Origin: Desulfobacteraceae bacterium
GTDB lineage: Bacteria; Desulfobacterota; DSM-4660; Desulfatiglandales; Desulfatiglandaceae
Direction of reading: 5' to 3'
Length of the DNA: 64,000 nucleotides
Assembly: GCA_030613055.1 (NCBI GenBank)
Contig: JAUWMR010000001.1
Coordinates: 62,001-126,000 of the forward strand
The translations under genes were made by a program, and so were the position numbers. Positions 1 to 64,000 of the stretch are shown here, one piece after another (the stretch's first letter is position 1; each line of letters starts with the position of its first letter). A model generated the notes under the pieces. It ran no database searches and was not told the DNA's origin. It worked only from the letters and a program-made list of their open reading frames with translations.

Positions 1-338
1 GTGTTGTTGATATTGCCGATAGTCTCAGGCCTTCTGAAAGGGGAGAATATGAGATTACTGAAATCAATAACAGATATCTTGAGATGGGAGAACTCCATGT
101 GGAGATCCTTGGAAGGGGGATCGCCTGGCTGGATACCGGAACACATGAAAGCCTAATTGAGGCATCAGACTTCATCGCAGCAATTGAAAACCGACAGGGC
201 CTGAAAGTCGCCTGTATTGAAGAAATTGCTTACAACAACGGTTATATTGACGCAAAACAGGTGAAAAAGCTTGCGCAATCACTGAAAGATACTGCCTACG
301 GCCAGTATCTAATAGATATGCTTAAACATCATGGATAG
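1..338 (+). CDS. rfbA: Glucose-1-phosphate thymidylyltransferase, C-terminal part (5' end outside window)
   Basis: Reading frame 3 is open from the window edge to a TAG at 336-338. It encodes the C-terminal ~111 residues of an RmlA-type nucleotidyltransferase, which makes dTDP-glucose from dTTP and glucose-1-phosphate, the first step of dTDP-rhamnose synthesis. Recognisable family signatures are EINNRYLE near the left edge, then [15 protein letters not shown], and [11 protein letters not shown]. The end of the protein (YGQYL followed by a short tail) matches the usual C-terminus, so the 3' end looks intact. It lies 6 bp before rfbC, consistent with an rfb operon. Catalytic residues are in the missing N-terminal part. 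Confidence 0.93.
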
Positions 339-344
339 CCGGCA

Positions 345-938
345 ATGAATGTTTCAGGGACAACAATTGAAGGGGTAATGGTCTTTGAACCTCGCGTGTT
401 TGACGACAACCGTGGTTTCTTTATGGAGACCTATCAAAAGGAAAGATATAAACAGGCGGGTATTGATTGTCATTTTGTTCAGGATAACCTGTCGTATTCG
501 GTCCAAGGCACCCTCAGGGGTCTGCATTATCAACTTCACCATCCACAGGCAAAGCTGATACAGGTCATCTACGGCGCGATTTTCGATATATCGGTTGACA
601 TCCGCCGTGGTTCATCAACATTCGGCAAGTGGACAGGAGTCCATATTTTAGGAAAAAACAGGCGTCAGGTTTTTGTTCCCGTTGGTTTTGCCCACGGATT
701 CTGCATAATCAGCAATTCTGCCTACGTTCTCTATAAATGCAGCGATTTCTACAAGCCTGAAGATGAAATGGGTATCCTGTGGTCTGACCCGGAAATCGCT
801 ATCGAGTGGCCCATTTCCGATCCATTGCTTTCTGTTAAGGACAGGGAATATCCCTGCTTGAGTGATGTGCCTGAAAACCGGCTGCCACTCTATGAAACTT
901 GTGAAACTAAACAACAAGAGGACCATCACACATCCTGA
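345..938 (+). CDS. rfbC: dTDP-4-dehydrorhamnose 3,5-epimerase
   Basis: This 197-residue RmlC cupin protein epimerises C3 and C5 of dTDP-4-keto-6-deoxyglucose in the cytoplasm during dTDP-L-rhamnose synthesis. Visible landmarks are the N-terminal EPRVFDDNRGFF, the catalytic-His motif LRGLHYQ (His61), and VPVGFAHGF followed by YKCSDFY (Tyr130 is the likely catalytic acid). The C-terminal ~12 residues are Glu/Gln/His-rich and extend slightly past the usual length. The ATG at 345 follows the rfbA stop by 6 bp, so translation is probably coupled; no strong Shine-Dalgarno is seen. rfbB and rfbD are not in the window and presumably lie upstream. Confidence 0.95.
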   Translation: MNVSGTTIEGVMVFEPRVFDDNRGFFMETYQKERYKQAGIDCHFVQDNLSYSVQGTLRGLHYQLHHPQAKLIQVIYGAIFDISVDIRRGSSTFGKWTGVHILGKNRRQVFVPVGFAHGFCIISNSAYVLYKCSDFYKPEDEMGILWSDPEIAIEWPISDPLLSVKDREYPCLSDVPENRLPLYETCETKQQEDHHTS

Positions 939-981
939 TGTGGAATATTTTGGTTCCTCTTATATTGACACCTAAAACGCA

Positions 982-3171
982 ATGAAACATTCCATCAAAA
1001 AAACCATTTTAATATTATCTCTTTTCGCTATCCTGGGTTTTTTGATCTATTCTAATACACTGGAGGCACCTTTTGTTTTTGACGACGTTATAGATATACA
1101 ACGAAACCACAATATCCGCTTAACCGAATTTTCATTAGGACAAATCCTAAAAGCAGGATTCAATAGTTACTCTTCGTCTCGCCCAGTTTCCTACATCAGC
1201 CTTGGTCTTAATTACTATTTTCATCAATTCAATGTCGCGGGGTATCATGTTGTAAATATCATAATCCATATACTCAGCGGCATACTTCTTTATTTCTTTA
1301 TCAATACAACACTGAACATTACAGGATATGGGATACGGGATGTCCGATACGCGATAAAACAAAGCACGGACAATGAAAATCAGAATGCATCCGGCATCGA
1401 TCATCCGGCATCCAGTATTCAATCCTCTAATCCCTCACTCATAGCCTTTTTTGCTGCTTTGCTCTGGTTGGTCAATCCGGTTCACACACAATCGATTACA
1501 TATATTACACAGAGAATGAACAGCATGGCAGCCATGTTCTGTGTTTTATCCATGTTTCTTTACGCTAAAGGTCGGATTGCTCTGAAGCCCAGATTAGAAC
1601 ACGTGCAGTCAGAAGAAGTCGTAAAGAGTAAAAGGCAAAGCTCAAAAGACGCCCGACAAACGTCAATCAGGTATCATTTGCTTTGGTTTGCAGGTTCTGC
1701 CTTAGCCGGGATGCTGGCGTTAGGCTGTAAACAGATAGCCGGGACTCTGCCGTTTTTTATTTTCATATACGAATGGTATTTCTTTCAAAATCTCAGCAAA
1801 GACTGGATAAAACAGCGCTTTAAGTATGTATATGGGGTTTTAATTGTTTTTGGCCTGATTTCCTTTATTTACCTGGGGTCTGACCCCTGGAGAAAAATTT
1901 TATCAATTACTGATTTTGCCAATAAGGAGTTTACTTTCTCTGAAAGGTTATTAACTGAATTTCGGGTTGTAATATACTATCTTGGGCTGCTCTTTTATCC
2001 ACATCCTTCCAGGCTGATGGTAGACTACGACTATCCCCTTTCGCACTCATTGATTGATCCTATCACAACCCTGCTTTCCCTGTCTGCCATTATCGGCCTG
2101 ATCGGACTGGCTATTTACATTGCCAAAAGGGAACGCCTGATCTCCTTCTGCATTCTCTGGTTTTTTGGAAACCTGATGATAGAGTCTTCTATTATACCCG
2201 TTGCCATCATATTCGAGCACAGGACCTACCTCCCGTCAATGCTTGTATTTCTTGCTATTGTGATGTTGGCGTTCCGGTATATTCGACAAAAGCTGTTTGT
2301 TACCGGAATACTGTGCGTTACCATAATTGTGTTCTCCATATGGACCTATCAGAGAAACGAGGTTTGGAAAGACAGCATTTCATTGTGGTCGGATAATGTA
2401 GAAAAAGTTGAGAACAAGGCCCGCCCCCGTATCAACCTGGCAAGTGCCTTTTTTCAGAAAGGCGAACTTGAAGATGCGCTGTTCCAGTATAGTGAGGCAC
2501 TGAGGATCAAACCGGAATATGCAGATGCGCACTATGGCATGGGTTTGGTTCTGTTTGCCCAGGAGAAGATTGATGAGGCCATCCGGCAATATTTAAAGGC
2601 ACTGAAGATTAGGCCCCGCTATTCCCTGGCGCATTATAATATAGGAAATGCATTAGCAAAAAAGGGAGACCTTGATGAGGCAAGAATTCATTACCTTGAG
2701 GCATTGCGTACTAAACCCAACCACGCAGAATCTCACTATGGCCTGGGTATTGTGTTATTTGACATGGGGAGGATTAATGAAGCTATCGGGCATTTTTATG
2801 AGGCATTGCGGCTCAATCCCGACTACGCCGAACCTCACAATAATATCGGTATTATATTGAAAGCCCAGGGGAGGCTCGATGAGGCTATTGACCATTTTTT
2901 CGAGGCCATACGCATTAATCCCGACTATGCCAAGGCCCACCATAACCTGGGAATTGCATTTGTGTATAAGGGAAGATTTGACGAGGCTATCAAGCATTTT
3001 TCCGAGGCTGTACGGATTAACCCCGATTATGCTGAGGCACATAATAATCTGGGAGTTGTCATGCAGGAAAAAGGCATGCTCAAGGAGGCGGCGAAACATT
3101 ATGCCGAGGCACTGCGGATAAATCCCGACTATACGGACGCGCGCGACAACCTTGAACAGATCTCGCAATAA
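982..3171 (+). CDS. GT-C-like multi-spanning membrane protein with seven C-terminal TPRs (TMTC-like)
   Basis: 729 residues. The N-terminal ~460 residues are strongly hydrophobic with about ten membrane spans. They begin with a signal-anchor and then an acidic loop motif VFDDVID just after the first span, the position where GT-C enzymes carry an acidic catalytic pair. Residues ~476-725 form seven consecutive 34-residue TPR units of the A.YN.G..L...G..DEAI..Y.EAL...P.YA type. This layout matches TMTC proteins of eukaryotes (O-mannosylation) and their bacterial relatives; enzymatic activity is inference. Residues ~113-151 are a polar insertion encoded by repeat-like DNA (see separate entry). The gene follows rfbC by 43 bp, so glycan assembly is the likely setting. 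It converges on the molybdoenzyme gene. Confidence 0.7.
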   Translation: MKHSIKKTILILSLFAILGFLIYSNTLEAPFVFDDVIDIQRNHNIRLTEFSLGQILKAGFNSYSSSRPVSYISLGLNYYFHQFNVAGYHVVNIIIHILSGILLYFFINTTLNITGYGIRDVRYAIKQSTDNENQNASGIDHPASSIQSSNPSLIAFFAALLWLVNPVHTQSITYITQRMNSMAAMFCVLSMFLYAKGRIALKPRLEHVQSEEVVKSKRQSSKDARQTSIRYHLLWFAGSALAGMLALGCKQIAGTLPFFIFIYEWYFFQNLSKDWIKQRFKYVYGVLIVFGLISFIYLGSDPWRKILSITDFANKEFTFSERLLTEFRVVIYYLGLLFYPHPSRLMVDYDYPLSHSLIDPITTLLSLSAIIGLIGLAIYIAKRERLISFCILWFFGNLMIESSIIPVAIIFEHRTYLPSMLVFLAIVMLAFRYIRQKLFVTGILCVTIIVFSIWTYQRNEVWKDSISLWSDNVEKVENKARPRINLASAFFQKGELEDALFQYSEALRIKPEYADAHYGMGLVLFAQEKIDEAIRQYLKALKIRPRYSLAHYNIGNALAKKGDLDEARIHYLEALRTKPNHAESHYGLGIVLFDMGRINEAIGHFYEALRLNPDYAEPHNNIGIILKAQGRLDEAIDHFFEAIRINPDYAKAHHNLGIAFVYKGRFDEAIKHFSEAVRINPDYAEAHNNLGVVMQEKGMLKEAAKHYAEALRINPDYTDARDNLEQISQ
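1318..1435 (+). repeat. Repeat-derived insertion inside the TMTC-like gene
   Basis: The stretch contains internally repetitive DNA (GGGATACGGGAT, then TCCGATACGCGAT, and CATCCGGCATC twice with small changes). It encodes a polar, low-complexity segment rich in Ser, Asn, Asp and Gln between two membrane spans. Composition and pattern look like intergenic repeats captured in frame rather than an ancestral loop. Confidence 0.45.
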
Positions 3172-3201
3172 ACAACCATTAACACCCAGTAATTTTTAGC
3201 C

Positions 3202-5286
3202 CTATTTGGGTTCCGGTTTTATCCTGCACCCTATTCCCTTAAGGTTGGGAGTGCCAAATTGCTTATTCAGTTTTTCCGTAGAAGTAAGCATATTGAAGTT
3301 GGATCTTTCCCAATCAAAGAGCGTCTCCACATTTGCCTCAGGGAACCACCATCCATGTGAGGCGCTTATCACCCTCGGATCAACAATATCCGTAATATGT
3401 GCGATATGAGTTATCCTGCCGAATCTGGTTTCAATAACAACAACATCTCCCTCTATGATTCCGTATTTCCCGGCAGTCTCAGGATTGATTTCGGCCTTTG
3501 GATGCGGCCTTTTATCTCTTAGCCCCTTGATCCATCTGTAGGACGAATGAAGAAAATACCGGCTCTTCGAACTGGTTAATACTAAAGGATAGTCAGGATC
3601 ATCGTCCTCCGGAGGACCACTAAATTCAGGCAGTGACGGGAGATTGAATTTTTCTGCCGTGCTTAATTTCAATTCCACCTTTCCGGTAGGAGTTCTAAAG
3701 CCTTTTTTTTCATAGGCATTATATCTTTCATGGCCTTTTAAATAACCCTTATCAACGAACTGGCCGTATGTAAGGCCGGCAGGCTTAAGAACATCTTCCA
3801 AAAACTGGTTATAGTCATCGTGCCAGTATTCCGTAGGACTGATAAGTTTCCCTAACTCATTAATTATTTTTATGTCGGGCCAGCATTCTTCCGGCGGATC
3901 AACAACTTTGGGCCGGGCCAAAATATAACCGTGGCCGAGACCAAAGTGGCCAATATCGTTGAATTCGAACTGGCTTGCAACCGGTAATACAATATCCGCC
4001 ATTGCCGCGGTTGGAGTCATGAACAGATCAGCAATTGCTATGAAATCAAGGTTCATGAATGCCTTATATGTTTGCGGGCTGTCGGCATAAGACATCATGG
4101 GGTTCGCACACATGGCATAGAATCCCTTAACCGGATAAGGGATCCCTTCAAGTATCGCCTTTCTGAAAAAGGCCGGAGGGACGGTCATTAATCTGGGTAT
4201 AGTATGATGATAGGTGCTGATCATCTCTTTCCATTTGTTGGGGAAAAGATCGGCCCGGACAAACTGGCCCAAGCCCATGATCTTCGGATCTTTCGCCTGA
4301 ACGTTGCCGCCTGGAATGTCGAGATTGCCACATATGGCCATCAGGCAGATCAAGGCCCTTGTTATATGAAATGTATGGATATTGTGTTCAATTGGATTTC
4401 CCCACTGGATCACAGCCGGTTTTGATATTGCATATAATCTCGCCGTCTCCCTGATAAGGTCGGGTGGAACCCAGGTTATCTCAGATACTTTTTCAGGGGT
4501 GTATTCTCTTACATGATTTTTAAGGTCTTCAAAACCGTAGGTCCACTTGTCAACAAAATCCCTATCATACAGGGACTCTTCAATGATGACGTTCAAAAGC
4601 CCCAGTGCAAGCGCATGATCCGTCCCGGGCCTTATCTGAAGCCATTTTTTTGACTTTTTGACCAGATCGATCTTTCTCGGGTCAATAACTACCAATTCTG
4701 CTCCGTTTTTTAATTGTTTTAGGAGCATGCTGCTTATCTCCCCCTCCTCGTTGGTGGAGGTGATATTACTTGCCCACAAAACGATGAGCTTGCTCTTGTG
4801 ATGAAAGTCCGCAACAGGATAAAAGCCGCAGGTATGGATACCGGTTATCTCGCGAGGAGCATGGCACACGTCCTGAGAAGTGACGACATTGGGAGACCCA
4901 AACAGGTTAGCAAGACGTATCAAGACAAAGTGATCCAGCCCTTTGGGCATTCCAAGGCCAAATGCAACCGCCCTTGCCCCGTATTTTTCTTTTATTTTAC
5001 CCAGATTTTGAGCTATTTCCTTAAGAGCCTCCTGCCAGGAAATCCTCTCCCATTTTCCCTCACCCCGTTTTCCCGCCCTTTTCAAAGGATATTTGAGGCG
5101 ATCCGGGTGGGTGAGACGGTCGGGAGACGCGAGACCTTTTGGACATATGTAACCCTTGTTTAAAAAGCCGTCCGGGTCACCTTTGACCTTGACAATCCTG
5201 TTATCCTTCACCCCCACGAGTAACGCGCATCCACCATGGTCCATTCTCGCGCAGTGCGTCTTTACCCAACGTATGTCTTCTGCCAT
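3202..5286 (-). CDS. Molybdopterin-dependent oxidoreductase, catalytic subunit (CISM/DMSO reductase family)
   Basis: 694 residues with the full CISM domain order: N-terminal Fe-S domain, two molybdopterin-binding domains and a C-terminal MGD-binding domain (NPETAGKYGI, GDVVVIETRFG, SASHGWWFPE). The Fe-S domain reads C12-x3-D16-x3-C20-x27-C48, so the usual second Cys ligand is Asp. Cys141 in QDVCHAPR lies where the family carries its Mo/W ligand. No Tat signal is present, so the enzyme is probably cytoplasmic, like acetylene hydratase and some formate or thiosulfate relatives of similar length. The substrate cannot be read from sequence. No electron-transfer subunit is adjacent on the same strand. 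The Tat ferredoxin at 7990 is on the other strand and exported, so pairing with it is unlikely. Confidence 0.85.
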   Translation of the reverse strand: MAEDIRWVKTHCARMDHGGCALLVGVKDNRIVKVKGDPDGFLNKGYICPKGLASPDRLTHPDRLKYPLKRAGKRGEGKWERISWQEALKEIAQNLGKIKEKYGARAVAFGLGMPKGLDHFVLIRLANLFGSPNVVTSQDVCHAPREITGIHTCGFYPVADFHHKSKLIVLWASNITSTNEEGEISSMLLKQLKNGAELVVIDPRKIDLVKKSKKWLQIRPGTDHALALGLLNVIIEESLYDRDFVDKWTYGFEDLKNHVREYTPEKVSEITWVPPDLIRETARLYAISKPAVIQWGNPIEHNIHTFHITRALICLMAICGNLDIPGGNVQAKDPKIMGLGQFVRADLFPNKWKEMISTYHHTIPRLMTVPPAFFRKAILEGIPYPVKGFYAMCANPMMSYADSPQTYKAFMNLDFIAIADLFMTPTAAMADIVLPVASQFEFNDIGHFGLGHGYILARPKVVDPPEECWPDIKIINELGKLISPTEYWHDDYNQFLEDVLKPAGLTYGQFVDKGYLKGHERYNAYEKKGFRTPTGKVELKLSTAEKFNLPSLPEFSGPPEDDDPDYPLVLTSSKSRYFLHSSYRWIKGLRDKRPHPKAEINPETAGKYGIIEGDVVVIETRFGRITHIAHITDIVDPRVISASHGWWFPEANVETLFDWERSNFNMLTSTEKLNKQFGTPNLKGIGCRIKPEPK

Positions 5287-5428
5287 TTGTAATCCTCATG
5301 CTTTTTCTTATGTGTGGATTAGTTCCGTGTTCCATTTCCTCCTCTTTTTATTACTTCCTTTACATGCTATCGTACCCAAAGATCAATTGCAATCCCTCAC
5401 CAAGCATGAAGTATGGGAGACAAGCAAT

Positions 5429-5469
5429 AAAAATCCCGTCCCTTTAGTGAAAGAGGACGGGGATTTTTT
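5429..5469 (-). terminator. Rho-independent terminator, usable in both directions
   Basis: A 12-bp stem (AAAATCCCGTCC against GGACGGGGATTTT, one bulged base) around a 12-base loop, with T runs on each side depending on strand. On the minus strand it follows the stop of the gene remnant ending at 5508, and lies upstream of the molybdoenzyme gene. It therefore probably ended the minus-strand transcript. Confidence 0.75.
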
Positions 5470-5507
5470 GGAAAGGAGGTTCCACACACACACTATGGGT
5501 TGAGTTT

Positions 5508-5645
5508 CTATTTGGTTCTCGGCAAGACCTCCGGCGGCTTGTTTGTGTTGCCCGTGGCATTGGGATAGTCTGTGGCCTTGTAGGCCTTCTTGTTGTGTTT
5601 GATCAGCTCGCGGGAAAGTTCCATAAAATCATTGTGTCTTTCCAT
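5508..5645 (-). pseudogene. 3' remnant of an unidentified minus-strand gene
   Basis: The last ~45 codons look like a genuine protein tail: charged helix FMELSRELIKHNKKAYKA, then TDYPNATGNTNKPPEVLPRTK and a stop. It is followed at once by the terminator at 5429-5469. Upstream of about 5645 the minus-strand reading becomes the shadow of a histidine-kinase fragment on the other strand, so the 5' part of this gene appears to be lost. The family was not recognised. The open frame itself runs up to 5816 but that part is not believable coding. Confidence 0.45.
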
Positions 5646-5958
5646 TGTAGACAAAAACCTGGCCAGGCTCATCCATCTCGTCTCAGACCTCTTTGATTTC
5701 GCCAGGGTTGAGGCAGCTAAAGCATACTGATCATTTGAGCATGAAAATATTTCAGGGTTGATCAAAGAGGTCATTGAGATCATAAGCCCGCTTGCTGTTG
5801 ACAAAAGCATATCCATAAGTTACAAATATCCTTGCGATTTTTTTGCGGAGATAGACTTGGAGCGTATTGAGCAAGTCCTGGTCAACCTGATTGAAAACGC
5901 GATAAAATTTTCCGATGAAAAAACTTCTGGATATAATCTCAAATGTTCCCAGTTTTAG
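5638..5958 (+). pseudogene. Histidine kinase fragment (end of DHp domain to N-box of ATPase domain), with an in-frame stop
   Basis: Plus-strand frame 1 encodes DKNLARLIHLVSDLFDFARVEAA, the second helix of a HisKA dimerisation domain. A TGA follows at about 5728, then GLIKEVIEIISPLAVDKSI and IEQVLVNLIENAIKFSDE, the start of an HATPase_c domain including the N-box. The H-box with the phosphorylated His is missing on the left. The G1/G2 boxes are missing on the right, where the frame runs into the start codon of the Crp/Fnr gene. The fragment is therefore truncated at both ends and nonsense-mutated. Confidence 0.75.
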
Positions 5959-6613
5959 CGGCCTTCCGGAAGACCAGCTAAAAGAAATCAGGAATATCGC
6001 TCTTGACAGGCATTTCAACAAGGGCGAGATCATATTTTCAGATGGGGATGAGGGAAATGGCTTTTTTGTTGTTGTAGAAGGGCTTGTAAAGATCTTTAAG
6101 GTCTCTTCAGAAGGAAAAGAACAGATTCTCCATATTTACGGGCCGGGAGAGCCATTCGGCCAGGTTGCTGTTTATGCGGGAAGGTCTTACCCTGCAAGTG
6201 CTCAGGCCATTGCCAAAAGCCATGTCTTGTTCTTCCCCAGGACGGCATTTATTAATCTTATAACAAGGATTCCTTCTCTGGCAATGAACATGTTAGCTGT
6301 CCTTTCAAAGAGACTTCGCGAGTTTACTGTTCAGGTAGAGAACCTTTCCTTGAAAGAGGTCCCGGGCCGCTTAGCCGGATATCTGCTTTACCTTTTAGAT
6401 GAACAGGAAAGTAAAGACAGTGTGACTCTAAATATCTCAAAGGGACAGCTTGCAAGTTTATTGGGTACAATTCCGGAGACACTGTCACGAATCTTTGCAA
6501 GGATGACGGAGCTGGATTTAATTGAAATGGATGGGCGCAGAATCAAGCTGCTCAATCGCAGTGGACTGGAAGAACTTGCTGAGCTTGGCCGAATGGATGG
6601 AGCCAGAGGGTAA
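5915..6613 (+). CDS. Crp/Fnr family transcriptional regulator
   Basis: 232 residues: N-terminal cyclic-nucleotide-binding-type beta-roll (~10-125, with FSDGDEGNGFFVVVEGLVKIF and GEPFGQVAVYAG), a dimerisation helix (~125-155) and a C-terminal winged helix whose recognition helix reads LLGTIPETLSRIFARM. The ETxSR pattern is that of FNR-class recognition helices, so TTGAT-type half-sites are plausible targets. There is no cysteine, so it does not bind an FNR-style Fe-S cluster; the effector is unknown (cAMP, haem/NO and others are possible). The ATG lies inside the histidine-kinase remnant with no clear Shine-Dalgarno. It is followed after 9 bp by the ECF sigma gene and probably controls this redox block. 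Confidence 0.9.
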   Translation: MKKLLDIISNVPSFSGLPEDQLKEIRNIALDRHFNKGEIIFSDGDEGNGFFVVVEGLVKIFKVSSEGKEQILHIYGPGEPFGQVAVYAGRSYPASAQAIAKSHVLFFPRTAFINLITRIPSLAMNMLAVLSKRLREFTVQVENLSLKEVPGRLAGYLLYLLDEQESKDSVTLNISKGQLASLLGTIPETLSRIFARMTELDLIEMDGRRIKLLNRSGLEELAELGRMDGARG

Positions 6614-6622
6614 AGGGCGAAA

Positions 6623-7231
6623 ATGAACCAAATGGCTACTGATGCCACTGATCATCATTTAATCTCCGAGTTTAAAGCGGGCTCCATGGATGCCATGGAG
6701 AAAATTGTTGAACGATATCAGGGCCGGATATTTACATTCGGGCTTAAAATGTGCGGTCATCTACAGGATGCCGAGGATATTGCGCAAGAGACCTTTTTGA
6801 ATGCCTTTAGATACTTAGACAGATTTCGGGAAGAGACCAAGTTGAAAAACTGGCTTTTCAAGATCGCCGCCAGGGCTTGCCTCAGAAAACGGAGAAAAAA
6901 GAAGTGTGAACCGGATCAGGAAATACCCTTGGATTCTTTTGTCCTCAAGGATGGCTCCAACGGCAAATACGAGATCCCGGATTGGTCTAATGACCCCTCT
7001 GACAATGTTTTACATGCTGAGCTAAAACAGACCATTGACACTGCCATTCAAACCCTCCCTCCCAAGTATCGCCTGGTCTTTAATCTCCGAGATATTGAGG
7101 GATTCAACACCGAAGAGACCTCCGAAATCCTTGGAATATCCGTTCAATCGGTCAAGACAAGATTACACCGGGCACGCCTTTTTTTGAGGGAAGAGATATC
7201 AAAGCATTACAAGGAGGGGAAGGTCCAGTGA
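6623..7231 (+). CDS. ECF-type RNA polymerase sigma factor
   Basis: 202 residues. Sigma region 2 lies at ~20-90 (FKAGSMDAMEKIVERYQGRIF, then DAEDIAQETFLNAFRYLDRF, the -10 binding helix). A basic linker with RKRRKKK follows. Region 4 lies at ~137-190 (LPPKYRLVFNLRDIEGFNTEE, then ISVQSVKTRLHRARLFLREE). Region 3 is absent, as in ECF sigmas. The stop codon overlaps the GTG start of a zf-HC2 anti-sigma gene, the classic sigma/anti-sigma pairing. An AGGG precedes the ATG at 6623. It probably directs transcription of its neighbours; see the candidate promoter at 7508. Confidence 0.93.
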   Translation: MNQMATDATDHHLISEFKAGSMDAMEKIVERYQGRIFTFGLKMCGHLQDAEDIAQETFLNAFRYLDRFREETKLKNWLFKIAARACLRKRRKKKCEPDQEIPLDSFVLKDGSNGKYEIPDWSNDPSDNVLHAELKQTIDTAIQTLPPKYRLVFNLRDIEGFNTEETSEILGISVQSVKTRLHRARLFLREEISKHYKEGKVQ

Positions 7232-7473
7232 GAAAGGACTGTAAAAAATATTTTAAAAGAATATCCGAATACTTAGATGGTGAGCTTGATGATCGGACCT
7301 GCAAAGAAATCGAGGAACACTTGCAAGACTGCCCTGAATGCCTGGAATGTATCAATTCATTAAAGAAAAGCATCCGGTTATGCAAAGAGGCCGGAAATGA
7401 AGAGATGCCGGCAGACACTCGGGAGCGTTTGAGATCGACACTTAGGGACTGCTTTAACCATAAATCAAAATAG
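7228..7473 (+). CDS. Anti-sigma factor with zf-HC2 zinc domain
   Basis: 81 residues starting at a GTG that overlaps the sigma-factor stop (translational coupling). The ZAS/zf-HC2 motif is visible: an upstream Cys region (RKDCKKYFKRISEYLDGEL), then EEHLQDCPEC, giving H-x3-C-x2-C. The protein has no transmembrane segment, so it is a soluble, possibly redox-responsive anti-sigma factor of the RsrA/ChrR N-terminal type: a Zn thiol switch binding the sigma in the cytoplasm. Redox sensing is family knowledge, not shown by the sequence. Its acidic helix and short C-terminal tail leave no room for a second sensory domain. Confidence 0.88.
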   Translation: MRKDCKKYFKRISEYLDGELDDRTCKEIEEHLQDCPECLECINSLKKSIRLCKEAGNEEMPADTRERLRSTLRDCFNHKSK

Positions 7474-7507
7474 CCCTTCTCTTGTCCTTATATCCCCTAA
7501 CTATTTT

Positions 7508-7533
7508 GTAACCTTCCGGCCTTTTTAGTCTCA
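7508..7533 (+). promoter_or_regulatory. Candidate ECF-type promoter upstream of the DsrE-like gene
   Basis: GTAACC at 7508-7513 and GTCTCA at 7528-7533 resemble -35 and -10 elements of ECF sigmas. The spacing is slightly short compared with the usual 16-17 bp. It lies in the 129-bp gap between the anti-sigma gene and the DsrE gene, where a sigma-dependent promoter would make sense. Weak evidence. Confidence 0.25.
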
Positions 7534-7602
7534 TTAGAAAAAACATTTCTGGGTACTCATTTTCCTGAAGATCTAAGAATTTTATCCAAGGAGTAAAAAG
7601 AT

Positions 7603-7965
7603 ATGGAAAAGTTTTTGTTTGTGATTTCCAAGGGTTTTGAAAAATCAGGGACTGCAACGAGGGCAATTCAGTTTGCGAGCATTGCAGCTGAAAAGGGTCA
7701 TCATATAGAGGTCTTCTTGATCGATGATGCCATCCACTGGGCTCAATTAGGAATGGCAGAAGGGATCCGGTCGTCTACTGGAGAACACATGAAAGATCTT
7801 TTAGATAAACTTATTGCGAATAAAACCCCAATCCATGTCTGCGAGGCATGTGCGGACAAACGCCTTATATCACCGGATGAATGCATTACAGGTTCTGTAA
7901 TATCCGGAGGCGCAGTACTTGTAGATATGATGACAAATCCGGAGTATAAGGTATTCACTTTTTAG
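7603..7965 (+). CDS. DsrE/DsrF-like family protein
   Basis: 120 residues with a DsrE-type alpha/beta fold: N-terminal strand KFLFVISKGFEKS, helix with TRAIQFASIAAEKGH, strand IEVFLIDDAI and a Cys region CEACADKRLISPDEC at ~82-96. DsrE/TusD relatives use a conserved Cys in this area to carry persulfide sulfur. Three Cys are present here (CxxC plus one), so sulfur transfer or thiol sensing is plausible but not proven. An AAGGAG precedes the ATG. It is the first gene of a run with the Tat ferredoxin (24 bp downstream) and the cytochrome b. Confidence 0.82.
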   Translation: MEKFLFVISKGFEKSGTATRAIQFASIAAEKGHHIEVFLIDDAIHWAQLGMAEGIRSSTGEHMKDLLDKLIANKTPIHVCEACADKRLISPDECITGSVISGGAVLVDMMTNPEYKVFTF

Positions 7966-7989
7966 ACCCCTTTATACAGAGATAAAAAA

Positions 7990-8958
7990 ATGACCAAAGA
8001 TATTTCACGAAGATCATTTATAAAAGGTGGCCTGGCTGCAGCAGGAGCCATAGCTGCTTCTTCCGTTCCGCTCCCAGCTACTGTAAGAGGGGCAACCCAG
8101 GAAGAGCTGGCAACCCTTATTGATATCAGGAAATGCATTGGGTGCGAGGCGTGTGTCGAGGCGTGCCAGGAGGTAAACGGACGCAAGTTCCCGGAACCTA
8201 AAAAGCCATTTCCAAAAATGTATCCAAACAGGGTTAAAGTATCTGACTGGTCTGACAAGCGGGATGTTATGGATCGGTTGACTCCATACAACTGGCTCTT
8301 TATCCAGGAATCCACCGTAAAGGTTAATGGCGAGGAAGAGACATTTACCTTTCCCCGGCGCTGCATGCACTGCCAGAATCCTCCATGTGCCGATCTCTGT
8401 CCATGGGGTGCCGCGCGCAAATTGAAGAACGGGATCACCCGGATTGATGCGGATGTCTGTCTCGGGGGATCAAAGTGTAAGGCTGTATGTCCCTGGCATA
8501 TTCCGGAGCGGCAGACCGGAGTTGGGTTGTACTTGGATATTCTGCCCTCCTTTGCAGGAAATGGGGTGATGTACAAGTGTGACCGCTGCTATGACAGGGT
8601 TGAACATGGAAAATTACCTGCCTGTATTGAAGTCTGTCCGGAAAAAGTGCAGAAGATTGGACCCAGAGATGAGATTCTAAAAGAAGCGTATTCCATTTCA
8701 AAAGAAATAAACGGTTACATATATGGTGAGAAGGAAAACGGCGGGACAAATACGATCTATGTCTCCCCGGTTCCTTTTGAGAAATTGAATAAGACTATAA
8801 AAAAAGGTCCAGGAAGACCACATTTGAAACCGGTTGAAGATTCCATGGCCCATGCCGACAACCTGGCAAAGGCGATGGTAATTGCTCCGATAGCCGGAAT
8901 TGCAGCAGCAGTGGGCAAAGCTTATAGTAGTCGATCACAGGGCAAGGCAGGGTTATGA
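7990..8958 (+). CDS. Tat-exported 4Fe-4S ferredoxin-type electron-transfer subunit (HybA/NrfC-like)
   Basis: 322 residues. A twin-arginine signal SRRSFIKG with a following hydrophobic stretch shows export. Four Cys groups follow: C49/52/55/59, C125/128/133/137, C157/163/167 and C197/200/212/216. The third group lacks one expected Cys (CLGGSKC where CxxC is usual), so one cluster may be 3Fe-4S or differently ligated. A hydrophobic Ala/Ile-rich stretch near residues 291-310 could anchor the C-terminus in the membrane, as in HybA or FdnH. It is followed by a cytochrome b gene, the usual partner passing electrons between the quinone pool and a periplasmic catalytic subunit. No such catalytic subunit is adjacent. 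Confidence 0.88.
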   Translation: MTKDISRRSFIKGGLAAAGAIAASSVPLPATVRGATQEELATLIDIRKCIGCEACVEACQEVNGRKFPEPKKPFPKMYPNRVKVSDWSDKRDVMDRLTPYNWLFIQESTVKVNGEEETFTFPRRCMHCQNPPCADLCPWGAARKLKNGITRIDADVCLGGSKCKAVCPWHIPERQTGVGLYLDILPSFAGNGVMYKCDRCYDRVEHGKLPACIEVCPEKVQKIGPRDEILKEAYSISKEINGYIYGEKENGGTNTIYVSPVPFEKLNKTIKKGPGRPHLKPVEDSMAHADNLAKAMVIAPIAGIAAAVGKAYSSRSQGKAGL

Positions 8959-9025
8959 GGCCTCTATGATTTATTACAGTGTGTAGATTACCAATAATTA
9001 TCAAGATAGCAGAGGAGAATAGGGA

Positions 9026-9502
9026 ATGAAATCCAAAAATGATTACGAACAATCCGGTGGCAAAAAAGGATTGCGCTGGATATATATATTAACCTTCATT
9101 GTGATGGCATTCACCGGATTTGGCCAGATGCCCATATTCAAACGCTATTATGTATCTGATATCCCGGGGATGGGCTGGTCGGCAGATTTTTACCTGACGC
9201 ACTACATTCATTATCTCGGCGCCATTTTTCTCTTGGGGCTTTTTGCCTATGTCATTGTAGATTATGTTCTTTCTGGCAGAAAGGAATTAAGCTTGATATC
9301 TTCAGCCTATGTGCGAATTGCCCTGTTGGGAGGCATTGTCACAACGGGGATTTTCAGAGTCCTCAAGAATATGCCTGATGTGGTTTTTTCACCTGATTTT
9401 ACGCGCTTTATAGATATTTCTCACCTCGGCTTCATGATGCTATACATTTTTTTAGCCCTTGTTTTCCTGATTATGAAGTCAGGATGGGTAGTAATAAAAT
9501 GA
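9026..9502 (+). CDS. Small cytochrome b-type membrane subunit (FdnI/HybB-like)
   Basis: 158 residues with four predicted spans (about 17-35, 60-80, 95-112, 130-150). Candidate haem ligands are His59/His62 at the start of span 2 (LTHYIHYLGA) and His133 at the start of span 4 (ISHLGF). The motif TGFGQMP after span 1 is like the TG..L/M..P motif of formate dehydrogenase gamma subunits. It presumably passes electrons between quinone and the Tat ferredoxin encoded 67 bp upstream. GAGGAG precedes the ATG. It is shorter than classical FdnI (~217 residues). Confidence 0.8.
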   Translation: MKSKNDYEQSGGKKGLRWIYILTFIVMAFTGFGQMPIFKRYYVSDIPGMGWSADFYLTHYIHYLGAIFLLGLFAYVIVDYVLSGRKELSLISSAYVRIALLGGIVTTGIFRVLKNMPDVVFSPDFTRFIDISHLGFMMLYIFLALVFLIMKSGWVVIK

Positions 9503-9515
9503 GTCAGAAAAGACA

Positions 9516-9752
9516 TTTGACAGGATTACAGGATTAACATGATTTCAGTCCAGTTGATCAAAAAAGGAAGCGTCGTCCGGATATATCGACCGTGATGTTA
9601 CATCTCTGTGCGCTCTGTGGACTCTGTGAGAGATAAACACCAGGCTATGTCGAGAAAAAAAGTTGAAAAATATATAAAATCAAGGATTACAAATATACGA
9701 TAAACAGGATGAAAGAAAAATCATCTTGTTTATCTTGTTTATCCCGTCAAAA
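9516..9752 (+). repeat. Palindromic intergenic element, family with ACAGGATTAACA-type ends (copy 1)
   Basis: The left end TTTGACAGGATTACAGGATT and the right end TTGTTTATCCCGTCAAA are inverted repeats of each other. The family recurs at 17485-17566 with the same inner CCAGTTRATCAAAAAA. The interior here also holds four CTCTGTG-like words and a small hairpin near 9702-9731. No coding potential was seen. Confidence 0.7.
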
Positions 9753-9782
9753 AAATATTAAGTTGATTGTGAGGCCAAAGCC

Positions 9783-9992
9783 GTGCAATGCAGAAACCAT
9801 CCTGATCGCGAATCATATGTAAAATGCCAGAAAATGGAGATCGGCTACTGTGAGGAATGCCTTGAAAACTGCGAGGCATGCACCGATCCCTGCACCTACT
9901 GCAAGTTCCGGTCACAGTGTATTATCTGGGAGATGTGTCGAAAAAGTGAAAAGAGATACCGCCTTGAAAAAGAGGCAAAAGGTTTACCATAA
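9783..9992 (+). CDS. Small Cys-rich zinc-binding protein (B-box-like)
   Basis: 69 residues with ten Cys and one His. The beginning, CRNHPDRESYVKC followed by GYCEECLENC, resembles the B-box type zinc motif found at the start of many deltaproteobacterial membrane or signalling proteins (C-x2-H ... C ... C-x2-C). Here it stands alone with an additional CTYCKFRSQC knuckle. The frame starts at GTG 9783; no in-frame ATG allows the motif. Function is unknown; a zinc-stabilised protein-interaction module is the best guess. It is the last gene before the phoBR promoter. Confidence 0.6.
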   Translation: MQCRNHPDRESYVKCQKMEIGYCEECLENCEACTDPCTYCKFRSQCIIWEMCRKSEKRYRLEKEAKGLP

Positions 9993-10068
9993 CGTCCCAG
10001 AGCCGCGCCGATTCTTCAAAGCTTTCTATTATCTCCCTCCCAATAATCCGGTTCTACTTAATAAAATA

Positions 10069-10121
10069 TTTACACAATCCTAATCTAATACTAACATACA
10101 GATAAGACACTGTGTTATAAT
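10069..10121 (+). promoter_or_regulatory. Candidate Pho box array and -10 element of phoBR
   Basis: Four hexamers, TTTACA (10069), CTAATC (10080), CTAACA (10091) and ATAAGA (10102), occur at exactly 11-bp spacing. A perfect TATAAT follows at 10116-10121, with no -35 hexamer at the usual distance. PhoB-type regulators bind 11-bp direct repeats in place of a -35 box, so this looks like an autoregulated phoBR promoter. The transcript would start about 30 bases before the phoB ATG. Confidence 0.55.
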
Positions 10122-10159
10122 ATTCCCAAACATTAGAGACTCTAAAGGAAAATGCCACC

Positions 10160-10846
10160 ATGGCAAAAGAACGTATTCTTGTAGTAGATGATGAAGAAGA
10201 TATCCTTGAGCTGGTGAGATTCAACCTCGACAGGGAGGGATATCAGGTAATATGTGCCACATCCGGTGAAAATGCCCTGAAAATTGCAAAAGAAGATTTC
10301 CCTAATCTGATCGTGCTTGATCTCATGCTTCCCGGCATAGACGGGCTGGAATGCACAAAACTCCTTAAAAACGATCCTGACACCATGGACATTCCCATTG
10401 TGATGCTGACGGCCAAAGGGGAAGAAGCTGATATTGTCACCGGCCTGGAGCTTGGCGCTGATGACTACATCACCAAGCCTTTCAGCCCGAGGATTTTGGT
10501 GGCAAGAGTGAGAGCGGTTTTGCGCAGGAAGGTGAAAGAACCTGCAGAGGTCTCATCGGTTCTTAGAATTCATGATATTGTTATTCATCCCGGGCGTCGT
10601 GAATTGCTCATAGACAATAATTCTGTCCCGCTGACGTTTACGGAATTTGGTATCCTAATCTATTTAGCAAGAAGACCGGGATGGGTATTTACGCGCGCGC
10701 AAATTGTGGACGCGGTTCGAGGCGATGATTACTTTGTCACTGATCGCTCGGTGGACGTCCAGATCGTGGGTTTGAGGAAAAAACTGGGACCTGCAGGACA
10801 GTACATTGAAACCGTCCGGGGGGTTGGATACAGGTTTAAGGAATAG
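10160..10846 (+). CDS. phoB: Phosphate regulon response regulator
   Basis: 228 residues: receiver domain (acidic pocket Asp10-Asp11, phospho-acceptor Asp54 in LIVLDLMLPG, Thr84, Lys106 in DDYITKPF) and an OmpR/PhoB winged-helix DNA-binding domain (~130-226, ending with RGVGYRFKE). The 2-bp gap to a PAS/HAMP histidine kinase of PhoR layout supports the PhoB name over other OmpR-class regulators. When phosphorylated it would activate phosphate-starvation genes from direct-repeat Pho boxes. One candidate box lies just upstream. No pst genes are in the window. Confidence 0.85.
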   Translation: MAKERILVVDDEEDILELVRFNLDREGYQVICATSGENALKIAKEDFPNLIVLDLMLPGIDGLECTKLLKNDPDTMDIPIVMLTAKGEEADIVTGLELGADDYITKPFSPRILVARVRAVLRRKVKEPAEVSSVLRIHDIVIHPGRRELLIDNNSVPLTFTEFGILIYLARRPGWVFTRAQIVDAVRGDDYFVTDRSVDVQIVGLRKKLGPAGQYIETVRGVGYRFKE

Positions 10847-10848
10847 TC

Positions 10849-12624
10849 ATGACGAAAAAAAGACGGTTGCTCTGGCAACTCTACCCATCATACCTGCTTA
10901 TTACCGTCATATCACTTGCGGCCGCAACCTGGTTTGCCACCAGATCCCTGAAGCAATCCTTTCTCGAACAGTACGCCTTCGACCTCGAAGCCAGGGCTCA
11001 TCTTGTAGAGAACCAGATCCTGAAAGGCCTTTTGTCTCATGATCAAAAGGGTATTGATTTACTGTGTAAAAAGATAGGAGCCCGTGCCGCGACACGCATC
11101 ACGGTTATCTTACCATCCGGTAAGGTTATTGGTGATTCCTCAAATAACCCTGAGAAGATGGATAATCATATGGACCGTCCGGAGGTAATTAAGGCATTGA
11201 CCGGCGGCGTGGGCATATCCACCAGGTACAGCCGTACGCTTCAACAGTATATGATGTATGTTGCAGTACCATTGAGAAACAATTCCGAAATCATCAGTGC
11301 AACCCGCATTTCCATAACTCTTACTGCCATAGATGAAACAATAAAGAGTATCCAGATAAAGATTGCTATTGGAGGTGTTATTATTGCACTTCTTGCCGCA
11401 ATCGTCAGCCTGCTGATCTCCCGGCGTATCAGCCGGCCAATCGAAGAGGTTAAAAAAGGGGCCGAATCCTTTGCCCGGGGAAACTTAGAATACAGGCTGC
11501 CGATCTCAAATTCAGAGGAGATCGGGAGTCTTTCAGAAACCATGAACCAGATGGCCGCTGAACTTCACGAACGGATAAGGACTATCACACGGCAACGAAA
11601 TGAGCTGGAGGCGGTTCTTTCCAGTATGGCGGAAGGGGTTATCGCGGTCGATTCCGAGGAGCGCATTATCAACATGAATCAGGCCGCTGCTGAAATATTG
11701 GAGTGTAACCTGTCCGAGGTGCAGGGCAGGAGCATTCAGGAGGTGGCCAGGAATACGGATCTGCAAAACTTTGTGAGTGATATATTATCCTCCTGGGAGC
11801 CGATTGAAAAAGACATTGTTCTGTATGAGGACGGTGAGCGGATTCTTAACGGGCATGGCACAGCCCTGAATGACGAACAGGGAAAAACCATTGGTGCCCT
11901 TGTTGTTTTACACGATGTAACCCGTCTAAGAAAACTTGAAAATATTCGTCGTGATTTCGTGGCAAATGTATCCCATGAAATCAAAACTCCCATAACGGCC
12001 ATTAAAGGATTCGTTGAAACACTCAGAGATGGTGCACTAAATCGCGGCGAGGACGCCGGGCGTTTTCTTAAGATTATCGAGAAGCACACAAACCGCCTGG
12101 AAGTCATTATTGAAGACCTTCTAAGCCTTTCCAAGATTGAGGAAGGTGCGGATAAGAGCTCTATTCCCCTCTATAAGGACCATATAAAAGAGGTTCTTCA
12201 GGCGGCAATTCAAGCATGCCAGGTAAAGGCCGGTCCCAAAAATATTCGCCTGGAGCTTTCATGTAATGATGAACTGACCGCGAACATTAACCCTGAACTA
12301 CTTGAACAGGCCGTAGTGAACCTGCTTGATAACGCGATCAAGCACAGTAATGCGGAAGGCGTGGTGAAAATAGATGCAACACGAAAAACTGATGAAACCA
12401 TTATTCATGTCCGCGACCGGGGTTGCGGTATTGAAAAACAACATCTGCCGCGTCTCTTTGAGCGGTTCTACCGTGCGGACAAAGCAAGGAGCCGCAAATT
12501 GGGCGGCACGGGCCTGGGTCTTGCCATCGTAAAACATATTGTCCAGGCACATGGCGGCACGGTAACGGTTGAAAGCACTCCGGGCATAGGAAGCACCTTT
12601 ACAATCCACCTGCCCTGTGATTAA
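10849..12624 (+). CDS. phoR: Phosphate-sensing type sensor histidine kinase
   Basis: 591 residues. A membrane span near 12-32 is followed by an extracytoplasmic sensor domain (~33-165), a second span (~166-190), HAMP (ISRRISRPIEEV onward), PAS (~255-360) and HisKA with phospho-acceptor His376 in NVSHEIKTP. The ATPase domain carries an N-box (LLDNAIKHS), DRGCGIEKQHLPRLFERFYR and GGTGLGLAIVKHI. All catalytic boxes are intact. The large periplasmic loop makes it longer than E. coli PhoR (431) and like PhoR/ResE of deltaproteobacteria. It starts 2 bp after phoB and is presumably cotranscribed. Confidence 0.87.
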   Translation: MTKKRRLLWQLYPSYLLITVISLAAATWFATRSLKQSFLEQYAFDLEARAHLVENQILKGLLSHDQKGIDLLCKKIGARAATRITVILPSGKVIGDSSNNPEKMDNHMDRPEVIKALTGGVGISTRYSRTLQQYMMYVAVPLRNNSEIISATRISITLTAIDETIKSIQIKIAIGGVIIALLAAIVSLLISRRISRPIEEVKKGAESFARGNLEYRLPISNSEEIGSLSETMNQMAAELHERIRTITRQRNELEAVLSSMAEGVIAVDSEERIINMNQAAAEILECNLSEVQGRSIQEVARNTDLQNFVSDILSSWEPIEKDIVLYEDGERILNGHGTALNDEQGKTIGALVVLHDVTRLRKLENIRRDFVANVSHEIKTPITAIKGFVETLRDGALNRGEDAGRFLKIIEKHTNRLEVIIEDLLSLSKIEEGADKSSIPLYKDHIKEVLQAAIQACQVKAGPKNIRLELSCNDELTANINPELLEQAVVNLLDNAIKHSNAEGVVKIDATRKTDETIIHVRDRGCGIEKQHLPRLFERFYRADKARSRKLGGTGLGLAIVKHIVQAHGGTVTVESTPGIGSTFTIHLPCD

Positions 12625-12662
12625 TTCCCTAATTGAGGTAAAGCTGAATGCTGATAGCTTCA

Positions 12663-12687
12663 CAATTGAGCGTTTTTTGCTCAATTG
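12663..12687 (+). repeat. Perfect hairpin after phoR
   Basis: A 9-bp perfect stem CAATTGAGC / GCTCAATTG with a T-rich 7-base loop. It may act as a weak transcript end for phoBR, but no T tract follows the stem. It shares GCTCAAT with the ends of the element that begins at 12703. Confidence 0.5.
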
Positions 12688-12702
12688 AGGTAAAAGGTAA
12701 TA

Positions 12703-12838
12703 GCTCAATATTTAGGGGTATAGCTCATGGATTCCCGCCTACGCGGGAATGACGGAGTGGGATAAGTGCCTGTCATTCCCGCGAAAGCGGGAATCCAGAA
12801 GTTTAGTATTCAAGGGCACTTACTCCGATTTATTGAGC
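12703..12838 (+). repeat. Non-autonomous element with GCTCAATA.../...TTATTGAGC ends (copy 1)
   Basis: A 136-bp element bounded by inverted ends GCTCAATATTTAGG and CCGATTTATTGAGC, with TA on both outer sides. It contains a pair of inverted hairpins (12728-12798) of the dispersed GGATTCCCGC...GCGGGAATGAC type. Related copies occur at 15139-15226 (partial), 31242-31332, 42997-43156 and 48166-48307. No coding capacity and no transposase. Confidence 0.75.
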
Positions 12839-12989
12839 TAATACGGTAAATGTTAAATCTCTGTTATGTTTCAAGCAGACCATAACTTAACACATCCCTA
12901 ATACTCCTTTAACTATTCCGCGCTATAATTATCAGCAGAATATCATAAAAACGGTGGCCATTCGAATATTCATTCAAAAAGAATAAAGA

Positions 12990-13050
12990 ATCCACGCCCA
13001 TCGAAGATCCCGCTATGCGGGGAAGGACATGGTTTTAAAATCGAAATAAA
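12990..13050 (+). repeat. 61-bp duplicated hairpin element (copy 1)
   Basis: Matches 32236-32296 at 58 of 61 positions. The core is the hairpin GATCCCGCTATGCGGGG, enclosed by CCA.G/C.TGG and followed by GGTTTTAAAATCGAAATAAA. Both copies sit just upstream of the start codon of a plus-strand gene (14 and 17 bp before the ATG). A related core appears at about 24980. Confidence 0.75.
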
Positions 13051-13063
13051 GTAGAGGGTAATA

Positions 13064-13294
13064 ATGGAGAAAAAAAGATATGTGAGCAAATTGCAATCTG
13101 TTTTCGATTTGGCGGATTGCGGAGACCTGAGTCTGCCCAGGGGTGTCTTTGGCAGGGTGATGTTTAAATATGATGAAAAAGAGGATTTAAAAGAATTCAC
13201 GATTTTGACCAGAGATATACCTGAAGACATTCAGGCCAAGATCAAATCATTATTAAAAGAGAATATTGATATCCTGTATTCATTGGATCATTAG
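13064..13294 (+). CDS. Small hypothetical protein
   Basis: 76 residues, no recognised family. A good Shine-Dalgarno (AGAGGG) precedes the ATG. The protein is a mixed charged alpha/beta sequence with a central PRGVFGRVMFKYDE strand-like part and a C-terminal helix DIQAKIKSLLKENIDIL; one Cys, no signal peptide and no membrane span. Codon use resembles its neighbours. It stands alone between the phoR repeat region and the convergent porin gene, with the duplicated 61-bp element directly upstream. It could be a small regulator, but nothing in the sequence decides this. Confidence 0.5.
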   Translation: MEKKRYVSKLQSVFDLADCGDLSLPRGVFGRVMFKYDEKEDLKEFTILTRDIPEDIQAKIKSLLKENIDILYSLDH

Positions 13295-13425
13295 CAGAAC
13301 GTTTCAATGAACTACTCCACAGCAAGCTGCGGGGCATAACCAACTTTCATGATGTTTTTCTGCTTATTTGTTTCTCCTTTCTCTATATTACCGAAACAAC
13401 TCGATATCAGGAGTAACATTTTTTT

Positions 13426-13447
13426 CGGGGTCGCAGATACGACCCCG
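13426..13447 (-). repeat. Perfect GC-rich hairpin between convergent genes
   Basis: An 8-bp stem CGGGGTCG/CGACCCCG around a 6-base loop lies between the ends of the small gene at 13294 and the porin at 13465. A T run precedes it on the plus strand, so neither strand has the stem-then-T order of a standard terminator. It may still block transcript decay. Confidence 0.4.
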
Positions 13448-13464
13448 GGTTGAATGCTTTTTGT

Positions 13465-14706
13465 CTAAAATTTCACCTCAAACTGGACGCCGACTATGGT
13501 CTCTTTACCCAGGCCGCCAATATTTTGGTCGCCGTCCTCCTGATCACCCCAGTCATACACAAAGTAGTTAGGAGTAATCTTAAAGTGCGGGGCAACATTC
13601 AGAGGCAGGGTAAGGCCCCACATGTCACGTTCACGCTTTCTGTCGTTGAGAATACCCGCTCTGTCCAATTCCTCATTCTGCATACCCCAGATAAAATGGA
13701 TGCCTGCGAGAGGAGAAATCGTATAACCCAGATCAATCCAGAAGGCATTTTGTTCAGAGTTGGCAATTACCCTGTTGTCGCCCTGGGCATCCCACGCGAA
13801 AGCCAGTGCATTAATGCCACCGCCACCTGCAGTACCGATGTTTTCACCCATCACATATTCCGCTGCAAGGGAGAAGGGACCGTAAGCGAACTTGACAGGG
13901 ATGGCCCAGCCATAGGCCATAATTTCGTCATCGTCCCCAGCCAAAATAGTTGCAGCTGTTCCAGCGTCTCTGGCATATTTAGCCTTGTAATACATAAAGG
14001 CCGGATAAATGGTGACCGGACCAAACTTTGCCGTGAGCAAGACCTCAAACTTGGGCATGCAGCTCTCTTCCTCGGCCGCGGCCCAGGTTCCTGCTAATAC
14101 ACTGACACCGGCAGGTAATGCCTGCGCGCCGTTGCCCCTCATATACACGGCGGAAACATCCAGAGAGAAATTATCGGTCAGCTTGGCATTAATCTGAACG
14201 CGCGGCTCCCTGTCATTTCCATAGTTGCCGAACCCGGCACCGTTTGAATGACGGTTATCATCTTCCTGGGCCATCGTCTGCTTGGGTTTCAATTTGGCAA
14301 AGGTCTCATTGGTCTGGCCGACTATCAGCTTGAAGATATCATTTATCTGCCACCAGCCGTATGCATGACGGGTTGTAACACCCTCACCGCTTGACTCACC
14401 GTCAATCCCGAACTCGATATGCATTCCGACATTACCCTCTTTGCTGACCCACTTTCCATAAAATCGGGTAATCGAGGGAACCTCGAGAAGAAACCTGGTA
14501 TGGGATGAATCCAGAGCTCTCGCAGGACCACCTCCGGGCACGGGAGCATAATTATTTACATGAGGCGTCTGCATATAGTCCGCATCCCTGTGCTGCCAGT
14601 AGGCGTCGACGAATACGATACCACCGATTGTGACCTTGGCCATGGCCGGAACCGCAAAGGCCATTACGAGCACTACAGTGATCGCTAACAAAAAAATCTT
14701 TTTCAT
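13465..14706 (-). CDS. Outer-membrane porin-like beta-barrel protein
   Basis: 413 residues with a clear Sec signal peptide (MKKIFLLAITVVLVMAFAVPAMA). The mature part is dominated by alternating amphipathic strands rich in Tyr, Trp, Gly and Asn and ends in VQFEVKF, the C-terminal Phe typical of outer-membrane barrels. A strong Shine-Dalgarno (AGGAGG) precedes the ATG. Its length suits a 14-16-stranded porin, and it resembles general porins of sulfate reducers. Substrate is unknown. It is encoded near phoBR, but a phosphate role is only a guess. The 3' end faces the small gene at 13064-13294. Confidence 0.8.
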   Translation of the reverse strand: MKKIFLLAITVVLVMAFAVPAMAKVTIGGIVFVDAYWQHRDADYMQTPHVNNYAPVPGGGPARALDSSHTRFLLEVPSITRFYGKWVSKEGNVGMHIEFGIDGESSGEGVTTRHAYGWWQINDIFKLIVGQTNETFAKLKPKQTMAQEDDNRHSNGAGFGNYGNDREPRVQINAKLTDNFSLDVSAVYMRGNGAQALPAGVSVLAGTWAAAEEESCMPKFEVLLTAKFGPVTIYPAFMYYKAKYARDAGTAATILAGDDDEIMAYGWAIPVKFAYGPFSLAAEYVMGENIGTAGGGGINALAFAWDAQGDNRVIANSEQNAFWIDLGYTISPLAGIHFIWGMQNEELDRAGILNDRKRERDMWGLTLPLNVAPHFKITPNYFVYDWGDQEDGDQNIGGLGKETIVGVQFEVKF

Positions 14707-14953
14707 TACTCTTTCCTCCTAAAGTGTTTTTTGGTTAAATATCCAAAAATAATAACAATATCAAAAAAAAGATTCACCTCCTTTCCTCGCGAAATCATCT
14801 CAAAGAGTCCTCCTAACTCCCTGAGAAGTTACAGCAAGTGGAGTAAAACAAGTCCTAATAATAATGTCAAGCATTTTTCTTCATTTTTTTACATTTTTTT
14901 CTCCATGCCTCATGCATCTTGACAAAAAGACTCTCCATGATAAAATTAGTTTA

Positions 14954-15127
14954 AAATTTGATGGACTCGTAAAAAGTCATTTCACCTGTCATTGCGAGGT
15001 ACGAAGCGACGAAGCAATCTCCTGATTTCAAGCTGTTACAGCCAATGAGATTGCTTCGCGGAGTTTATCCCGCTATGCGGGGCTCGCAATGACGTACTTT
15101 TCGATTTTTTACGAGCTCATCAAATTT
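14954..15127 (+). repeat. Long palindromic element with AAATTTGATGNNCTCGTAAAAA ends
   Basis: About 174 bp. The left end (AAATTTGATGGACTCGTAAA) and the right end are inverted copies with two differences. Inside are further inverted words TGTCATTGCGAG / CTCGCAATGACG and GAAGCAATCTC / GAGATTGCTTC, so nearly the whole element folds on itself. It lies upstream of serA. No coding capacity. Confidence 0.75.
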
Positions 15128-15138
15128 GATATAGCCAC

Positions 15139-15226
15139 AAAAAAGCCCGCCAGAAGACGGCGGGCAAGCTCTACGCGGGAATCCATGAGGTTGGTATGCA
15201 AAGGCACTTACACCGATTTATTGAGC
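15139..15226 (-). repeat. Partial copy of the GCTCAATA element carrying a terminator-like hairpin
   Basis: The right part (GGCACTTACACCGATTTATTGAGC) matches the end of the 12703-12838 copy, and GCGGGAATCCATGAGG matches half of its palindrome. The left part is a hairpin GCCCGCC/GGCGGGC that on the minus strand is followed by a T run. The same word order (hairpin, T run, GTGGATTCCCGC) occurs in the copy at 42997-43156, so the hairpin belongs to the element. Confidence 0.6.
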
Positions 15227-15266
15227 AGATACTATTTAACGATATCCGGACAAAGGAGAAAACCTT

Positions 15267-16847
15267 ATGAAAGTCCTTGTAAGCGATCCCCTCTCCGATG
15301 TAGGGATCGAAATATTTAAAGAGACGCCGGGCATTGACGTGGACGTCAACACCGGGCTTACCCCGGAAGAATTAGCCGGGATTATCGGTCAATATGACGG
15401 GCTGGTCATACGCAGCGCGACAAAGGTCACATCAGACATTTTAGAGGCCGCCCGTAACCTGAAGGTCATCGGGAGGGCCGGAATCGGACTGGATAACGTT
15501 GACATACCGGCCGCCAGCCAGAGGGGGATCGTGGTCATGAATACGCCGGAGGGCAATACAATCACTACGGCGGAACACACCATTTCCATGATCATGGCCC
15601 TTTCCCGGAATATTCCCCAGGCAACATCCTCCCTTAAGGAAGGAAAATGGGAAAAGAAAAAGCTAAAAGGGCAGGAGGTCTTTAACAAGACCCTGGGCCT
15701 GGTTGGTGTCGGTCATATTGGGCGGATCGTGGCTGACAGGGCCAGGGGAATGAAGATGAAGGTCATCGTATACGATCCCTACATCAAGCCCGAGGCTATA
15801 GAAAAATTGGACTTGGAGCCAGTCTCCTTTGACGAATTGCTTAAGAGATCCGATTATATCACGATCCATACCCCAAAGACAGATGAGACAACAAACCTCA
15901 TAAACAGGGACACCATAGCCAGGATGAAAAAAGGCGCCATGGTAATTAATTGCGCCCGTGGCGGGATCGTCAATGAAGATGATCTCTACGATGCCCTTGA
16001 ATCCGGCCATTTGGCCGGAGCAGCCTTAGACGTTTTCAGCACTGAGCCTCCGGGAAACATAAAATTAATGGGCCATTCAAACTTCATCTGTACCCCCCAC
16101 CTGGGCGCTTCCACAAGCGAGGCCCAGGACAACGTTGCCCTGGATGTTGCCGAACAGATCGTGGCATACCTTCTTCACGGAACCGTAACAAATGCGGTCA
16201 ATGTGCCCAGTATCAGCAGCGAATTGATGAATACGTTAAGACCGTATGCCGTCCTGTTAGAAAGGATGGGATTATTTCAATCCCAGCTCGCTGACAGCGC
16301 CATTTTAGAAGTCCGGGTCAACTATTCAGGCAGTGTAACCGAATATGATGTAAGCCCTCTGACTACGGCCATGCTCAAGGGGCTGCTCACCCCAATCCTG
16401 AAGGACGATATAAACTTCGTAAACGCCCCCATTATTGCGGCTGACCGGGGAATAAAGGTGGTTGAGTCAAAAAGCAGGACCTCTGAGGATTTTTCCAGCC
16501 TTGTCAAGCTCACGGTCAGAACCTTAGAAGGCGAAAATATCATATCCGGCACTATTTTCGGCAAGACGCTTCCCAGGATCCTGCGTATCAACAGTTTTTA
16601 TTTAGAGGCTATTCCGGAAGGCCACAATCTGCTCATACATAGCCAGGACAGCCCGGGTGTGATCGGCCGCATTGCAATCACCCTTGGAAATCAGGGCATT
16701 AATATCAGTCACATGAAAGTAGGTGAAGAAAAAGAGAATAACCAGAATGTGATCCTCCTGACGACCAACTCGATTGTAAGTGTCGAGGTGCTTGAGGAAC
16801 TTCGCGGGCTTGAAAGCGTTTTTTCGGCAAGAAGAATAGAATTATAG
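15267..16847 (+). CDS. serA: D-3-phosphoglycerate dehydrogenase
   Basis: 526 residues, the long SerA form. It oxidises 3-phosphoglycerate to 3-phosphohydroxypyruvate with NAD+, the first step of serine synthesis. Seen: substrate-domain start (VLVSDPLSDVGIE), Rossmann motif GLVGVGHIGRIVA (~145-157), catalytic Arg231 in CARGGIVNE, the downstream Glu, and His278 in CTPHLGAST. A long intervening (ASB) domain (~320-450) and a C-terminal ACT domain (SPGVIGRIAITLGNQGINIS) follow, usually a serine-feedback site. An AAAGGAG lies 7 bp before the ATG. It stands alone behind a repeat block. Confidence 0.97.
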   Translation: MKVLVSDPLSDVGIEIFKETPGIDVDVNTGLTPEELAGIIGQYDGLVIRSATKVTSDILEAARNLKVIGRAGIGLDNVDIPAASQRGIVVMNTPEGNTITTAEHTISMIMALSRNIPQATSSLKEGKWEKKKLKGQEVFNKTLGLVGVGHIGRIVADRARGMKMKVIVYDPYIKPEAIEKLDLEPVSFDELLKRSDYITIHTPKTDETTNLINRDTIARMKKGAMVINCARGGIVNEDDLYDALESGHLAGAALDVFSTEPPGNIKLMGHSNFICTPHLGASTSEAQDNVALDVAEQIVAYLLHGTVTNAVNVPSISSELMNTLRPYAVLLERMGLFQSQLADSAILEVRVNYSGSVTEYDVSPLTTAMLKGLLTPILKDDINFVNAPIIAADRGIKVVESKSRTSEDFSSLVKLTVRTLEGENIISGTIFGKTLPRILRINSFYLEAIPEGHNLLIHSQDSPGVIGRIAITLGNQGINISHMKVGEEKENNQNVILLTTNSIVSVEVLEELRGLESVFSARRIEL

Positions 16848-16900
16848 GCAGTAGGGGTCAGGGTTCAAGGTTCAGGGTTCTGGGTTTACGAAACATAAGA

Positions 16901-16929
16901 TTTCGATCCCGCCGCCGGCGGGATCGAAA
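16901..16929 (+). repeat. GC-rich palindrome downstream of serA
   Basis: TTTCGATCCCGCCG and CGGCGGGATCGAAA form a near-perfect 14-bp stem. No T run follows. It may mark the 3' end of the serA transcript. The preceding sequence (GGTTCAAGGTTCAGGGTTC) is a short repeat also seen inverted near 28752 and 29050. Confidence 0.5.
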
Positions 16930-17043
16930 CCGGGAACCCGCTGCAAAGCAGTGGGACTGAGCCACAGCGTAGCTGTGCGAAGAAATGACACAGTAACTAA
17001 ATCCGACTTTTTGCGAAACCATTATTATATTGGGAGATAAAAT

Positions 17044-17439
17044 ATGTCTGAAGAAGAAGAAAAAGGATTTGTAATAAAGGACAGGAGGTCTCTGGATGAA
17101 AAGGGCGAATTAAAGGAAAATGAAACAGTAGAGGAAAAGACACAAGAAGAACCCACAGAAAAGACCTCAAAAGAGGAGCCCCGGACAGCCCCGCTGCCGG
17201 AGATCAGCTTCACCTCGCTGATTTTCAGCCTCAGTTCTTCCGCCCTGTTTCATTTTGGTGAGATTGCCGATCCTCAGACCGGTGAAAAGAAAAAAGACCT
17301 GCCTCTTGCCAAACACGCCATAGACACCATTGCCATGCTCAAGGAAAAGACCGGGGGCAATTTGACGGAAGAGGAGCAGAAATTCATAGAAAGCATTCTG
17401 ACCGACCTGAAATGGCGTTTTGTAAAGGCAGCAAAATAA
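17044..17439 (+). CDS. DUF1844 family protein
   Basis: 131 residues. The first ~50 are a highly charged, Glu/Lys-rich and probably disordered tail. The rest is the DUF1844 domain: EISFTSLIFSLSSSALFHFGE, then LPLAKHAIDTIAMLKEKTGGNLTEEE and a final helix FIESILTDLKWRFVKA. The molecular function of DUF1844 is not known to me. It occurs widely in deltaproteobacteria, often near housekeeping or protease genes as here (degP-like gene next). A GGGAG precedes the ATG by 7 bp. Confidence 0.85.
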   Translation: MSEEEEKGFVIKDRRSLDEKGELKENETVEEKTQEEPTEKTSKEEPRTAPLPEISFTSLIFSLSSSALFHFGEIADPQTGEKKKDLPLAKHAIDTIAMLKEKTGGNLTEEEQKFIESILTDLKWRFVKAAK

Positions 17440-17484
17440 ACCCCCGCTGCAAAAGACAGGAAATAGATCAACGGAGGAAAAACA

Positions 17485-17566
17485 TTTGACAGGATAACAG
17501 GATAGACAAGATATATATCCAGTTAATCAAAAAATTATCATGTTAATCCTGTTTATCCCGTCTAAA
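17485..17566 (+). repeat. Palindromic element, ACAGGATAACAGGAT-type ends (copy 2)
   Basis: The left arm TTTGACAGGATAACAGGAT and the right arm ATCCTGTTTATCCCGTCTAAA form a long imperfect inverted repeat of about 30 bp, with CCAGTTAATCAAAAAA in the middle. Same family as 9516-9752, without the extra interior. Confidence 0.7.
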
Positions 17567-17603
17567 AATATGTGAACTACTACCGAAGAAAACAGGAGAT
17601 ATT

Positions 17604-19055
17604 ATGAACCATAAACACACTAATAAAAAATACTTAAAGCTTGTCGTTTGGACCTTTTTCTGCCTGATAGCCGGTTTTTTGGCCGCATCACTGACAGGCC
17701 TCTTATCGGCTCCGGACGCCCAGACAAGCCCGGTCATGCCAGCGGCCCCTGGATCATTTTCCCAGCTTGCCAAAAAAGCCAGTCCGTCCGTGGTGAATAT
17801 CAGCGCAGTAAAGGTTATTAAGGGACGCGGGCGCATTCCTTTGCCTTTCGGGCCGAATGATCCCTTTAAAGATTTTTTCGAACGGTTTTTTAGAGATCAG
17901 GCACCAAAAAATTTCAGGCAGCAGAGTCTCGGAACCGGTTTTATCATTGATAAAGACGGCTTTATACTGACCAACAACCATGTAGTGGAAAAGACCGACG
18001 AGATAAAGGTAAAACTGGCAGATGAAAGTGAATATAATGCAAAGATTGTTGGGCGCGATCCCAAGACAGACCTGGCCCTTATCCGCATTAAGCCGGATCG
18101 GCCTCTTATACCGCTGCCATTAGGTGATTCGGACAGGCTTGAGGTTGGGGACTGGGTGATTGCCATTGGAAATCCCTTCGGCCTCGGGAATACGGTTACC
18201 GCGGGCATTGTGAGCGCAAAGTACAGGCAGATTGGCGCAGGCTCCTATGACAACTTTATCCAGACCGATGCATCCATCAATCCCGGAAACAGTGGGGGCC
18301 CTCTTTTAAACACATCCGGTGAGGTGATAGGCATCAACTCGGCCATATTCTCCCGGAGCGGTGGCAGCATTGGCATCGGGTTTGCAATTCCCATAAACAT
18401 GGCAAGGGATCTCCTGCCCCAGCTCAAAAAGGGGAAGGTAGTTCGTGGATGGCTTGGCGTAATGATCCAGAAGATTACCGCCGAACTAAAAGACAAGCTG
18501 AGGCTTGCCAATGAAAACGGCGCTCTAATTGCGGATGTCACGGCCGGCGGGCCAGCAGAAAAGGCAGGTATCAAGCGGGGCGATGTGATCATTTCATTTG
18601 ACGGCAGGGAAATCAAGGAAATGAAGGACCTGCCATTTATAGTCGGCTCCACCCAGGTAGGCAAAACTGTTGTTGTTGAAGCTATCCGGAAAGGCAGGAA
18701 AATGTCTTTCAGAGTGAAAATAGGTGAACTGAAAGAGGAAAAGGGAGCCCGTAAGGCTGCCGAAACAAAACCTCGCTTAGGCATGACCGTAAAAGAGCTT
18801 ACACCACAGCTTGCCCGAAATCTCGGCCTGTCGGAAACGAGCGGCCTTGTGGTCATTCAGGTTGAAAGCAATTCACCAGCCCAGGTGGCTGGCATCAGGC
18901 AAGGGGATATCATTCTTGAGATAGACCAGGCTCCCCCTAAAGACATTGAGCAATTTTATAAGAAAATCCAGGAATACAAAAAAGGAGATACTGTTCTCCT
19001 CCTGATAAAACGTGGAGGTTCCACTCTCTACCTCACCCTGAAGGTCCTGGAATAA
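17604..19055 (+). CDS. DegP/HtrA family periplasmic serine endoprotease
   Basis: 483 residues. An N-terminal hydrophobic segment (~14-34) serves as signal or anchor. The trypsin-like domain has the full triad: His126 (TNNHVV), Asp156 (KTDLALI) and Ser230 (GNSGGP). Two PDZ domains follow (~285-380, with GPAEKAGIKRGDVI; ~390-480, with SPAQVAGIRQGDIIL). The protein degrades or chaperones misfolded envelope proteins; DegQ, DegP or MucD naming cannot be settled by eye. ispE begins 11 bp after the stop, so they are probably cotranscribed. Confidence 0.93.
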   Translation: MNHKHTNKKYLKLVVWTFFCLIAGFLAASLTGLLSAPDAQTSPVMPAAPGSFSQLAKKASPSVVNISAVKVIKGRGRIPLPFGPNDPFKDFFERFFRDQAPKNFRQQSLGTGFIIDKDGFILTNNHVVEKTDEIKVKLADESEYNAKIVGRDPKTDLALIRIKPDRPLIPLPLGDSDRLEVGDWVIAIGNPFGLGNTVTAGIVSAKYRQIGAGSYDNFIQTDASINPGNSGGPLLNTSGEVIGINSAIFSRSGGSIGIGFAIPINMARDLLPQLKKGKVVRGWLGVMIQKITAELKDKLRLANENGALIADVTAGGPAEKAGIKRGDVIISFDGREIKEMKDLPFIVGSTQVGKTVVVEAIRKGRKMSFRVKIGELKEEKGARKAAETKPRLGMTVKELTPQLARNLGLSETSGLVVIQVESNSPAQVAGIRQGDIILEIDQAPPKDIEQFYKKIQEYKKGDTVLLLIKRGGSTLYLTLKVLE

Positions 19056-19066
19056 TATTTTAGTGA

Positions 19067-19942
19067 ATGCAATCTTCAATCGAAAATCGTAAATTTCTTG
19101 CTCCCGCCAAACTGAATATCAGGCTTAAAGTAACCGGTGTCAGGCCGGACGGATACCATGAACTAGTCTCTATAATGGTGCCTGTCGGGCTGTTTGATCG
19201 ACTTGACCTGGCACTGACACGGCCAAACGGAATCACCCTTTCATGTAAGGGGTTTTCCGTGCCGGACGATAAAGAAAACCTGGTTTTCCGCGCAGCTTCT
19301 CAATTTTTTTCGCAAACAGGCCTTAATCATGGTATTTCCATAAAGCTCACCAAAAATATCCCTGTTTCAGCAGGGTTAGGAGGAGGAAGCAGCGATGCGG
19401 CATGCGTTCTAATGGCCTTAAATGAAATGTGCGCAAATCCCCTTTCATCTAAAGCTCTGGCAGAGATTGCCGTTGGCTTGGGGGCAGACGTGCCGTTCTT
19501 TCTGCACGGCAGGCCGTGCCTGGCAGAGGGAATAGGTGAAATCCTGAATCCGATTGAAAATTGGCCAAAATTCTGGTATGTTATCATTACGCCTGACTTT
19601 AATGTTTCAACATCATGGGTATACAGGAATCTGAAATTAAAGTTGACATCAGGGGAATATCTCTTTATAATAAAACGTTTAGAAGAAAAGCCTGTTAAGC
19701 TATGTGATATCCTTGAAAATGATCTTGAATCGGTAACCGCTTCTCATTTCCCCATCATTTATCACATCAAAAGGTCATTGATGGAGTCAGGGGCGGAGGG
19801 TGCCTTGATGTCAGGTAGCGGCCCGAGTGTCTTTGGTATCTTTGCATCAGAAAATCAGGCACTTAAGGCAAAAAAGGCCCTCATCTGCCAGGACTTGGGG
19901 AATATTTATGTGGTCGAGGGGCTGAACTACAAAGATCGTTAA
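19067..19942 (+). CDS. ispE: 4-diphosphocytidyl-2-C-methyl-D-erythritol kinase
   Basis: 291 residues, a GHMP kinase. It phosphorylates CDP-ME in the non-mevalonate isoprenoid pathway. Seen: N-terminal PAKLNIRLKVTGVRPDGYHEL with the active-site Lys, the ATP motif PVSAGLGGGSSDAA (~98-111), the Asp of ADVPFFLHG, and the C-terminal ALMSGSGPSVFGIF motif. All key motifs are intact and the length is usual. No strong ribosome site was seen; coupling to the degP-like gene 11 bp upstream is likely. The order ispE, tRNA-Gln, prs, rplY, pth is characteristic of deltaproteobacteria. Confidence 0.96.
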   Translation: MQSSIENRKFLAPAKLNIRLKVTGVRPDGYHELVSIMVPVGLFDRLDLALTRPNGITLSCKGFSVPDDKENLVFRAASQFFSQTGLNHGISIKLTKNIPVSAGLGGGSSDAACVLMALNEMCANPLSSKALAEIAVGLGADVPFFLHGRPCLAEGIGEILNPIENWPKFWYVIITPDFNVSTSWVYRNLKLKLTSGEYLFIIKRLEEKPVKLCDILENDLESVTASHFPIIYHIKRSLMESGAEGALMSGSGPSVFGIFASENQALKAKKALICQDLGNIYVVEGLNYKDR

Positions 19943-20016
19943 ATAGTCGAGTCCCCGCCTGCCGTCCTGCGGGCAGGGTTGAGTTGTAAAATCGTACCGC
20001 CTTTAGTGGGAAATGA

Positions 20017-20084
20017 ATGAACTACCCCGCAGCCCCGCTCTGGCGGGATCTCCGTTACGCTCCGACAAGCTACGGGGTATCAAG
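20017..20084 (+). repeat. 68-bp structured repeat flanking tRNA-Gln (copy 1)
   Basis: Begins ATGAACTACCCCGCAGCCCC and ends CTACGGGGTATCAAG. The outer stem is ACCCCG/CGGGGT; an inner stem CCCCGC/GCGGGA-type follows. The second copy at 20435-20502 carries the compensated outer stem ACCTCG/CGAGGT. The repeat has no coding sense. Confidence 0.75.
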
Positions 20085-20098
20085 GGATAACATGTTTT

Positions 20099-20158
20099 GT
20101 CATTCCGTGCTTGACACGGAATCCAGAAAAACTGGATTCCCGCTTTCGCGGGAATGAC
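20099..20158 (+). repeat. Nested palindrome of the GTCATTCC / GGAATGAC type
   Basis: GTCATTCC, hairpin, GGAATCCAG, spacer, CTGGATTCC, hairpin, GGAATGAC. Each arm is a hairpin and the arms are inverted copies of each other. The same plan is seen at 12728-12798, 39238-39309, 43062-43131 and 48191-48260. Confidence 0.75.
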
Positions 20159-20317
20159 AGGAACGAAGCAAGCTTCTTTGAATTAGACCCAAAATGATTA
20201 AATGTTCAGTTTTTAGGCAAAGCGTCATGAATTCATATCATATTAACTACTTAACAACTCAACTTCTCAATCATTTAACAAGGCCTGGAGTAGTCAATCT
20301 TTTTGTGATGCCGCACT

Positions 20318-20391
20318 GGGGTGTCGTCAAGCGGTAAGACACGGGCCTTTGGAGCCCGCATTCGGAGGTTCGAATCCTCCCACCCCAGCCA
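20318..20391 (+). tRNA. tRNA-Gln, anticodon TTG (reads CAA/CAG)
   Basis: Complete cloverleaf: acceptor TGGGGTG / CACCCCA, D arm with AAGCGGTAAGAC, and anticodon stem CGGGC / GCCCG around loop CTTTGGA, which places TTG at 34-36. The T arm is GGAGG-TTCGAATC-CTCC, the discriminator is G, and the 3' CCA is encoded (20389-20391). It lies between ispE and prs, a position conserved in this group. The two 68-bp repeats flank it on either side. Confidence 0.97.
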
Positions 20392-20434
20392 GTAAAGAAT
20401 ACTTGCCCGGACGACATGGGTTTCTAAATCCAAA

Positions 20435-20502
20435 ATGAACTACCTCGCAGCCCCGCTCAGGCGGGATCTCCGTTACGCTCCGACAAGCTACGAGGTATCA
20501 AG
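20435..20502 (+). repeat. 68-bp structured repeat flanking tRNA-Gln (copy 2)
   Basis: Same repeat as 20017-20084, with matched changes on both sides of the outer stem (CCCCG to CCTCG, CGGGG to CGAGG), so pairing is kept. A further fragment (GGCAAGCTGCGGGGAATTAAC) follows near 20521-20540 and resembles 13322-13344. Confidence 0.75.
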
Positions 20503-20584
20503 ACCAAAAAATGTAACGCGGCAAGCTGCGGGGAATTAACCCTTGTCCGCCTTTGGCGGATTAAAACACAGAAGAGGTCACTTT

Positions 20585-21532
20585 TTGACATTTAAATCCG
20601 AAATGAAGCTTTTTGGTGGAACATCAAATCAGACCCTGACACTCGAGGTCTGTGAATACTTAGGGATCGAGCCAGGAAAAATAGCCAACAAGACCTTCAG
20701 CGACGGTGAAACTCAGGTGGAAATAGGGGAAAACGTCAGGGGAAGGGACGCCTTTATTCTTCAATCCACCTGCACACCGGTCAACGACAATCTGATGCAG
20801 CTACTGATAATAATCGATGCCTTAAAGAGGGCGTCCGCCAAACGGATTACAGCAGTAGTTCCATATTACGGTTACGGTCGCCAGGACAGGAAGGTCAAAC
20901 CACGTGTTCCAATCAGCGCCAAACTTGTCGCAGACCTTATTACAGTGGCAGGGGCAAACAGGGTTGTATCTATCGATCTTCATGCCGGACAGATCCAGGC
21001 CTATTTCAACATACCGGTAGACAATATTTTTGCCGCGCCAATTTTACTGGAATATATTCAGACCAACTTTCAAAACAACCTTGTTATCATATCGCCCGAT
21101 GCCGGTGGAGTTGAAAGGGCCCGTGCCTTTGCCAAGCGACTTAACGCCTCCCTGGCCATCATAGACAAACGGCGGGAAGCACCCAACGTGGCTGAGGCTA
21201 TGAATATCATCGGAGAAGTTGAAGACAAAACCGCCATTATCCTTGATGACATGGTCGATACCGCGGGTACATTAACCCAGGCCGCTCTCGCGCTTAACAG
21301 CAGAGGGACAATCGAGATTCATGCATGCTGCACTCACGGTGTCCTTTCCGGCCCTGCTATCGAAAGGATAGAAGAGTCTACTATTGACAGCCTGTTTATA
21401 ACCAATACCATCCCCCTAAACGATAATGCCAGGAATTGCAGTAAAATAACCGTCTTGTCCGTGGCAGAGCTTTTAGGAGAAACCATTAAAAGAATTTACG
21501 ATTCTCATTCTGTCAGCACATTATTTGTTTAA
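20585..21532 (+). CDS. prs: Ribose-phosphate pyrophosphokinase (PRPP synthetase)
   Basis: Makes PRPP from ribose-5-phosphate and ATP for nucleotide, His and Trp synthesis. Seen: KLFGGTSNQ start, FSDGETQVEI, ATP-loop region VVPYYGYGRQDRK, DLHAGQIQAYF, and the PRPP loop DDMVDTAGTLTQAA. Length from the TTG is ~315 residues, as usual. The TTG at 20585 has GAGG 7 bases upstream; the in-frame ATG at 20603 begins MKLFGG and is the alternative. An open frame extends to 20543, but its extra residues come from repeat DNA. rplY follows, and a hairpin with a T run lies between. Confidence 0.95.
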   Translation: MTFKSEMKLFGGTSNQTLTLEVCEYLGIEPGKIANKTFSDGETQVEIGENVRGRDAFILQSTCTPVNDNLMQLLIIIDALKRASAKRITAVVPYYGYGRQDRKVKPRVPISAKLVADLITVAGANRVVSIDLHAGQIQAYFNIPVDNIFAAPILLEYIQTNFQNNLVIISPDAGGVERARAFAKRLNASLAIIDKRREAPNVAEAMNIIGEVEDKTAIILDDMVDTAGTLTQAALALNSRGTIEIHACCTHGVLSGPAIERIEESTIDSLFITNTIPLNDNARNCSKITVLSVAELLGETIKRIYDSHSVSTLFV

Positions 21533-21537
21533 CAATA

Positions 21538-21568
21538 TAAACGTCCTGACCGTGAAGGCGTTTTTTTA
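21538..21568 (+). terminator. Terminator between prs and rplY
   Basis: AAACGTCCT and AGGCGTTT pair as a stem with one bulge around a short loop, followed by seven T residues. It lies directly after the prs stop and 37 bp before rplY, so it may be an attenuating terminator within the prs-rplY-pth run. Confidence 0.6.
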
Positions 21569-21605
21569 CTTTGTGAAAAATTTTATTAACATGTGGAGGT
21601 GATAA

Positions 21606-22274
21606 ATGGCTCAGGCTACACTTGTTGCCCGGGTAAGAGAAGAAAAAGGAAAAGGGGCGGCCAGAAAGCTAAGAAAAAACGATCAGGTCCCTGCCGTTTT
21701 CTATGGTCCAAAAACAGAATCAGTGATGCTTGCCGTAGATTATCCTGAACTGGCACGTATCCTGAAGGAAGATAGTGGCGAGAACGTTATCCTCGACCTG
21801 CAAATACAATCAGAAAGCGGAACAGAAACTCGAAAAGCGATTATTAAAGATCTCGTGGTTGACACTATTAAGGACACTTACCTTCATGCGGATTTTTACG
21901 AGATATCCATGGACAGGGAAATTACGTTCAATGTACCGATCCGTCTGCTAAATACTCCTGTGGGTGTCACAAATGGTGGTATTCTCCAGGCCATCAGACG
22001 AGAACTGACCGTCTCCTGTCTGCCTGACAGGTTGATTGATTCCTTTGAAATTGATGTGTCCGCCCTCGACATCGGTGATTCACTTCATATCAAGGATATT
22101 GAACTTCCGGAAGGTATTAAATCTACGGAAGAAGGCCACCTTACCATTGCAGTGTTAGCGGCCCCCACGGTTTCGGCTGTGACGGAAGAAGAGGAGGAAG
22201 AAGCCGAGGGTGAAGAGGAAGCTGCCGCAGCAGAAGACGTAAGTGTTGAAGCATCAGAAGAATCGCAGGAATAG
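21606..22274 (+). CDS. rplY: 50S ribosomal protein L25, long CTC form
   Basis: 222 residues: N-terminal L25 5S-rRNA-binding domain (~1-92, with KGKGAARKLRKNDQVPAVFYG and DLVVDTIKDTYLHADFYEIS), then the TL5/CTC C-terminal beta domain (~100-190). An extremely acidic tail (EEEEEEAEGEEEAAAAEDV) follows. Long L25/CTC proteins bind 5S rRNA and often go with stress adaptation. GGAGG lies 6 bp before the ATG. It is followed closely by pth, the conserved order. Confidence 0.95.
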   Translation: MAQATLVARVREEKGKGAARKLRKNDQVPAVFYGPKTESVMLAVDYPELARILKEDSGENVILDLQIQSESGTETRKAIIKDLVVDTIKDTYLHADFYEISMDREITFNVPIRLLNTPVGVTNGGILQAIRRELTVSCLPDRLIDSFEIDVSALDIGDSLHIKDIELPEGIKSTEEGHLTIAVLAAPTVSAVTEEEEEEAEGEEEAAAAEDVSVEASEESQE

Positions 22275-22296
22275 GTACCAGGGAATTTCTGCTAAC

Positions 22297-22881
22297 TTGA
22301 AAATAGTACACCTGATTGTAGGCCTCGGAAACCCCGGAAAGAAATACAGGAATACAAGACATAACACGGGGAATATGGTAATTGAACTGTGGAGCCGAAA
22401 CCTGGGAGTATCTCTTACCGGCAGGCGGTTCCAGTCAAGGAACGCCCTGACGGTATTACATGGAAAACATATCCTGCTTCTCTGCCCGGATACCTTTATG
22501 AACTTAGGCGGCAAGTCTGTCAGGGCCTGTGCCGATCACTACCGCCTGGATACGGAAGAAATACTGGTAATCCACGATGACCTTGATTTGCCTGTCGGAA
22601 GGATCAAGGTTACGAGGAGCGGCAGTGCCGGAGGGCACAAGGGGGTGCTTTCGGTTGTCAAGCATCTTGGCAGTATACAATTCCCCCGGATTAAAATCGG
22701 CATCGGACGACCGCGACATGAGGAAAGCACTTCGGATTATGTTCTCTCGCCATTTTATGTCGACGAAAAACAAATTATGAAAAACGTGATCCGCATGGCC
22801 GTCGAGGCATGTGAATTGTTCATCCTGGAAGGACTTGAACCGGCAATGAATCTTATCAATTGCCAAAACTTAACTAACTAA
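22297..22881 (+). CDS. pth: Peptidyl-tRNA hydrolase
   Basis: About 194 residues from the TTG at 22297 (LKIVHLIVGLGNPG). The same open frame reaches back to an ATG at 22243 inside rplY, but those 18 residues lie before the conserved start. Pth frees tRNA from prematurely released peptidyl-tRNA. Catalytic and substrate residues are present: Asn in GLGNPG, His in NTRHNTG, and Asp in VIHDDLDLPVGRIK. GSAGGHKGVLSVVKHLG and the C-terminal helix are also typical. The ribosome site is weak, so coupling to rplY is likely. Confidence 0.94.
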   Translation: MKIVHLIVGLGNPGKKYRNTRHNTGNMVIELWSRNLGVSLTGRRFQSRNALTVLHGKHILLLCPDTFMNLGGKSVRACADHYRLDTEEILVIHDDLDLPVGRIKVTRSGSAGGHKGVLSVVKHLGSIQFPRIKIGIGRPRHEESTSDYVLSPFYVDEKQIMKNVIRMAVEACELFILEGLEPAMNLINCQNLTN

Positions 22882-22896
22882 GGAGGTATAAAACTG

Positions 22897-24951
22897 ATGC
22901 AAGGATTAACCGATTACGCGCCCTATTTAGGGTTTTTGAGCCTGATCATCGCCTGGCTGATCTATGGTTATGTCAAAAAACAACCTAATGGTACTGAGTT
23001 GATGCAGGAACTGGAGGATGCGATCCATGAGGGCGCAATGGCCTTCTTGAGGAAAGAGTATTCCATTTTAGTCATATTTATAGTCGTCGTGTTTTTGCTT
23101 TTGGGATTGGTGCTCGGTGAATGGAAAACATCCATCGCCTTTATAACCGGGGCTTTCTGCTCCATGTTAGCTGGCTTTTCCGGCATGACGGCAGCGACAA
23201 GGGGCAACTCCCGAACCGCACAGGCCGCAACAGAATTCGGTCAGGCCAGGGCACTTAATGTCTCCTATTTTTCCGGTTCTGTCATGGGATTGGCCGTAGC
23301 CGGACTTGGGCTCTTAGGATTAGGGTTCTGGTTCTGGATTTACGGGGGCGACCCAGGAACTGCCAAGTATATTAACGGCTTTGCCATGGGAGCAAGTTCC
23401 ATTGCGCTGTTTGCCCGTGTGGGCGGCGGTATTTTCACAAAGGCGGCGGACGTTGGAGCTGACCTTGTGGGTAAAGTCGAGGCAGGTATTCCCGAAGATG
23501 ATCCCCGAAACCCCGGTGTTATTGCCGATAATGTGGGCGATAACGTGGGCGACATTGCTGGGATGGGCGCAGATATCTTCGAGTCTTTCGTGGGTTCGGT
23601 AATTGCCACCATCGCCATCGCGGCGACCTTGGCCATTACACCCGAGTTCTTAGATAAATTTCCCGTACTGAAAGGGCTCACACCGACAGCCATTAAGCTG
23701 AAATACATGGCCATGCCCATCCTGGTTGTAATGGCAGGTATGCTTAGCTCCTTTTTTGGCGTATTTTCCATCAAGATCTTTCAAAAGGGAAGTCCAGCAG
23801 GTGCCTTGAGATATACCACTTTCGTAGCTGCTGCTATCTTTGTGGTGCTTACCATTATTATTACCAAGTCCATTGGCATGCCTGTCGGCGCTTTCTGGGC
23901 CGTGTTTTCCGGGCTTCTCTGCGGCATTGCCATAGGTCTACTTGCGGAATATTATACATCCGGCCCCCCGGTTCGCCGTATCGCCGAACAAACAAAAACC
24001 GGGCCAGCCACGGTTATTATTGCCGGACTCGCCGTGGGAATGCAGTCTACTTATCTCCCGATGTTAGGTATCTGCATTGCCACGTTCGTCGGCTTCAAGA
24101 CAGCAGGGATTTACGGTATCGGTCTTTCTGCCGTGGGCATGCTGGCAACGGTAGGAGCCACCATGACCGTTGATGCGTACGGCCCTATAGCAGACAATGC
24201 CGGAGGTATCTCTGAAATGGCCGGCCTTGGCCCTGAAACCAGAAAAATCACAGACAGCCTTGACGCCCTCGGCAATACTACGGCCGCCATAGGAAAGGGT
24301 TTTGCAATCGGTTCTGCGACCCTCACCGCACTTGCCCTTTTTGTGGCTTATACACAGGCGGTTGGCTTGACAACTATCGACATTAAAAACCCGATGGTCG
24401 TCATTGGCGTCTTTATCGGAGCTATGGTCCCTATGGTCTGTGCGGCCATGACAATGACTTCCGTGGGAAAAGCCGCTTTCGCTATCATGGAGGAAATCAG
24501 GCGACAGTTCCGGGAAATCCCGGGTCTCCTTGAAGGAAAGGAAGGTGCTAAGCCGGATCCGAAAACCTGCGTATCTATCGCAACGACATCTGCGCTGAAA
24601 GAAATGGTTACCCCCGGTCTCGTGGCTATTCTTACCCCCATAGCCGTTGGATTCATCCTTGGCCCGCAGAGCCTTGGTGGCACGCTTTTAGGCGCCACGA
24701 CAATGGGAGCATTTTTGGCGCTTTTTATGGCCAATGGCGGCGGTGCATGGGATAATGCAAAAAAATGGATTGAAGAAGGCAACTTAGGTGGAAAAGGTTC
24801 GGACAACCATAAGGCCGCTGTTGTGGGCGACACGGTTGGTGATCCCTTTAAAGACACCTCGGGTCCGGCCATGAACATCCTCATTAAGTTGATGGCTGTG
24901 GTTTCCCTCGTTGTTGCTCCTGTTTTAGCCAAATTTGGTGGGCTTTTATAG
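22897..24951 (+). CDS. hppA: Membrane-bound ion-pumping pyrophosphatase (K+-stimulated type)
   Basis: 684 residues, ~16 membrane spans. It hydrolyses pyrophosphate and pumps H+ and/or Na+ across the cytoplasmic membrane, saving energy from PPi made in biosynthesis. The substrate loop is intact ([23 protein letters not shown] split over the conserved Asp/Lys, then NVGDNVGD). [10 protein letters not shown] has Ala at the position that distinguishes K+-stimulated enzymes (Lys in K+-independent ones). Whether H+ or Na+ is pumped cannot be read confidently. A strong Shine-Dalgarno (AAGGAGG) precedes the ATG. Confidence 0.96.
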
Positions 24952-25028
24952 AACTTAAGGGCTTCGCCCCAAATGTAATGTCGAAGATCCCGTCTTTAGC
25001 GGGGTAGGAATGCTGGAATGCTGGAATA

Positions 25029-25062
25029 ATACCTGCCCGCCGGGCGGCAGGCGGGCAGGTAT
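25029..25062 (+). repeat. Strong GC hairpin upstream of carD
   Basis: A perfect stem of 13 bp (ATACCTGCCCGCC against GGCGGGCAGGTAT) around loop GGGCGGCA. The surrounding 24952-25229 holds no convincing gene: it has a GATCCCGTCTTTAGCGGGGTAGG hairpin near 24982 and a GC-rich stretch. The hairpin has no T run, so its role is unclear. Confidence 0.55.
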
Positions 25063-25229
25063 GCGGAGGGGCGGGCCCCTTTCCTCAGCCCTCTGTTTTC
25101 TTATTACAGTGCAGCACGGGCCGGAGATCATCTCATGGCGCTTCCCTCACAGGGAAACAAGCTATAGAAAAAGGGCTTACTGCTGCAAAAAGGGCTTACC
25201 CGATATCAAAAAATGTATTGGGGGTTGAA

Positions 25230-25709
25230 ATGTTTAATATAGGTGATTTGGCTGTTTATCCTGCGCATGGCGTTGGCGTGATTGAAAAAATCGAAAACCA
25301 GGAGATTTCAGGTTGCCAGCAGGAATTTTATGTCATGCGGATCCTTGATAGTAAAATGATCATAATGATCCCTACTGGTAACGTGAATAATGTCGGGTTG
25401 AGGGAGATCATTGGGCATGGGGAAGTCCCAAGGCTTTTTTCCATCTTGAAGAGGAGGGATGTCCCCCTTGATAATCAGACCTGGAATCGGCGGTACAGAG
25501 AATACATGGATAAAATCAAAACCGGTTCTGTCTTCGAGGTCGCCGAGGTCTATCGTGACCTCTTGATCCTGAAGATTGACAAAGAACTGTCCTTTGGTGA
25601 AAGGAAGATGCTTGATACAGCCAGAAACCTGCTTGTAAAAGAAATATCTCTTGCAAAAAATGTCGGTGAAGAGCAGATAGAAAAGGACCTCGACAAGATC
25701 TTTTCCTGA
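25230..25709 (+). CDS. CarD family transcriptional regulator
   Basis: About 159 residues from ATG 25230 (MFNIGDLAVYPAHGVGVIEKIE), with GGGGGT upstream; an in-frame GTG at 25218 is less likely. The N-terminal CarD/CdnL/TRCF RNA-polymerase-interaction domain is a Tudor-like barrel contacting the beta subunit. The C-terminal helical domain (~70-155) binds promoter DNA and stabilises open complexes (CdnL function in myxobacteria and mycobacteria). No zinc-finger or HMGA extension, so it is CdnL-like rather than the Myxococcus CarD proper. rluD follows by ~105 bp. Confidence 0.92.
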   Translation: MFNIGDLAVYPAHGVGVIEKIENQEISGCQQEFYVMRILDSKMIIMIPTGNVNNVGLREIIGHGEVPRLFSILKRRDVPLDNQTWNRRYREYMDKIKTGSVFEVAEVYRDLLILKIDKELSFGERKMLDTARNLLVKEISLAKNVGEEQIEKDLDKIFS

Positions 25710-25814
25710 TGAAATTGGGGATCTTCAAGGGCTGTAGATACAGCCTGTCAACAACGCTTTGGCTGCAATCGACACAAAGAAAAACCTCGTGGACAATCGT
25801 GTTCCGGCATTACT

Positions 25815-26849
25815 GTGGAACTTGAAGCAAACAAAAAATACTTCTACGAAATCCATCAAGGCAGTCATGATATCCGCCTTGATGTTTTTCTGGCCTCGTG
25901 CCCGGTTAACCTGACACGATCAAGGATACAAACACTCATAAAGGACGGCCACGTCAAGGTAAATACCCGGTCAGCGAAACCAGGTCACAGGCTGTGCCCT
26001 GGCGATCAGGTTTCTCTTTTTGTCCCGCCTTCCTCTCCTCTCCCTCTCGAACCCGAGGAGATGGGATTTGACATCATCCACGAGGATGACTCCATTGTCG
26101 TTCTGAACAAACCTGCCGGTCTGGTCGTTCATCCCGCTCCCGGTCATGCCACGGGTACGCTGGTTCATGGGCTCCTTGAACATTGCAAAGCTCTTTCCGG
26201 AATCGGCGGCAAACTACGCCCGGGTATTGTTCACCGCCTCGACAGGGATACATCGGGCATCATGGTCGTGGCAAAAAACGATCTGACCCACACGTTTCTG
26301 ACAAAACAATTCAAGTCAGGTCTTGTAAAAAAGAAATACGTGGCACTTGTACATGGTCAGATGGAGGGAGATAGAGGAAGAATTGATTTACCTATCGCAC
26401 GTCATCCAAAGAAGAGAAAACAGATGTCTGTTATTCTCTCCGGCGGAAGAGGGGCACTGACCCTGTGGCAGAAACTTGAGGAATTTGAAAGCGGTTTTTC
26501 TCTTCTGTCCATTACTTTAAAGACTGGACGGACACACCAGATCCGTGTGCATTTATCTTATATCGGCCATCCTGTTGCGGGAGATCCGGTTTACGGATAC
26601 GGCCGGAACTGGTGGAAAAAACACCCGCTTAATAAAAAAGGCTTGTTCCCCAAGATCACCAGACAAATGCTCCATGCAGTATGTTTGGGCTTCATCCACC
26701 CGGAAAAAGACCTATTTGTGAAATTTGAAACTCCCCTTCCGGATGATATGGCACAGGCCATTCAGGCGCTCAAACAGTGCAACCATCATCCCAACTCCAA
26801 CACATCCCTGCTAACCCCAATGATCCTGAACGGGATGGAGTTAGGGTGA
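25815..26849 (+). CDS. rluD: RluA-family 23S rRNA pseudouridine synthase (RluD-like)
   Basis: 344 residues from a GTG. The N-terminal S4 RNA-binding domain (~17-75: RLDVFLASCPVNLTRSRIQTLIKDGHVKVN) is followed by the synthase domain with VLNKPAGLVVHPAPGHATGTLV and the catalytic-Asp motif HRLDRDTSGIMVVAKN (~135-150). LKTGRTHQIRVHLSYIGHPVAGDPVYG is also present. S4 plus RluA domains fit RluD, which modifies helix 69 of 23S rRNA. The C-terminal ~25 residues (Asn/Pro-rich) go past the usual end. No clear Shine-Dalgarno before the GTG. Confidence 0.9.
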   Translation: MELEANKKYFYEIHQGSHDIRLDVFLASCPVNLTRSRIQTLIKDGHVKVNTRSAKPGHRLCPGDQVSLFVPPSSPLPLEPEEMGFDIIHEDDSIVVLNKPAGLVVHPAPGHATGTLVHGLLEHCKALSGIGGKLRPGIVHRLDRDTSGIMVVAKNDLTHTFLTKQFKSGLVKKKYVALVHGQMEGDRGRIDLPIARHPKKRKQMSVILSGGRGALTLWQKLEEFESGFSLLSITLKTGRTHQIRVHLSYIGHPVAGDPVYGYGRNWWKKHPLNKKGLFPKITRQMLHAVCLGFIHPEKDLFVKFETPLPDDMAQAIQALKQCNHHPNSNTSLLTPMILNGMELG

Positions 26850-27176
26850 AGACATACTTTATCTGGCAGGCAAATAAAGAGCTTGACATGAACAAGAAGG
26901 ATACTATATTAAATAACATTAAATTGTTTTCCTTCCTTCTGGAGGATTCGGTATAGGCCGGCATATCTGAGTAGACTCAATAACAAATCTGCTGAGTCAC
27001 CTTCTCTAACTCTCACATAAAAGGGTTTCCAAGGTTGATCTCACTGCCCGGAGCAGGGCATTGTGAATGCTTATCAGTTTTTTCGCCCATATCACAGACA
27101 TGTTTAAGCTAATAAAAAAATATTTTTCTGCTCCTTCCCAATTTGTTTTCAAATTTATTATTGACGGAGATTACGT
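26850..27176 (+). other. rluD-rho gap, leader region of rho
   Basis: This gap holds no credible gene. Two short inverted repeats are visible: GACTCA (26974) / TGAGTC (26993) and TGCCC (27045) / GGGCA (27056). They could be parts of a rho leader, since rho is often autoregulated by attenuation, but no leader peptide or terminator pair is clear. A promoter could not be identified with confidence. Confidence 0.4.
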
Positions 27177-28424
<1,248 letters not shown>

Positions 28425-28460
28425 TGTATAAATCATGCTTTCAAAGGGAGAAAACAAGAA

Positions 28461-28694
28461 ATGAAAAATGGACTTCACCCAGAATATTATCAGGCTAAAG
28501 TACACTGTGCTTGTGGAAATGAATTCGAAGTTGGCTCCACGGTCAAAGAAATTACCATTGAAATTTGCTCCAAATGCCATCCTTTCTTTACAGGAAAACA
28601 AAAGCTGGTTGATTCGGCAGGCAGGGTAGAGCGTTTTAGAAGGAAGTACGCAAAGTTCAGCAAGGACCCTGCCGGAGGCAAATCGAAAAAATAA
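28461..28694 (+). CDS. rpmE: 50S ribosomal protein L31 (zinc-binding C+ form)
   Basis: 77 residues. The Cys pattern C-x-C near residues 16-18 (HCACGNEF) and C-x2-C ([15 protein letters not shown]) marks the zinc-binding form of L31. [14 protein letters not shown] is the conserved end of the domain. A GGGAG precedes the ATG. The sequence starts [14 protein letters not shown], as expected. The presence of the C+ form implies zinc-sufficient growth; a C- paralogue is not in the window. Confidence 0.95.
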
Positions 28695-29103
28695 GCAACT
28701 ACACATATTCAAAGTTTCCCGCTCAAAGCGGGATTCAATGGTTGTTTGCTTAACCCTGAACCTTGAACCTGATGACCTGGGTACCTGCAATCTGTTGAAT
28801 ACTTAATGATAATTTACGATCACACCATGAGCGACGTTATTTGTATGGCCCCGCTGTCCGGCTATATTTAGCTTCCTGCTTTCGTCTTTATTTCTCCTCA
28901 GTGCAAGATTGATTACTTGTAATTATCACAACGCAGAGGCGTTGTTGTAACCACATAAAAGGTCGGTAATACTTTAGCGTTTTGAAAATATCAATCGTGG
29001 ATTGTAGGGCCCGCCTGCCGGCCTAACAAGCAAGGCCAACAAAAAAATAACCCTGAACGGTGAATCCTGAACCCGTGAACCCCTACAAAAAAGGTTTACA
29101 GCC
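28695..29103 (+). other. rpmE-prfA intergenic region, repeat remnants
   Basis: No credible gene. It contains a hairpin TCCCGC-TCAAA-GCGGGA (28717-28733), words of the ACCCTGAACCTTGAACC repeat near 28753 and again near 29050, a hairpin CAACGC-AGAG-GCGTTG (28929-28944), and ATTGTAGGGCCCGCCTGCC near 28999. The last resembles the flank of the element at 45116. No T-tract terminator and no clear promoter for prfA were identified. Confidence 0.5.
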
Positions 29104-30174
29104 ATGTTTGGAAAAATAAGAGAAATCGAACATCGGTATAATGAATTGGAAGGGAACATGGCCCGCCCAGAAGTGCTCCGGGATCGGAAAGTTTACCAGG
29201 AGTATGCCAGAGAACATAGTATGCTCACACCTATTATTACTGCATTTAGGAAGTACCGCTCTGTCCAGGGCGAAATTGAGAGCAATCGATCCTTACTGGA
29301 TGATCCGGATCAGGACATGATTAAACTTGCCAGGGAAGAAATTAACAGCCTTACATCAACCCTCACAGGGCTTGAAAAAAATCTCAAAATTCTTCTACTG
29401 CCCAAGGACCCAAACGATGATAAAAACATTCTTCTGGAAATAAGGGCAGGCACAGGCGGGGAAGAAGCCGCCCTTTTTGCGGGTGACCTCTTCAGGATGT
29501 ATTGTCATTACGCAGAAATGAAGGGATGGAAGACGGAAATTCTCAGCCAGAATGCTACCGGTATCGGTGGGCTCAAAGAAATAATTATTCTTTTTGAAGG
29601 TCAAATGGTCTACAGCAGGCTGAAATATGAAAGCGGAGTTCATCGCGTGCAACGGGTTCCGGAGACAGAGGCCCAAGGTCGAATCCACACATCTGCAGTC
29701 ACCGTGGCAGTTCTTCCAGAGGCGGAAGTAATAGATGTTGAGATCAATCCCGAGGAACTGCGTATTGATGTATACCGCTCATCAGGCCATGGTGGCCAGC
29801 ATGTAAACACTACCGATTCCGCGGTCCGCATCACCCACCTCCCTACAGGACTCGTTGTTACATGCCAGGATGAAAAATCTCAGCACAAAAACAAGGCCAA
29901 GGCCATGAAAGTGCTCCGTTCCCGTCTACTCGACTTGCAGCAGGCAGACCAGCAGTCGAAGATTTCCGAGGAACGCAAAAGAATGGTCGGGACCGGTGAC
30001 CGAAGTGAAAGAATCAGGACTTATAATTTCCCACAGGGGAGGACTACCGACCATAGGATCGGCCTTACCCTGTACAAACTGGGCAGTATTCTTCAGGGGG
30101 ACCTGGATTTAATTATCGATCCCCTGATCACCCATTTTCAGACAGAAGCAATGAAAAAAAATACTGGCAACTGA
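29104..30174 (+). CDS. prfA: Peptide chain release factor 1
   Basis: 356 residues. It recognises UAA/UAG stop codons and triggers peptide release. The catalytic GGQ lies at ~230-232 in [20 protein letters not shown]; the codon-reading PxT motif is present as PET in [20 protein letters not shown], which separates it from RF2. The N-terminal helical domain starts directly at the ATG ([16 protein letters not shown]). The next gene is prmC, which methylates the GGQ glutamine; the pairing is conserved. Confidence 0.97.
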
Positions 30175-30215
30175 TCATCGGCGTCTTGCAGAGTAAAAAA
30201 ACTGGTCCACCGCGA

Positions 30216-31097
30216 ATGCCTAAGTCCTGGATAATAAAAGACCTCCTGAAGGTCTCTGCTGACTATCTGAAAGAAAAGGGGATAGAAAGCCCGCGCCTTA
30301 CCGCTGAAGTTCTTCTTGCCCACCAGCTAAATATTGACCGTGTGAACCTCTACTTGAATTTTGACCAGCCTCTGATCGAAAAGGAAATCACGGGCTACCG
30401 TTCGTTTATCAAACGCCGCGTACGGCACGAACCTCTCCAGTACATCACCGGTCATAAGGAATTCTGGTCCTTAGACTTCATGGTCAATCCCCAGGTTTTG
30501 ATCCCCAGACCTGAAAGCGAACTATTAGTAGAGCTGGCCGTATCCCTGATTAATATCCCTGCCGTATTTGAAAACCTCCCGCCAAAGGTCCTGGACCTCG
30601 GAACCGGATGCGGGGTTCTTGCCATATCATTGGCGAAAGAGATCCCGCACGCAAGGATCTGGGCAACAGACTTATCTGAGAACGCGCTTGATCTGGCCCG
30701 GCGCAACGCAAAAAAACACGGAGTCCCGGACAGGATAGAGTTCCTGCAAGGTGACCTATGGGAACCCCTGACGAATCAGGGCATCATTTTTGATGTTATT
30801 CTTTCTAACCCGCCTTACGTCGCCACAGATTCGTATGATGCGCTCCCTCCCGAGGTCCGGGACTATGAACCCCGACAGGCTTTAGATGGAATGAGAGGCG
30901 GCCTGCATTTCATTGAGAAAATCATTAATAAAGGGTTTGACTTTCTAAGTCCCGGCGGATGGATCATACTCGAAATGGCCCCAGATCAGACAAATAGAGC
31001 ACTGGAATTAGTGGAACAATCTAAAGGTTATGGAAAAAAGAAAAAGATCAAGGACCACAGCCATCTTGACAGGGTCGTAATGGCCCAAAAGGCCTGA
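30216..31097 (+). CDS. prmC: Release factor glutamine N5-methyltransferase
   Basis: About 293 residues from ATG 30216 (an in-frame TTG at 30186 would add ten). It methylates the Gln of the GGQ motif in RF1/RF2 using SAM. Seen: the N-terminal five-helix domain with ESPRLTAEVLLAH, QYITGHKEFWSLDF, SAM motif VLDLGTGCGVLAISLA, ATDLSENAL, and the catalytic ILSNPPYVA (NPPY at ~198-201). The C-terminal ~18 residues are Lys-rich and ordinary. It lies 41 bp behind prfA, in the standard operon order. Confidence 0.95.
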   Translation: MPKSWIIKDLLKVSADYLKEKGIESPRLTAEVLLAHQLNIDRVNLYLNFDQPLIEKEITGYRSFIKRRVRHEPLQYITGHKEFWSLDFMVNPQVLIPRPESELLVELAVSLINIPAVFENLPPKVLDLGTGCGVLAISLAKEIPHARIWATDLSENALDLARRNAKKHGVPDRIEFLQGDLWEPLTNQGIIFDVILSNPPYVATDSYDALPPEVRDYEPRQALDGMRGGLHFIEKIINKGFDFLSPGGWIILEMAPDQTNRALELVEQSKGYGKKKKIKDHSHLDRVVMAQKA

Positions 31098-31241
31098 GCC
31101 AGTTACCTGAAAACTACATCTATTTGGCAGATATGGATTTTTTTATCCATTCATGTATCATTATGTGACCGGTGTTTAATCCGCGATTTAGAGGCATTTC
31201 CCCAAAAAAAATATCGAATATTATAACATTTCTAAGTATAT

Positions 31242-31332
31242 GCTCAATAAATCGGGTTAAGTGCCTTTGAATACCAACCTACTGGATTCCCGCGTAGGCG
31301 GGAATCCATAAGCTATACCCCTAAATATTGAG
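31242..31332 (-). repeat. Non-autonomous element with GCTCAATA ends (copy 3, short form)
   Basis: 91 bp from GCTCAATAAATCGGG to CCCCTAAATATTGAG, with a single perfect palindrome (TGGATTCCCGCG...CGGGAATCCA, 31283-31308). Its ends and internal words (AAGTGCC, AGCTATACCCCTAAATATT) match copy 1 at 12703-12838 in inverse order. It sits between the convergent prmC and DUF2284 genes; the rest of 31098-31407 shows nothing else. Confidence 0.75.
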
Positions 31333-31407
31333 ATGATACGTTTCTATATGACCAAATACAGGATAATTTTGATAGACTCCGACCTTCATGCCTTTTTCCG
31401 TAACAAC

Positions 31408-32025
31408 TCACTTCAACCCTATGAGTAATAGCCCTGCAAGCATGGCCCCGGGAATGGCCAGGGGATTACTATTCCTGAGTATGGTATGGATTTCCCAGCC
31501 CACATCCCTTGCCAGCCGGAACACGTTTATTCCCAGCGCTTCCATAGAAGGCCGGGCCAGAGAAGGATACCTGCACTTACCATGGTTCATTAATGCATCA
31601 CAGGGAATATTGCTGCAGAAAACCTCCTTGCAGGAACCTGCCCCCAATCCTTTCGAGAGAACAAACCCCCGCCCAACAGCTAAGGTTTCAAGCTCAGAGG
31701 CAATAATATATACTTTTTTAAAAACGTATAACCCCTCTGGTGAAAAAAGCTTTTCCGGAGAAACATCGATTTTAAATAACAGAGCAGCGCAGAAATCGCT
31801 GATCCACGTCCGTGCTTCTTTCGGGCTCATGACATTGGGAGGACAATTTGCGCTCTGACCATACCCGTCACAAAGCGGCGGTTTGCACATCTCAACAATA
31901 TCCTCTTCTATTGAAATCATGCCCGTCGGAATAATCCTGGTATCGCTTGCGCCAAGCCCTACTGCCTGTGCTTCCATCTCCTGCAGGCAAAAATGAATTT
32001 CTTTATCTGAGATGTTTCCCTGCAT
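31408..32025 (-). CDS. DUF2284 predicted metal-binding protein
   Basis: 205 residues. Two Cys groups are visible: CKPPLCDGYGQSANCPPNV (residues ~46-64) and CKEVFCSNIPCDALMNHGKCRYPSL (~134-158). These spacings resemble an Fe-S or zinc site as proposed for DUF2284 proteins of methanogens and sulfate reducers, where it may be a corrinoid or electron-transfer accessory. Function is not established. The last residues (AMLAGLLLIGLK) are hydrophobic. It stands alone, convergent with prmC and divergent from the TPM operon. Confidence 0.8.
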   Translation of the reverse strand: MQGNISDKEIHFCLQEMEAQAVGLGASDTRIIPTGMISIEEDIVEMCKPPLCDGYGQSANCPPNVMSPKEARTWISDFCAALLFKIDVSPEKLFSPEGLYVFKKVYIIASELETLAVGRGFVLSKGLGAGSCKEVFCSNIPCDALMNHGKCRYPSLARPSMEALGINVFRLARDVGWEIHTILRNSNPLAIPGAMLAGLLLIGLK

Positions 32026-32235
32026 ACAATGTTTTCCGGCTCAAGGTTTCTTGTAATTGCTAAGTATTTCGGTGTATAATTTTTACCACGAAGCACACGA
32101 AAGGAGCGAAGTTGTGCATTGTTATGGACAGAATGCTCCTTTTTATTGAGAAGATACCTTAATTTTTATAGTGACGAAAGTATAATTTCAGGATACATTG
32201 CAAAAAGTTCCATCCATGCTTATAGTTAGAAAAAT

Positions 32236-32296
32236 ATCCAGGCCCATCGAAGATCCCGCTATGCGGGGGAGGACCTGGTTTTAAAATCGAAATAAA
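32236..32296 (+). repeat. 61-bp duplicated hairpin element (copy 2)
   Basis: Second copy of 12990-13050 (three differences). Here the outer stem CCAGG/CCTGG is perfect. It ends 17 bp before the ATG of the TPM-domain gene, so it lies in the likely leader of that operon. Confidence 0.75.
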
Positions 32297-32312
32297 TACA
32301 CCGGTCAACTTT

Positions 32313-33098
32313 ATGTATTATTATTCAAGATTGAAATACACATGCATCTTTTTTTTATTGGTATTTCTTCCAATGCTTATTGGGACTCAAGTCCATGCCG
32401 ATCGTCCCTTTCCAAAGCCGCAGGGCCTGGTCAATGATTTTGCCAACGTAATTCCCCCTGCCTATAAGCAAAAGATAGTCGCGATAACGGGTGAGCTGCT
32501 TCAAAAGACCGGCACGCCCGTGGTCGTTGTGACCATGCCGGACATTGGCGGTGCAGAGTATAACGACTATGCCAACCGCCTGTACAGCGCATGGGGACTC
32601 GGCAAAAAAGGGGAAGATAAAGGGATTTTGATCTTTGTCACTATCAAAGAGAGAAAGATGCGTATTGAAACCGGCTACGGCGTGGAGGGCATTATCCCGG
32701 ACGGACTGGCTGGAGAAATACGCGATCGTTATATGATTCCTTATCTCAAACAAGACAAATTCGGCCAGGGGTTGCTAAACGGCACCGTTGCCGTGGCCCA
32801 GATCGTGGCAAAAGACTCAGGCATTGAATTGACTGGCCAGGCGCCTGTTAAAAAGACTCTGAAGAGACGTTCAGGCCTATCCTTTCTCCCCATCATCCTG
32901 ATTATTTTTTTTCTTGTGTTTTCTTCCAGACGCCGAGGTGGTTCCTGGCTGCTGTTTCCGCTCCTTCTCATGGGGATGGGCGGAGGAGGCAGGTACGGAA
33001 GCGGCGGGTTTGGCGGGAGTTTCGGCGGGTTTGGCGGCGGGTTTGGCGGGTTTGGCGGTGGCATGAGCGGAGGAGGAGGAGCCGGAGGAGGGTTTTAG
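32313..33098 (+). CDS. TPM-domain (YgcG-like) envelope protein with Gly-rich tail
   Basis: 261 residues: signal peptide (~1-29, ending VHA), TPM_phosphatase domain (~34-160: GLVNDFANVIPP, TPVVVVTMPDIGG, GIYGVEGIIPDGLAGEIRDRYMIPY-type motifs), a membrane span (~190-207) and a C-terminal Gly/Phe repeat tail (GGFGGG units) ending in GGGF. This is the standard plan of YgcG-type proteins that accompany LemA. Some TPM domains hydrolyse phosphate esters and some act in photosystem repair or membrane-protein quality control; the role here is open. It is the first gene of a tight operon. Confidence 0.88.
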   Translation: MYYYSRLKYTCIFFLLVFLPMLIGTQVHADRPFPKPQGLVNDFANVIPPAYKQKIVAITGELLQKTGTPVVVVTMPDIGGAEYNDYANRLYSAWGLGKKGEDKGILIFVTIKERKMRIETGYGVEGIIPDGLAGEIRDRYMIPYLKQDKFGQGLLNGTVAVAQIVAKDSGIELTGQAPVKKTLKRRSGLSFLPIILIIFFLVFSSRRRGGSWLLFPLLLMGMGGGGRYGSGGFGGSFGGFGGGFGGFGGGMSGGGGAGGGF

Positions 33099-33099
33099 G

Positions 33100-33840
33100 A
33101 TGGCAAAAAGCATTAAAGATCCAAAAGAAATATTCACTGAAATCACTGAAGACTATAATATGATCTTTGGTGATGATCTTGTCAGCATTATTGAATACGG
33201 CAGCGCCACAGGCGAAGATTACCGGCCCGGGAAGTCTGATATCAATTTCATGATAGTCCTCTCGGAATCCGGGATCGAGGCGCTCGATCAGGCGTTTGAT
33301 ACTGTAAAAAAATGGCGAAAAAGAAACGTGGCAGTTCCGCTCTTTTTGACTGAAGGTTACGTGGACACGTCCTTGGACGTTTTTCCAATCGAATACCTGA
33401 ATTTCAAGCGGAACTATGTTCTCGTCTTTGGAAAGGACATCCTGAAAGACCTGGCATTTAACCCGGGTTTTATACGCCTCCAGTGTGAGCGTGAGATCAA
33501 GGGCAAACTGCTCATACTCAGGGAGGCATTCCTTGAGACCTCGGGAAAGGGCAGGGCATTAAAAGAGGTGGTCGGGAATTCCATGTCTGCCTTTATTGCC
33601 ATTTTCGAGGCACTTCTTTACCTAAAAGGAAAAGACATACCCGGAAAAAAACGGGAGATTATCAGTGCCGTGGCAACGGTATTTGACACGGATGCCGGCG
33701 TCTTTGAAAAATTGCTTGACATTAAGGAGGAAAAAACCAGGCCAAGTGAAGCGGAAATCCTGGAATTATTCAAAAATTATCTGAGGGAAGTCCGGAAATT
33801 GGCGAAACTGGTAGATACTTTAGGAGGACAAGATGAGTAA
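33100..33840 (+). CDS. Nucleotidyltransferase-fold protein of unknown role
   Basis: 246 residues. The N-terminal part has the polymerase-beta NTase pattern: helix, then IIEYGSATGEDYRPGKSDINFMIVL, which corresponds to G-S-x(n)-D-x-[DN]. Here the second acidic residue is Asn (DIN), and a further acidic residue may lie in SLDVFPIEYLN. The C-terminal ~110 residues are helical, like substrate-binding HEPN/KNTase-C halves. Aminoglycoside-nucleotidyltransferase-like proteins share this plan, but substrate is unknown and the DxN may reduce activity. It begins 1 bp after the TPM gene and overlaps lemA by 8 bp, so it is fixed between two proteins that normally neighbour each other. Confidence 0.75.
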   Translation: MAKSIKDPKEIFTEITEDYNMIFGDDLVSIIEYGSATGEDYRPGKSDINFMIVLSESGIEALDQAFDTVKKWRKRNVAVPLFLTEGYVDTSLDVFPIEYLNFKRNYVLVFGKDILKDLAFNPGFIRLQCEREIKGKLLILREAFLETSGKGRALKEVVGNSMSAFIAIFEALLYLKGKDIPGKKREIISAVATVFDTDAGVFEKLLDIKEEKTRPSEAEILELFKNYLREVRKLAKLVDTLGGQDE

Positions 33841-34450
33841 GACACTAAAAACCGTTCTGATTATTGCCGGCATACTGGTAGTGATTATCCTGGTCCCGAT
33901 TATGTACCTGAAGGGGACATACAATACACTTGTAACCATGGATGAGGGTGTCAAGGCGGCCTGGGCCCAGGTGGAAAACCAGCTCCAGCGGCGTTACGAC
34001 CTGATTCCCAACTACGTGGAAACGGTCAAAGGGTATGCAGCCCACGAAAAGGATGTCTTTGTAAAGGTCACAGAGGCACGTTCCAGGGTGGCAGGAGCCA
34101 ATAGCATTCCTGACAAAATACGGGCCAACAACCAACTCTCCTCTGCCCTGTCCCGCCTGCTTTTGGTTGTTGAACGCTATCCCGATTTAAAGGCCAACAC
34201 CAACTTTATCCGCCTGCAGGATGAACTGGCAGGCACTGAAAATCGAATTGCCGTCGAACGCCGGCGATTTAACGAAGCCGTCAAGGTATTAAATATCAAA
34301 ATACGCCGATTTCCCACAAACATCATTGCCGGAATGTTCGGTTTTGAAAAGGCAACATTCTTCGAGGTGCCTAAAGAACGACAGGAAGCGCCAAAAGTAA
34401 AATTTTCAAGGAGCAGGGCAGATTATGATACGGGCCAAACTCTGGTTTAG
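33833..34450 (+). CDS. lemA: LemA family protein
   Basis: 205 residues: N-terminal membrane span (~6-28), then the LemA four-helix domain (YNTLVTMDEGVKAAWAQVENQLQRRYDLIPN, RANNQLSSALSRLLLVVERYPDLKAN, RRRFNEAVKVLN) and the end FGFEKATFFEVPKERQEAPKVKF. Typical LemA proteins stop near that Lys-Phe; here 14 further residues run over the next gene's start. LemA proteins are membrane anchored with an exposed helical domain and are commonly paired with TPM proteins; role unclear. GGAGG lies before the ATG at 33833. Confidence 0.93.
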   Translation: MSKTLKTVLIIAGILVVIILVPIMYLKGTYNTLVTMDEGVKAAWAQVENQLQRRYDLIPNYVETVKGYAAHEKDVFVKVTEARSRVAGANSIPDKIRANNQLSSALSRLLLVVERYPDLKANTNFIRLQDELAGTENRIAVERRRFNEAVKVLNIKIRRFPTNIIAGMFGFEKATFFEVPKERQEAPKVKFSRSRADYDTGQTLV

Positions 34451-34763
34451 ATGTGCAGCCATGCATGATCCTGTTACACCGATTATTGTCAGGCCGGCCA
34501 TCTTGAGCTGGGAGGCCAAGCAAAGGGACGTGGACCTAACTATTGACCGCGTCTTTAAGGGTGACGAACTGGTCATGCGGATGAAGGGATGGGTCACGGT
34601 TGATGTAAAAAAAGTCATAGAACTTGTGAAAAAATATGGCTTTTTAAAAGTATTAGATGAAAAGGATCTCGTTGTGGAAATGGAAACCGACCGGGACTAT
34701 GAACAATTAGAAAAAGAACTCCTTAAGAACTTTCAAGACCAGTTAAACCTGGAAAAAATATGA
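34425..34763 (+). CDS. Hypothetical protein between lemA and smr
   Basis: 112 residues, not recognised. The start ATG overlaps the lemA 3' end by 26 bp; an AGGG lies 7-10 bp before it, and a second candidate ATG is at 34461. It consists of a beta-rich first half (VTPIIVRPAILSWEAKQRDVDLTIDRVFKGDELVMRMKGWVTV) and a helical second half (VKKVIELVKKYGFLKVLDEKD, EQLEKELLKNFQDQL). No membrane span. The tight packing with lemA and smr suggests membership of the same transcript. Codon use and composition are like its neighbours. Confidence 0.6.
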   Translation: MIRAKLWFRCAAMHDPVTPIIVRPAILSWEAKQRDVDLTIDRVFKGDELVMRMKGWVTVDVKKVIELVKKYGFLKVLDEKDLVVEMETDRDYEQLEKELLKNFQDQLNLEKI

Positions 34764-34771
34764 CGTTGTGA

Positions 34772-35095
34772 ATGTCAGATAGAAAAGCTCCCTCCTGCGA
34801 GGCGCTGGGCAAAATGGAAGAAAATAATCCTGAAGTTGTCCATATCCCTATCGATGGAATCCTGGATCTCCATACGTTCTCGCCAAAAGAAGTGACTTCG
34901 GTTGTAGATGAATATATCAGGGCGTGCCTTGAAAAACAAATCTACGAGGTCAGAATTATTCATGGAAAAGGGAAAGGCGTCCTCAGGCGGACGGTCCATG
35001 CCCTGCTTGAAAGGCATCCGGACGTCATGAACTTCGGGCTTGACACCGGTCATTCAAGCTGGGGGGCAACCCTGGTCTTTCTAAGGACTAAATAA
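34772..35095 (+). CDS. Smr-domain protein
   Basis: 107 residues. The C-terminal ~80 residues are a complete Smr domain: LDLHTFSPKEV, VDEYIRACLEKQIYEVRIIHGKGKGVLRRTVHALL, and GHSSWGATLVFL. The LDLH and HGKGxGxLR motifs are those of MutS2 C-terminal and stand-alone Smr nucleases. It is a probable nicking or RNA-processing endonuclease, but stand-alone Smr proteins have varied roles. A start at ATG 34814 is possible because the first 14 residues are not conserved. Last gene of the run beginning at 32313. Confidence 0.9.
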   Translation: MSDRKAPSCEALGKMEENNPEVVHIPIDGILDLHTFSPKEVTSVVDEYIRACLEKQIYEVRIIHGKGKGVLRRTVHALLERHPDVMNFGLDTGHSSWGATLVFLRTK

Positions 35096-35116
35096 CTGAG
35101 GCAGTGTGTCATTGAG

Positions 35117-35285
35117 ACCTTTTCTTCGGTTCCGAGGCTCCCGGCCTGGTCTTTTCTACGACTTATCTACGGGGGAGTCTTGCCCCCTCCGCATTCCCCT
35201 CGCCAGGCTCAGGGCTGCGGTTTCCCCCGCTGATAAGTCGTGAAAAGGACGGCGGCCTCCCGCCAGTCACTCAGAAAAGGCATCA
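35117..35285 (+). repeat. Large imperfect palindrome between convergent genes
   Basis: The left arm (CCTTTTCTTCGG, GGTCTTTTCTACGACTTATC, CGGGGG) is matched in reverse by the right arm (CCCCCG, GATAAGTCGTGAAAAG, CAGAAAAGG). The core stem ACGACTTATC / GATAAGTCGT is perfect. The whole unit folds into one arm of ~65 bp around a GC-rich loop. It may act as a bidirectional transcript end between the smr gene and the minus-strand gene ending at 35333. Confidence 0.7.
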
Positions 35286-35332
35286 AAGCCACGCTTCATC
35301 TATTGTTGAAACAGGTGTAACCCCGTGGTTGT

Positions 35333-36553
35333 CTACTCTTGTGATTTCATCTGTGCTTTTGCTGTGGAAAACATTCTCTCCCTGTCAACCGGTTTTACAT
35401 TCTTTACGATCCATTCCCTAACCTTTTTTCCTGCAGTAAGTGATTGTTTGTAGCACATGAAATCAAGTTTTACACCAAGCTCATCAGCTACTTTTGTTGC
35501 CAGAATTGGCCATATCTCACCAATATCCCCTATTACTGGAAGGCTGCCCGGAATCCTGGCAAATCCCGACATCTCCATACGGAATGGCATTCGCATCAAC
35601 TTTGCCTTTGGCAGGCCCTTGTCCACGGCACTTGAGACAATTTTAAATTTTCTCTCCTGCAACCAGGCCTTTTCCAGGTTTGGATCGAGATCGATCCGGA
35701 TGATTTTCTTATCGGCAAGTGAATAGGTCCAGCACCCTTCCCAATCCGCCCATATACCGTGACCGGTAAAGAGCTCAAACGGCCCGTCATGAATTTCCTG
35801 AGAAAGCGCAAGGGCAGACTCGATAATCACATCTGCACTGTCAATGATCCTTGCAATCCGCTTGCAACGCTCGGAAATAGAGATAGAATCCCCAACAGCC
35901 AGGCCAACCTCCCCGCCGCCCACCAACTGGGGCACCGTGACCAGGACAGGAATATTGTGCCCGGCTCCCGCGCCTATCATGGTATACGGGTCTGCACCGT
36001 ATCCGGCCATCTGCTCAAAGGGAACCCCATAACGCTTTGCCAGGGCAAGGATCTCACGGGCCAACCTTTCCGTTCGAAGGCCCATGGGATAGGCCATGTT
36101 TCCCGCCACTTTGATAATCGTATTTCCTTTTACCCTCCGCATCCTGCGGTAAAGAGCCATGTCAATGTTGATTTCGTGTTGATATCTCTCAAGAAGCGGT
36201 TTTGAGATTATACTGACCTCAAACTGTCCGTCTGACGGCAGTTTTTCCGGATCAAGGCCAAAGGCCCTGCCGTCAAACCGTTCCACCTTTTCAAGGGTGC
36301 CGCACATCTCATGATTGATCACCGCGGAACTGGTAGAGACCCCGTCAATGATTCCCTTGTGCATCAATTCCGCAATGAGGGTCGTAACACCTTCATGGAT
36401 ATTCGGCCCACTGCCTACCACAGCAATTACCCTGCCACCCCTTTTTTTGGCCTCAACTATTAATTCGACAGCGCGCTTCACCCTGGCCTTTACCTTTGGC
36501 GCCAATCCCTTGTACATGCTCTCTATTGCTTTTCGATCAATGGCCACAATCAT
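35333..36553 (-). CDS. Uncharacterised 406-residue protein, Rossmann-like
   Basis: No family recognised with certainty. It begins with a helix rich in Lys/Arg, then VIAVVGSGPNIHEGVTTLIAELMHKGIIDGVSTSSAVINHEM, which recalls the nucleotide-binding start of deoxyhypusine-synthase-like proteins. Further landmarks are AGYGADPYTMIGAGAGHNIPVLVTVPQLVGGG, DSADVIIESALALSQEIHDGPFELFTGHGIW, and a C-terminal helical part. Soluble; no signal. It is the last gene of a minus-strand run behind a LarA-like gene and waaA (spacing 31 bp from waaA), so cotranscription is likely. The deoxyhypusine-synthase resemblance is weak inference. Confidence 0.6.
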   Translation of the reverse strand: MIVAIDRKAIESMYKGLAPKVKARVKRAVELIVEAKKRGGRVIAVVGSGPNIHEGVTTLIAELMHKGIIDGVSTSSAVINHEMCGTLEKVERFDGRAFGLDPEKLPSDGQFEVSIISKPLLERYQHEINIDMALYRRMRRVKGNTIIKVAGNMAYPMGLRTERLAREILALAKRYGVPFEQMAGYGADPYTMIGAGAGHNIPVLVTVPQLVGGGEVGLAVGDSISISERCKRIARIIDSADVIIESALALSQEIHDGPFELFTGHGIWADWEGCWTYSLADKKIIRIDLDPNLEKAWLQERKFKIVSSAVDKGLPKAKLMRMPFRMEMSGFARIPGSLPVIGDIGEIWPILATKVADELGVKLDFMCYKQSLTAGKKVREWIVKNVKPVDRERMFSTAKAQMKSQE

Positions 36554-36584
36554 CTGCTCCTTTCCTTTGATAGCTTATACCCAA

Positions 36585-37898
36585 TTAAGCATTTCCGCTA
36601 TCATCTATGAGCTTTTTTATCACACGGGCATGTTTTTCCGCAGCTCCCTGGTTTTTCAGGGCCTCCTCCTTAGCACGTTCACCATACTCATTAAGTGCCT
36701 CCGGGTGTTCCAAAAACCAGATTGCCTTGTCAGCCAACATTTCAGGGCCGGATACCGGCACGGCCGCTTCTGCTTCTTCCAGCATTGATGTTGCGTCCAA
36801 AAAATCTTCCATTGAAGGGCCGTAAAACACGACCTTTCCCCAGATTGCCGGCTCTAATGGATTCTGCCCTCCAAGCGGTACAAGGCTTGCACCGCAAAAC
36901 ACGATCGTTCCAATGCTGTATACCTTAAAAAGTTCTCCAAAAGTATTGATAATGATTACCTTTTCTGTGCGCTCTGCTTTATCTTGCCCAATATCGGTCC
37001 GTAGTTGGCAGTTAAGGCCGCGTCTATCAATCATAGATGCGATTACCGGCGTTCTCTCGATATGCCTTGGTACAATGATTAGGATTGTCTCCGGAAATCT
37101 TTCAAGGATTTTCTCGTATACATCCAAAATCATTTCCTCCTCGCCCTCACGCGTGCTGCCTGCCACAAAAACCCGCTGTGAAGGGTCAAGATTCAGGATC
37201 TGCCGCATTTCCGCTTCCATTACCGGTTCCGCACTGCTCCCCAACAGGTCATATTTGGCATTGCCGTTTATCTCAATTTTTCGAGGGTCCGCGCCCATTG
37301 ATCTGATTCGGGCGGCATCTTCTTCCAGGATCATACTGAAGACATCAAGGTTTTCCAGGACCTCCCTGAAAAAGGGGCGCAGCTTGAGATAGCCTCCAAT
37401 GGATCTTACTGATATCCGGCCGTTAATCAAGGCAATCTTGATCCCCATGCGGCGCGCCTCGAAAAGCCACGCGGGCCAGAGTTCGGTTTCAAGAAAAACC
37501 ATGACATCGGGGCGGACCATCAAGAGTGCCTTGCGCACTGAACCCCAAAAATCAACAGGAGCGTAAATCACCGGAACATCTTCCCTAAAGGTTTGTTCCG
37601 CCATTTCACGGCCATGTTCCGTCATGGTTGAAAGAATAAACGAACAGCCTGGCACTGTTTCTTTTAAGACATTGATAATTGCAGCAGCTACCTTGACCTC
37701 ACCCAGGGAGACCGCATGAATCCATATGCGGGGGGACCCGGAAAGCCCACGGGCAGCCCTTTTTGGCAGGAATCCCAAACGCTCCTCAAGGTGTCGCCTG
37801 TGCCGTCCTGTTATCCGGGTATAACCCCAAAAAACGGGAAGCAAAAATACGAATAGGCCACTGGATAGCGCCTGATATGGTCTGTAAAAAAATCTCAT
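36585..37898 (-). CDS. waaA: 3-deoxy-D-manno-octulosonic acid (Kdo) transferase
   Basis: From ATG at 37898, about 437 residues (MRFFYRPYQALSSGLFVFLLP). The open frame extends to 38048, but the extra residues overlap the upstream gene and lack family character. N-terminal membrane anchor (~7-24), then a GT-B glycosyltransferase: LEERLGFLP, WIHAVSLGEVKVAAAIINVL with the catalytic Glu in SLGE, ETELWPAWL, GSTREGEEEMIL, and the C-terminal GGQNPLEPAIWGKVVFYGPSM. Transfers Kdo to lipid A in LPS core synthesis. It lies 10 bp from the LarA-like gene; length and motifs are usual. Confidence 0.93.
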   Translation of the reverse strand: MRFFYRPYQALSSGLFVFLLPVFWGYTRITGRHRRHLEERLGFLPKRAARGLSGSPRIWIHAVSLGEVKVAAAIINVLKETVPGCSFILSTMTEHGREMAEQTFREDVPVIYAPVDFWGSVRKALLMVRPDVMVFLETELWPAWLFEARRMGIKIALINGRISVRSIGGYLKLRPFFREVLENLDVFSMILEEDAARIRSMGADPRKIEINGNAKYDLLGSSAEPVMEAEMRQILNLDPSQRVFVAGSTREGEEEMILDVYEKILERFPETILIIVPRHIERTPVIASMIDRRGLNCQLRTDIGQDKAERTEKVIIINTFGELFKVYSIGTIVFCGASLVPLGGQNPLEPAIWGKVVFYGPSMEDFLDATSMLEEAEAAVPVSGPEMLADKAIWFLEHPEALNEYGERAKEEALKNQGAAEKHARVIKKLIDDSGNA

Positions 37899-37908
37899 GA
37901 TCTTATTT

Positions 37909-39216
37909 TTATTCTTGTTTCTCAATAACAGGAAGGATAACACCACCTGAGGGTATAATGTGTACTTCGGGATTAGGTGGGCAAATAGTTTCACTCTGAT
38001 CAAATGCCTGCTCAAGGTCATCAGCATAAAGGAAGCCCATTTTTTCACCAGTTTCTCTAGGAATATCCTTTGAGACCAAGATAATCTTGAAGCGGTGCTG
38101 GGTAGCTAATGTCAACCCTAAGGCCATGTTGAAATCAATTGCTCCGCCTTCCATGATCAAGCGATTGTTCTCAAAATGGTCAAGCACCCCACCCAAGAGG
38201 TTGTCTCCATATCTGTAATGAAACCTTTCAAAGCTGTCCACAAATGCATCAGGAAGATTCCCGGAACAATCTGCTGCTAAAATAATGCAGCCGCCCTCTT
38301 TTGTAACCATTGAGGCAGGGACAAGAGGCTTTACGATCTGGGGACCTTCTGCGTAGGGAAAGGAAGTTATGATTGTCAGGTCAGACTTCTTGGCAAACCT
38401 TTGAGAAATAATTTTCTTGCTCTTCTCAACCCCTGCAAGATGGGCGCGGACTGGATCTCCTGAAACCAGATCATAGACCTGATCTTTCTGATCCAGGATG
38501 CTGTTGATCACGTAATCAAGCTTTGCCGAGCGGGCAATCGCGCAGACCTGTTCGTAGAAAAGATTTCCCTGTATCTTTCCAAGGCCGGTCCCCTCATGAA
38601 AGGTGTATTTGAAATGATGCTCACGGATAGCATCAAAGTCAGCGACACCCGGAAAAAGGATCTTTCCTCCCCCGCCAAACCCATTCATAGGGTGTGGGAA
38701 TATGGAGCCTATCCCTATCCTGAACGTTGCCTCATAAGCAGTACGGTTGATCTTTACATCCAGGCCTGTCTTTAGCCTGCCCACGGGCACAAGGTCCGGG
38801 GCATGACAATCGTGATTAATAAACTCGTATGTTTCTATGAGCTCTCTTCCAAAGGTGGTTTCAAGCTCCTCATATGTCAATCCACGATGCGTGCCAAGAG
38901 AAATTACCACGGAAATATTATTGTGGTGAATGCCGGCATCATCCAACTCCTCGAGCAAGGATTCAAGGATAAGCCTCTTGGGAGATGCACGGGTCAGATC
39001 CTCAATGAGAACAGCGACTCTGTCAGAGGGGGAAAGATGATCTTTTAAAAGTGGAGATTGTATTGGGTTTCTTAAAGTTTTTTTTGTCAGTTCACTGATA
39101 TCGCTTGGAACCGGTTGATCGATAAAATCAGCGAATGTGAGAAGATTCCATTGGGGGGGGATTTTAAAGTTTACCTTTTGACTTCCATAGAGAGTAAAGG
39201 CCTTTTCCATTTTCAT
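37909..39216 (-). CDS. LarA-like (DUF2088) nickel-pincer racemase family protein
   Basis: About 435 residues from ATG 39216. An in-frame upstream ATG (39264) would add 16 residues coded by the dispersed palindrome at 39238-39309. Family motifs: ISLGTHRGLTYEELET, PHPMNGFGGGGKILFPGV (the glycine-rich loop and nearby His/Lys of LarA), and a C-terminal domain with TLATQHRFKIILVS. LarA enzymes use a nickel-pincer nucleotide made by LarB, LarC and LarE; none of these is in the window. Substrate is unknown because many 2-hydroxyacid racemases share this fold. First gene of the run with waaA. Confidence 0.85.
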   Translation of the reverse strand: MKMEKAFTLYGSQKVNFKIPPQWNLLTFADFIDQPVPSDISELTKKTLRNPIQSPLLKDHLSPSDRVAVLIEDLTRASPKRLILESLLEELDDAGIHHNNISVVISLGTHRGLTYEELETTFGRELIETYEFINHDCHAPDLVPVGRLKTGLDVKINRTAYEATFRIGIGSIFPHPMNGFGGGGKILFPGVADFDAIREHHFKYTFHEGTGLGKIQGNLFYEQVCAIARSAKLDYVINSILDQKDQVYDLVSGDPVRAHLAGVEKSKKIISQRFAKKSDLTIITSFPYAEGPQIVKPLVPASMVTKEGGCIILAADCSGNLPDAFVDSFERFHYRYGDNLLGGVLDHFENNRLIMEGGAIDFNMALGLTLATQHRFKIILVSKDIPRETGEKMGFLYADDLEQAFDQSETICPPNPEVHIIPSGGVILPVIEKQE

Positions 39217-39237
39217 ATGACTTCTTTGGACCCAACT

Positions 39238-39309
39238 GTCATTCCCGCGAAGGCGGGAATCCACAAACAGGCATGGGGTTGACTGGATTCCCGCCTTCGC
39301 GGGAATGAC
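39238..39309 (+). repeat. Nested palindrome (GTCATTCC...GGAATGAC) upstream of the LarA-like gene
   Basis: Two 24-bp hairpins in inverted order (GTCATTCCCGCGAAGGCGGG first, its reverse complement second) with a 23-bp spacer. Same plan as 12728-12798, 20099-20158, 43062-43131 and 48191-48260. On the minus strand one arm reads as Met-Asp-Ser-Arg-Leu-Arg-Gly-Asn-Asp, which produces the false N-terminus noted above. Confidence 0.85.
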
Positions 39310-39387
39310 GACATATATGTGTCAAACTGTTTGGCGGCAAGTCAAGGCCCGCTAAACCAGACGTCCATCAACGGACACTACCGGAAT

Positions 39388-40086
39388 TTAAACCAGCAGG
39401 TACTTTTTTCTGACCTCCTCGTTCCCTCTCAGGTCCTCGATGCTCCCATGATACCGAATTACGCCATTATCAATGATGTATCCCTGATCACTTAGTCCCA
39501 GGGCAACCTTTTGATTCTGTTCCGTTAACAAAACCGTCAATCCTTTATCTCTTAGCTTACCTATCCGTTCTTCCAACACTTCAATAATCATGGGGGCCAG
39601 ACCCTCGGTCGGTTCATCCAATAGCAGAAAATCGGGATTCGTCATAAGTGCTCTGGCGACTGTCAGCATTTGCTGTTCACCGCCACTTAAAAAGCCGGCC
39701 TTGCGGGAGTCTATATGTCTTAAGGCCGGAAAAAAATCATAGACGCTGCCCTTAGTCCACGTTACATCGCCCCCTGTCTTTCTTTCCGATATCTCAAGAT
39801 TGTCTCCAACTGTCAGGTCGGCGAAGACCCTCCGGTCATCAGGCACATATCCAATTCCCTGCCGGGCAAGCTGATAAGGTTTTTTGCCAGCGATAGGTTC
39901 CCCTTTAAATTTGATGGTCCCCCTACGAGGAGGTGTCAGTCCCATAATGCTTCTCATGGTGGTGCTTTTACCGGCCCCGTTTCTGCCTAAGAGACAGACA
40001 ATCTGCCCCGCAGGGACACTGAGCGAGACATCGAACAGGATATGGCTCAGGCCATAATAGGTATGGATATTCTCCACTTCTAACAT
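39388..40086 (-). CDS. livF: Branched-chain amino-acid-type ABC transporter ATP-binding protein LivF
   Basis: About 232 residues from ATG 40086 (MLEVENIHTYYGLSHILFDVS); the frame reaches back to 40110 inside livG. Walker A LLGRNGAGKSTTMRS, Q-loop, signature LSGGEQQMLTVARAL, Walker B FLLLDEPTEGLAPM, and H-loop replaced by VLLTEQNQ as usual in LivF. It overlaps the livG 3' end by 7 bp. One of the two ATPase subunits of a HAAT-type importer; ligand is decided by LivJ. Last gene of the operon. Confidence 0.94.
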   Translation of the reverse strand: MLEVENIHTYYGLSHILFDVSLSVPAGQIVCLLGRNGAGKSTTMRSIMGLTPPRRGTIKFKGEPIAGKKPYQLARQGIGYVPDDRRVFADLTVGDNLEISERKTGGDVTWTKGSVYDFFPALRHIDSRKAGFLSGGEQQMLTVARALMTNPDFLLLDEPTEGLAPMIIEVLEERIGKLRDKGLTVLLTEQNQKVALGLSDQGYIIDNGVIRYHGSIEDLRGNEEVRKKYLLV

Positions 40087-40823
40087 GGCTCGGCACCTCC
40101 TAAGTAGCATTCCTGAACTTGGCTGGAATTCCTCACTTCATCAGGTTCTCCCTGGATAATCGTCAGCCCCTGATGCATGACCATGATACTCTGGGCAACA
40201 TTGAATACTACTTCCATATCATGCTCGCAGAACAAAATGGTTAATCCGCGTGAATCGGCCAATCGCTTTATTAGCTCCATGGTAGCTGTGGTCTCTTCGG
40301 GTGACATACCGGCAGTAGGCTCATCAAGAATCACCAGTTCCGGTTCATTGCCTAAAGCTATTGCTATCTCTAATGCTCTCTGATCGCCGTGGGCAAGGGA
40401 ACCCGCCGTACTCCCAGCCTTATCCAAAAGACCCACGCTTTCAAGTATGCTGTTAGTTTCCTTAACAGCTAATTTCTCTGCCGGATAAAAAAGCTTCCTG
40501 CTCTTTCCCTGCTGGGAGAGAACTGACACCTGAACATTCCTGAAGACTGTGAGCCGGGGAAAGATGTTCGCTATTTGAAATGACCGGGCTATCCCTCTCC
40601 CGCAGATCTGATATGGAGGCAGCTTGCTGATATCCTCATCTTTAAAGACAACCTTTCCCCGGTCCGGCTTCAACTGGCCGGTAATCAGATTAAAAAGCGT
40701 TGTCTTTCCCGCGCCATTAGGGCCGATCACTGCCACCAGCTCACCCTTTTCCACAGTGAGGCTGGCCCCGTTCACGGCCTTGAAATCATCAAATGATTTA
40801 TGTATTTCCTCAACGCGCAGCAT
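40080..40823 (-). CDS. livG: Branched-chain amino-acid-type ABC transporter ATP-binding protein LivG
   Basis: 247 residues. Walker A VIGPNGAGKTTLFNLITG, Q-loop region (ARSFQIANIFPRLTVFRNVQVS), signature LAHGDQRALEIAIAL (variant of LSGGQ typical of LivG), Walker B LVILDEPTAGMSPEET and H-loop ILFCEHDMEVVF, which identify LivG rather than LivF. It abuts livM (stop of livM at 40824) and overlaps livF. The C-terminus ends GGAEPC. Confidence 0.94.
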   Translation of the reverse strand: MLRVEEIHKSFDDFKAVNGASLTVEKGELVAVIGPNGAGKTTLFNLITGQLKPDRGKVVFKDEDISKLPPYQICGRGIARSFQIANIFPRLTVFRNVQVSVLSQQGKSRKLFYPAEKLAVKETNSILESVGLLDKAGSTAGSLAHGDQRALEIAIALGNEPELVILDEPTAGMSPEETTATMELIKRLADSRGLTILFCEHDMEVVFNVAQSIMVMHQGLTIIQGEPDEVRNSSQVQECYLGGAEPC

Positions 40824-41786
40824 CTACTTACTTCCCCCTTCAATGGCCTCTTTACTCTGGCGACCGAATTTTTCCAGGATATAGCCCCATACTCCTTCCG
40901 GCAGAAAGAAAATAAGCAGGATCAGTATGATCCCTAAAATTAAAGTCCAGTACTCTGTATAGATACCGACAAAGGTCCTTAAAGAGATCATTATTGCTGC
41001 CCCAAGAACCGGGCCGGCAAAGGTAAACCAGCCACCCAAAAGGCACATGATAAATATCTCAAGAGAGAAAACCCAGAACAGGAGATCCGGAAAAACCGAA
41101 CCTTCCACTACAACAAAGAGAACTCCGGCGATCCCGGCAAAGAATGTGGCTATGACTATAGCGATGAGCTGATGGCGTCTGACATTAATGCCGATTGCTT
41201 CACATCGCTCCGGATTGTCACGGATCGCCTGAAGGGTCGCGCCAAACGGGGACTTGAAAATCAGGTACATTATTATAAGACAGATTGCCATGATAATCAG
41301 GGTAAAGTAATAGGCGCTGTTCTGGGAGGAGATAATGGGAGGCATGGGAATACCATGCATGCCATCATCGCCGCCGGTAAGACTGTACCAGCGGAAAGCG
41401 ATCGCCCATATCAGCGATCCCAAGGAGATCTGGAGCATTCCAAAGTACAATCTGGTCAACCTGACACAAAATGCGCCGATGAGCAGTCCTGTAAGCGCTG
41501 CAATGATGGGGCCTGCTATAAAGCCGGTCCACACAGGCAGGGAAGTCTTTGTCAGCATAAGGGCAACGGTATAGGCCCCAACACCGTAAAAGGCCCCATG
41601 ATGAAACTGAAACAATCCACCATGGCCCACTACCATATTGAGGCTCATGGCCAATAGAGCCGTCACAAAAATTACGGCAAGTATATAGGTGTAAAACCTT
41701 GGAAGGATCGTCGGCAGAATAAGTAGAATAATAAAGATAACCACCAAAGGCCCAACTGATTTCAGGTTGAAGATATCCCTGAACAA
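40824..41786 (-). CDS. livM: Branched-chain amino-acid-type ABC transporter permease LivM
   Basis: About 320 residues with ~9-10 spans. Family motifs are FHHGAFYGVGAYTVALM, SPFGATLQAIRDNPERCEAIGINV (the EAA-like loop contacting the ATPases), and FFAGIAGVLFVVVEG. AGGAG lies directly next to a TTG at 41792 but 6 bp before the TTG at 41786, so 41786 is the better start. One of two permeases of the HAAT importer. A structured 178-bp element separates it from livH. Confidence 0.92.
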   Translation of the reverse strand: MFRDIFNLKSVGPLVVIFIILLILPTILPRFYTYILAVIFVTALLAMSLNMVVGHGGLFQFHHGAFYGVGAYTVALMLTKTSLPVWTGFIAGPIIAALTGLLIGAFCVRLTRLYFGMLQISLGSLIWAIAFRWYSLTGGDDGMHGIPMPPIISSQNSAYYFTLIIMAICLIIMYLIFKSPFGATLQAIRDNPERCEAIGINVRRHQLIAIVIATFFAGIAGVLFVVVEGSVFPDLLFWVFSLEIFIMCLLGGWFTFAGPVLGAAIMISLRTFVGIYTEYWTLILGIILILLIFFLPEGVWGYILEKFGRQSKEAIEGGSK

Positions 41787-41797
41787 CGTCAACTCCT

Positions 41798-41975
41798 GAT
41801 AAAATCGTTTCGCTTCGCTTCACGATTTTATAAAGCGCGGCTCCGCCGCTTGGTAATTAAGTTTTCAAGGTGACTACTCACGTAGTCAGGCTGAGTAGTT
41901 ACTTTTCAAGAATGATAACATCAAGACAATAGCAGCGAAGCTGCGTTATATAAAATTTCTGCAAGAAATTTTATC
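41798..41975 (-). repeat. Structured element between livH and livM with GATAAAAT / ATTTTATC ends
   Basis: Outer words GATAAAATCG and AAATTTTATC are inverted. Inside are a hairpin ATAAAATCG/CGATTTTAT (41799-41831), an AAGCG.CGG/CCGCTT stem, TGACTAC-TCAC-GTAGTCA (41871-41888) with the alternative pair ACTACTCA/TGAGTAGT, and ATAAAATTTCT/AGAAATTTTAT (41950-41974). It may be an inserted palindromic element or an mRNA-stability region. The right end overlaps the livH stop codon. Confidence 0.6.
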
Positions 41976-42870
41976 ACCATACAGATTTAAGCATCCCCCT
42001 GGGCTTCCAGGTCAACACAATCACCACCGCAATGTATGGGAAAACTATGGCGAACTGTGGCCAGAACAGAATACCAAAGGCTTGAGTCAATCCGAAGATA
42101 AGTGACCCTACCAGGGCCCCCCACATGTTCCCCAATCCCCCGATTGTAACAATAAGGAAGGCTTCGATAATAATGTCATGATCCATTCCGATAGTCACAC
42201 TTATAGTAGGGGAAACCAGGGCGCCTCCTAATCCGGCAAGGAAACAGCCCAGGACGAAAGCAAAGGCAAACACCCAGCTTACATTTATGCCAATTGCGCC
42301 CACCATCTCTCTATCAACAGCCGCTGCCCGGGCAATCTTCCCCACCTTGGTTTTGTTCGAAAAGAGCCACAGTCCAATACCCACCAAAGGACCAATAATG
42401 AGGAGAAACAGGTTATAGCGCGGAAACGGTGAGTCAAATATGTTCACAGAGCCCTGTAATAATTCAGGCGCCATGATCGACCTGTAATCGGCACCCCAGA
42501 CCATCTTTACAAGATCGCCTAAGATGAGCATCAGGGCAAAGGTGAATAGCAGCAGCATCAGGTGTTCTCTTTCGTAAAGATGACAGAACAGGGACCTCTC
42601 TGCTATAAGGCTCACAAGAGCTACTACAAGGGGGGCCAGGATTAGTGCCAACCAGAAACCGGCTGTGCCGCCGCCCAACAGATTGGAAATGCTAAAGGCC
42701 GCAAATGCCCCGATCATATAAAGTGAACCATGAGCAACATTCGGGACCCTGAGCACTCCAAGCACAAAGCTCATCCCGGCAGAGACGATAAACAGAATCA
42801 TTGCCCGGCTAAGACCGACAAGGAATTGACTGCCTAAGGCAGAAACAGTAAAAGCTTGCCCGATTTCCAT
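41974..42870 (-). CDS. livH: Branched-chain amino-acid-type ABC transporter permease LivH
   Basis: 298 residues, about eight spans. Family marks: GLSRAMILFIVSAGMSFVLGVLRVPNVAHGSLYMIGAF at the N-terminus, the loop KIARAAAVDREMVGAIGINV (EAA-like), FLAGLGGALVSPTISV and VTIGGLGNMWGALVGSLIFG. Pairs with LivM in the membrane. Encoded between livJ and livM, with repeat elements on both sides. The ATG at 42870 has only a distant AAGGGA. Confidence 0.93.
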   Translation of the reverse strand: MEIGQAFTVSALGSQFLVGLSRAMILFIVSAGMSFVLGVLRVPNVAHGSLYMIGAFAAFSISNLLGGGTAGFWLALILAPLVVALVSLIAERSLFCHLYEREHLMLLLFTFALMLILGDLVKMVWGADYRSIMAPELLQGSVNIFDSPFPRYNLFLLIIGPLVGIGLWLFSNKTKVGKIARAAAVDREMVGAIGINVSWVFAFAFVLGCFLAGLGGALVSPTISVTIGMDHDIIIEAFLIVTIGGLGNMWGALVGSLIFGLTQAFGILFWPQFAIVFPYIAVVIVLTWKPRGMLKSVW

Positions 42871-42996
42871 GGTTGGTAATTCCCTTTGAAGTGTTTAGTT
42901 AAGTAGTCAGATTGTTGAGTTGTTGAGTTGTGAAAGGCAAAATCTTTAATCAGCTAAACCAATTAACCTCTCAACTACTCAGCTTTTCACGTATCT

Positions 42997-43156
42997 GCTC
43001 AATAAATAAGGACAAATCCCTTGCGAAGCCGCCTCACGCCTTCGCTGCGGTGGGCTTTTTGTGGATTCCCGCCTTCGCGGGAATGACGAACTAATTTATG
43101 TGCCTGTCATTCCCGCGAAGGCGGGAATCCATGAGATATTATCCTAAATTATTGAG
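42997..43156 (-). repeat. Non-autonomous element with GCTCAATA ends (copy 4, long form)
   Basis: 160 bp from GCTCAATAAATAAGG to TAAATTATTGAG. From left to right on the plus strand: a hairpin with T run (AGCCGCC...GGTGGGCTTTTT), then the nested palindrome 43062-43131. It ends 6 bp beyond the livJ stop, inside the livJ-livH gap. The first part matches 48260-48307 inverted. Confidence 0.75.
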
Positions 43157-43161
43157 ACGTT

Positions 43162-44394
43162 CTACTTCTTCTTTCGGGCCTCCGCAATCTCCTCACAAGT
43201 CGGCAGTACCTCATCGCCTGCCAGGGTAACAATATCAGTGGCAATCACAAACCCATATTTTGGCGACTTCTTGGTTACACCTAAATACATGGGGAGAACA
43301 ACCTGATGGTCACATGCTCGCATCTCAATCTCACCCGCCGGGCTTGCAATCTTCAATCCCTCTAATGCATCAATGAACTTCTCCCTGTCGAGCGCTCCTG
43401 CTTTTTTGAATGCCTCGGCAATGAAATGTGCCGTGATATAACCGTGAAACGCAGGAAAACCCGGAGGGTTCCCATAGGCTGCTTCAAATTTTTTCACAAA
43501 TTCCCTGTTGGCTGCGGTATCAGGATAATAAAAATGGTAGTCCATGGTACCAAGCACACCCTCAGGGGCTTCCGCGCCGAGCGGCTTAAGAACAGCATGA
43601 TCTGTGGCAGAGTGAATCCAGATAGGGACCTTCTCAGCCATGCCGGTTGCCTTGACCGCTTTCATGATATTGGTCATGCTGCGGCCTCCGGTACAAAAAA
43701 TAACAGCATCAGGTTTTGCGCCCAGGATTGCGGTAATATAGGGTACAAGATCAGGTTCGCCCGGTTTCCACCATGATTTTCCGATTACCTCTACATCAGG
43801 CTTCAGTGCTTTCAGGTTTCTCCAGGCAGCATTAGCTATATCATGACCATATGAATAATCATCCCCGCCAATCCAGTATTTCACGTACGGCTTTTTAGAC
43901 AGGGCAACGCCACCGGCTTTGCCTGCCATGGCCGTATTTTCACCGGTTGAGAAAACGTAACGATGGCCCTTCTCCCCAGTGATTCTCTCGCTTTTGGAGA
44001 TCCAAACCATAAATGGCACCTTCTCTTTCTTTGCAACAGCATCGGATACGGCCAATGCAGCCCCGCTGTTAATTGTCCCAACAAGGACATCAACGTTTTC
44101 CCTCATGACCAATTCCTTGGCCATATTTAGGGCGATATCCACCTTAAACTTGGTGTCACGAGTGGTGAACTCGATCTTGTTTCCCAAGACCCCTTCCTTG
44201 TTGATCTCTTCCAGGGCCAGTTTAAAGCCATTAAGGGCATCCTTACCGTAAACAGCCGCCGGCCCGCTGTAGCAATCTATGATACCAACCTTAATTGGAC
44301 GTGCAATCGTAGGTGGCCTTGTTGCAAAGTAGACAACTACAGCCGCTATTACCACCAGTACTACAATAATACCCCATATATATCCCTTTTTCAT
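43162..44394 (-). CDS. livJ: HAAT-family ABC transporter substrate-binding protein
   Basis: 410 residues. N-terminal hydrophobic segment (~5-24) without a lipobox, then the periplasmic-binding-protein type 1 fold: IKVGIIDCYSGPAAVYGKDALNGFKLALEEINKEGVLG, VDVLVGTINSGAALAVSDAVAKKEKVPFMVWISKSE, and GYITAHFIAEAFKKAG. Binds the ligand and delivers it to LivHM; branched-chain amino acids, amides, urea or aromatic acids are all possible for this family. A strong GGAGGTGAT precedes the ATG. First gene of the liv operon. Confidence 0.93.
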   Translation of the reverse strand: MKKGYIWGIIVVLVVIAAVVVYFATRPPTIARPIKVGIIDCYSGPAAVYGKDALNGFKLALEEINKEGVLGNKIEFTTRDTKFKVDIALNMAKELVMRENVDVLVGTINSGAALAVSDAVAKKEKVPFMVWISKSERITGEKGHRYVFSTGENTAMAGKAGGVALSKKPYVKYWIGGDDYSYGHDIANAAWRNLKALKPDVEVIGKSWWKPGEPDLVPYITAILGAKPDAVIFCTGGRSMTNIMKAVKATGMAEKVPIWIHSATDHAVLKPLGAEAPEGVLGTMDYHFYYPDTAANREFVKKFEAAYGNPPGFPAFHGYITAHFIAEAFKKAGALDREKFIDALEGLKIASPAGEIEMRACDHQVVLPMYLGVTKKSPKYGFVIATDIVTLAGDEVLPTCEEIAEARKKK

Positions 44395-45115
44395 TTCATA
44401 TCACCTCCGCAATCTGATTGGTGAGTCATAACTCCAGCGCATTGCTTAAAAAAACAGCGCTCCTGAAACTTGATAAAACCCAACTGTATGCCAAAAAACG
44501 CCTAAAAACCTTTTTCACCTCCCTATAAACTAATCGCCTCCTTTCCTAACAATAGACTTGGTTAAGTGGTTAAAATTATGCACATATTCGTTTTTAGTCC
44601 CGCCATGGCGGGAGACGTTCACCATTTCGACAGTTACAAGCCCTTGAAATAAGGACAATAATTTTCCAACTCAACTAATTAACAAATCTGAACAAGCATC
44701 TTTTATCATAACATCGTTAACATCGCCATCTATGTCAACCCTTAAATTGTAGCAGTAAAACAGAAGACAATATACATATCCAGAGTCGTAAATGCAATGA
44801 AAAAGCCGGCTTTATCCAAGTTCAACTATTCCCATTACCTATTCACCTACCCTATAATTATAATCCGCCTTATCCTTCACTTCTCACTCCTTACTTTTCA
44901 CTCCTCACTATTAACCCCGACTTCCCTGCATCGGCAGTCAACCTGGTCGGTGACAGGTCCCGGGCGGCATTTCCGGCCATATTTCACGTAGTTGACATTG
45001 GGAAATGCCACCAGCGCCTGAGGGAAACAGTCAGATTCTTTGTCCCCGAAACACTGAGCAAATACAGAGAATGGTAATAGTTTAGCTCTATGAAAAAATC
45101 GATCATAGATTGTAG
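44395..45115. other. Non-coding region upstream of livJ
   Basis: About 720 bp without a convincing gene; a 64-codon frame at 44797-44991 has no ribosome site and no protein-like pattern. It should hold the liv operon promoter (minus strand), which could not be fixed. Words such as CTCCTTACTTTTCACTCCTC and the inverted pair near 44960-45010 (GGCATTTCC...GGAAATGCC) are the only visible structure. AT-rich, possibly degraded. Confidence 0.4.
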
Positions 45116-45336
45116 GGACGTGGGGATCTCTTTTTTAAAAGCCGCATCACAAATTCACCCAATGCTAACAACACGCCCCCTGGGCTTTGACCATGGGCGC
45201 TGAACAGGCAGGGATGGGGTCTTAATTATGAAGATTCCCGTATGGGGCTGTCCTTTGCTTGACTGGAAAGGCCTAACTGCCGTGCCATGTAATGGTGTAA
45301 GCATATGCGGCTTTTAAAAAAGAGATCCCTATGTCC
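45116..45336 (+). repeat. Putative MITE with ~31-bp terminal inverted repeats
   Basis: The left end (45116-45147) and right end (45305-45336) are inverted copies: GGAC.T.GGGATCTCTTTTTTAAAAG and onward through CCGCAT. Twenty-five consecutive bases (45123-45147 against 45305-45329) are identical, and outside that only two changes occur. Length 221 bp, no coding sense inside. TA-like bases flank each side. A diverged single end occurs at 45805-45829. Confidence 0.8.
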
Positions 45337-45450
45337 TATTCCTGATTTTTAAAGGGCTAAAGTGTTACAGAGAATAAATATTTATGCGCAAAAGTATTGC
45401 AAACCATAAATCTTGCCTGCTATATGAAGATATCACGAAAAGGATCTGCC

Positions 45451-45774
45451 ATGAATTATTATACTGTCAAAGATATGGAGCCAAAAAAACTGGCGGAAGG
45501 TGTTGAGATGCGGGTTATTCCCGGCGAAAAGATGACCATGGTCTTTTTCCGTATTGAACCGGGCATTAAGATACCTGAACATGCCCATCCCCATGAACAG
45601 GTGGGTACCGTACTTAAGGGCTCCATTGAACTGATTATTAATGACGAGAAAAGGATTGTAAATCAGGGAGATGCCTATCACGTCCCTTCTAATGTGATAC
45701 ACGGCGGAAGGTGTTTGGAATCAACTGCCGAGGTTCTTGAGATCTTTTCTCCCCCGAGAGAAGATTACTTGTAA
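45451..45774 (+). CDS. Small cupin-domain protein
   Basis: 107 residues from ATG 45451, with AAAGGA at the right distance. A single cupin_2 barrel: motif 1 EHAHPHEQVGTVLKG (metal His/His/Glu positions present), then VNQGDAYHVPSNVIHGG as motif 2 with His. Metal-dependent sugar or keto-acid binding is usual for such small cupins; the ligand is unknown. It stands alone between the MITE and the polysaccharide region. An open frame back to 45397 lacks family support. Confidence 0.85.
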   Translation: MNYYTVKDMEPKKLAEGVEMRVIPGEKMTMVFFRIEPGIKIPEHAHPHEQVGTVLKGSIELIINDEKRIVNQGDAYHVPSNVIHGGRCLESTAEVLEIFSPPREDYL

Positions 45775-45804
45775 TACCTTATCTCTTTGAAAACAGTTTC
45801 TGGG

Positions 45805-45829
45805 CATGGGAATCTCTTCTTTAAAATAG
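45805..45829 (+). repeat. Solo, diverged end of the 45116 element family
   Basis: CATGGGAATCTCTTCTTTAA followed by AATAGCC matches the terminal repeat at 45123-45147 with a few changes. No partner end was found within 1 kb on the right, so it is probably a relic. Confidence 0.5.
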
Positions 45830-45842
45830 CCCTGTCTTCTCC

Positions 45843-48035
45843 GTGTGGGAATGTCATTTGGAAAAAGCCGCTCTAATTATCTATGCTATCGTGTTAGTCA
45901 TAAGCCCTTTACTTTTCGGGGCAATAAATACCTATGCTTACACGATGATGTCTGTGGGGGTCTTAACCGCCTCGTTCCTGCTGGTCATAAAAAACGTCAA
46001 AAAAGATAAGAAAACCAGTGTCTGGGGGTTCTCATTTCCCGGCACCAGCCTTAATTTCCTCTTTCTCATCATATTAGCATTCCTTATTTTCCAGGTTGTT
46101 CCCTTGCCCGACTCTCTTCTTGGTTTATTATCTCCGGAAGCCGAGGTGGTTGGGGGCAAATCCATCCCCGCATCCGGCATTGCAGTGAAAAATGCCGGGT
46201 TCAACGAGTGGTTTTCTCTATCTCCCTATTACTATCCCGTTCGCATGTCTATTGTAAGATGGATAGTCTACGGCCTGTTTTTTTTCGGCCTGATTCAGGT
46301 GCTAAATTCCAGAAAGAGGATTGAGGCGCTGGTCATTTTGATATTGATACTCGCCTGTTTCGATACCCTTTACGGCCTGATGGAAACCTATTCCGGATCT
46401 CACCATATCTGGTGGTACAAAAAAAAGAGTTATCTTGAGGATGTAACAGGGACATATATCAACCACAATCACTTTGCAGGATTAATGGAGATGTGCCTGC
46501 TCCTGGCCGCTGCCTATGTAGCCTCACTCTCAGAGAGAAAAAGGAAAAGAAAGACAGCCGCCAGACATAAGACCAGCCTGAGACGCAGGATTTCACAACT
46601 TTTATCCGGGGAGCAGCGCTTCAACAAAAGGATCCTTGTTCTCTTTTCCGCCGTCGTTATAGGTATCGGGCTTTTCTTCTCTTCTTCCAGGGGGGGCATC
46701 CTTGCGGCATCAGGGGCCATGCTGTGCATGAGCCTTTTGTTTGTGTTCAGAAAGGCACACCGGCAAAAGGGTCTTATCCTCTTATTTCTCTTTTTGATCA
46801 TTTCTGTTTACGCCCTTCATATCGGGGCAGATTATACGTTAGGCAGGTTTGAATATTTTGATCAAAGCTTTAAGGAAAGAAGCAGGTACGCAAAAAAAAC
46901 CCTCGATATGTTTTACGACTACAAAACAACAGGTGTCGGTGTGGGTAATTTCCGCTATGCCTATCCCAAATATCAGGCTATTGAAGACCGGATTTTCTAC
47001 ATGAGACACGCCACCAATGACTGGGTAGAATTCCTTGCTGATGCCGGAATTATTGGTATGTGTTTATTGCTTGCAGGGATATCATATTACCTTTATCGCA
47101 TAATGAAATTATGGAAAAAGAGAACAGACCCCTTTGCCATTGGATTAGGGGTCGCGCCGGTAGCGGCCATGACGGCCATTGCTATTCACTCCTATTCGGA
47201 TTTTAATCTGCATTTTCCTGCCAACTTCCTGGTGCTTGTGGCGATTGTGGCTATCGGCTACAGCGCCCTGCATTTGGAAAGACATCATGGCAGGGATAAA
47301 ACATTTATTCGCTACCATATCCAGCCCCTGAAATACAAAGGATTCCTGACACTGTTCTTTGTCTCCGGAATAGTTGTCTGGAGCGGGTTCTGGGCAGTTC
47401 GTCATTTTGTTGCCGAGTGTTATTGCAATACGGTAACGGAATATTCTTCTTTAAACAGGGATATATACCCATCCCTTAAAGAAATTCAATCCGCCATCGC
47501 ATGGGATGCCAGCAATGCCCGATACTGGCAAAAACTGGTTGTAAGACATATGCGGTTTCGTGAATCACGTATCTTAGATGAGGATTGGGACATTGAAGAC
47601 AGGCGCAAACTGCAAATGGAAATCATAGGGGCATTTGAGAAGGCAGTAACACTAAACCCCTTTGAGCCGCAGTATCACGCGCGGTTAGGTTGGGAGTACT
47701 CTACTATGATGGAGGATCCGGATCATCAGGAGAAATGGCTTCGCGCGGCAGACATATCCATGGAAAGGGCCGCCTTTTTTGCAGGGGATCAAAATCCGGG
47801 TCTTCACATAGATATTGGCAATTATTGGGTGGTTCGATCCAAACAAACCATAGGGCTTGCCATCTCGGAACACCGGTCAGCCTGGGCAAAGGCGTGCTGG
47901 CATTATAAAAAAGCGCAAAGCCTGGGAATTGAAAACAGAAAAGCATTGAGAGACAGGATAGTAGAATTCGTGTGGAAATTTTACCCTGATTATGAGATTG
48001 TAAGTGAAGTCGTCCTCTCTGTGAATAAACCATAA
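45843..48035 (+). CDS. O-antigen ligase/polymerase-like membrane protein (Wzy_C family)
   Basis: 730 residues, about 12 membrane spans with a large loop before the Wzy_C region (~355-440: YDYKTTGVGVGNFRYAYPKYQAI, then HATNDWVEFLADAGIIGM, including the conserved His). The C-terminal ~200 residues are helical and soluble with TPR-like character (AFEKAVTLNPFEPQYHARLGWEY). Ligases or polymerases of this family join undecaprenyl-linked glycans to lipid A, to each other, or to proteins; the TPR tail suggests a partner protein. It starts at GTG 45843 or a later codon. It leads the glycan region. Confidence 0.82.
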   Translation: MWECHLEKAALIIYAIVLVISPLLFGAINTYAYTMMSVGVLTASFLLVIKNVKKDKKTSVWGFSFPGTSLNFLFLIILAFLIFQVVPLPDSLLGLLSPEAEVVGGKSIPASGIAVKNAGFNEWFSLSPYYYPVRMSIVRWIVYGLFFFGLIQVLNSRKRIEALVILILILACFDTLYGLMETYSGSHHIWWYKKKSYLEDVTGTYINHNHFAGLMEMCLLLAAAYVASLSERKRKRKTAARHKTSLRRRISQLLSGEQRFNKRILVLFSAVVIGIGLFFSSSRGGILAASGAMLCMSLLFVFRKAHRQKGLILLFLFLIISVYALHIGADYTLGRFEYFDQSFKERSRYAKKTLDMFYDYKTTGVGVGNFRYAYPKYQAIEDRIFYMRHATNDWVEFLADAGIIGMCLLLAGISYYLYRIMKLWKKRTDPFAIGLGVAPVAAMTAIAIHSYSDFNLHFPANFLVLVAIVAIGYSALHLERHHGRDKTFIRYHIQPLKYKGFLTLFFVSGIVVWSGFWAVRHFVAECYCNTVTEYSSLNRDIYPSLKEIQSAIAWDASNARYWQKLVVRHMRFRESRILDEDWDIEDRRKLQMEIIGAFEKAVTLNPFEPQYHARLGWEYSTMMEDPDHQEKWLRAADISMERAAFFAGDQNPGLHIDIGNYWVVRSKQTIGLAISEHRSAWAKACWHYKKAQSLGIENRKALRDRIVEFVWKFYPDYEIVSEVVLSVNKP

Positions 48036-48165
48036 CGTTGCAAACCTACAACGAGGGAAAACGCGCCATAGTGCGCCAGATGTGGCGTAATGGTTTAGAA
48101 TTTTAAAATGTGGGTAGTTTCCTTAAATAAGCAAAATATCCCCGGTTAAGGGGAGCATGTAACAT

Positions 48166-48307
48166 CTCAATAAATCAGGGTAACGCCTACTGGATTCCCG
48201 CCTTCGCGGGAATGACACGCGCTTCCATTAATTCGTCATTCCCGCGAAGGCGGGAATCCATAAAAAGCCTGCCCCAGCGAAGGTATGGGGTGGCTTCGCA
48301 AAATTGA
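48166..48307 (+). repeat. Non-autonomous element with CTCAATAAAT end (copy 5)
   Basis: Left end CTCAATAAATCAGGGTAACG, nested palindrome at 48191-48260, then a region (AGCCTGCCCCAGCGAAGG, TGGCTTCGCAAAATTGA) that is the inverse of the start of copy 4. The right end is diverged. It overlaps the apparent N-terminus of the next gene, so the start at 48285 is inside the element. Confidence 0.7.
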
Positions 48308-48329
48308 ATTTTTCCAAAAAGTTAAAAAA

Positions 48330-49166
48330 ATGAGAACACCCAAACTCATAAGAGCCCTTTTTACTTTCCTGGCAGTCTTTTTTACCGGATGTTTTTCCCT
48401 GTCCGCATATGGTTTAACCGTAAAAACAGATATCCATTCCCAGTATAGTATCAAAGAACCCGGCGCCATAAATATGGAAATAGATATCACGAACACAGGC
48501 ACGGCAACTGTCTATGACGTAGTCGCTACCATCACTATTGCCGACTGGGCTGAACCCTATGATGAGCTTGGAGACAACCCACCCGGCGGCAAGATTAATA
48601 TAAAGAGCCGGTATGTTAACCCCAGGCTGAAACCGGGAAAATATCTTGTAACTGTTCTTGTCCACTTCGAGGAACGAGGCGGCGCCACACACCGGAAATA
48701 TCATTTCTTTGAAATTGCCTACCGCCTGGATAAAGCGAGCTCAGATCCTCCTCGTGTTTCTGTGGATCTCAAATCTCCGATCATCAATAAAAAAATCATG
48801 TGGGGCCAAAAGCGTAATATCCTGGTTTCCATAAAAAACCATAATAAAAAACCCGTAAAGGCCCATGTGCATTTTTGTCTCCCGGACGGTCTTGCCACCT
48901 ATGAGCCCAGCAGGTTCTACAGATTATCCCCTAAAAAGGAAATAGCCGACACAATCCCGCTGATCCTGAGGAAAAGGGCGCGCGATACGAATACATACAA
49001 AGCGGTTGTTTGGTATGAGCAAAATGGCACCCACTATTCGGAACTGCTTAAAGGGAAGATCCGGGTTGTCTCAAAACCTGTGTATTTCCGATGGTACCTT
49101 GTCCTGGGAATTACTGTTTTATTGATCTTCTCCGTGCTGATATATTATCGTGGTAAAAGGCGCTGA
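48330..49166 (+). CDS. Exported CARDB-like protein with C-terminal membrane anchor
   Basis: About 278 residues from ATG 48330. Signal sequence with a possible lipobox (FFTGC, Cys20). Two Ig-like beta domains follow (~35-130 and ~140-245) with CARDB/NEW3-type wording (SIKEPGAINMEIDITNTGTATVYD; RNILVSIKNHNKKPVKAHV). A C-terminal span (~250-268) and a basic tail KRR end the protein. The frame opens at 48285, but those codons belong to a repeat. Role: probably an envelope adaptor for the glycan machinery; no enzyme motif. The next gene starts within a few tens of bp. Confidence 0.7.
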   Translation: MRTPKLIRALFTFLAVFFTGCFSLSAYGLTVKTDIHSQYSIKEPGAINMEIDITNTGTATVYDVVATITIADWAEPYDELGDNPPGGKINIKSRYVNPRLKPGKYLVTVLVHFEERGGATHRKYHFFEIAYRLDKASSDPPRVSVDLKSPIINKKIMWGQKRNILVSIKNHNKKPVKAHVHFCLPDGLATYEPSRFYRLSPKKEIADTIPLILRKRARDTNTYKAVVWYEQNGTHYSELLKGKIRVVSKPVYFRWYLVLGITVLLIFSVLIYYRGKRR

Positions 49167-49196
49167 TTGGTTACCGGGCTTGTGCGGGGTTTTCAA

Positions 49197-49910
49197 ATGC
49201 ATTCTATATCTCTATCAGTCTTCTTCCCCTGCTATAACGAGGAAAAAAACATCGAAAATCTGGTACTCAAAACCATTCATGTCTTAGATGATCTGGTCAA
49301 AGAATATGAAATCCTGATAATAAACGACGGGAGCGCTGACAGTACCGGAAATATTGCGGAAAGACTGAGCATGCAATATGATCCCGTACGTGTTGTTCAT
49401 CATGAAAAAAACAGAGGCTATGGCGCAGCCCTGATTTCCGGATTTGGAAATTCGGTTCATGACTGGATATTCTTTACGGACGGAGACCATCAATTCCACA
49501 TGAAAGAAATCGAGCTGCTTCTTGCCGGGATCAATGGCTGTGACGCGATCATCGGATCCAGAAAAGTGAGGAAAGATCCCTGGCAGAGAATAGTCTATGC
49601 CAGGGCATGGAATATGCTAATACGGCTCTGTTTCGGGCTAAAAGTCAAAGATCTTAATTGTGCGTTTAAATTGATCAAGAAAAAAGCTGTTAAGCACATT
49701 GCACTTCGCTCCTCAGGAGCATTGATTAACACCGAACTCCTGTTAAAACTTAAGGCTTCCGGGGTCAGGATCAGGGAAGTCGGTGTATCGCACAAGCCAC
49801 GGCTGTTTGGGAAACAGACCGGGGGGAACCCAAGGGTTATACTGAGGGCCTTTTACGAGCTTATCAGGCTGTTTCGCGAACAAAGGCTTTCCAGGCCGGG
49901 AGTTAATTGA
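49197..49910 (+). CDS. Glycosyltransferase family 2 (DPM1/GtrB-like)
   Basis: About 237 residues from ATG 49197; an in-frame TTG at 49167 abuts the preceding stop. GT-A fold: SVFFPCYNEEKNI, ILIINDGSADSTG, RVVHHEKNRGYGAALISGF, TDGDHQFH (DxD) and NCAFKLIKK. No C-terminal membrane spans, so soluble or peripheral. It would charge polyprenyl phosphate or extend a lipid-linked sugar. It overlaps the next gene's start by 4 bp and belongs to the same transcript. Confidence 0.88.
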   Translation: MHSISLSVFFPCYNEEKNIENLVLKTIHVLDDLVKEYEILIINDGSADSTGNIAERLSMQYDPVRVVHHEKNRGYGAALISGFGNSVHDWIFFTDGDHQFHMKEIELLLAGINGCDAIIGSRKVRKDPWQRIVYARAWNMLIRLCFGLKVKDLNCAFKLIKKKAVKHIALRSSGALINTELLLKLKASGVRIREVGVSHKPRLFGKQTGGNPRVILRAFYELIRLFREQRLSRPGVN

Positions 49911-52318
49911 TCGTGACAGGCATTCTATTCCTGTTTTTTTCTCTGTGGGCCGGCTTTCTCATTGAAGATAAATTTGGTTTCTTAGAGAAAAACTTCTGGG
50001 CAAAAGTATCATTTGCCATAATTGTCGGAAGCCTCCTTTCAACATGGCTTGTCTTTTCTCTTTCCCTGATTATCGGGTTTTCCAGGGTGTCTTTGTGGCT
50101 CAGCCTTGTTTTAATAGCCGCCTATATCTCCTACGCGCGGATCAGGAAAAGAAAAACACTTACCTGGTTCAGGCAGGAGGTTTTTGTTGAAAGATCCATA
50201 TCACCGGTTCATATACTTCTCCTTTTATTTATCATGCCCCATTTTATTTTCGGTGTCTTTAAAACCGAAACGGGCGATATCCTTTACTTAGGCAATTACA
50301 CGGATCTATCCTATCACCTTTCCATTGTCTCCGCATTTATTGAACAACCCTTCTTTCTTCCTGAGAGCCCCCAGTGTGCCGGTGCAAAGATGAGCTACCA
50401 CTTTTTGGTCAATTTCCATTCAGCTATACTTTGCCTGGGCGGCTTTGATCTATTCCTGTCCGTGATTATCCCCCAGATTATGTTTTCATTTGCCCTTGCC
50501 ACAATGGTCTACTGCTTTTACAAACTTCTACTTAAAAACGAACTAAGCATCTTTCTCTCCTCTTCCATTCTCATCTTAGGCCACATTGCCTTTTTCAATC
50601 TGCTTTTTGGCCTGTTTGGAATTGCGCCACATAATATGGAACTTGATTTCACCTCGTGGACAAATATCAAAGGTCTGTTGCTCTATCCGTTTTCCAATTT
50701 CTTAGACCCGGTTACTAACTTTTTTCATCCCCAGCGCCCCTTCCTTTTCGCCTTTCCATTAGGTTTGATCCTGCTATCCGGTATGTACCGTATGTTTCTT
50801 AATAAACAGGCAGACTATAAAATCCTTTTCGGCCTTTCCCTGCTGCTTGGAATTACGCCTCTTTTTCACATCCATACCTTTCTTGTTCTTGCTCCCGTAC
50901 TTGTTATTACTGCTATCTTCATGCGATGGGATCTCAAACGAACCGTTGTGTGCTTGATTCCTATTGTGCTTGCAGCCGTCCAGATCTTGTTTATCCTCTC
51001 CCAGCCCAAAGCCCCCGGCTTTTCCGGTTTTGATGTGCACAGGTTAGGAGGAGGGCTCAGCGAGTTGAACATTCTAAATTCCGTATTCTTATCAAGGATT
51101 GTGTTCTGGATTAGGGCTGCAGGCCTTCCCTTGATTTTGGGAATCGCCGGTTTCGCCTTTTACTTCATAAAAAAGAGGGCGTTTTCCTTGCGGTCATCAG
51201 AGGGAAGGGAAAACGTCATACTCCTGATCTTTTCCGCTGTTCCGTTTTTCTTCTTCTTGCTGATCAACTTTTACAGGTTCTCTCCCAACTGGGGAGACAG
51301 CAATAAATTTTTCCTTTACCTCAACGTGATGCTTGCCTTTTTCGCCGCAAAGCTTCTTTGGGCCTGGTTTGACAGGAACATGCCTGGAAAGATATGTGTC
51401 ATTTTAATAATTTTAATTGCAGCCATAGGTCCCTCCGTGCTTAAGAGGTATGTTGTTTTTTCAAGATCAGGCAGCCTACTTTTTTCCGGGTGTGACAGGA
51501 ATGTCGCTGCGTGGATCAGGCTGAATACTGAAAAAGATGCCATATTTCTAACCAGTGATCACGTCATCCATTTTGTGCCTGCTCTTTCCGGAAGAAGGGT
51601 AGTTGATGGGTCGTATACATGGAATACCGGCTTCAAGAAACCTGGAACCGAACGTGCTGTCAGGAGGATCTACAGTACTGGCAACCAGAGGCTCATCAGG
51701 AAATATAACATAACTCATATTCTCGCCGGTCCCCGTGAGAGACAGGAGTATGTAATCGGCGAGCAGGCCCTCGGCAAATTTGCCCTAATATATGATCAGA
51801 CGTGTGGCGGTAAGAACTACAGAATCTACGAGGTTCACAGGAAATCAACGCAGGGGATTAAAACACATAAGGGGATTTTAAAAACAAACAAATCCGGAGG
51901 CAGAGGAGTATTTCTAAGCGACTTAAAACCGGTCATGGCCATCCAGGATTTCAGGACCTTACGATTCGACGCCAATATCGATGATAAGCCGATTGTCCTG
52001 AATGGGAAAAGATACGCTAAGGGGCTCGGCACCCATGCCAATTCCGAAATCATCTTTAATCTCCCCGCGGGATACAGCTATTTTGAAAGTGATATCGGTC
52101 TTGATGATACCGAAGACAAAAAACCCGGCAGCGTAATATTTGAGGTGCATGTGGACGGAAAACTAAAATACAAATCACCTGTAATGCGCTGGGATTCCTC
52201 AACCGATCATATCAGGATTTCCATAAAGGGCGCAAATGAACTGATCTTGATAGTGGATGACGCAGGTGACGGAGACACCTGTGATCATGCAAGCTGGGCA
52301 GGAGCTATGGTCTATTGA
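49907..52318 (+). CDS. Polytopic membrane protein with C-terminal NPCBM carbohydrate-binding module
   Basis: 803 residues. N-terminal ~500 residues with 12 or more spans and a conserved loop YTDLSYHLSIVSAF; the pattern is like DUF2298/GT-C-type glycan enzymes. A soluble part (~530-640) follows, with the C-terminal NPCBM domain ~655-803 (KGLGTHANSEIIFNLPAGYSYFESDIGLDD, VDGKLKYKSPVMRW, ELILIVDDAGDGDTCDHASWAGA). NPCBM modules bind galactose-type sugars in secreted glycosidases. Start is TTG 49907 (overlapping the GT2 stop) or GTG 49913. Enzymatic role inferred, not shown. Confidence 0.72.
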   Translation: MIVTGILFLFFSLWAGFLIEDKFGFLEKNFWAKVSFAIIVGSLLSTWLVFSLSLIIGFSRVSLWLSLVLIAAYISYARIRKRKTLTWFRQEVFVERSISPVHILLLLFIMPHFIFGVFKTETGDILYLGNYTDLSYHLSIVSAFIEQPFFLPESPQCAGAKMSYHFLVNFHSAILCLGGFDLFLSVIIPQIMFSFALATMVYCFYKLLLKNELSIFLSSSILILGHIAFFNLLFGLFGIAPHNMELDFTSWTNIKGLLLYPFSNFLDPVTNFFHPQRPFLFAFPLGLILLSGMYRMFLNKQADYKILFGLSLLLGITPLFHIHTFLVLAPVLVITAIFMRWDLKRTVVCLIPIVLAAVQILFILSQPKAPGFSGFDVHRLGGGLSELNILNSVFLSRIVFWIRAAGLPLILGIAGFAFYFIKKRAFSLRSSEGRENVILLIFSAVPFFFFLLINFYRFSPNWGDSNKFFLYLNVMLAFFAAKLLWAWFDRNMPGKICVILIILIAAIGPSVLKRYVVFSRSGSLLFSGCDRNVAAWIRLNTEKDAIFLTSDHVIHFVPALSGRRVVDGSYTWNTGFKKPGTERAVRRIYSTGNQRLIRKYNITHILAGPRERQEYVIGEQALGKFALIYDQTCGGKNYRIYEVHRKSTQGIKTHKGILKTNKSGGRGVFLSDLKPVMAIQDFRTLRFDANIDDKPIVLNGKRYAKGLGTHANSEIIFNLPAGYSYFESDIGLDDTEDKKPGSVIFEVHVDGKLKYKSPVMRWDSSTDHIRISIKGANELILIVDDAGDGDTCDHASWAGAMVY

Positions 52319-52374
52319 TACTATTGTTTATTGCATCTTTGAAAGCCGCGTTCTGGGAGTGTGGTCAGAATCCT

Positions 52375-52411
52375 TAACTTTAGTCACTTTAGATCACTTT
52401 AGTCACTTTAC
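52375..52411 (+). repeat. Short tandem repeat of CACTTTAG units
   Basis: Four ACTTTAG-type words in 37 bp (AACTTTAGTCACTTTAGATC, then ACTTTAGTCACTTTAC) between the convergent 49907 and 52438 genes. Length may vary between strains. Confidence 0.6.
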
Positions 52412-52437
52412 ACTCCTGAGTATTCACACCTTAAGGG

Positions 52438-54135
52438 CTACTCAAAACTCATCTTATAAAGCCCGTATTCAAAATGCTGCTCATGGGCCTTTGCGACCTC
52501 TGTTAAGCGATATTTGTCCATAATGGCCTGGCAAAGCCTTCGGCTGCTGGCGCCGCTTGTATTACACCAGTAATCATAATGAAAATAGACATGACCCTGG
52601 TATCTTGCCATCAAATGCCTTATGATATTGAGATTGCTTATCGCCATATATGCCTGAACGGCACTTCGATCCCACAGGAAAAACATACTTGGATTATGGG
52701 TCACAATGACGGAACGCTCGGGAATCTTTTTTATAAATTCCCTGGCATACAGGTGATCATATCTTGCGCCCCAGGCGGTTTGTCCGACCCTTTTTACAAG
52801 GGGAAGAAAACCCACAAGTGACGAAGCCACGAGAATTACAATCAGGCCGACGGCGATGGCCTGCGAAGTTCGTTTGACCAAAAGCCCCCGAAAAACACCT
52901 GCCCCTGCTCCCGCAAGTATTGAGATGGGCATAAAAGAAACCAGGGCATAGCGAACATCAGCGCCGTAACGGTAGCTGCCTGCGTAAAAAAGGAGAAACA
53001 CGCCCCAGAAAAGCAGGAACCATAAAAGAATCATGAGCCTCCATCTAAATGACATGCCTTTCAAGAAAAAACCGGTGACAGCGAAAACAGTAAATAAAAC
53101 AGGAAATGCCTGGTTATTAAAATAATAACTCCCGTTAACACTCAGGTTGTTTTGGAAAAACTCAAGGGAAAACTTAGCGCCCTCCGCCCCCCATGAATGG
53201 CCGCTAACCGCGTACGCGTGCACTAAATGGGGCACCAAAAAAATGGTGGTCACAAGACCGAAGGCCCACAGTCTCCTATCAACCAATACCTGAGGTTTAA
53301 ATAATAGAAAGGCGAGAATAACCCAAAATAAAATGAGGATCGATTCCGAGCGCATCTGACATGCGAACGGCAGGATTAAGGCTAACAGGTAAAGATAAAG
53401 ATTCTTCCCTGATCTGAGATAAACGACAAGTATCAGCGCAGTCAGCCCCGCAAAAAAACTGGCGGACGGTTCGCAGGCCCCGGTATTGCTCCACACAAGG
53501 TTGTGCGGTATCAGACCAAAAAAAATAGCTGCCAAGAGGGCACCGAAATATTCTCCCGTCAGGTACCAGGTGATAAAAAAGACAATAAGGAGACTTCCGC
53601 AAAAGAGGAGATTGTTAAGAATAAAAAGACACATTTCATTCGCGCCAAAAACCTCAAATGCAATGCTGATCAAGAATGGCCAGCCGTTCGGTTGCTTATT
53701 ATATTCAATCCATTGGGGACGGTATTCATCGTATTCAAAAACGCCGTAGTGACAATGTCCGGTCTCGTTGGCAAAGGCGATATTCTGTCCCATGTTTGCG
53801 TATATGTGTTCATCATAAAAGATTCGATGTGTGCGCGGGGCCACAAAGCACACGGCAAGAAAACCTATAACGCAAACGATGCCTAAGATGATGCCTGAGC
53901 GGGCGCGCAACGATTTTAAAGCTTCAATAATATCCCTCCCGCAAAAAACAAGACCGATCAATATTAAGAAAAAATTGATCTTTAGATTCCAGGGAACCCA
54001 TTTCTTTAGAATATCCTTTGTCTCCTCCTTATCAATGAAATCCACGAAATAAACTACGACCCCAAAGAACAAAAAATATAGCGCGTATATAACAAGCGGG
54101 AAGAAACGATAATTATAGATTTTCTTTAATGTCAT
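52438..54135 (-). CDS. GT39/ArnT-like membrane glycosyltransferase
   Basis: 565 residues, about 12-13 spans. After the first spans lies the acidic loop RIFYDEHIYANMGQNIA (Asp108, Glu109, His110), the position of the catalytic Asp in PMT and ArnT enzymes. NKQPNGWPFLISIAFEVFG and the later RYGADVRYALVSFMPI also fit the family. Such enzymes move sugars from polyprenyl phosphate to lipid or protein acceptors outside the membrane. Its start overlaps the carbamoyltransferase stop by 4 bp. It ends a minus-strand operon of four genes (57260-57955, 55835, 54132, 52438). The acceptor is unknown. Confidence 0.8.
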   Translation of the reverse strand: MTLKKIYNYRFFPLVIYALYFLFFGVVVYFVDFIDKEETKDILKKWVPWNLKINFFLILIGLVFCGRDIIEALKSLRARSGIILGIVCVIGFLAVCFVAPRTHRIFYDEHIYANMGQNIAFANETGHCHYGVFEYDEYRPQWIEYNKQPNGWPFLISIAFEVFGANEMCLFILNNLLFCGSLLIVFFITWYLTGEYFGALLAAIFFGLIPHNLVWSNTGACEPSASFFAGLTALILVVYLRSGKNLYLYLLALILPFACQMRSESILILFWVILAFLLFKPQVLVDRRLWAFGLVTTIFLVPHLVHAYAVSGHSWGAEGAKFSLEFFQNNLSVNGSYYFNNQAFPVLFTVFAVTGFFLKGMSFRWRLMILLWFLLFWGVFLLFYAGSYRYGADVRYALVSFMPISILAGAGAGVFRGLLVKRTSQAIAVGLIVILVASSLVGFLPLVKRVGQTAWGARYDHLYAREFIKKIPERSVIVTHNPSMFFLWDRSAVQAYMAISNLNIIRHLMARYQGHVYFHYDYWCNTSGASSRRLCQAIMDKYRLTEVAKAHEQHFEYGLYKMSFE

Positions 54136-55850
54136 TTTTCAACTATTATGTCTTCGATAAACAGATAATTAATGCCGGTCCGCTCAAACATATCAAGGGC
54201 GTCATCCGGCGAACATACTAAGGGTTCTCCGTGAATATTGAAACTGGTATTTAGAAGAATCCCTTTTCCAAGCCTCGCTTTAACTTCAAGCAATAAATCA
54301 CGAAAGCGAGGATTTTCGTCTCTTACAATATGCGGCCTGCAGGTCCCGTCAATATTAATGACGCCTTCCATGAGCTTGAGATTCTTTTCCTTGACCCTGA
54401 AGGCGGTAGTCATGAAACGATTATCATCAACATCCTCCCGGCCGTCTGTATGAACGAGCAATGGCAGGTCTTCATAAAGGATGCTCGGACAAAAGGGCTG
54501 GTACCAGACGCGCTTTTTTTGCAGAATATTAAGTTGATCTTTTATCTGCCTGTCATCAGGACGCGCTAAGATACTCCGGTTTCCAAGGGCCCGTGGCCCG
54601 TACTCCATCCTTCCCTGAAACCAGAGAACAATCTCGCCTTCACAAATCAGGCGCGCCGCGGTCCCTGCAACATCTTCCACAGGACGAAATGAGAGGCCCC
54701 TGCCTTCCAGTGCTTCATGGATCTCGTTTCTCGAAAACCCCGGCCCGAGATAAAGATCGCTCAAACCATAACAATGGTTATTGATAAACGATTCATTCAC
54801 GGCCATGGCTGAGCCCACTGCGAGCCCGCCATCGCCCATATGAGGAAAGATAAAGGCCCTTTCCACTTCATCTAATTCAGCAATCTTCATGTTGAGCTTT
54901 ATGTTGGAAAATACGCCCCCTGACAGGGCTACCTTATTCATGCCGGTTATCCTGCATGCCTCACGAACCAGGCTCAACGCGTTTTTCTCGAGAGCCCGCT
55001 GGGCCATATACGCAAACTGCTCCGAAGGATAGCGCCAGAGGGTCTTTTTCAGCTCCCGGTACAGGCCGGTAGACCGGTAATCAGAAATAATATTAAGGCC
55101 GTTGATCTCAAGGAGCTTCATTAAGGGATTCTGTTGGTCCTCTATGGGATAGGCGTAATTTGCAAGGGCCATTACCTTGCCTTCATCTTCAAGTTCCCGC
55201 ATATTCATGAGGTTAGTGACGTGTTCAAAAAAAATACCTAATGAAACCCTGGCCGGCATTTTTTTTACCGGATGCAATGCACCCTCTTTATAAGACCAGA
55301 GGCTTCCCGACAATCCGTCTCCTACACCATCTAAGGTCAAAACCGCGCAGTCGTCAAAACCGCTTGTGCGGGCGGCTGCCTGAGCATGTCCTTCATGATG
55401 ATCGATCAGACTCAGATGATAGTCCGAAAACCCCATTGCTTTAAGGTTCCTGTTCAGGTGAAACCGGCTGAGCCCCATGGAAACGGCATTGGGTTTAAGT
55501 TCCGTAAGCCTGTACTTGGCCCACTTCTTAAAAGATGTTAGCCGGCCGGGCTCCTTTTTCCTCCTGCGAAGCAGGTAGTATTCCTCTTTCAGCCTGGGAA
55601 TGATCCGGGTCAGTGTCTTGGCAGGATCACTGGTTGAGACCCCGATGTCCCTGACATGTTCAGGGGAAATACCTGCAAAGGCAAGGCAGGCCAAAATGGA
55701 GTGTTTGGGAAAGCCCACGTCAAGCTTCCTTCGGCTCAGTCTCTCTTCATTAACTGCAAAGAGAACCTCGCGTTCCCTGAGCAATGCGGCCCCTGCATCG
55801 TGACCATCCCATATTCCAAGAACAAAGTGCGGCCTCATTTTCTTACCCAC
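54132..55850 (-). CDS. NodU/TobZ-type O-carbamoyltransferase
   Basis: 572 residues with both halves of the family: N-terminal ASKHA-type (Kae1-like) domain (GIWDGHDAGAALL, DHHEGHAQAAARTSGFDDCAVLTLDGVGDG, MHMGDGGLAVGSA-type region HMGDGGLAVGSAMAV) and a C-terminal YrdC-like domain (ELVLWFQGRMEYGPRALGNRSILARPD, LNTSFNIHGEPLVCSPDDAL). TobZ and NodU carbamoylate sugar hydroxyls using carbamoyl phosphate and ATP. ATG at 55850, or 55838 (MRPHFVLG), which overlaps the radical SAM gene less. In this locus a glycan is the likely acceptor, unlike the antibiotic or Nod factor of the namesakes. Confidence 0.9.
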   Translation of the reverse strand: MGKKMRPHFVLGIWDGHDAGAALLREREVLFAVNEERLSRRKLDVGFPKHSILACLAFAGISPEHVRDIGVSTSDPAKTLTRIIPRLKEEYYLLRRRKKEPGRLTSFKKWAKYRLTELKPNAVSMGLSRFHLNRNLKAMGFSDYHLSLIDHHEGHAQAAARTSGFDDCAVLTLDGVGDGLSGSLWSYKEGALHPVKKMPARVSLGIFFEHVTNLMNMRELEDEGKVMALANYAYPIEDQQNPLMKLLEINGLNIISDYRSTGLYRELKKTLWRYPSEQFAYMAQRALEKNALSLVREACRITGMNKVALSGGVFSNIKLNMKIAELDEVERAFIFPHMGDGGLAVGSAMAVNESFINNHCYGLSDLYLGPGFSRNEIHEALEGRGLSFRPVEDVAGTAARLICEGEIVLWFQGRMEYGPRALGNRSILARPDDRQIKDQLNILQKKRVWYQPFCPSILYEDLPLLVHTDGREDVDDNRFMTTAFRVKEKNLKLMEGVINIDGTCRPHIVRDENPRFRDLLLEVKARLGKGILLNTSFNIHGEPLVCSPDDALDMFERTGINYLFIEDIIVEK

Positions 55851-57256
55851 TCAATAAACCTAAAGGCATTTGAAAAAACCTGCCTTGCGGACCCGGTTTT
55901 AAGCATGGCGAACACACGTTGAAATGTTTTCGGCCGCAAATAGAACCTCCTGTAAGAATACCGGCGAAAATCGTTCACTTTTTTAGCGGGAAGACCTGGA
56001 AGTTCAAGAACCGCGCTTCCCTGGGAAAAGACGGCGTCTCCCCGCAACCACCCATAACGCAGGGCTTCCTCATAAAGTCGCGTCCCAGGAAAGGGTGCGG
56101 CAGTATAGAACTGGGCAATATCTAACGGGAGTTTCAAGGACAAATTAAGTGTCTGTTGCATGGTTTTTTCGGTTTCGCCCGGTAGACCCAGAATAAAGTG
56201 ACCCGCGGTTTTTATGCCTAACTCGTGGGCAGTGGATACCGCGGCAACGGATTGGCTTATACTGATCCCTTTGCCCGTTGCTTTCAAGACATCATCATTT
56301 CCCGACTCAAGGCCATAGCTGATCATCCACAGACCGGCCTCTTTCATCTGCATCAGGATCTTTCTATCCACCGTATCTACACGGCTGTTGCAGGTCCAGG
56401 AAATGTTCAGCCCGCGGCGAATTATCTCCGTGCAAAATTCCGAAACATAATGATTGTCTAATGTAAACGTATCAGCCCATATAAAAAAATCCTGTATACC
56501 AAATCTTTCCATGTCTGTTTCCATTTCGTCCACAACATGATCCACAGGCCGTTTTCGAAGCTGTTTCCCATAATAGATAGAGGCCGTGCAAAAAGAACAG
56601 GGGTAGGGGCAGCCCCTAACCGGGGCTACAATAAGAAAAGGTCTGCCCGCAAGAGGCAGCCTGTAAGAACAATTTGCCAGCGTGTGCCACGCGGGAACAG
56701 GGATTTCACGTGGAGAGAGAAACCCTGCATCCGGGTTGTGAACTATCCTGCCGTTTTGACCCTCTCTGAAAGAGATACCATTTATGGAAGACCTTTGTTT
56801 TTTGTAATGACGACATATTTCCCGGATGGTAGCTTCCGGTTCTCTTCTAACGACAAGATCTATGCAGGCTTCTCCAAGCGCATGTTCAGGGTGTATTGTA
56901 ACATGTGTCCCCATGACACCCGTTACGGTTTTGGGAATGTGGTGCTTGATCAACCGGGCAATGCCAAGGTCGAAGTTAATTGTAGGGGTCCCTGTTGTCC
57001 AGAAGGCAAAATCGGGCCTATCCCGGATCACCAACCCCTTTAATGTCTCCATATCCCCGTTGCCCGCGGGAAAATCCACAACCCTGACCATATGGCCGTC
57101 TTTTTCCAGCAATGCCGCGGTCGTTGTCAGGGAGACCGGTGGCCACTGGGTTCCCCAGATTCCTGCCTCCTGGGTGCAGCGCCCCTCTCTTGTATAACGC
57201 CGGCCCTCAGGAGCAGGAGGATTGAAGAGCAGGATTTTGGCTTTTGGGTTATTCAT
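55835..57256 (-). CDS. B12-binding-domain radical SAM protein
   Basis: 473 residues. N-terminal B12-type Rossmann domain (~1-150: NPPAPEGRRYTREGRC, WPPVSLTTTAALLEKDGHMVRVVD). Radical SAM core with C216-x3-C220-x2-C223 (GCPYPCSFCTAS), ESGNDDVLKATGKG, and GHFILGLPGETEKT; a C-terminal ~90-residue segment. Class B methyltransferase or other chemistry is possible; the substrate cannot be told. Ends within the carbamoyltransferase start, begins 3 bp after the GT2 stop, so cotranscribed. Confidence 0.9.
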   Translation of the reverse strand: MNNPKAKILLFNPPAPEGRRYTREGRCTQEAGIWGTQWPPVSLTTTAALLEKDGHMVRVVDFPAGNGDMETLKGLVIRDRPDFAFWTTGTPTINFDLGIARLIKHHIPKTVTGVMGTHVTIHPEHALGEACIDLVVRREPEATIREICRHYKKQRSSINGISFREGQNGRIVHNPDAGFLSPREIPVPAWHTLANCSYRLPLAGRPFLIVAPVRGCPYPCSFCTASIYYGKQLRKRPVDHVVDEMETDMERFGIQDFFIWADTFTLDNHYVSEFCTEIIRRGLNISWTCNSRVDTVDRKILMQMKEAGLWMISYGLESGNDDVLKATGKGISISQSVAAVSTAHELGIKTAGHFILGLPGETEKTMQQTLNLSLKLPLDIAQFYTAAPFPGTRLYEEALRYGWLRGDAVFSQGSAVLELPGLPAKKVNDFRRYSYRRFYLRPKTFQRVFAMLKTGSARQVFSNAFRFIEWVRK

Positions 57257-57259
57257 AAG

Positions 57260-57955
57260 TTAAAAATACAGATGTTTTACCATACTGAACACATATCTGA
57301 ACGCAACTTTTCTGATGCTTATCTTCGAATAGCCCCCCTTCCGCCTGTATTCATGAGAAGGAACCTCGGCCATCCGGTAGCCCTTCTTCAGGGTCTTTAT
57401 GATCATCTCCTGCTCAATGGTGGTTATGTCCTCTCTCAAATCAAGGGCCTTAAGGACATCCGTGCGTATGGCCCGGAAACCGTTCTGGCTCTCAGACAGC
57501 CTCACCCCGAACCGGTGATTAATACAGGCAGTGATAAACGAACTGCCCATAAGCCTGAAACATTCGTCAAATCCGCCGTGAAGCTCACTCGATCCGCCTA
57601 AGAGCCGGGACGCGGACACATGATCGGCCCTGTCATCAAGTATTGGCCGGACAAGGTCCGGGATGTCATCGGGATCGTGAGACCCGTCAGCATCAATAAA
57701 GACGGTTACCGGCCTGTGAATATGCGGTATTGCGCAACGAATGGCATCCCCTTTCCCTTTTCTATTATCAAGAATGACATCAGCGCCTGATAAGCGGGCA
57801 ATTTCTTCCGTCTTATCAAGTGAATGCCCGTCTATCACCATTATATCCGTTGAATGCCTGAGACAACCCGTTATAACATTTCTCACGGTCGTCTCTTCGT
57901 TAAGCGCAGGTATAACGATAGTAAGGGCTTTGCTTATTTCTGACCCTTTTGACAT
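57260..57955 (-). CDS. Glycosyltransferase family 2 (polyprenyl-phosphate mannosyl/glucosyltransferase-like)
   Basis: About 231 residues from ATG 57955 (MSKGSEISKALTIVIPALNEE), with AGGAT upstream; a TTG at 57976 is an alternative. GT-A motifs: TIVIPALNEETTV, IMVIDGHSLDKTEEI, GKGDAIRCAIPH, VFIDADGSHDPDDI (DxD), RLLGGSSELHG, and SESQNGFRAIR. Archaeal and deltaproteobacterial relatives charge dolichyl/undecaprenyl phosphate. First gene of the minus-strand operon. Confidence 0.88.
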   Translation of the reverse strand: MSKGSEISKALTIVIPALNEETTVRNVITGCLRHSTDIMVIDGHSLDKTEEIARLSGADVILDNRKGKGDAIRCAIPHIHRPVTVFIDADGSHDPDDIPDLVRPILDDRADHVSASRLLGGSSELHGGFDECFRLMGSSFITACINHRFGVRLSESQNGFRAIRTDVLKALDLREDITTIEQEMIIKTLKKGYRMAEVPSHEYRRKGGYSKISIRKVAFRYVFSMVKHLYF

Positions 57956-58232
57956 TTCAAATATCCTGTATGCCAACTTTTTAATAAAATTTTTTCGTTT
58001 TATTCGTCTATGAGAGCTGTTTTAGTCGCAAAATGCCCCTTCCGCATAATTAAAAAAAACTCGGCGAAGTCCTTTCAAATAGATGCTGATATGGTTACCG
58101 ATTTTTTTGTCTCCACAATATCTTGGGGTTTCATCCACCTCTCTATGCCCTCACCCCTGGGTCCGGGTATTTAGGGTATCGCAATCTACCCTTAGCTTAT
58201 GGAAAAATTTAGCGGTTTTTTTTAGAAAATAC

Positions 58233-58262
58233 TTGACTTTATTGACATTAATACAATATATA
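58233..58262 (+). promoter_or_regulatory. Candidate promoter for the FecR-domain gene
   Basis: TTGACT (58233-58238), an 18-bp spacer and TATATA (58257-58262), about 80 bp before the ATG. It lies in the 391-bp gap shared with the divergent GT2 gene (58346-57956); the remainder shows a T-rich stretch but no gene. Confidence 0.4.
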
Positions 58263-58346
58263 TCAAATCTTGTAAATTCAAATCTAAAATTAACAAAAGC
58301 AAATAAACATAGGATGAATTATCCTCTTCATACAAGGAGGCCCCAG

Positions 58347-59099
58347 ATGAACTCCAGATCAAAGGGTTTGTGTGTGCTTATTTCATTGGTTGTGGCAGTA
58401 TTTCTTTTTGCTGCTCAGGCCCATGCTGCAACACCGATAGCCAAGGTATCCAGGTTCAAAGGCAAGGTTATTGTCAAGTCTGGTAAGAAGATTACCCTGG
58501 TCAAGAAAGTGGGTCAGGTCATCTATGACGGCGACGTTCTTCAGACCGAAGAATCTGAAGTTCAGATCACCTACAATGACGGCGCCCTTATGAAGGTCAA
58601 GGCATGGTCGAGTGTCAGGATCATTGAAAGAGAAGAAAAGACCGGATGGTGGATATTTAAGACCAAAAAAATAGCCCGCAGGATGCATTGTTTTGTCGGC
58701 AAGATGTGGTTTAAAAGCGGCGCGTCCAAAAGATTAAACTACCTGGAAACTCCGACTGCCGTCTGCGGTTTGCGGGGTTCTGAATCATGGTCTGGGTATT
58801 TCAAGGGTGACACCTATTATCTCGTGGTCGAAGGTGTTGGAACCTTTTCAGGAAAATGGAAAAAGGGCATGCCGCCCATGTCCACGATTACAAACGCCAT
58901 GTCAAGCGGTGATTACAAGACCATCAAAGAATTCTTGGATAAATATATGGAGGAAGTAAAAGAGACACTGGAGGAGACTGCCGAAACAGTGGAGGAGACT
59001 ACGGAAACAGTGGAGGAGACTACAGAAACCGTTAAGGAAACCGTTAAGGAAACCGTCGGGTTGAGCACGACGACTTCAAGCACCAAGCATGGTGAATAA
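58347..59099 (+). CDS. Exported FecR-domain protein with Glu-Thr-Val repeat tail
   Basis: About 250 residues from ATG 58347, preceded by AAGGAGG. Sec signal peptide (MNSRSKGLCVLISLVVAVFLFAAQAHA). FecR/FecR-like domain (~30-135: AKVSRFKGKVIVKSGKK, VGQVIYDGDVLQTEESEVQITYNDGALMKV), then a beta-rich middle with KIARRMHCFVGKMWFKSG and ETPTAVCGLRGSE, which recalls adhesin-type FecR proteins. The C-terminus is a repeat of Glu-Thr-Val units (see 58968). Periplasmic; may sense or bind polysaccharide machinery. The frame opens earlier (58083) without support. Confidence 0.82.
   Translation: MNSRSKGLCVLISLVVAVFLFAAQAHAATPIAKVSRFKGKVIVKSGKKITLVKKVGQVIYDGDVLQTEESEVQITYNDGALMKVKAWSSVRIIEREEKTGWWIFKTKKIARRMHCFVGKMWFKSGASKRLNYLETPTAVCGLRGSESWSGYFKGDTYYLVVEGVGTFSGKWKKGMPPMSTITNAMSSGDYKTIKEFLDKYMEEVKETLEETAETVEETTETVEETTETVKETVKETVGLSTTTSSTKHGE
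58968..59054 (+). repeat. In-gene tandem repeats (3 x 21 bp plus 2 x 12 bp)
   Basis: Units at 58968, 58989 and 59010 read approximately GTGGAGGAGACTACGGAAAC with small changes. Two units GTTAAGGAAACC follow at 59031 and 59043. They encode a charged helical tail of Glu, Thr and Val. Slippage would change the length by 4 or 7 residues in frame. Confidence 0.8.
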
Positions 59100-59184
59100 T
59101 AATTTTGTGCTGGGATTAAAAATCGGACAATTTAAATATAAGAGGACCTGAATTTTAAAACTCCACGTTGAGAGGTAAATACCA

Positions 59185-60423
59185 ATGAAAACAGCAGTAC
59201 GCGCCATATGGTTTTTAGCAGGCTCTTTGTTTCTGTTTGCTATTGTTGCAACGGCCCAGGAGGGTGCTATCAGTGTCGGCAAACTGAAGTTACACCCGGG
59301 CGTGACCGTGGAAGGGATATTTGACGATAATATTTACCTTGGAAACGGAACAAACGACACGACTGAATTAGAAGAAGGAGACTGGATAACCCATGTCAAG
59401 CCCACCGGCACGCTGGTCTACACCATTCCTGAAAGAGGTGAAATGGCCCTGGGTTATGAGGGGGACATTGCCTTTTACAGTGATTATAACGCAAATGACT
59501 GGGACAGCCACAGCGCGTTTGCCCGGCTAAACTATGAGGCCCCGGGCGGACCTATCTTTGGTGGTGATTACAGGTTTACCGACACTGAGGACCCTTATGG
59601 CTCGGATAACCAGTACAAGGTGGGGGTTGCGCAAACCGAACGCACACTGCACGACGCAAAGATGAAGTTGGGGTATAATTTCAGCAACCGGGTCAGGCTG
59701 CTCGGTTTTTATAACTACAATACACAGTCATATGATCGTATCGAAGACTGGACCCAGGACTATACGGCTTACGAATATGGTGTGGGGCTCGAAGGCAAGG
59801 TGCTTCCAAAGACATGGATCTTTGCAAGGTATCATACCGGCGAACAGGACTATGATTCCCACGCGGTAGGTGGGATGGTTGACGAGAACAACGATGCCGA
59901 CTATGACTGGCACAGGATAAACGCCGGGTTTAACTGGGACTCCGGGGCCAAACTGAGCGGGGAGTTAAACTTCGGCTACCAGTGGCAAAATCATGATAAT
60001 TCTCTTGATCCAAATAATAATTTGTATGAGGACAAAGACACCTGGATTGCAAACACTTCTGTTTCCTTTAAACCCACACAAAAAACGACCTGGTCTATAA
60101 CAGCGACAAGGGCCGTAAGGAGTTCAGGTTCCAATACAAATGAATATTTTAACGATACCGGCATCGGTATTGATCTGTGGCAGAGATTTCACACCAAATT
60201 CATCCTTACAGGCGGGTTCTTTTACAGCGAAAACAATTACAACCTGCCAATACCAATAAAAAGAGAGCAGGAAAACTGGAACACTTATGGGGGCATTGCC
60301 TATGAGATCCGGAAATGGCTGACCTGTGGTTTCAAATACACGTACTTTAAGAAGGATTCCAATTATTTTGAGGACGAATACACGGTCAACAAGTATATGG
60401 TTTCACTTGGTGTGAGGTTCTAA
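59185..60423 (+). CDS. Outer-membrane beta-barrel protein of polysaccharide-export loci
   Basis: 412 residues. Signal peptide (~1-24, ending ATA). The mature N-terminus AISVGKLKLHPGVTVEGIFDDNIYLG is a signature of beta-barrels found beside FecR, Wza and Wzc genes in exopolysaccharide (including exosortase) clusters. Repeated amphipathic strands with many Tyr, Trp and Asp follow, ending in YMVSLGVRF (terminal Phe). Likely the outer-membrane element of a secretion or attachment route. A strong hairpin terminator follows, so it closes the fecR transcript. Confidence 0.82.
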   Translation: MKTAVRAIWFLAGSLFLFAIVATAQEGAISVGKLKLHPGVTVEGIFDDNIYLGNGTNDTTELEEGDWITHVKPTGTLVYTIPERGEMALGYEGDIAFYSDYNANDWDSHSAFARLNYEAPGGPIFGGDYRFTDTEDPYGSDNQYKVGVAQTERTLHDAKMKLGYNFSNRVRLLGFYNYNTQSYDRIEDWTQDYTAYEYGVGLEGKVLPKTWIFARYHTGEQDYDSHAVGGMVDENNDADYDWHRINAGFNWDSGAKLSGELNFGYQWQNHDNSLDPNNNLYEDKDTWIANTSVSFKPTQKTTWSITATRAVRSSGSNTNEYFNDTGIGIDLWQRFHTKFILTGGFFYSENNYNLPIPIKREQENWNTYGGIAYEIRKWLTCGFKYTYFKKDSNYFEDEYTVNKYMVSLGVRF

Positions 60424-60467
60424 GAGAATAAAAGTTTAAATTTCAAGCAGTAACAGCGACAGCGTAT

Positions 60468-60495
60468 AAAGGGGGGCGTAAGCCCCCTTTTTTAT
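60468..60495 (+). terminator. Rho-independent terminator
   Basis: AAAGGGGGGC-GTAA-GCCCCCTTTTTT: a near-perfect 10-bp stem with a tetraloop and a six-T tail, 45 bp after the stop of the outer-membrane protein. Ends the fecR/OMP transcript. Confidence 0.9.
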
Positions 60496-60745
60496 TTACA
60501 GCCGTTCTTATATGTATTTTGCTTTTTATTCTTGCTTTATTATCCTCAGCAAATTAAAATTAACAGTTCTGAATTTGCTTAAATGAGTTACGGCAACCCC
60601 TTTGGTTCACCGACTTCTATGGAGTTCCGCCGTAGTTTATCCCGCACTTGATGAGGGGCGGGTATGACTGGGGCAGAAAAGGAATATATTCCTTTTAATG
60701 GGCCTGTTTTGTGTGAGAAGATAATATAAAAAAGAGGTCTTTATA
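60496..60745 (+). other. Gap before the Wza-like gene
   Basis: No gene seen. It contains a GGAGTTCCGCC/GGGGCGGG-type GC word pair near 60620-60660 and an AT-rich GATAATATAAAAAAGAGG stretch directly before the start codon, where TAATAT could be a -10 element. No -35 was found. Confidence 0.4.
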
Positions 60746-61831
60746 ATGTATCCAAAACTTTTGCGTTTATTTATTATTGTTGCCCTGTGTTTTGCGTTCA
60801 GCGCCTGTATCACCGGCGGCAAGGTCGTTAAGGTCACAACGGTCAATACAAGTTCCGCGAAAAAATCTCAACTGAGTGGGCTCAGGGAGACGGATCTGGC
60901 AAAGATAGAGGAAATCAAGCGGGAAAGAAATACCAAAAAGGACATTGATCCGGGGCTGAGCAGTCTCATTGACAAGACACAGCACTTTTCCGCTGCCGAA
61001 TATATTACTAAATATCCTGAGGCAAGAGGCGGCGCTGGCGGTGATTACAAGGTTGGCGGTTTTGATGTTCTGAGCATTACTGTTTATGAGGAAAAGGACC
61101 TGTCCAGGGAGGCTATAAGGGTCTCAGGGGGGGGCTTTATCTCTTTTCCCCTGATCGGTCGCATCACGGTAGAAGGTCTTACAACGTCACAGATTGACAG
61201 CCTCATATCACGCAAATTAGCGCAAGAACAATACCTCTTAGATGCCCACGTGTCTGTCATGGTAACCGAGTATAACAGCCAGCGCTTTTTAGTCTTAGGA
61301 TCTGTGGCAAAACCGGGGAGCTACTCTCTTAGGGCAAGGGAGCGCGTTTTAGATGCCATTTCAAAGGCAGGAGGCGTTGGAATTAGACGCGATGGTTATC
61401 AGGGTGCAGGCAAACAGGGCATGGTCATTCGAACCGAACACCCGGGCACTGCCCGGGAACGCAAGATTGTTATTGATTTAGATCTTCAGGGCCTCCTTAA
61501 AGGTAGAGACCAGGTTTCCAATATATATCTGAATGACAAAGATGTCATCTTCATCCCCACGGCCGAGCATTTCTATATCATCGGACAGGTGAAATACCCC
61601 TCGTCTTATGCAATTACTGACAAAGAGATTACCCTTGTGGAAGCCATCAGCATGGCAGGAGGGTTCACACCCATCGCGGCACGAAACAAGACCCGTATTA
61701 TCCGGGTGGAAGACGGTGCTGAAAAAATTATTGAGGTAAAGGTGGGCGCCATTATCAAGTCAGGAAAAAAGATACAGGGTGTGATGATACAGCCTGGCGA
61801 TGTCATTGTAGTGCCTGAGAGCTTTTTTTGA
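60746..61831 (+). CDS. Wza-like polysaccharide export lipoprotein
   Basis: 361 residues. Lipoprotein signal with lipobox FSAC (Cys21). A charged linker (~35-85) is followed by the Poly_export domain (~98-175: GDYKVGGFDVLSITVYEEKDLS, FISFPLIGRITVEGLT) and two SLBB domains (~185-275, FLVLGSVAKPGSYSL; ~283-355, FYIIGQVKYPSSYAI, VMIQPGDVIVVPE). Forms the outer-membrane/periplasmic channel for polysaccharide. Two bp separate it from the Wzc-like kinase gene. GAGG before the ATG. Confidence 0.93.
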   Translation: MYPKLLRLFIIVALCFAFSACITGGKVVKVTTVNTSSAKKSQLSGLRETDLAKIEEIKRERNTKKDIDPGLSSLIDKTQHFSAAEYITKYPEARGGAGGDYKVGGFDVLSITVYEEKDLSREAIRVSGGGFISFPLIGRITVEGLTTSQIDSLISRKLAQEQYLLDAHVSVMVTEYNSQRFLVLGSVAKPGSYSLRARERVLDAISKAGGVGIRRDGYQGAGKQGMVIRTEHPGTARERKIVIDLDLQGLLKGRDQVSNIYLNDKDVIFIPTAEHFYIIGQVKYPSSYAITDKEITLVEAISMAGGFTPIAARNKTRIIRVEDGAEKIIEVKVGAIIKSGKKIQGVMIQPGDVIVVPESFF

Positions 61832-61833
61832 TT

Positions 61834-64000
61834 ATGGAACAAAACAGAGAAGAAAAAATAGACCTTCGCGAATACATGCGGGTCATCATGAAGCGGAAAT
61901 GGACCACAATCACGGTCTTTTCTATTATTGTGATTAGCGTTACCATTTTCAGTTTTACTGCCACGCCTATCTATCAGGCCTCAACCCGCCTCGTCATCGA
62001 AAAGGAAAATCCAAACGTGGTCTCTATTGAGGAGGTCATGGCCGTTAACGCATCCGGCACTGATTATTACCAGACCCAGTACAAAATAATTGAGAGCCGG
62101 ACTGTTGCCCGTGAGGTTATCAAGCGCCTTCACCTGAGTAACAGTGACGAATTCTTTCCAAAACCAAGAGATACCCTTGTCGCCAATATAAAGCGTTCTA
62201 TTCAGGAAACAATGACATCCTGGAAAGATGCCTTCACCGACCTTCTGACTCCGGAGGAAAACAGAATCGATACATCAGGGGAACAGGAAACGGATTCCGA
62301 CCTTGTATCCAGGTTTATCGAGAGGATAAGGATTACACCTATCCGCAACAGCCGCCTCGTTGACGTGGGTTTTATGGCCAAGGATCGCGCCCTTTCCGCC
62401 AAAATTGCCAACACCGTTGCTGCCGCTTATATTGACCAGAACCTTGAGACCAAGCTCAAGGCAGCCCAGGATGCTGTAAAGTGGCTCCACAACAGGATTG
62501 ATGAAGAGCGCAAAAAGGTCGAAAAGGCCGAGCAATCCCTGCTTCGATACAAAGAAAAACACCACATCGTCACCGACTTTTCAAGTGATGTGGAAAAGGT
62601 GACTGCCCAGAAACTTGCGCAACTAAACGCCCAGGTGGTGGATGTAGAATCAAAACGGGTCGAGGCGGAAACTCGTTACAGGCAGGCCATGGCCCTGACT
62701 GGAACCCCGGATATGTTAGATTCCATTCCGGAGGTACTCGACAATAAATTGATCCTGCAGATCAAGTCAATGGAGGTTGAACTTTACAAACGCATATCCG
62801 AGCTTTCCAAGAAATACGGACAAAAACATCCTCAAATGCGGGCCATTGCCGCCGAGTTAAAAACCCTTAACAAGCGGAAATCCCAGGAAATCAATCGTGT
62901 CATAAACTCACTTAAAAATGAGTACCAGGTTGTAATGGCTAAAGAGAAATCATTGAAGGCATCACTTTCAAGACAGAAAAAGGAATCGCTTGATCTTAAT
63001 CAGAAGGCAATCGGGTACAGCGCGCTTAAACGCGAGGCCGAAAGCGTAAGGAATATGTACCAGGTCTTGATCAAGCGTTTTAAGGAAACATCTTTGACTG
63101 AAAACATGAGAACGGGTAATATTCGTATCATTGATCGCGCTGAGACGCCGAAGTACCCTGTAAAACCCAGAAAAAGGCTGAACGTGCTCTTAGCCGTTAT
63201 TGTAGGCCTTGTGACGGGCACAGGTCTTGCGTTTTTCTTCGAATATTTAGATAACACAATCAAGATCCCCGATGATGTCAAACAACACCTCAAGATTCCC
63301 TATCTTGGTCCTGTCCCCATATTTGAAGTAACAACCAGTCGTAAACCGGGGAACCAATACGCCGAACTGGTGACACTTCACTCCCCCAAATCAACGGCAA
63401 GCGAATCGTATCGCGGCATACGCACCAGCGTTCTCCTTTCTTCTGCGGAGTCAGCGCCGCAAGTCATCCTGATTACCAGCGCAGGTCCCAGGGAAGGAAA
63501 AACAATTACAGCGGCTAATCTTGCGATCACTATGGCACAGGCAGGGAGCAAGGTAATACTCCTTGACTGTGATATGCGCAAGCCCAAGATGCACAAGGTA
63601 TTTAATATGCCAAGGGATCGAGGAATCTCGAACCTCCTGGTGGGAAAGGGTAATCCGGAAAGCGATATTATTAACACCCAGATATCCAACCTTGATATTA
63701 TTCCCTGTGGTCCTATACCCCCAAACCCTTCCGAAATGTTAGGATCGGCCCGAATGGTAAGCCTGCTTGACGCACTGCGGAAACGCTATACACGGATTCT
63801 CATTGATTCTCCTCCGTCCACTGCCGTAACAGACTCGGTAATCCTCTCAAAATCAGTTGACGGCGTCATCCTGGTCATTCGTGCAGGCGAGACAGTACGG
63901 GAGTTCACAAAAAACGCCATAGGCCAATTCCAGGCTGTGGGCGCTAATGTGTTAGGTGCGGTCTTAAACTGCGTGGACATGTCAAAGGACAGCTATTATT
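61834..64000 (+). CDS. Wzc-like polysaccharide copolymerase and tyrosine autokinase (3' end outside window)
   Basis: At least 722 residues, no stop before the window edge. N-terminal Wzz domain with a membrane span (~30-50) and a second span (~450-470), enclosing a coiled-coil periplasmic part including the GNVR-like region (EMPKYPVKPRKRLNVL-type sequence AETPKYPVKP). The cytoplasmic BY-kinase follows: Walker A SAGPREGKT (~549-557), Walker A' VILLDCDMRKPK, and Walker B RILIDSPP. The last visible residues DSYY may begin the Tyr-rich tail. It controls chain length and export with the Wza-like protein. ATG at 61834. Confidence 0.92.
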   Translation, partial: MEQNREEKIDLREYMRVIMKRKWTTITVFSIIVISVTIFSFTATPIYQASTRLVIEKENPNVVSIEEVMAVNASGTDYYQTQYKIIESRTVAREVIKRLHLSNSDEFFPKPRDTLVANIKRSIQETMTSWKDAFTDLLTPEENRIDTSGEQETDSDLVSRFIERIRITPIRNSRLVDVGFMAKDRALSAKIANTVAAAYIDQNLETKLKAAQDAVKWLHNRIDEERKKVEKAEQSLLRYKEKHHIVTDFSSDVEKVTAQKLAQLNAQVVDVESKRVEAETRYRQAMALTGTPDMLDSIPEVLDNKLILQIKSMEVELYKRISELSKKYGQKHPQMRAIAAELKTLNKRKSQEINRVINSLKNEYQVVMAKEKSLKASLSRQKKESLDLNQKAIGYSALKREAESVRNMYQVLIKRFKETSLTENMRTGNIRIIDRAETPKYPVKPRKRLNVLLAVIVGLVTGTGLAFFFEYLDNTIKIPDDVKQHLKIPYLGPVPIFEVTTSRKPGNQYAELVTLHSPKSTASESYRGIRTSVLLSSAESAPQVILITSAGPREGKTITAANLAITMAQAGSKVILLDCDMRKPKMHKVFNMPRDRGISNLLVGKGNPESDIINTQISNLDIIPCGPIPPNPSEMLGSARMVSLLDALRKRYTRILIDSPPSTAVTDSVILSKSVDGVILVIRAGETVREFTKNAIGQFQAVGANVLGAVLNCVDMSKDSYY

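Follow-up and report, generated by a model that had tools for sequence, protein, structure and literature searches.

An IS66-type MITE in a Desulfobacteraceae genome and its probable mobilisation in trans

What is the mobile unit in a stretch of DNA where two long inverted arms face each other across a short core, and which enzyme would move it? The question is raised by a window of 64,000 nucleotides (the whole stretch of DNA analysed here; C84:62001-126000) from the genome of a Desulfobacteraceae bacterium (G000; 4.26 Mb, 97 contigs, 95.6% complete). The arms, at 45116-45147 on the forward strand and 45305-45336 on the reverse strand, are 32 nt long, 94% complementary and 157 nt apart, and the 25 consecutive identical bases that they hold, GGGATCTCTTTTTTAAAAGCCGCAT, are not due to chance. 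In the original prediction these arms were the 31-bp ends of a 221-bp MITE. We find that the class assignment stands, given many copies, target duplications and an empty site, and that the boundaries do not: the element is 295 bp long and ends in a 23-bp outer repeat. Judged from sequence comparison, 45074-45368 is very probably a MITE spread in trans by a DDE transposase of the IS66 group, which would recognise the 23-bp outer repeat and duplicate 8 bp on insertion.

Boundaries and copies of the element

Alignment of 25 long copies, extended by 40 bp of flanking sequence, together with 59 end segments from loci L001-L030, places the limit of conservation at an outer 23-bp inverted repeat, GTAAYANTTTAGCYCTTTGAAAA, beyond which the flanks are unrelated. 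Since the copies align past the arms as far as this repeat, and a target duplication lies outside it, the element spans 45074-45368 (forward strand, 295 bp). It begins with the left outer terminal repeat (45074-45096, forward strand; GTAATAGTTTAGCTCTATGAAAA; C84:107074-107096, one mismatch), which matches the ends of IS66 elements, and closes with the right one (45346-45368, reverse strand; GTAACACTTTAGCCCTTTAAAAA read inward; C84:107346-107368, one mismatch). Between them, a long linker of type B (45097-45115, forward strand) and a short linker of type A (45337-45345, reverse strand), both defined by comparison of long copies, adjoin the left and right inner arms, and these enclose the core (45148-45304, forward strand). 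The arms, once taken for the ends of the element, are internal; they carry an inner motif of about GRCATGGGGATCTCTTTTTT. No ORF of at least 60 aa is listed inside 45074-45368. The hairpin is strong (z -8.8 as RNA and -9.65 as DNA), and Rfam yields nothing at gathering score but one tRNA elsewhere; permissive matches within 45000-45900 have E values of at least 6 and are taken as chance.

At up to three mismatches a 19-mer matches three times in the window, against 0.05 expected from shuffles, and 98 times in the genome, against 2 for its reversed control; the outer end matches 156 times in the genome, its reversed control not once. A weight matrix made from 57 of the 59 ends and run over the fetched loci of this genome returned 43 inward-facing pairs. 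One of these, 4203 bp long and situated in C66, was set aside. The other 42 are two-ended copies with outer 23-bp repeats, 15 of them short (70-107 bp) and 27 long (294-391 bp), a number that is not a genome total, as loci were chosen for matching the element or an end. The family is thus present in dozens of copies, and the window copy, whose standing as a MITE had been made to hang on further copies, is not alone. Its closest relative matches it with 93% identity over 226 bases, and for the other copies identity, taken over most of the length, falls from 92% to about 71%, so that the recent activity once proposed is not supported in this genome. None of the 42 copies lies within an ORF of at least 110 aa by a crude ORF call; their gene context is tandem in 27 cases, divergent in nine, convergent in five and unassigned in one, as raw counts. 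The C66 pair was considered as an autonomous element and rejected, there being no transposase in its interior, which holds what we take from the translations to be a CBS-domain-like, a response-regulator-like and a DASS-transporter-like ORF; two decayed copies lying side by side probably account for it. Short inserts occur at fixed places within copies L008, L016, L014, L020, L027 and L015, among them CCCGCCTGCCGTACTGCGGGCAGG in a linker and TCGGAGCGTAGCGTAGATCCCGCTATCGGGGC in the core, and look like nested REP-like repeats.

The short class includes elements of 71 bp, in which two outer ends surround about 23 bp holding the motif once. Such a minimal version, its right end decayed, lies at 45771-45841 (forward strand) in the window, and 45805-45829, previously described as a diverged solo end, is its middle. 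The GTAA at 45771-45774 provides the cupin-like gene with its TAA stop (45772-45774), and the cupin-like protein ends three residues earlier than its counterpart in G019, a genome of another genus. A long copy resembles a core set between two minimal copies that each lack the inner tip.

Target duplications and empty sites

A direct repeat of 8 bp directly outside the outer ends is perfect in 13 of the 42 copies and matches at 7 or more of 8 positions in 25, where shuffled left-right pairing gives means of 0.39 and 1.0 of 42; the remaining 17 copies match at 6 of 8 or fewer. When duplication lengths from 4 to 12 bp were tested, the only other perfect match was one of 9 bp in a single copy of the 42. 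At the window copy the flanking duplication, which had been singled out for checking, is found outside the 23-bp ends as AGAGAATG (45066-45073) and AGAGAATA (45369-45376), identical at 7 of 8 positions. Insertion would duplicate 8 bp of an A+T-rich target.

Empty sites in relatives had likewise been proposed as a check, and a clean one exists for copy L016, a 384-bp element with the duplication GCTTTTTC between two genes that, from their translations, are presumably cdsA and dxr. Its flanks, joined after removal of the element and one duplication, were compared with 46 genomes of the family, its own included. In G019 they align without a gap over 795 columns, 616 of them identical, and the target is present once. 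At the same site the two aligned blocks are 24 to 30 bases apart in three further genomes (loci L255-L257) and 367 bases apart in a fourth (locus L258), where no MITE end was read in the intervening sequence. At the window locus the substrate-binding and cupin-like genes are arranged in G019 as they are here, and the intergenic distance is 734 bp in G019 and 1056 bp in the window; the 322 extra bases are near 295 + 8. Base-level alignment of the window copy's flanks to G019 failed because the intergenic sequence is too diverged, and the empty site there is therefore judged by spacing only.

These observations bear on whether the repeat is mobile at all. A strong hairpin and 42 copies that all lie outside called ORFs would also suit a non-mobile palindromic intergenic repeat of ERIC- or REP-like kind, serving as an RNA hairpin or a regulatory site. 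Exact 8-bp duplications, an empty site and ends nearly identical to those of IS66 elements speak against this, and we hold it to be scarcely credible; as a complete explanation it is refuted by the duplications and the empty site. The hairpin may still have a secondary function in a mobile MITE.

IS66 elements with matching ends

Scanned at up to two mismatches, the outer end pattern is present in 46 of 85 genomes of the order, with 0 in controls. In one of them (G048) it bounds an element of 2364 bp, L136, both of whose outer ends match the pattern without mismatch and which encloses two genes; it belongs to the record Deltaproteobacteria bacterium isolate Meg19_1012_Bin_230. One gene encodes a transposase (PF03050, 1.9e-37) that scores above the IS66 equivalog cut-off (NF033517, 1.6e-72), and the IS66 zinc finger (PF13005) is likewise found in the partner. 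The other encodes a DruA-like protein of 292 aa (PF14236, 6.8e-36), the end of whose gene is overlapped by the start of the transposase gene. Among 31 loci encoding relatives of this transposase, 19 have an outer end scoring at least 25 next to it (a single assembly, CROMO_BS_46_3, supplies 13 of them); no outer end in shuffled sequence scores 8 or more. Two further IS66 loci with such an end are found in G083 and G059. Four two-ended IS66 copies had their flanks inspected by eye: L174 has a perfect 8-bp duplication, AAAGAGTC, and L172, L173 and L175 have none. Nine loci include the transposase N-terminus together with at least about 900 bp of upstream DNA, and in eight of them a DruA-like gene directly precedes the transposase, L177 being the one without; DruA-domain genes lie, for example, at L136:1236-2114, L174:2633-3514 and L175:852-1748. 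The Druantia defence system is not indicated, since what is present is the Pfam DruA domain only and neither partner protein has a PADLOC match. The partner thus consists of a DruA-like gene and a transposase gene and lacks the classic three-gene layout of TnpA, TnpB and transposase. IS66 members with a single transposase are known.

Ends, duplications and the ends shared with intact IS66 elements together argue that the MITE is moved by a transposase of the IS66 group. Several features count against this: the MITE ends begin GTAAYA, and not GTAAGCG as quoted for IS66; 17 of the 42 copies match at 6 or fewer of 8 positions in the duplication; and of the four IS66 copies inspected by eye L174 alone has a duplication. 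The partner ends themselves, 23 bp long, start with GTAACA and have only GTAA in common with GTAAGCG. Could a transposase of another family with similar ends be responsible? The genome under study has no IS66 gene, as this reading would have it. Yet the ends vary in step with the IS66 transposase sequence: in L178-L180 the transposase is 54-56% identical and the ends are changed, for instance to GTGTGACTTTAGCCATTTGAAAG, with scores of 10.0-10.7. GTAA ends and 8-bp duplications are, moreover, IS66 traits in the available text of PMC11946415 and PMC6778807. A mover from another family is accordingly very improbable. What the MITE and the IS have in common is the terminal 23-26 bp, too little to demonstrate descent by internal deletion.

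A question remains, where is the partner in the genome that carries the MITE? The search for a transposase around the ends, proposed with the original prediction, fails there and succeeds elsewhere, where IS66 transposase genes lie between matching ends. The assembly of the genome under study has no match to PF03050, to a transposase of the L136 type or to a DruA-like protein, in keeping with the absence of a transposase already noted for the window. For this reason we infer mobilisation in trans by an IS66 partner from a comparison across genomes. The assembly, 95.6% complete in 97 contigs, may be incomplete, since repeats break assemblies, and a MITE can outlive its partner; we therefore do not hold the partner's absence against membership of the MITE class. 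The source IS66 element would have been lost later from the lineage or be missing from the assembly, where it may have fallen between contigs. Given the absent partner and copies no closer than 93% (the others from 92% to about 71%), the simplest reading is that the family no longer moves in this genome, and the MITE is probably now stranded.

In other genomes, a 1.86-kb stretch at G073:C50 was considered as an autonomous candidate and rejected; it consists of two separate small elements of 75 and 289 bp around a gene that we take to be MFS-transporter-like. In G059 and G051 many contigs end roughly 60-220 bases inside or next to outer ends that are nearly identical; very similar high-copy elements would seem to have broken the assembly, and the families may have been recently active there.

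The inner motif and relations to known elements

Across the 27 long copies the inner arms are more alike (95%) than the cores (91%) or the outer ends (85%). Homogenisation of the arms within copies is not seen in this set, left and right arms of the same copy being 94.8% identical and arms of different copies 95.0-95.1%. Relative to the long and short linkers the core lies in one orientation, that of the window copy, in seven long copies and in the other in 20; it has therefore been inverted at least once. The inner arms are not the recombination ends: they give rise to the long hairpin and would mark the module boundary at which the core was inverted.

The greater likeness of the arms and the two orientations of the core might also suggest an inner module of 221 bp that is mobile in its own right, has 31-bp ends and sits nested in an IS66-type mini-element. 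Two cases in other genomes point the same way. One insertion, found in G036 and G025, consists of the inner module flanked by nothing more than decayed outer ends, and in an element of 948 bp in G046 (L138; G046:C129:475-1422) the first motif-bounded module encloses another (element positions about 257-573). This latter element looks like an enlarged, putatively non-coding MITE by reading of its sequence and by BLAST. Against an independent module, it is the outer repeat that the 8-bp duplication flanks, and the empty site lacks the whole element; the palindrome runs outward past the arms, so that no direct repeat is recognised at the inner boundary; and in the 71-bp elements the motif stands once, directly between two outer ends. 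G036 and G025 themselves have weak GTA-starting remnants near the expected positions of the outer ends: best scores in the four flanks run from -9.1 to 2.5, against a background 95th percentile of -8.1, with one flank below that percentile and not GTA-starting. We consider nesting of an independent module unlikely in the extreme, though a shade less so than a mover from another family, and retain a single MITE ending in the outer repeat.

How widely, then, does the motif accompany the outer ends? Among 84 distinct outer ends from fetched MITE loci in other genomes (a set without IS locus L113), a motif scoring at least 0 lies inward of 34, against none on the outward side and none in shuffled sequence; these 34 come from 13 genomes of three families. 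The other 50 have no inner motif; among them are all the ends scored in G059 (seven) and in G053 (eight). In the latter genome L250, L230 and L226 have the same outer ends around a different palindromic interior (GGATTCCGTGATCAAGTCACGGAAT) that is without the motif. In most two-ended cases the motif stands 8-15 nt inside one end and 17-56 nt inside the other. Cores are mostly unrelated between motif-bearing genomes, and a diverged core is common to G073 and some genomes of the family studied here. The IS66 elements examined showed no such motif at their ends. Most likely, the inner arms reflect shared ancestry plus some constraint. A bolder and rather doubtful proposal is a two-tier MITE lineage across the order, in which outer IS66 ends would serve transposition and the conserved inner motif would add another functional site (for binding of a host factor or recombinase, or as a hairpin) bounding an exchangeable, invertible core, so that ends spread while cores are swapped.

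The available text on IS66 describes an 8-bp direct repeat and a 23-bp inverted repeat starting GTAAGCG (PMC11946415), a duplication of 8 bp (PMC6778807; given as DR 8 in a table of PMC3281130), and ends of GTAAGCGTCCGG together with members that carry passengers (PMC12888890). Like IS66, the present MITE has GTAA-starting repeats of about 23 bp and an 8-bp duplication, and its outer repeat is almost identical to ends of the L136/L174 type; unlike IS66 it is without coding capacity and shares only the 23-26 terminal bases. The partner differs from classic IS66 in its upstream DruA-like gene, its lack of the three-gene layout and its GTAACA ends. MITEPsy1 and MITEPsy2, as presented in the accessible part of PMC3189936, are likewise short, non-coding, bounded by the ends of a known IS or transposon and thought to move in trans. 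Their ends are those of ISPsy2 (entered in a table as IS5?) or of a Tn3-family element, and the family described here is set apart by IS66-type ends, 8-bp duplications, an inner arm pair and 71-bp minimal forms. The TIMEs derived from Tn3, in the corresponding portion of PMC4133298, are also non-autonomous miniature elements whose partner was identified from the ends, a Tn3-family one there and IS66 here. No IS66-derived MITE appears in the available parts of PMC3189936, PMC12888890, PMC9769881 and PMC9208149, subscription papers and ISfinder lying outside the search, and IS66 occurs 0 times in the accessible text of a review of prokaryotic MITEs (PMC10969869). Within literature other than subscription papers we found no match for DruA with a transposase, for Druantia with IS66, or for non-autonomous MITEs in Deltaproteobacteria.

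Through its ends, an orphan MITE family gains a named partner in the IS66 group, and MITEs are tied to a little-described IS66 layout with a DruA-like gene. The inner motif stays constant while cores change and is absent from the partner, which raises the question of what, besides transposase binding, conserves MITE sequence. For the organisms themselves, a group of uncultured bacteria within one order, the family accounts for intergenic repeats that form hairpins and run to dozens.
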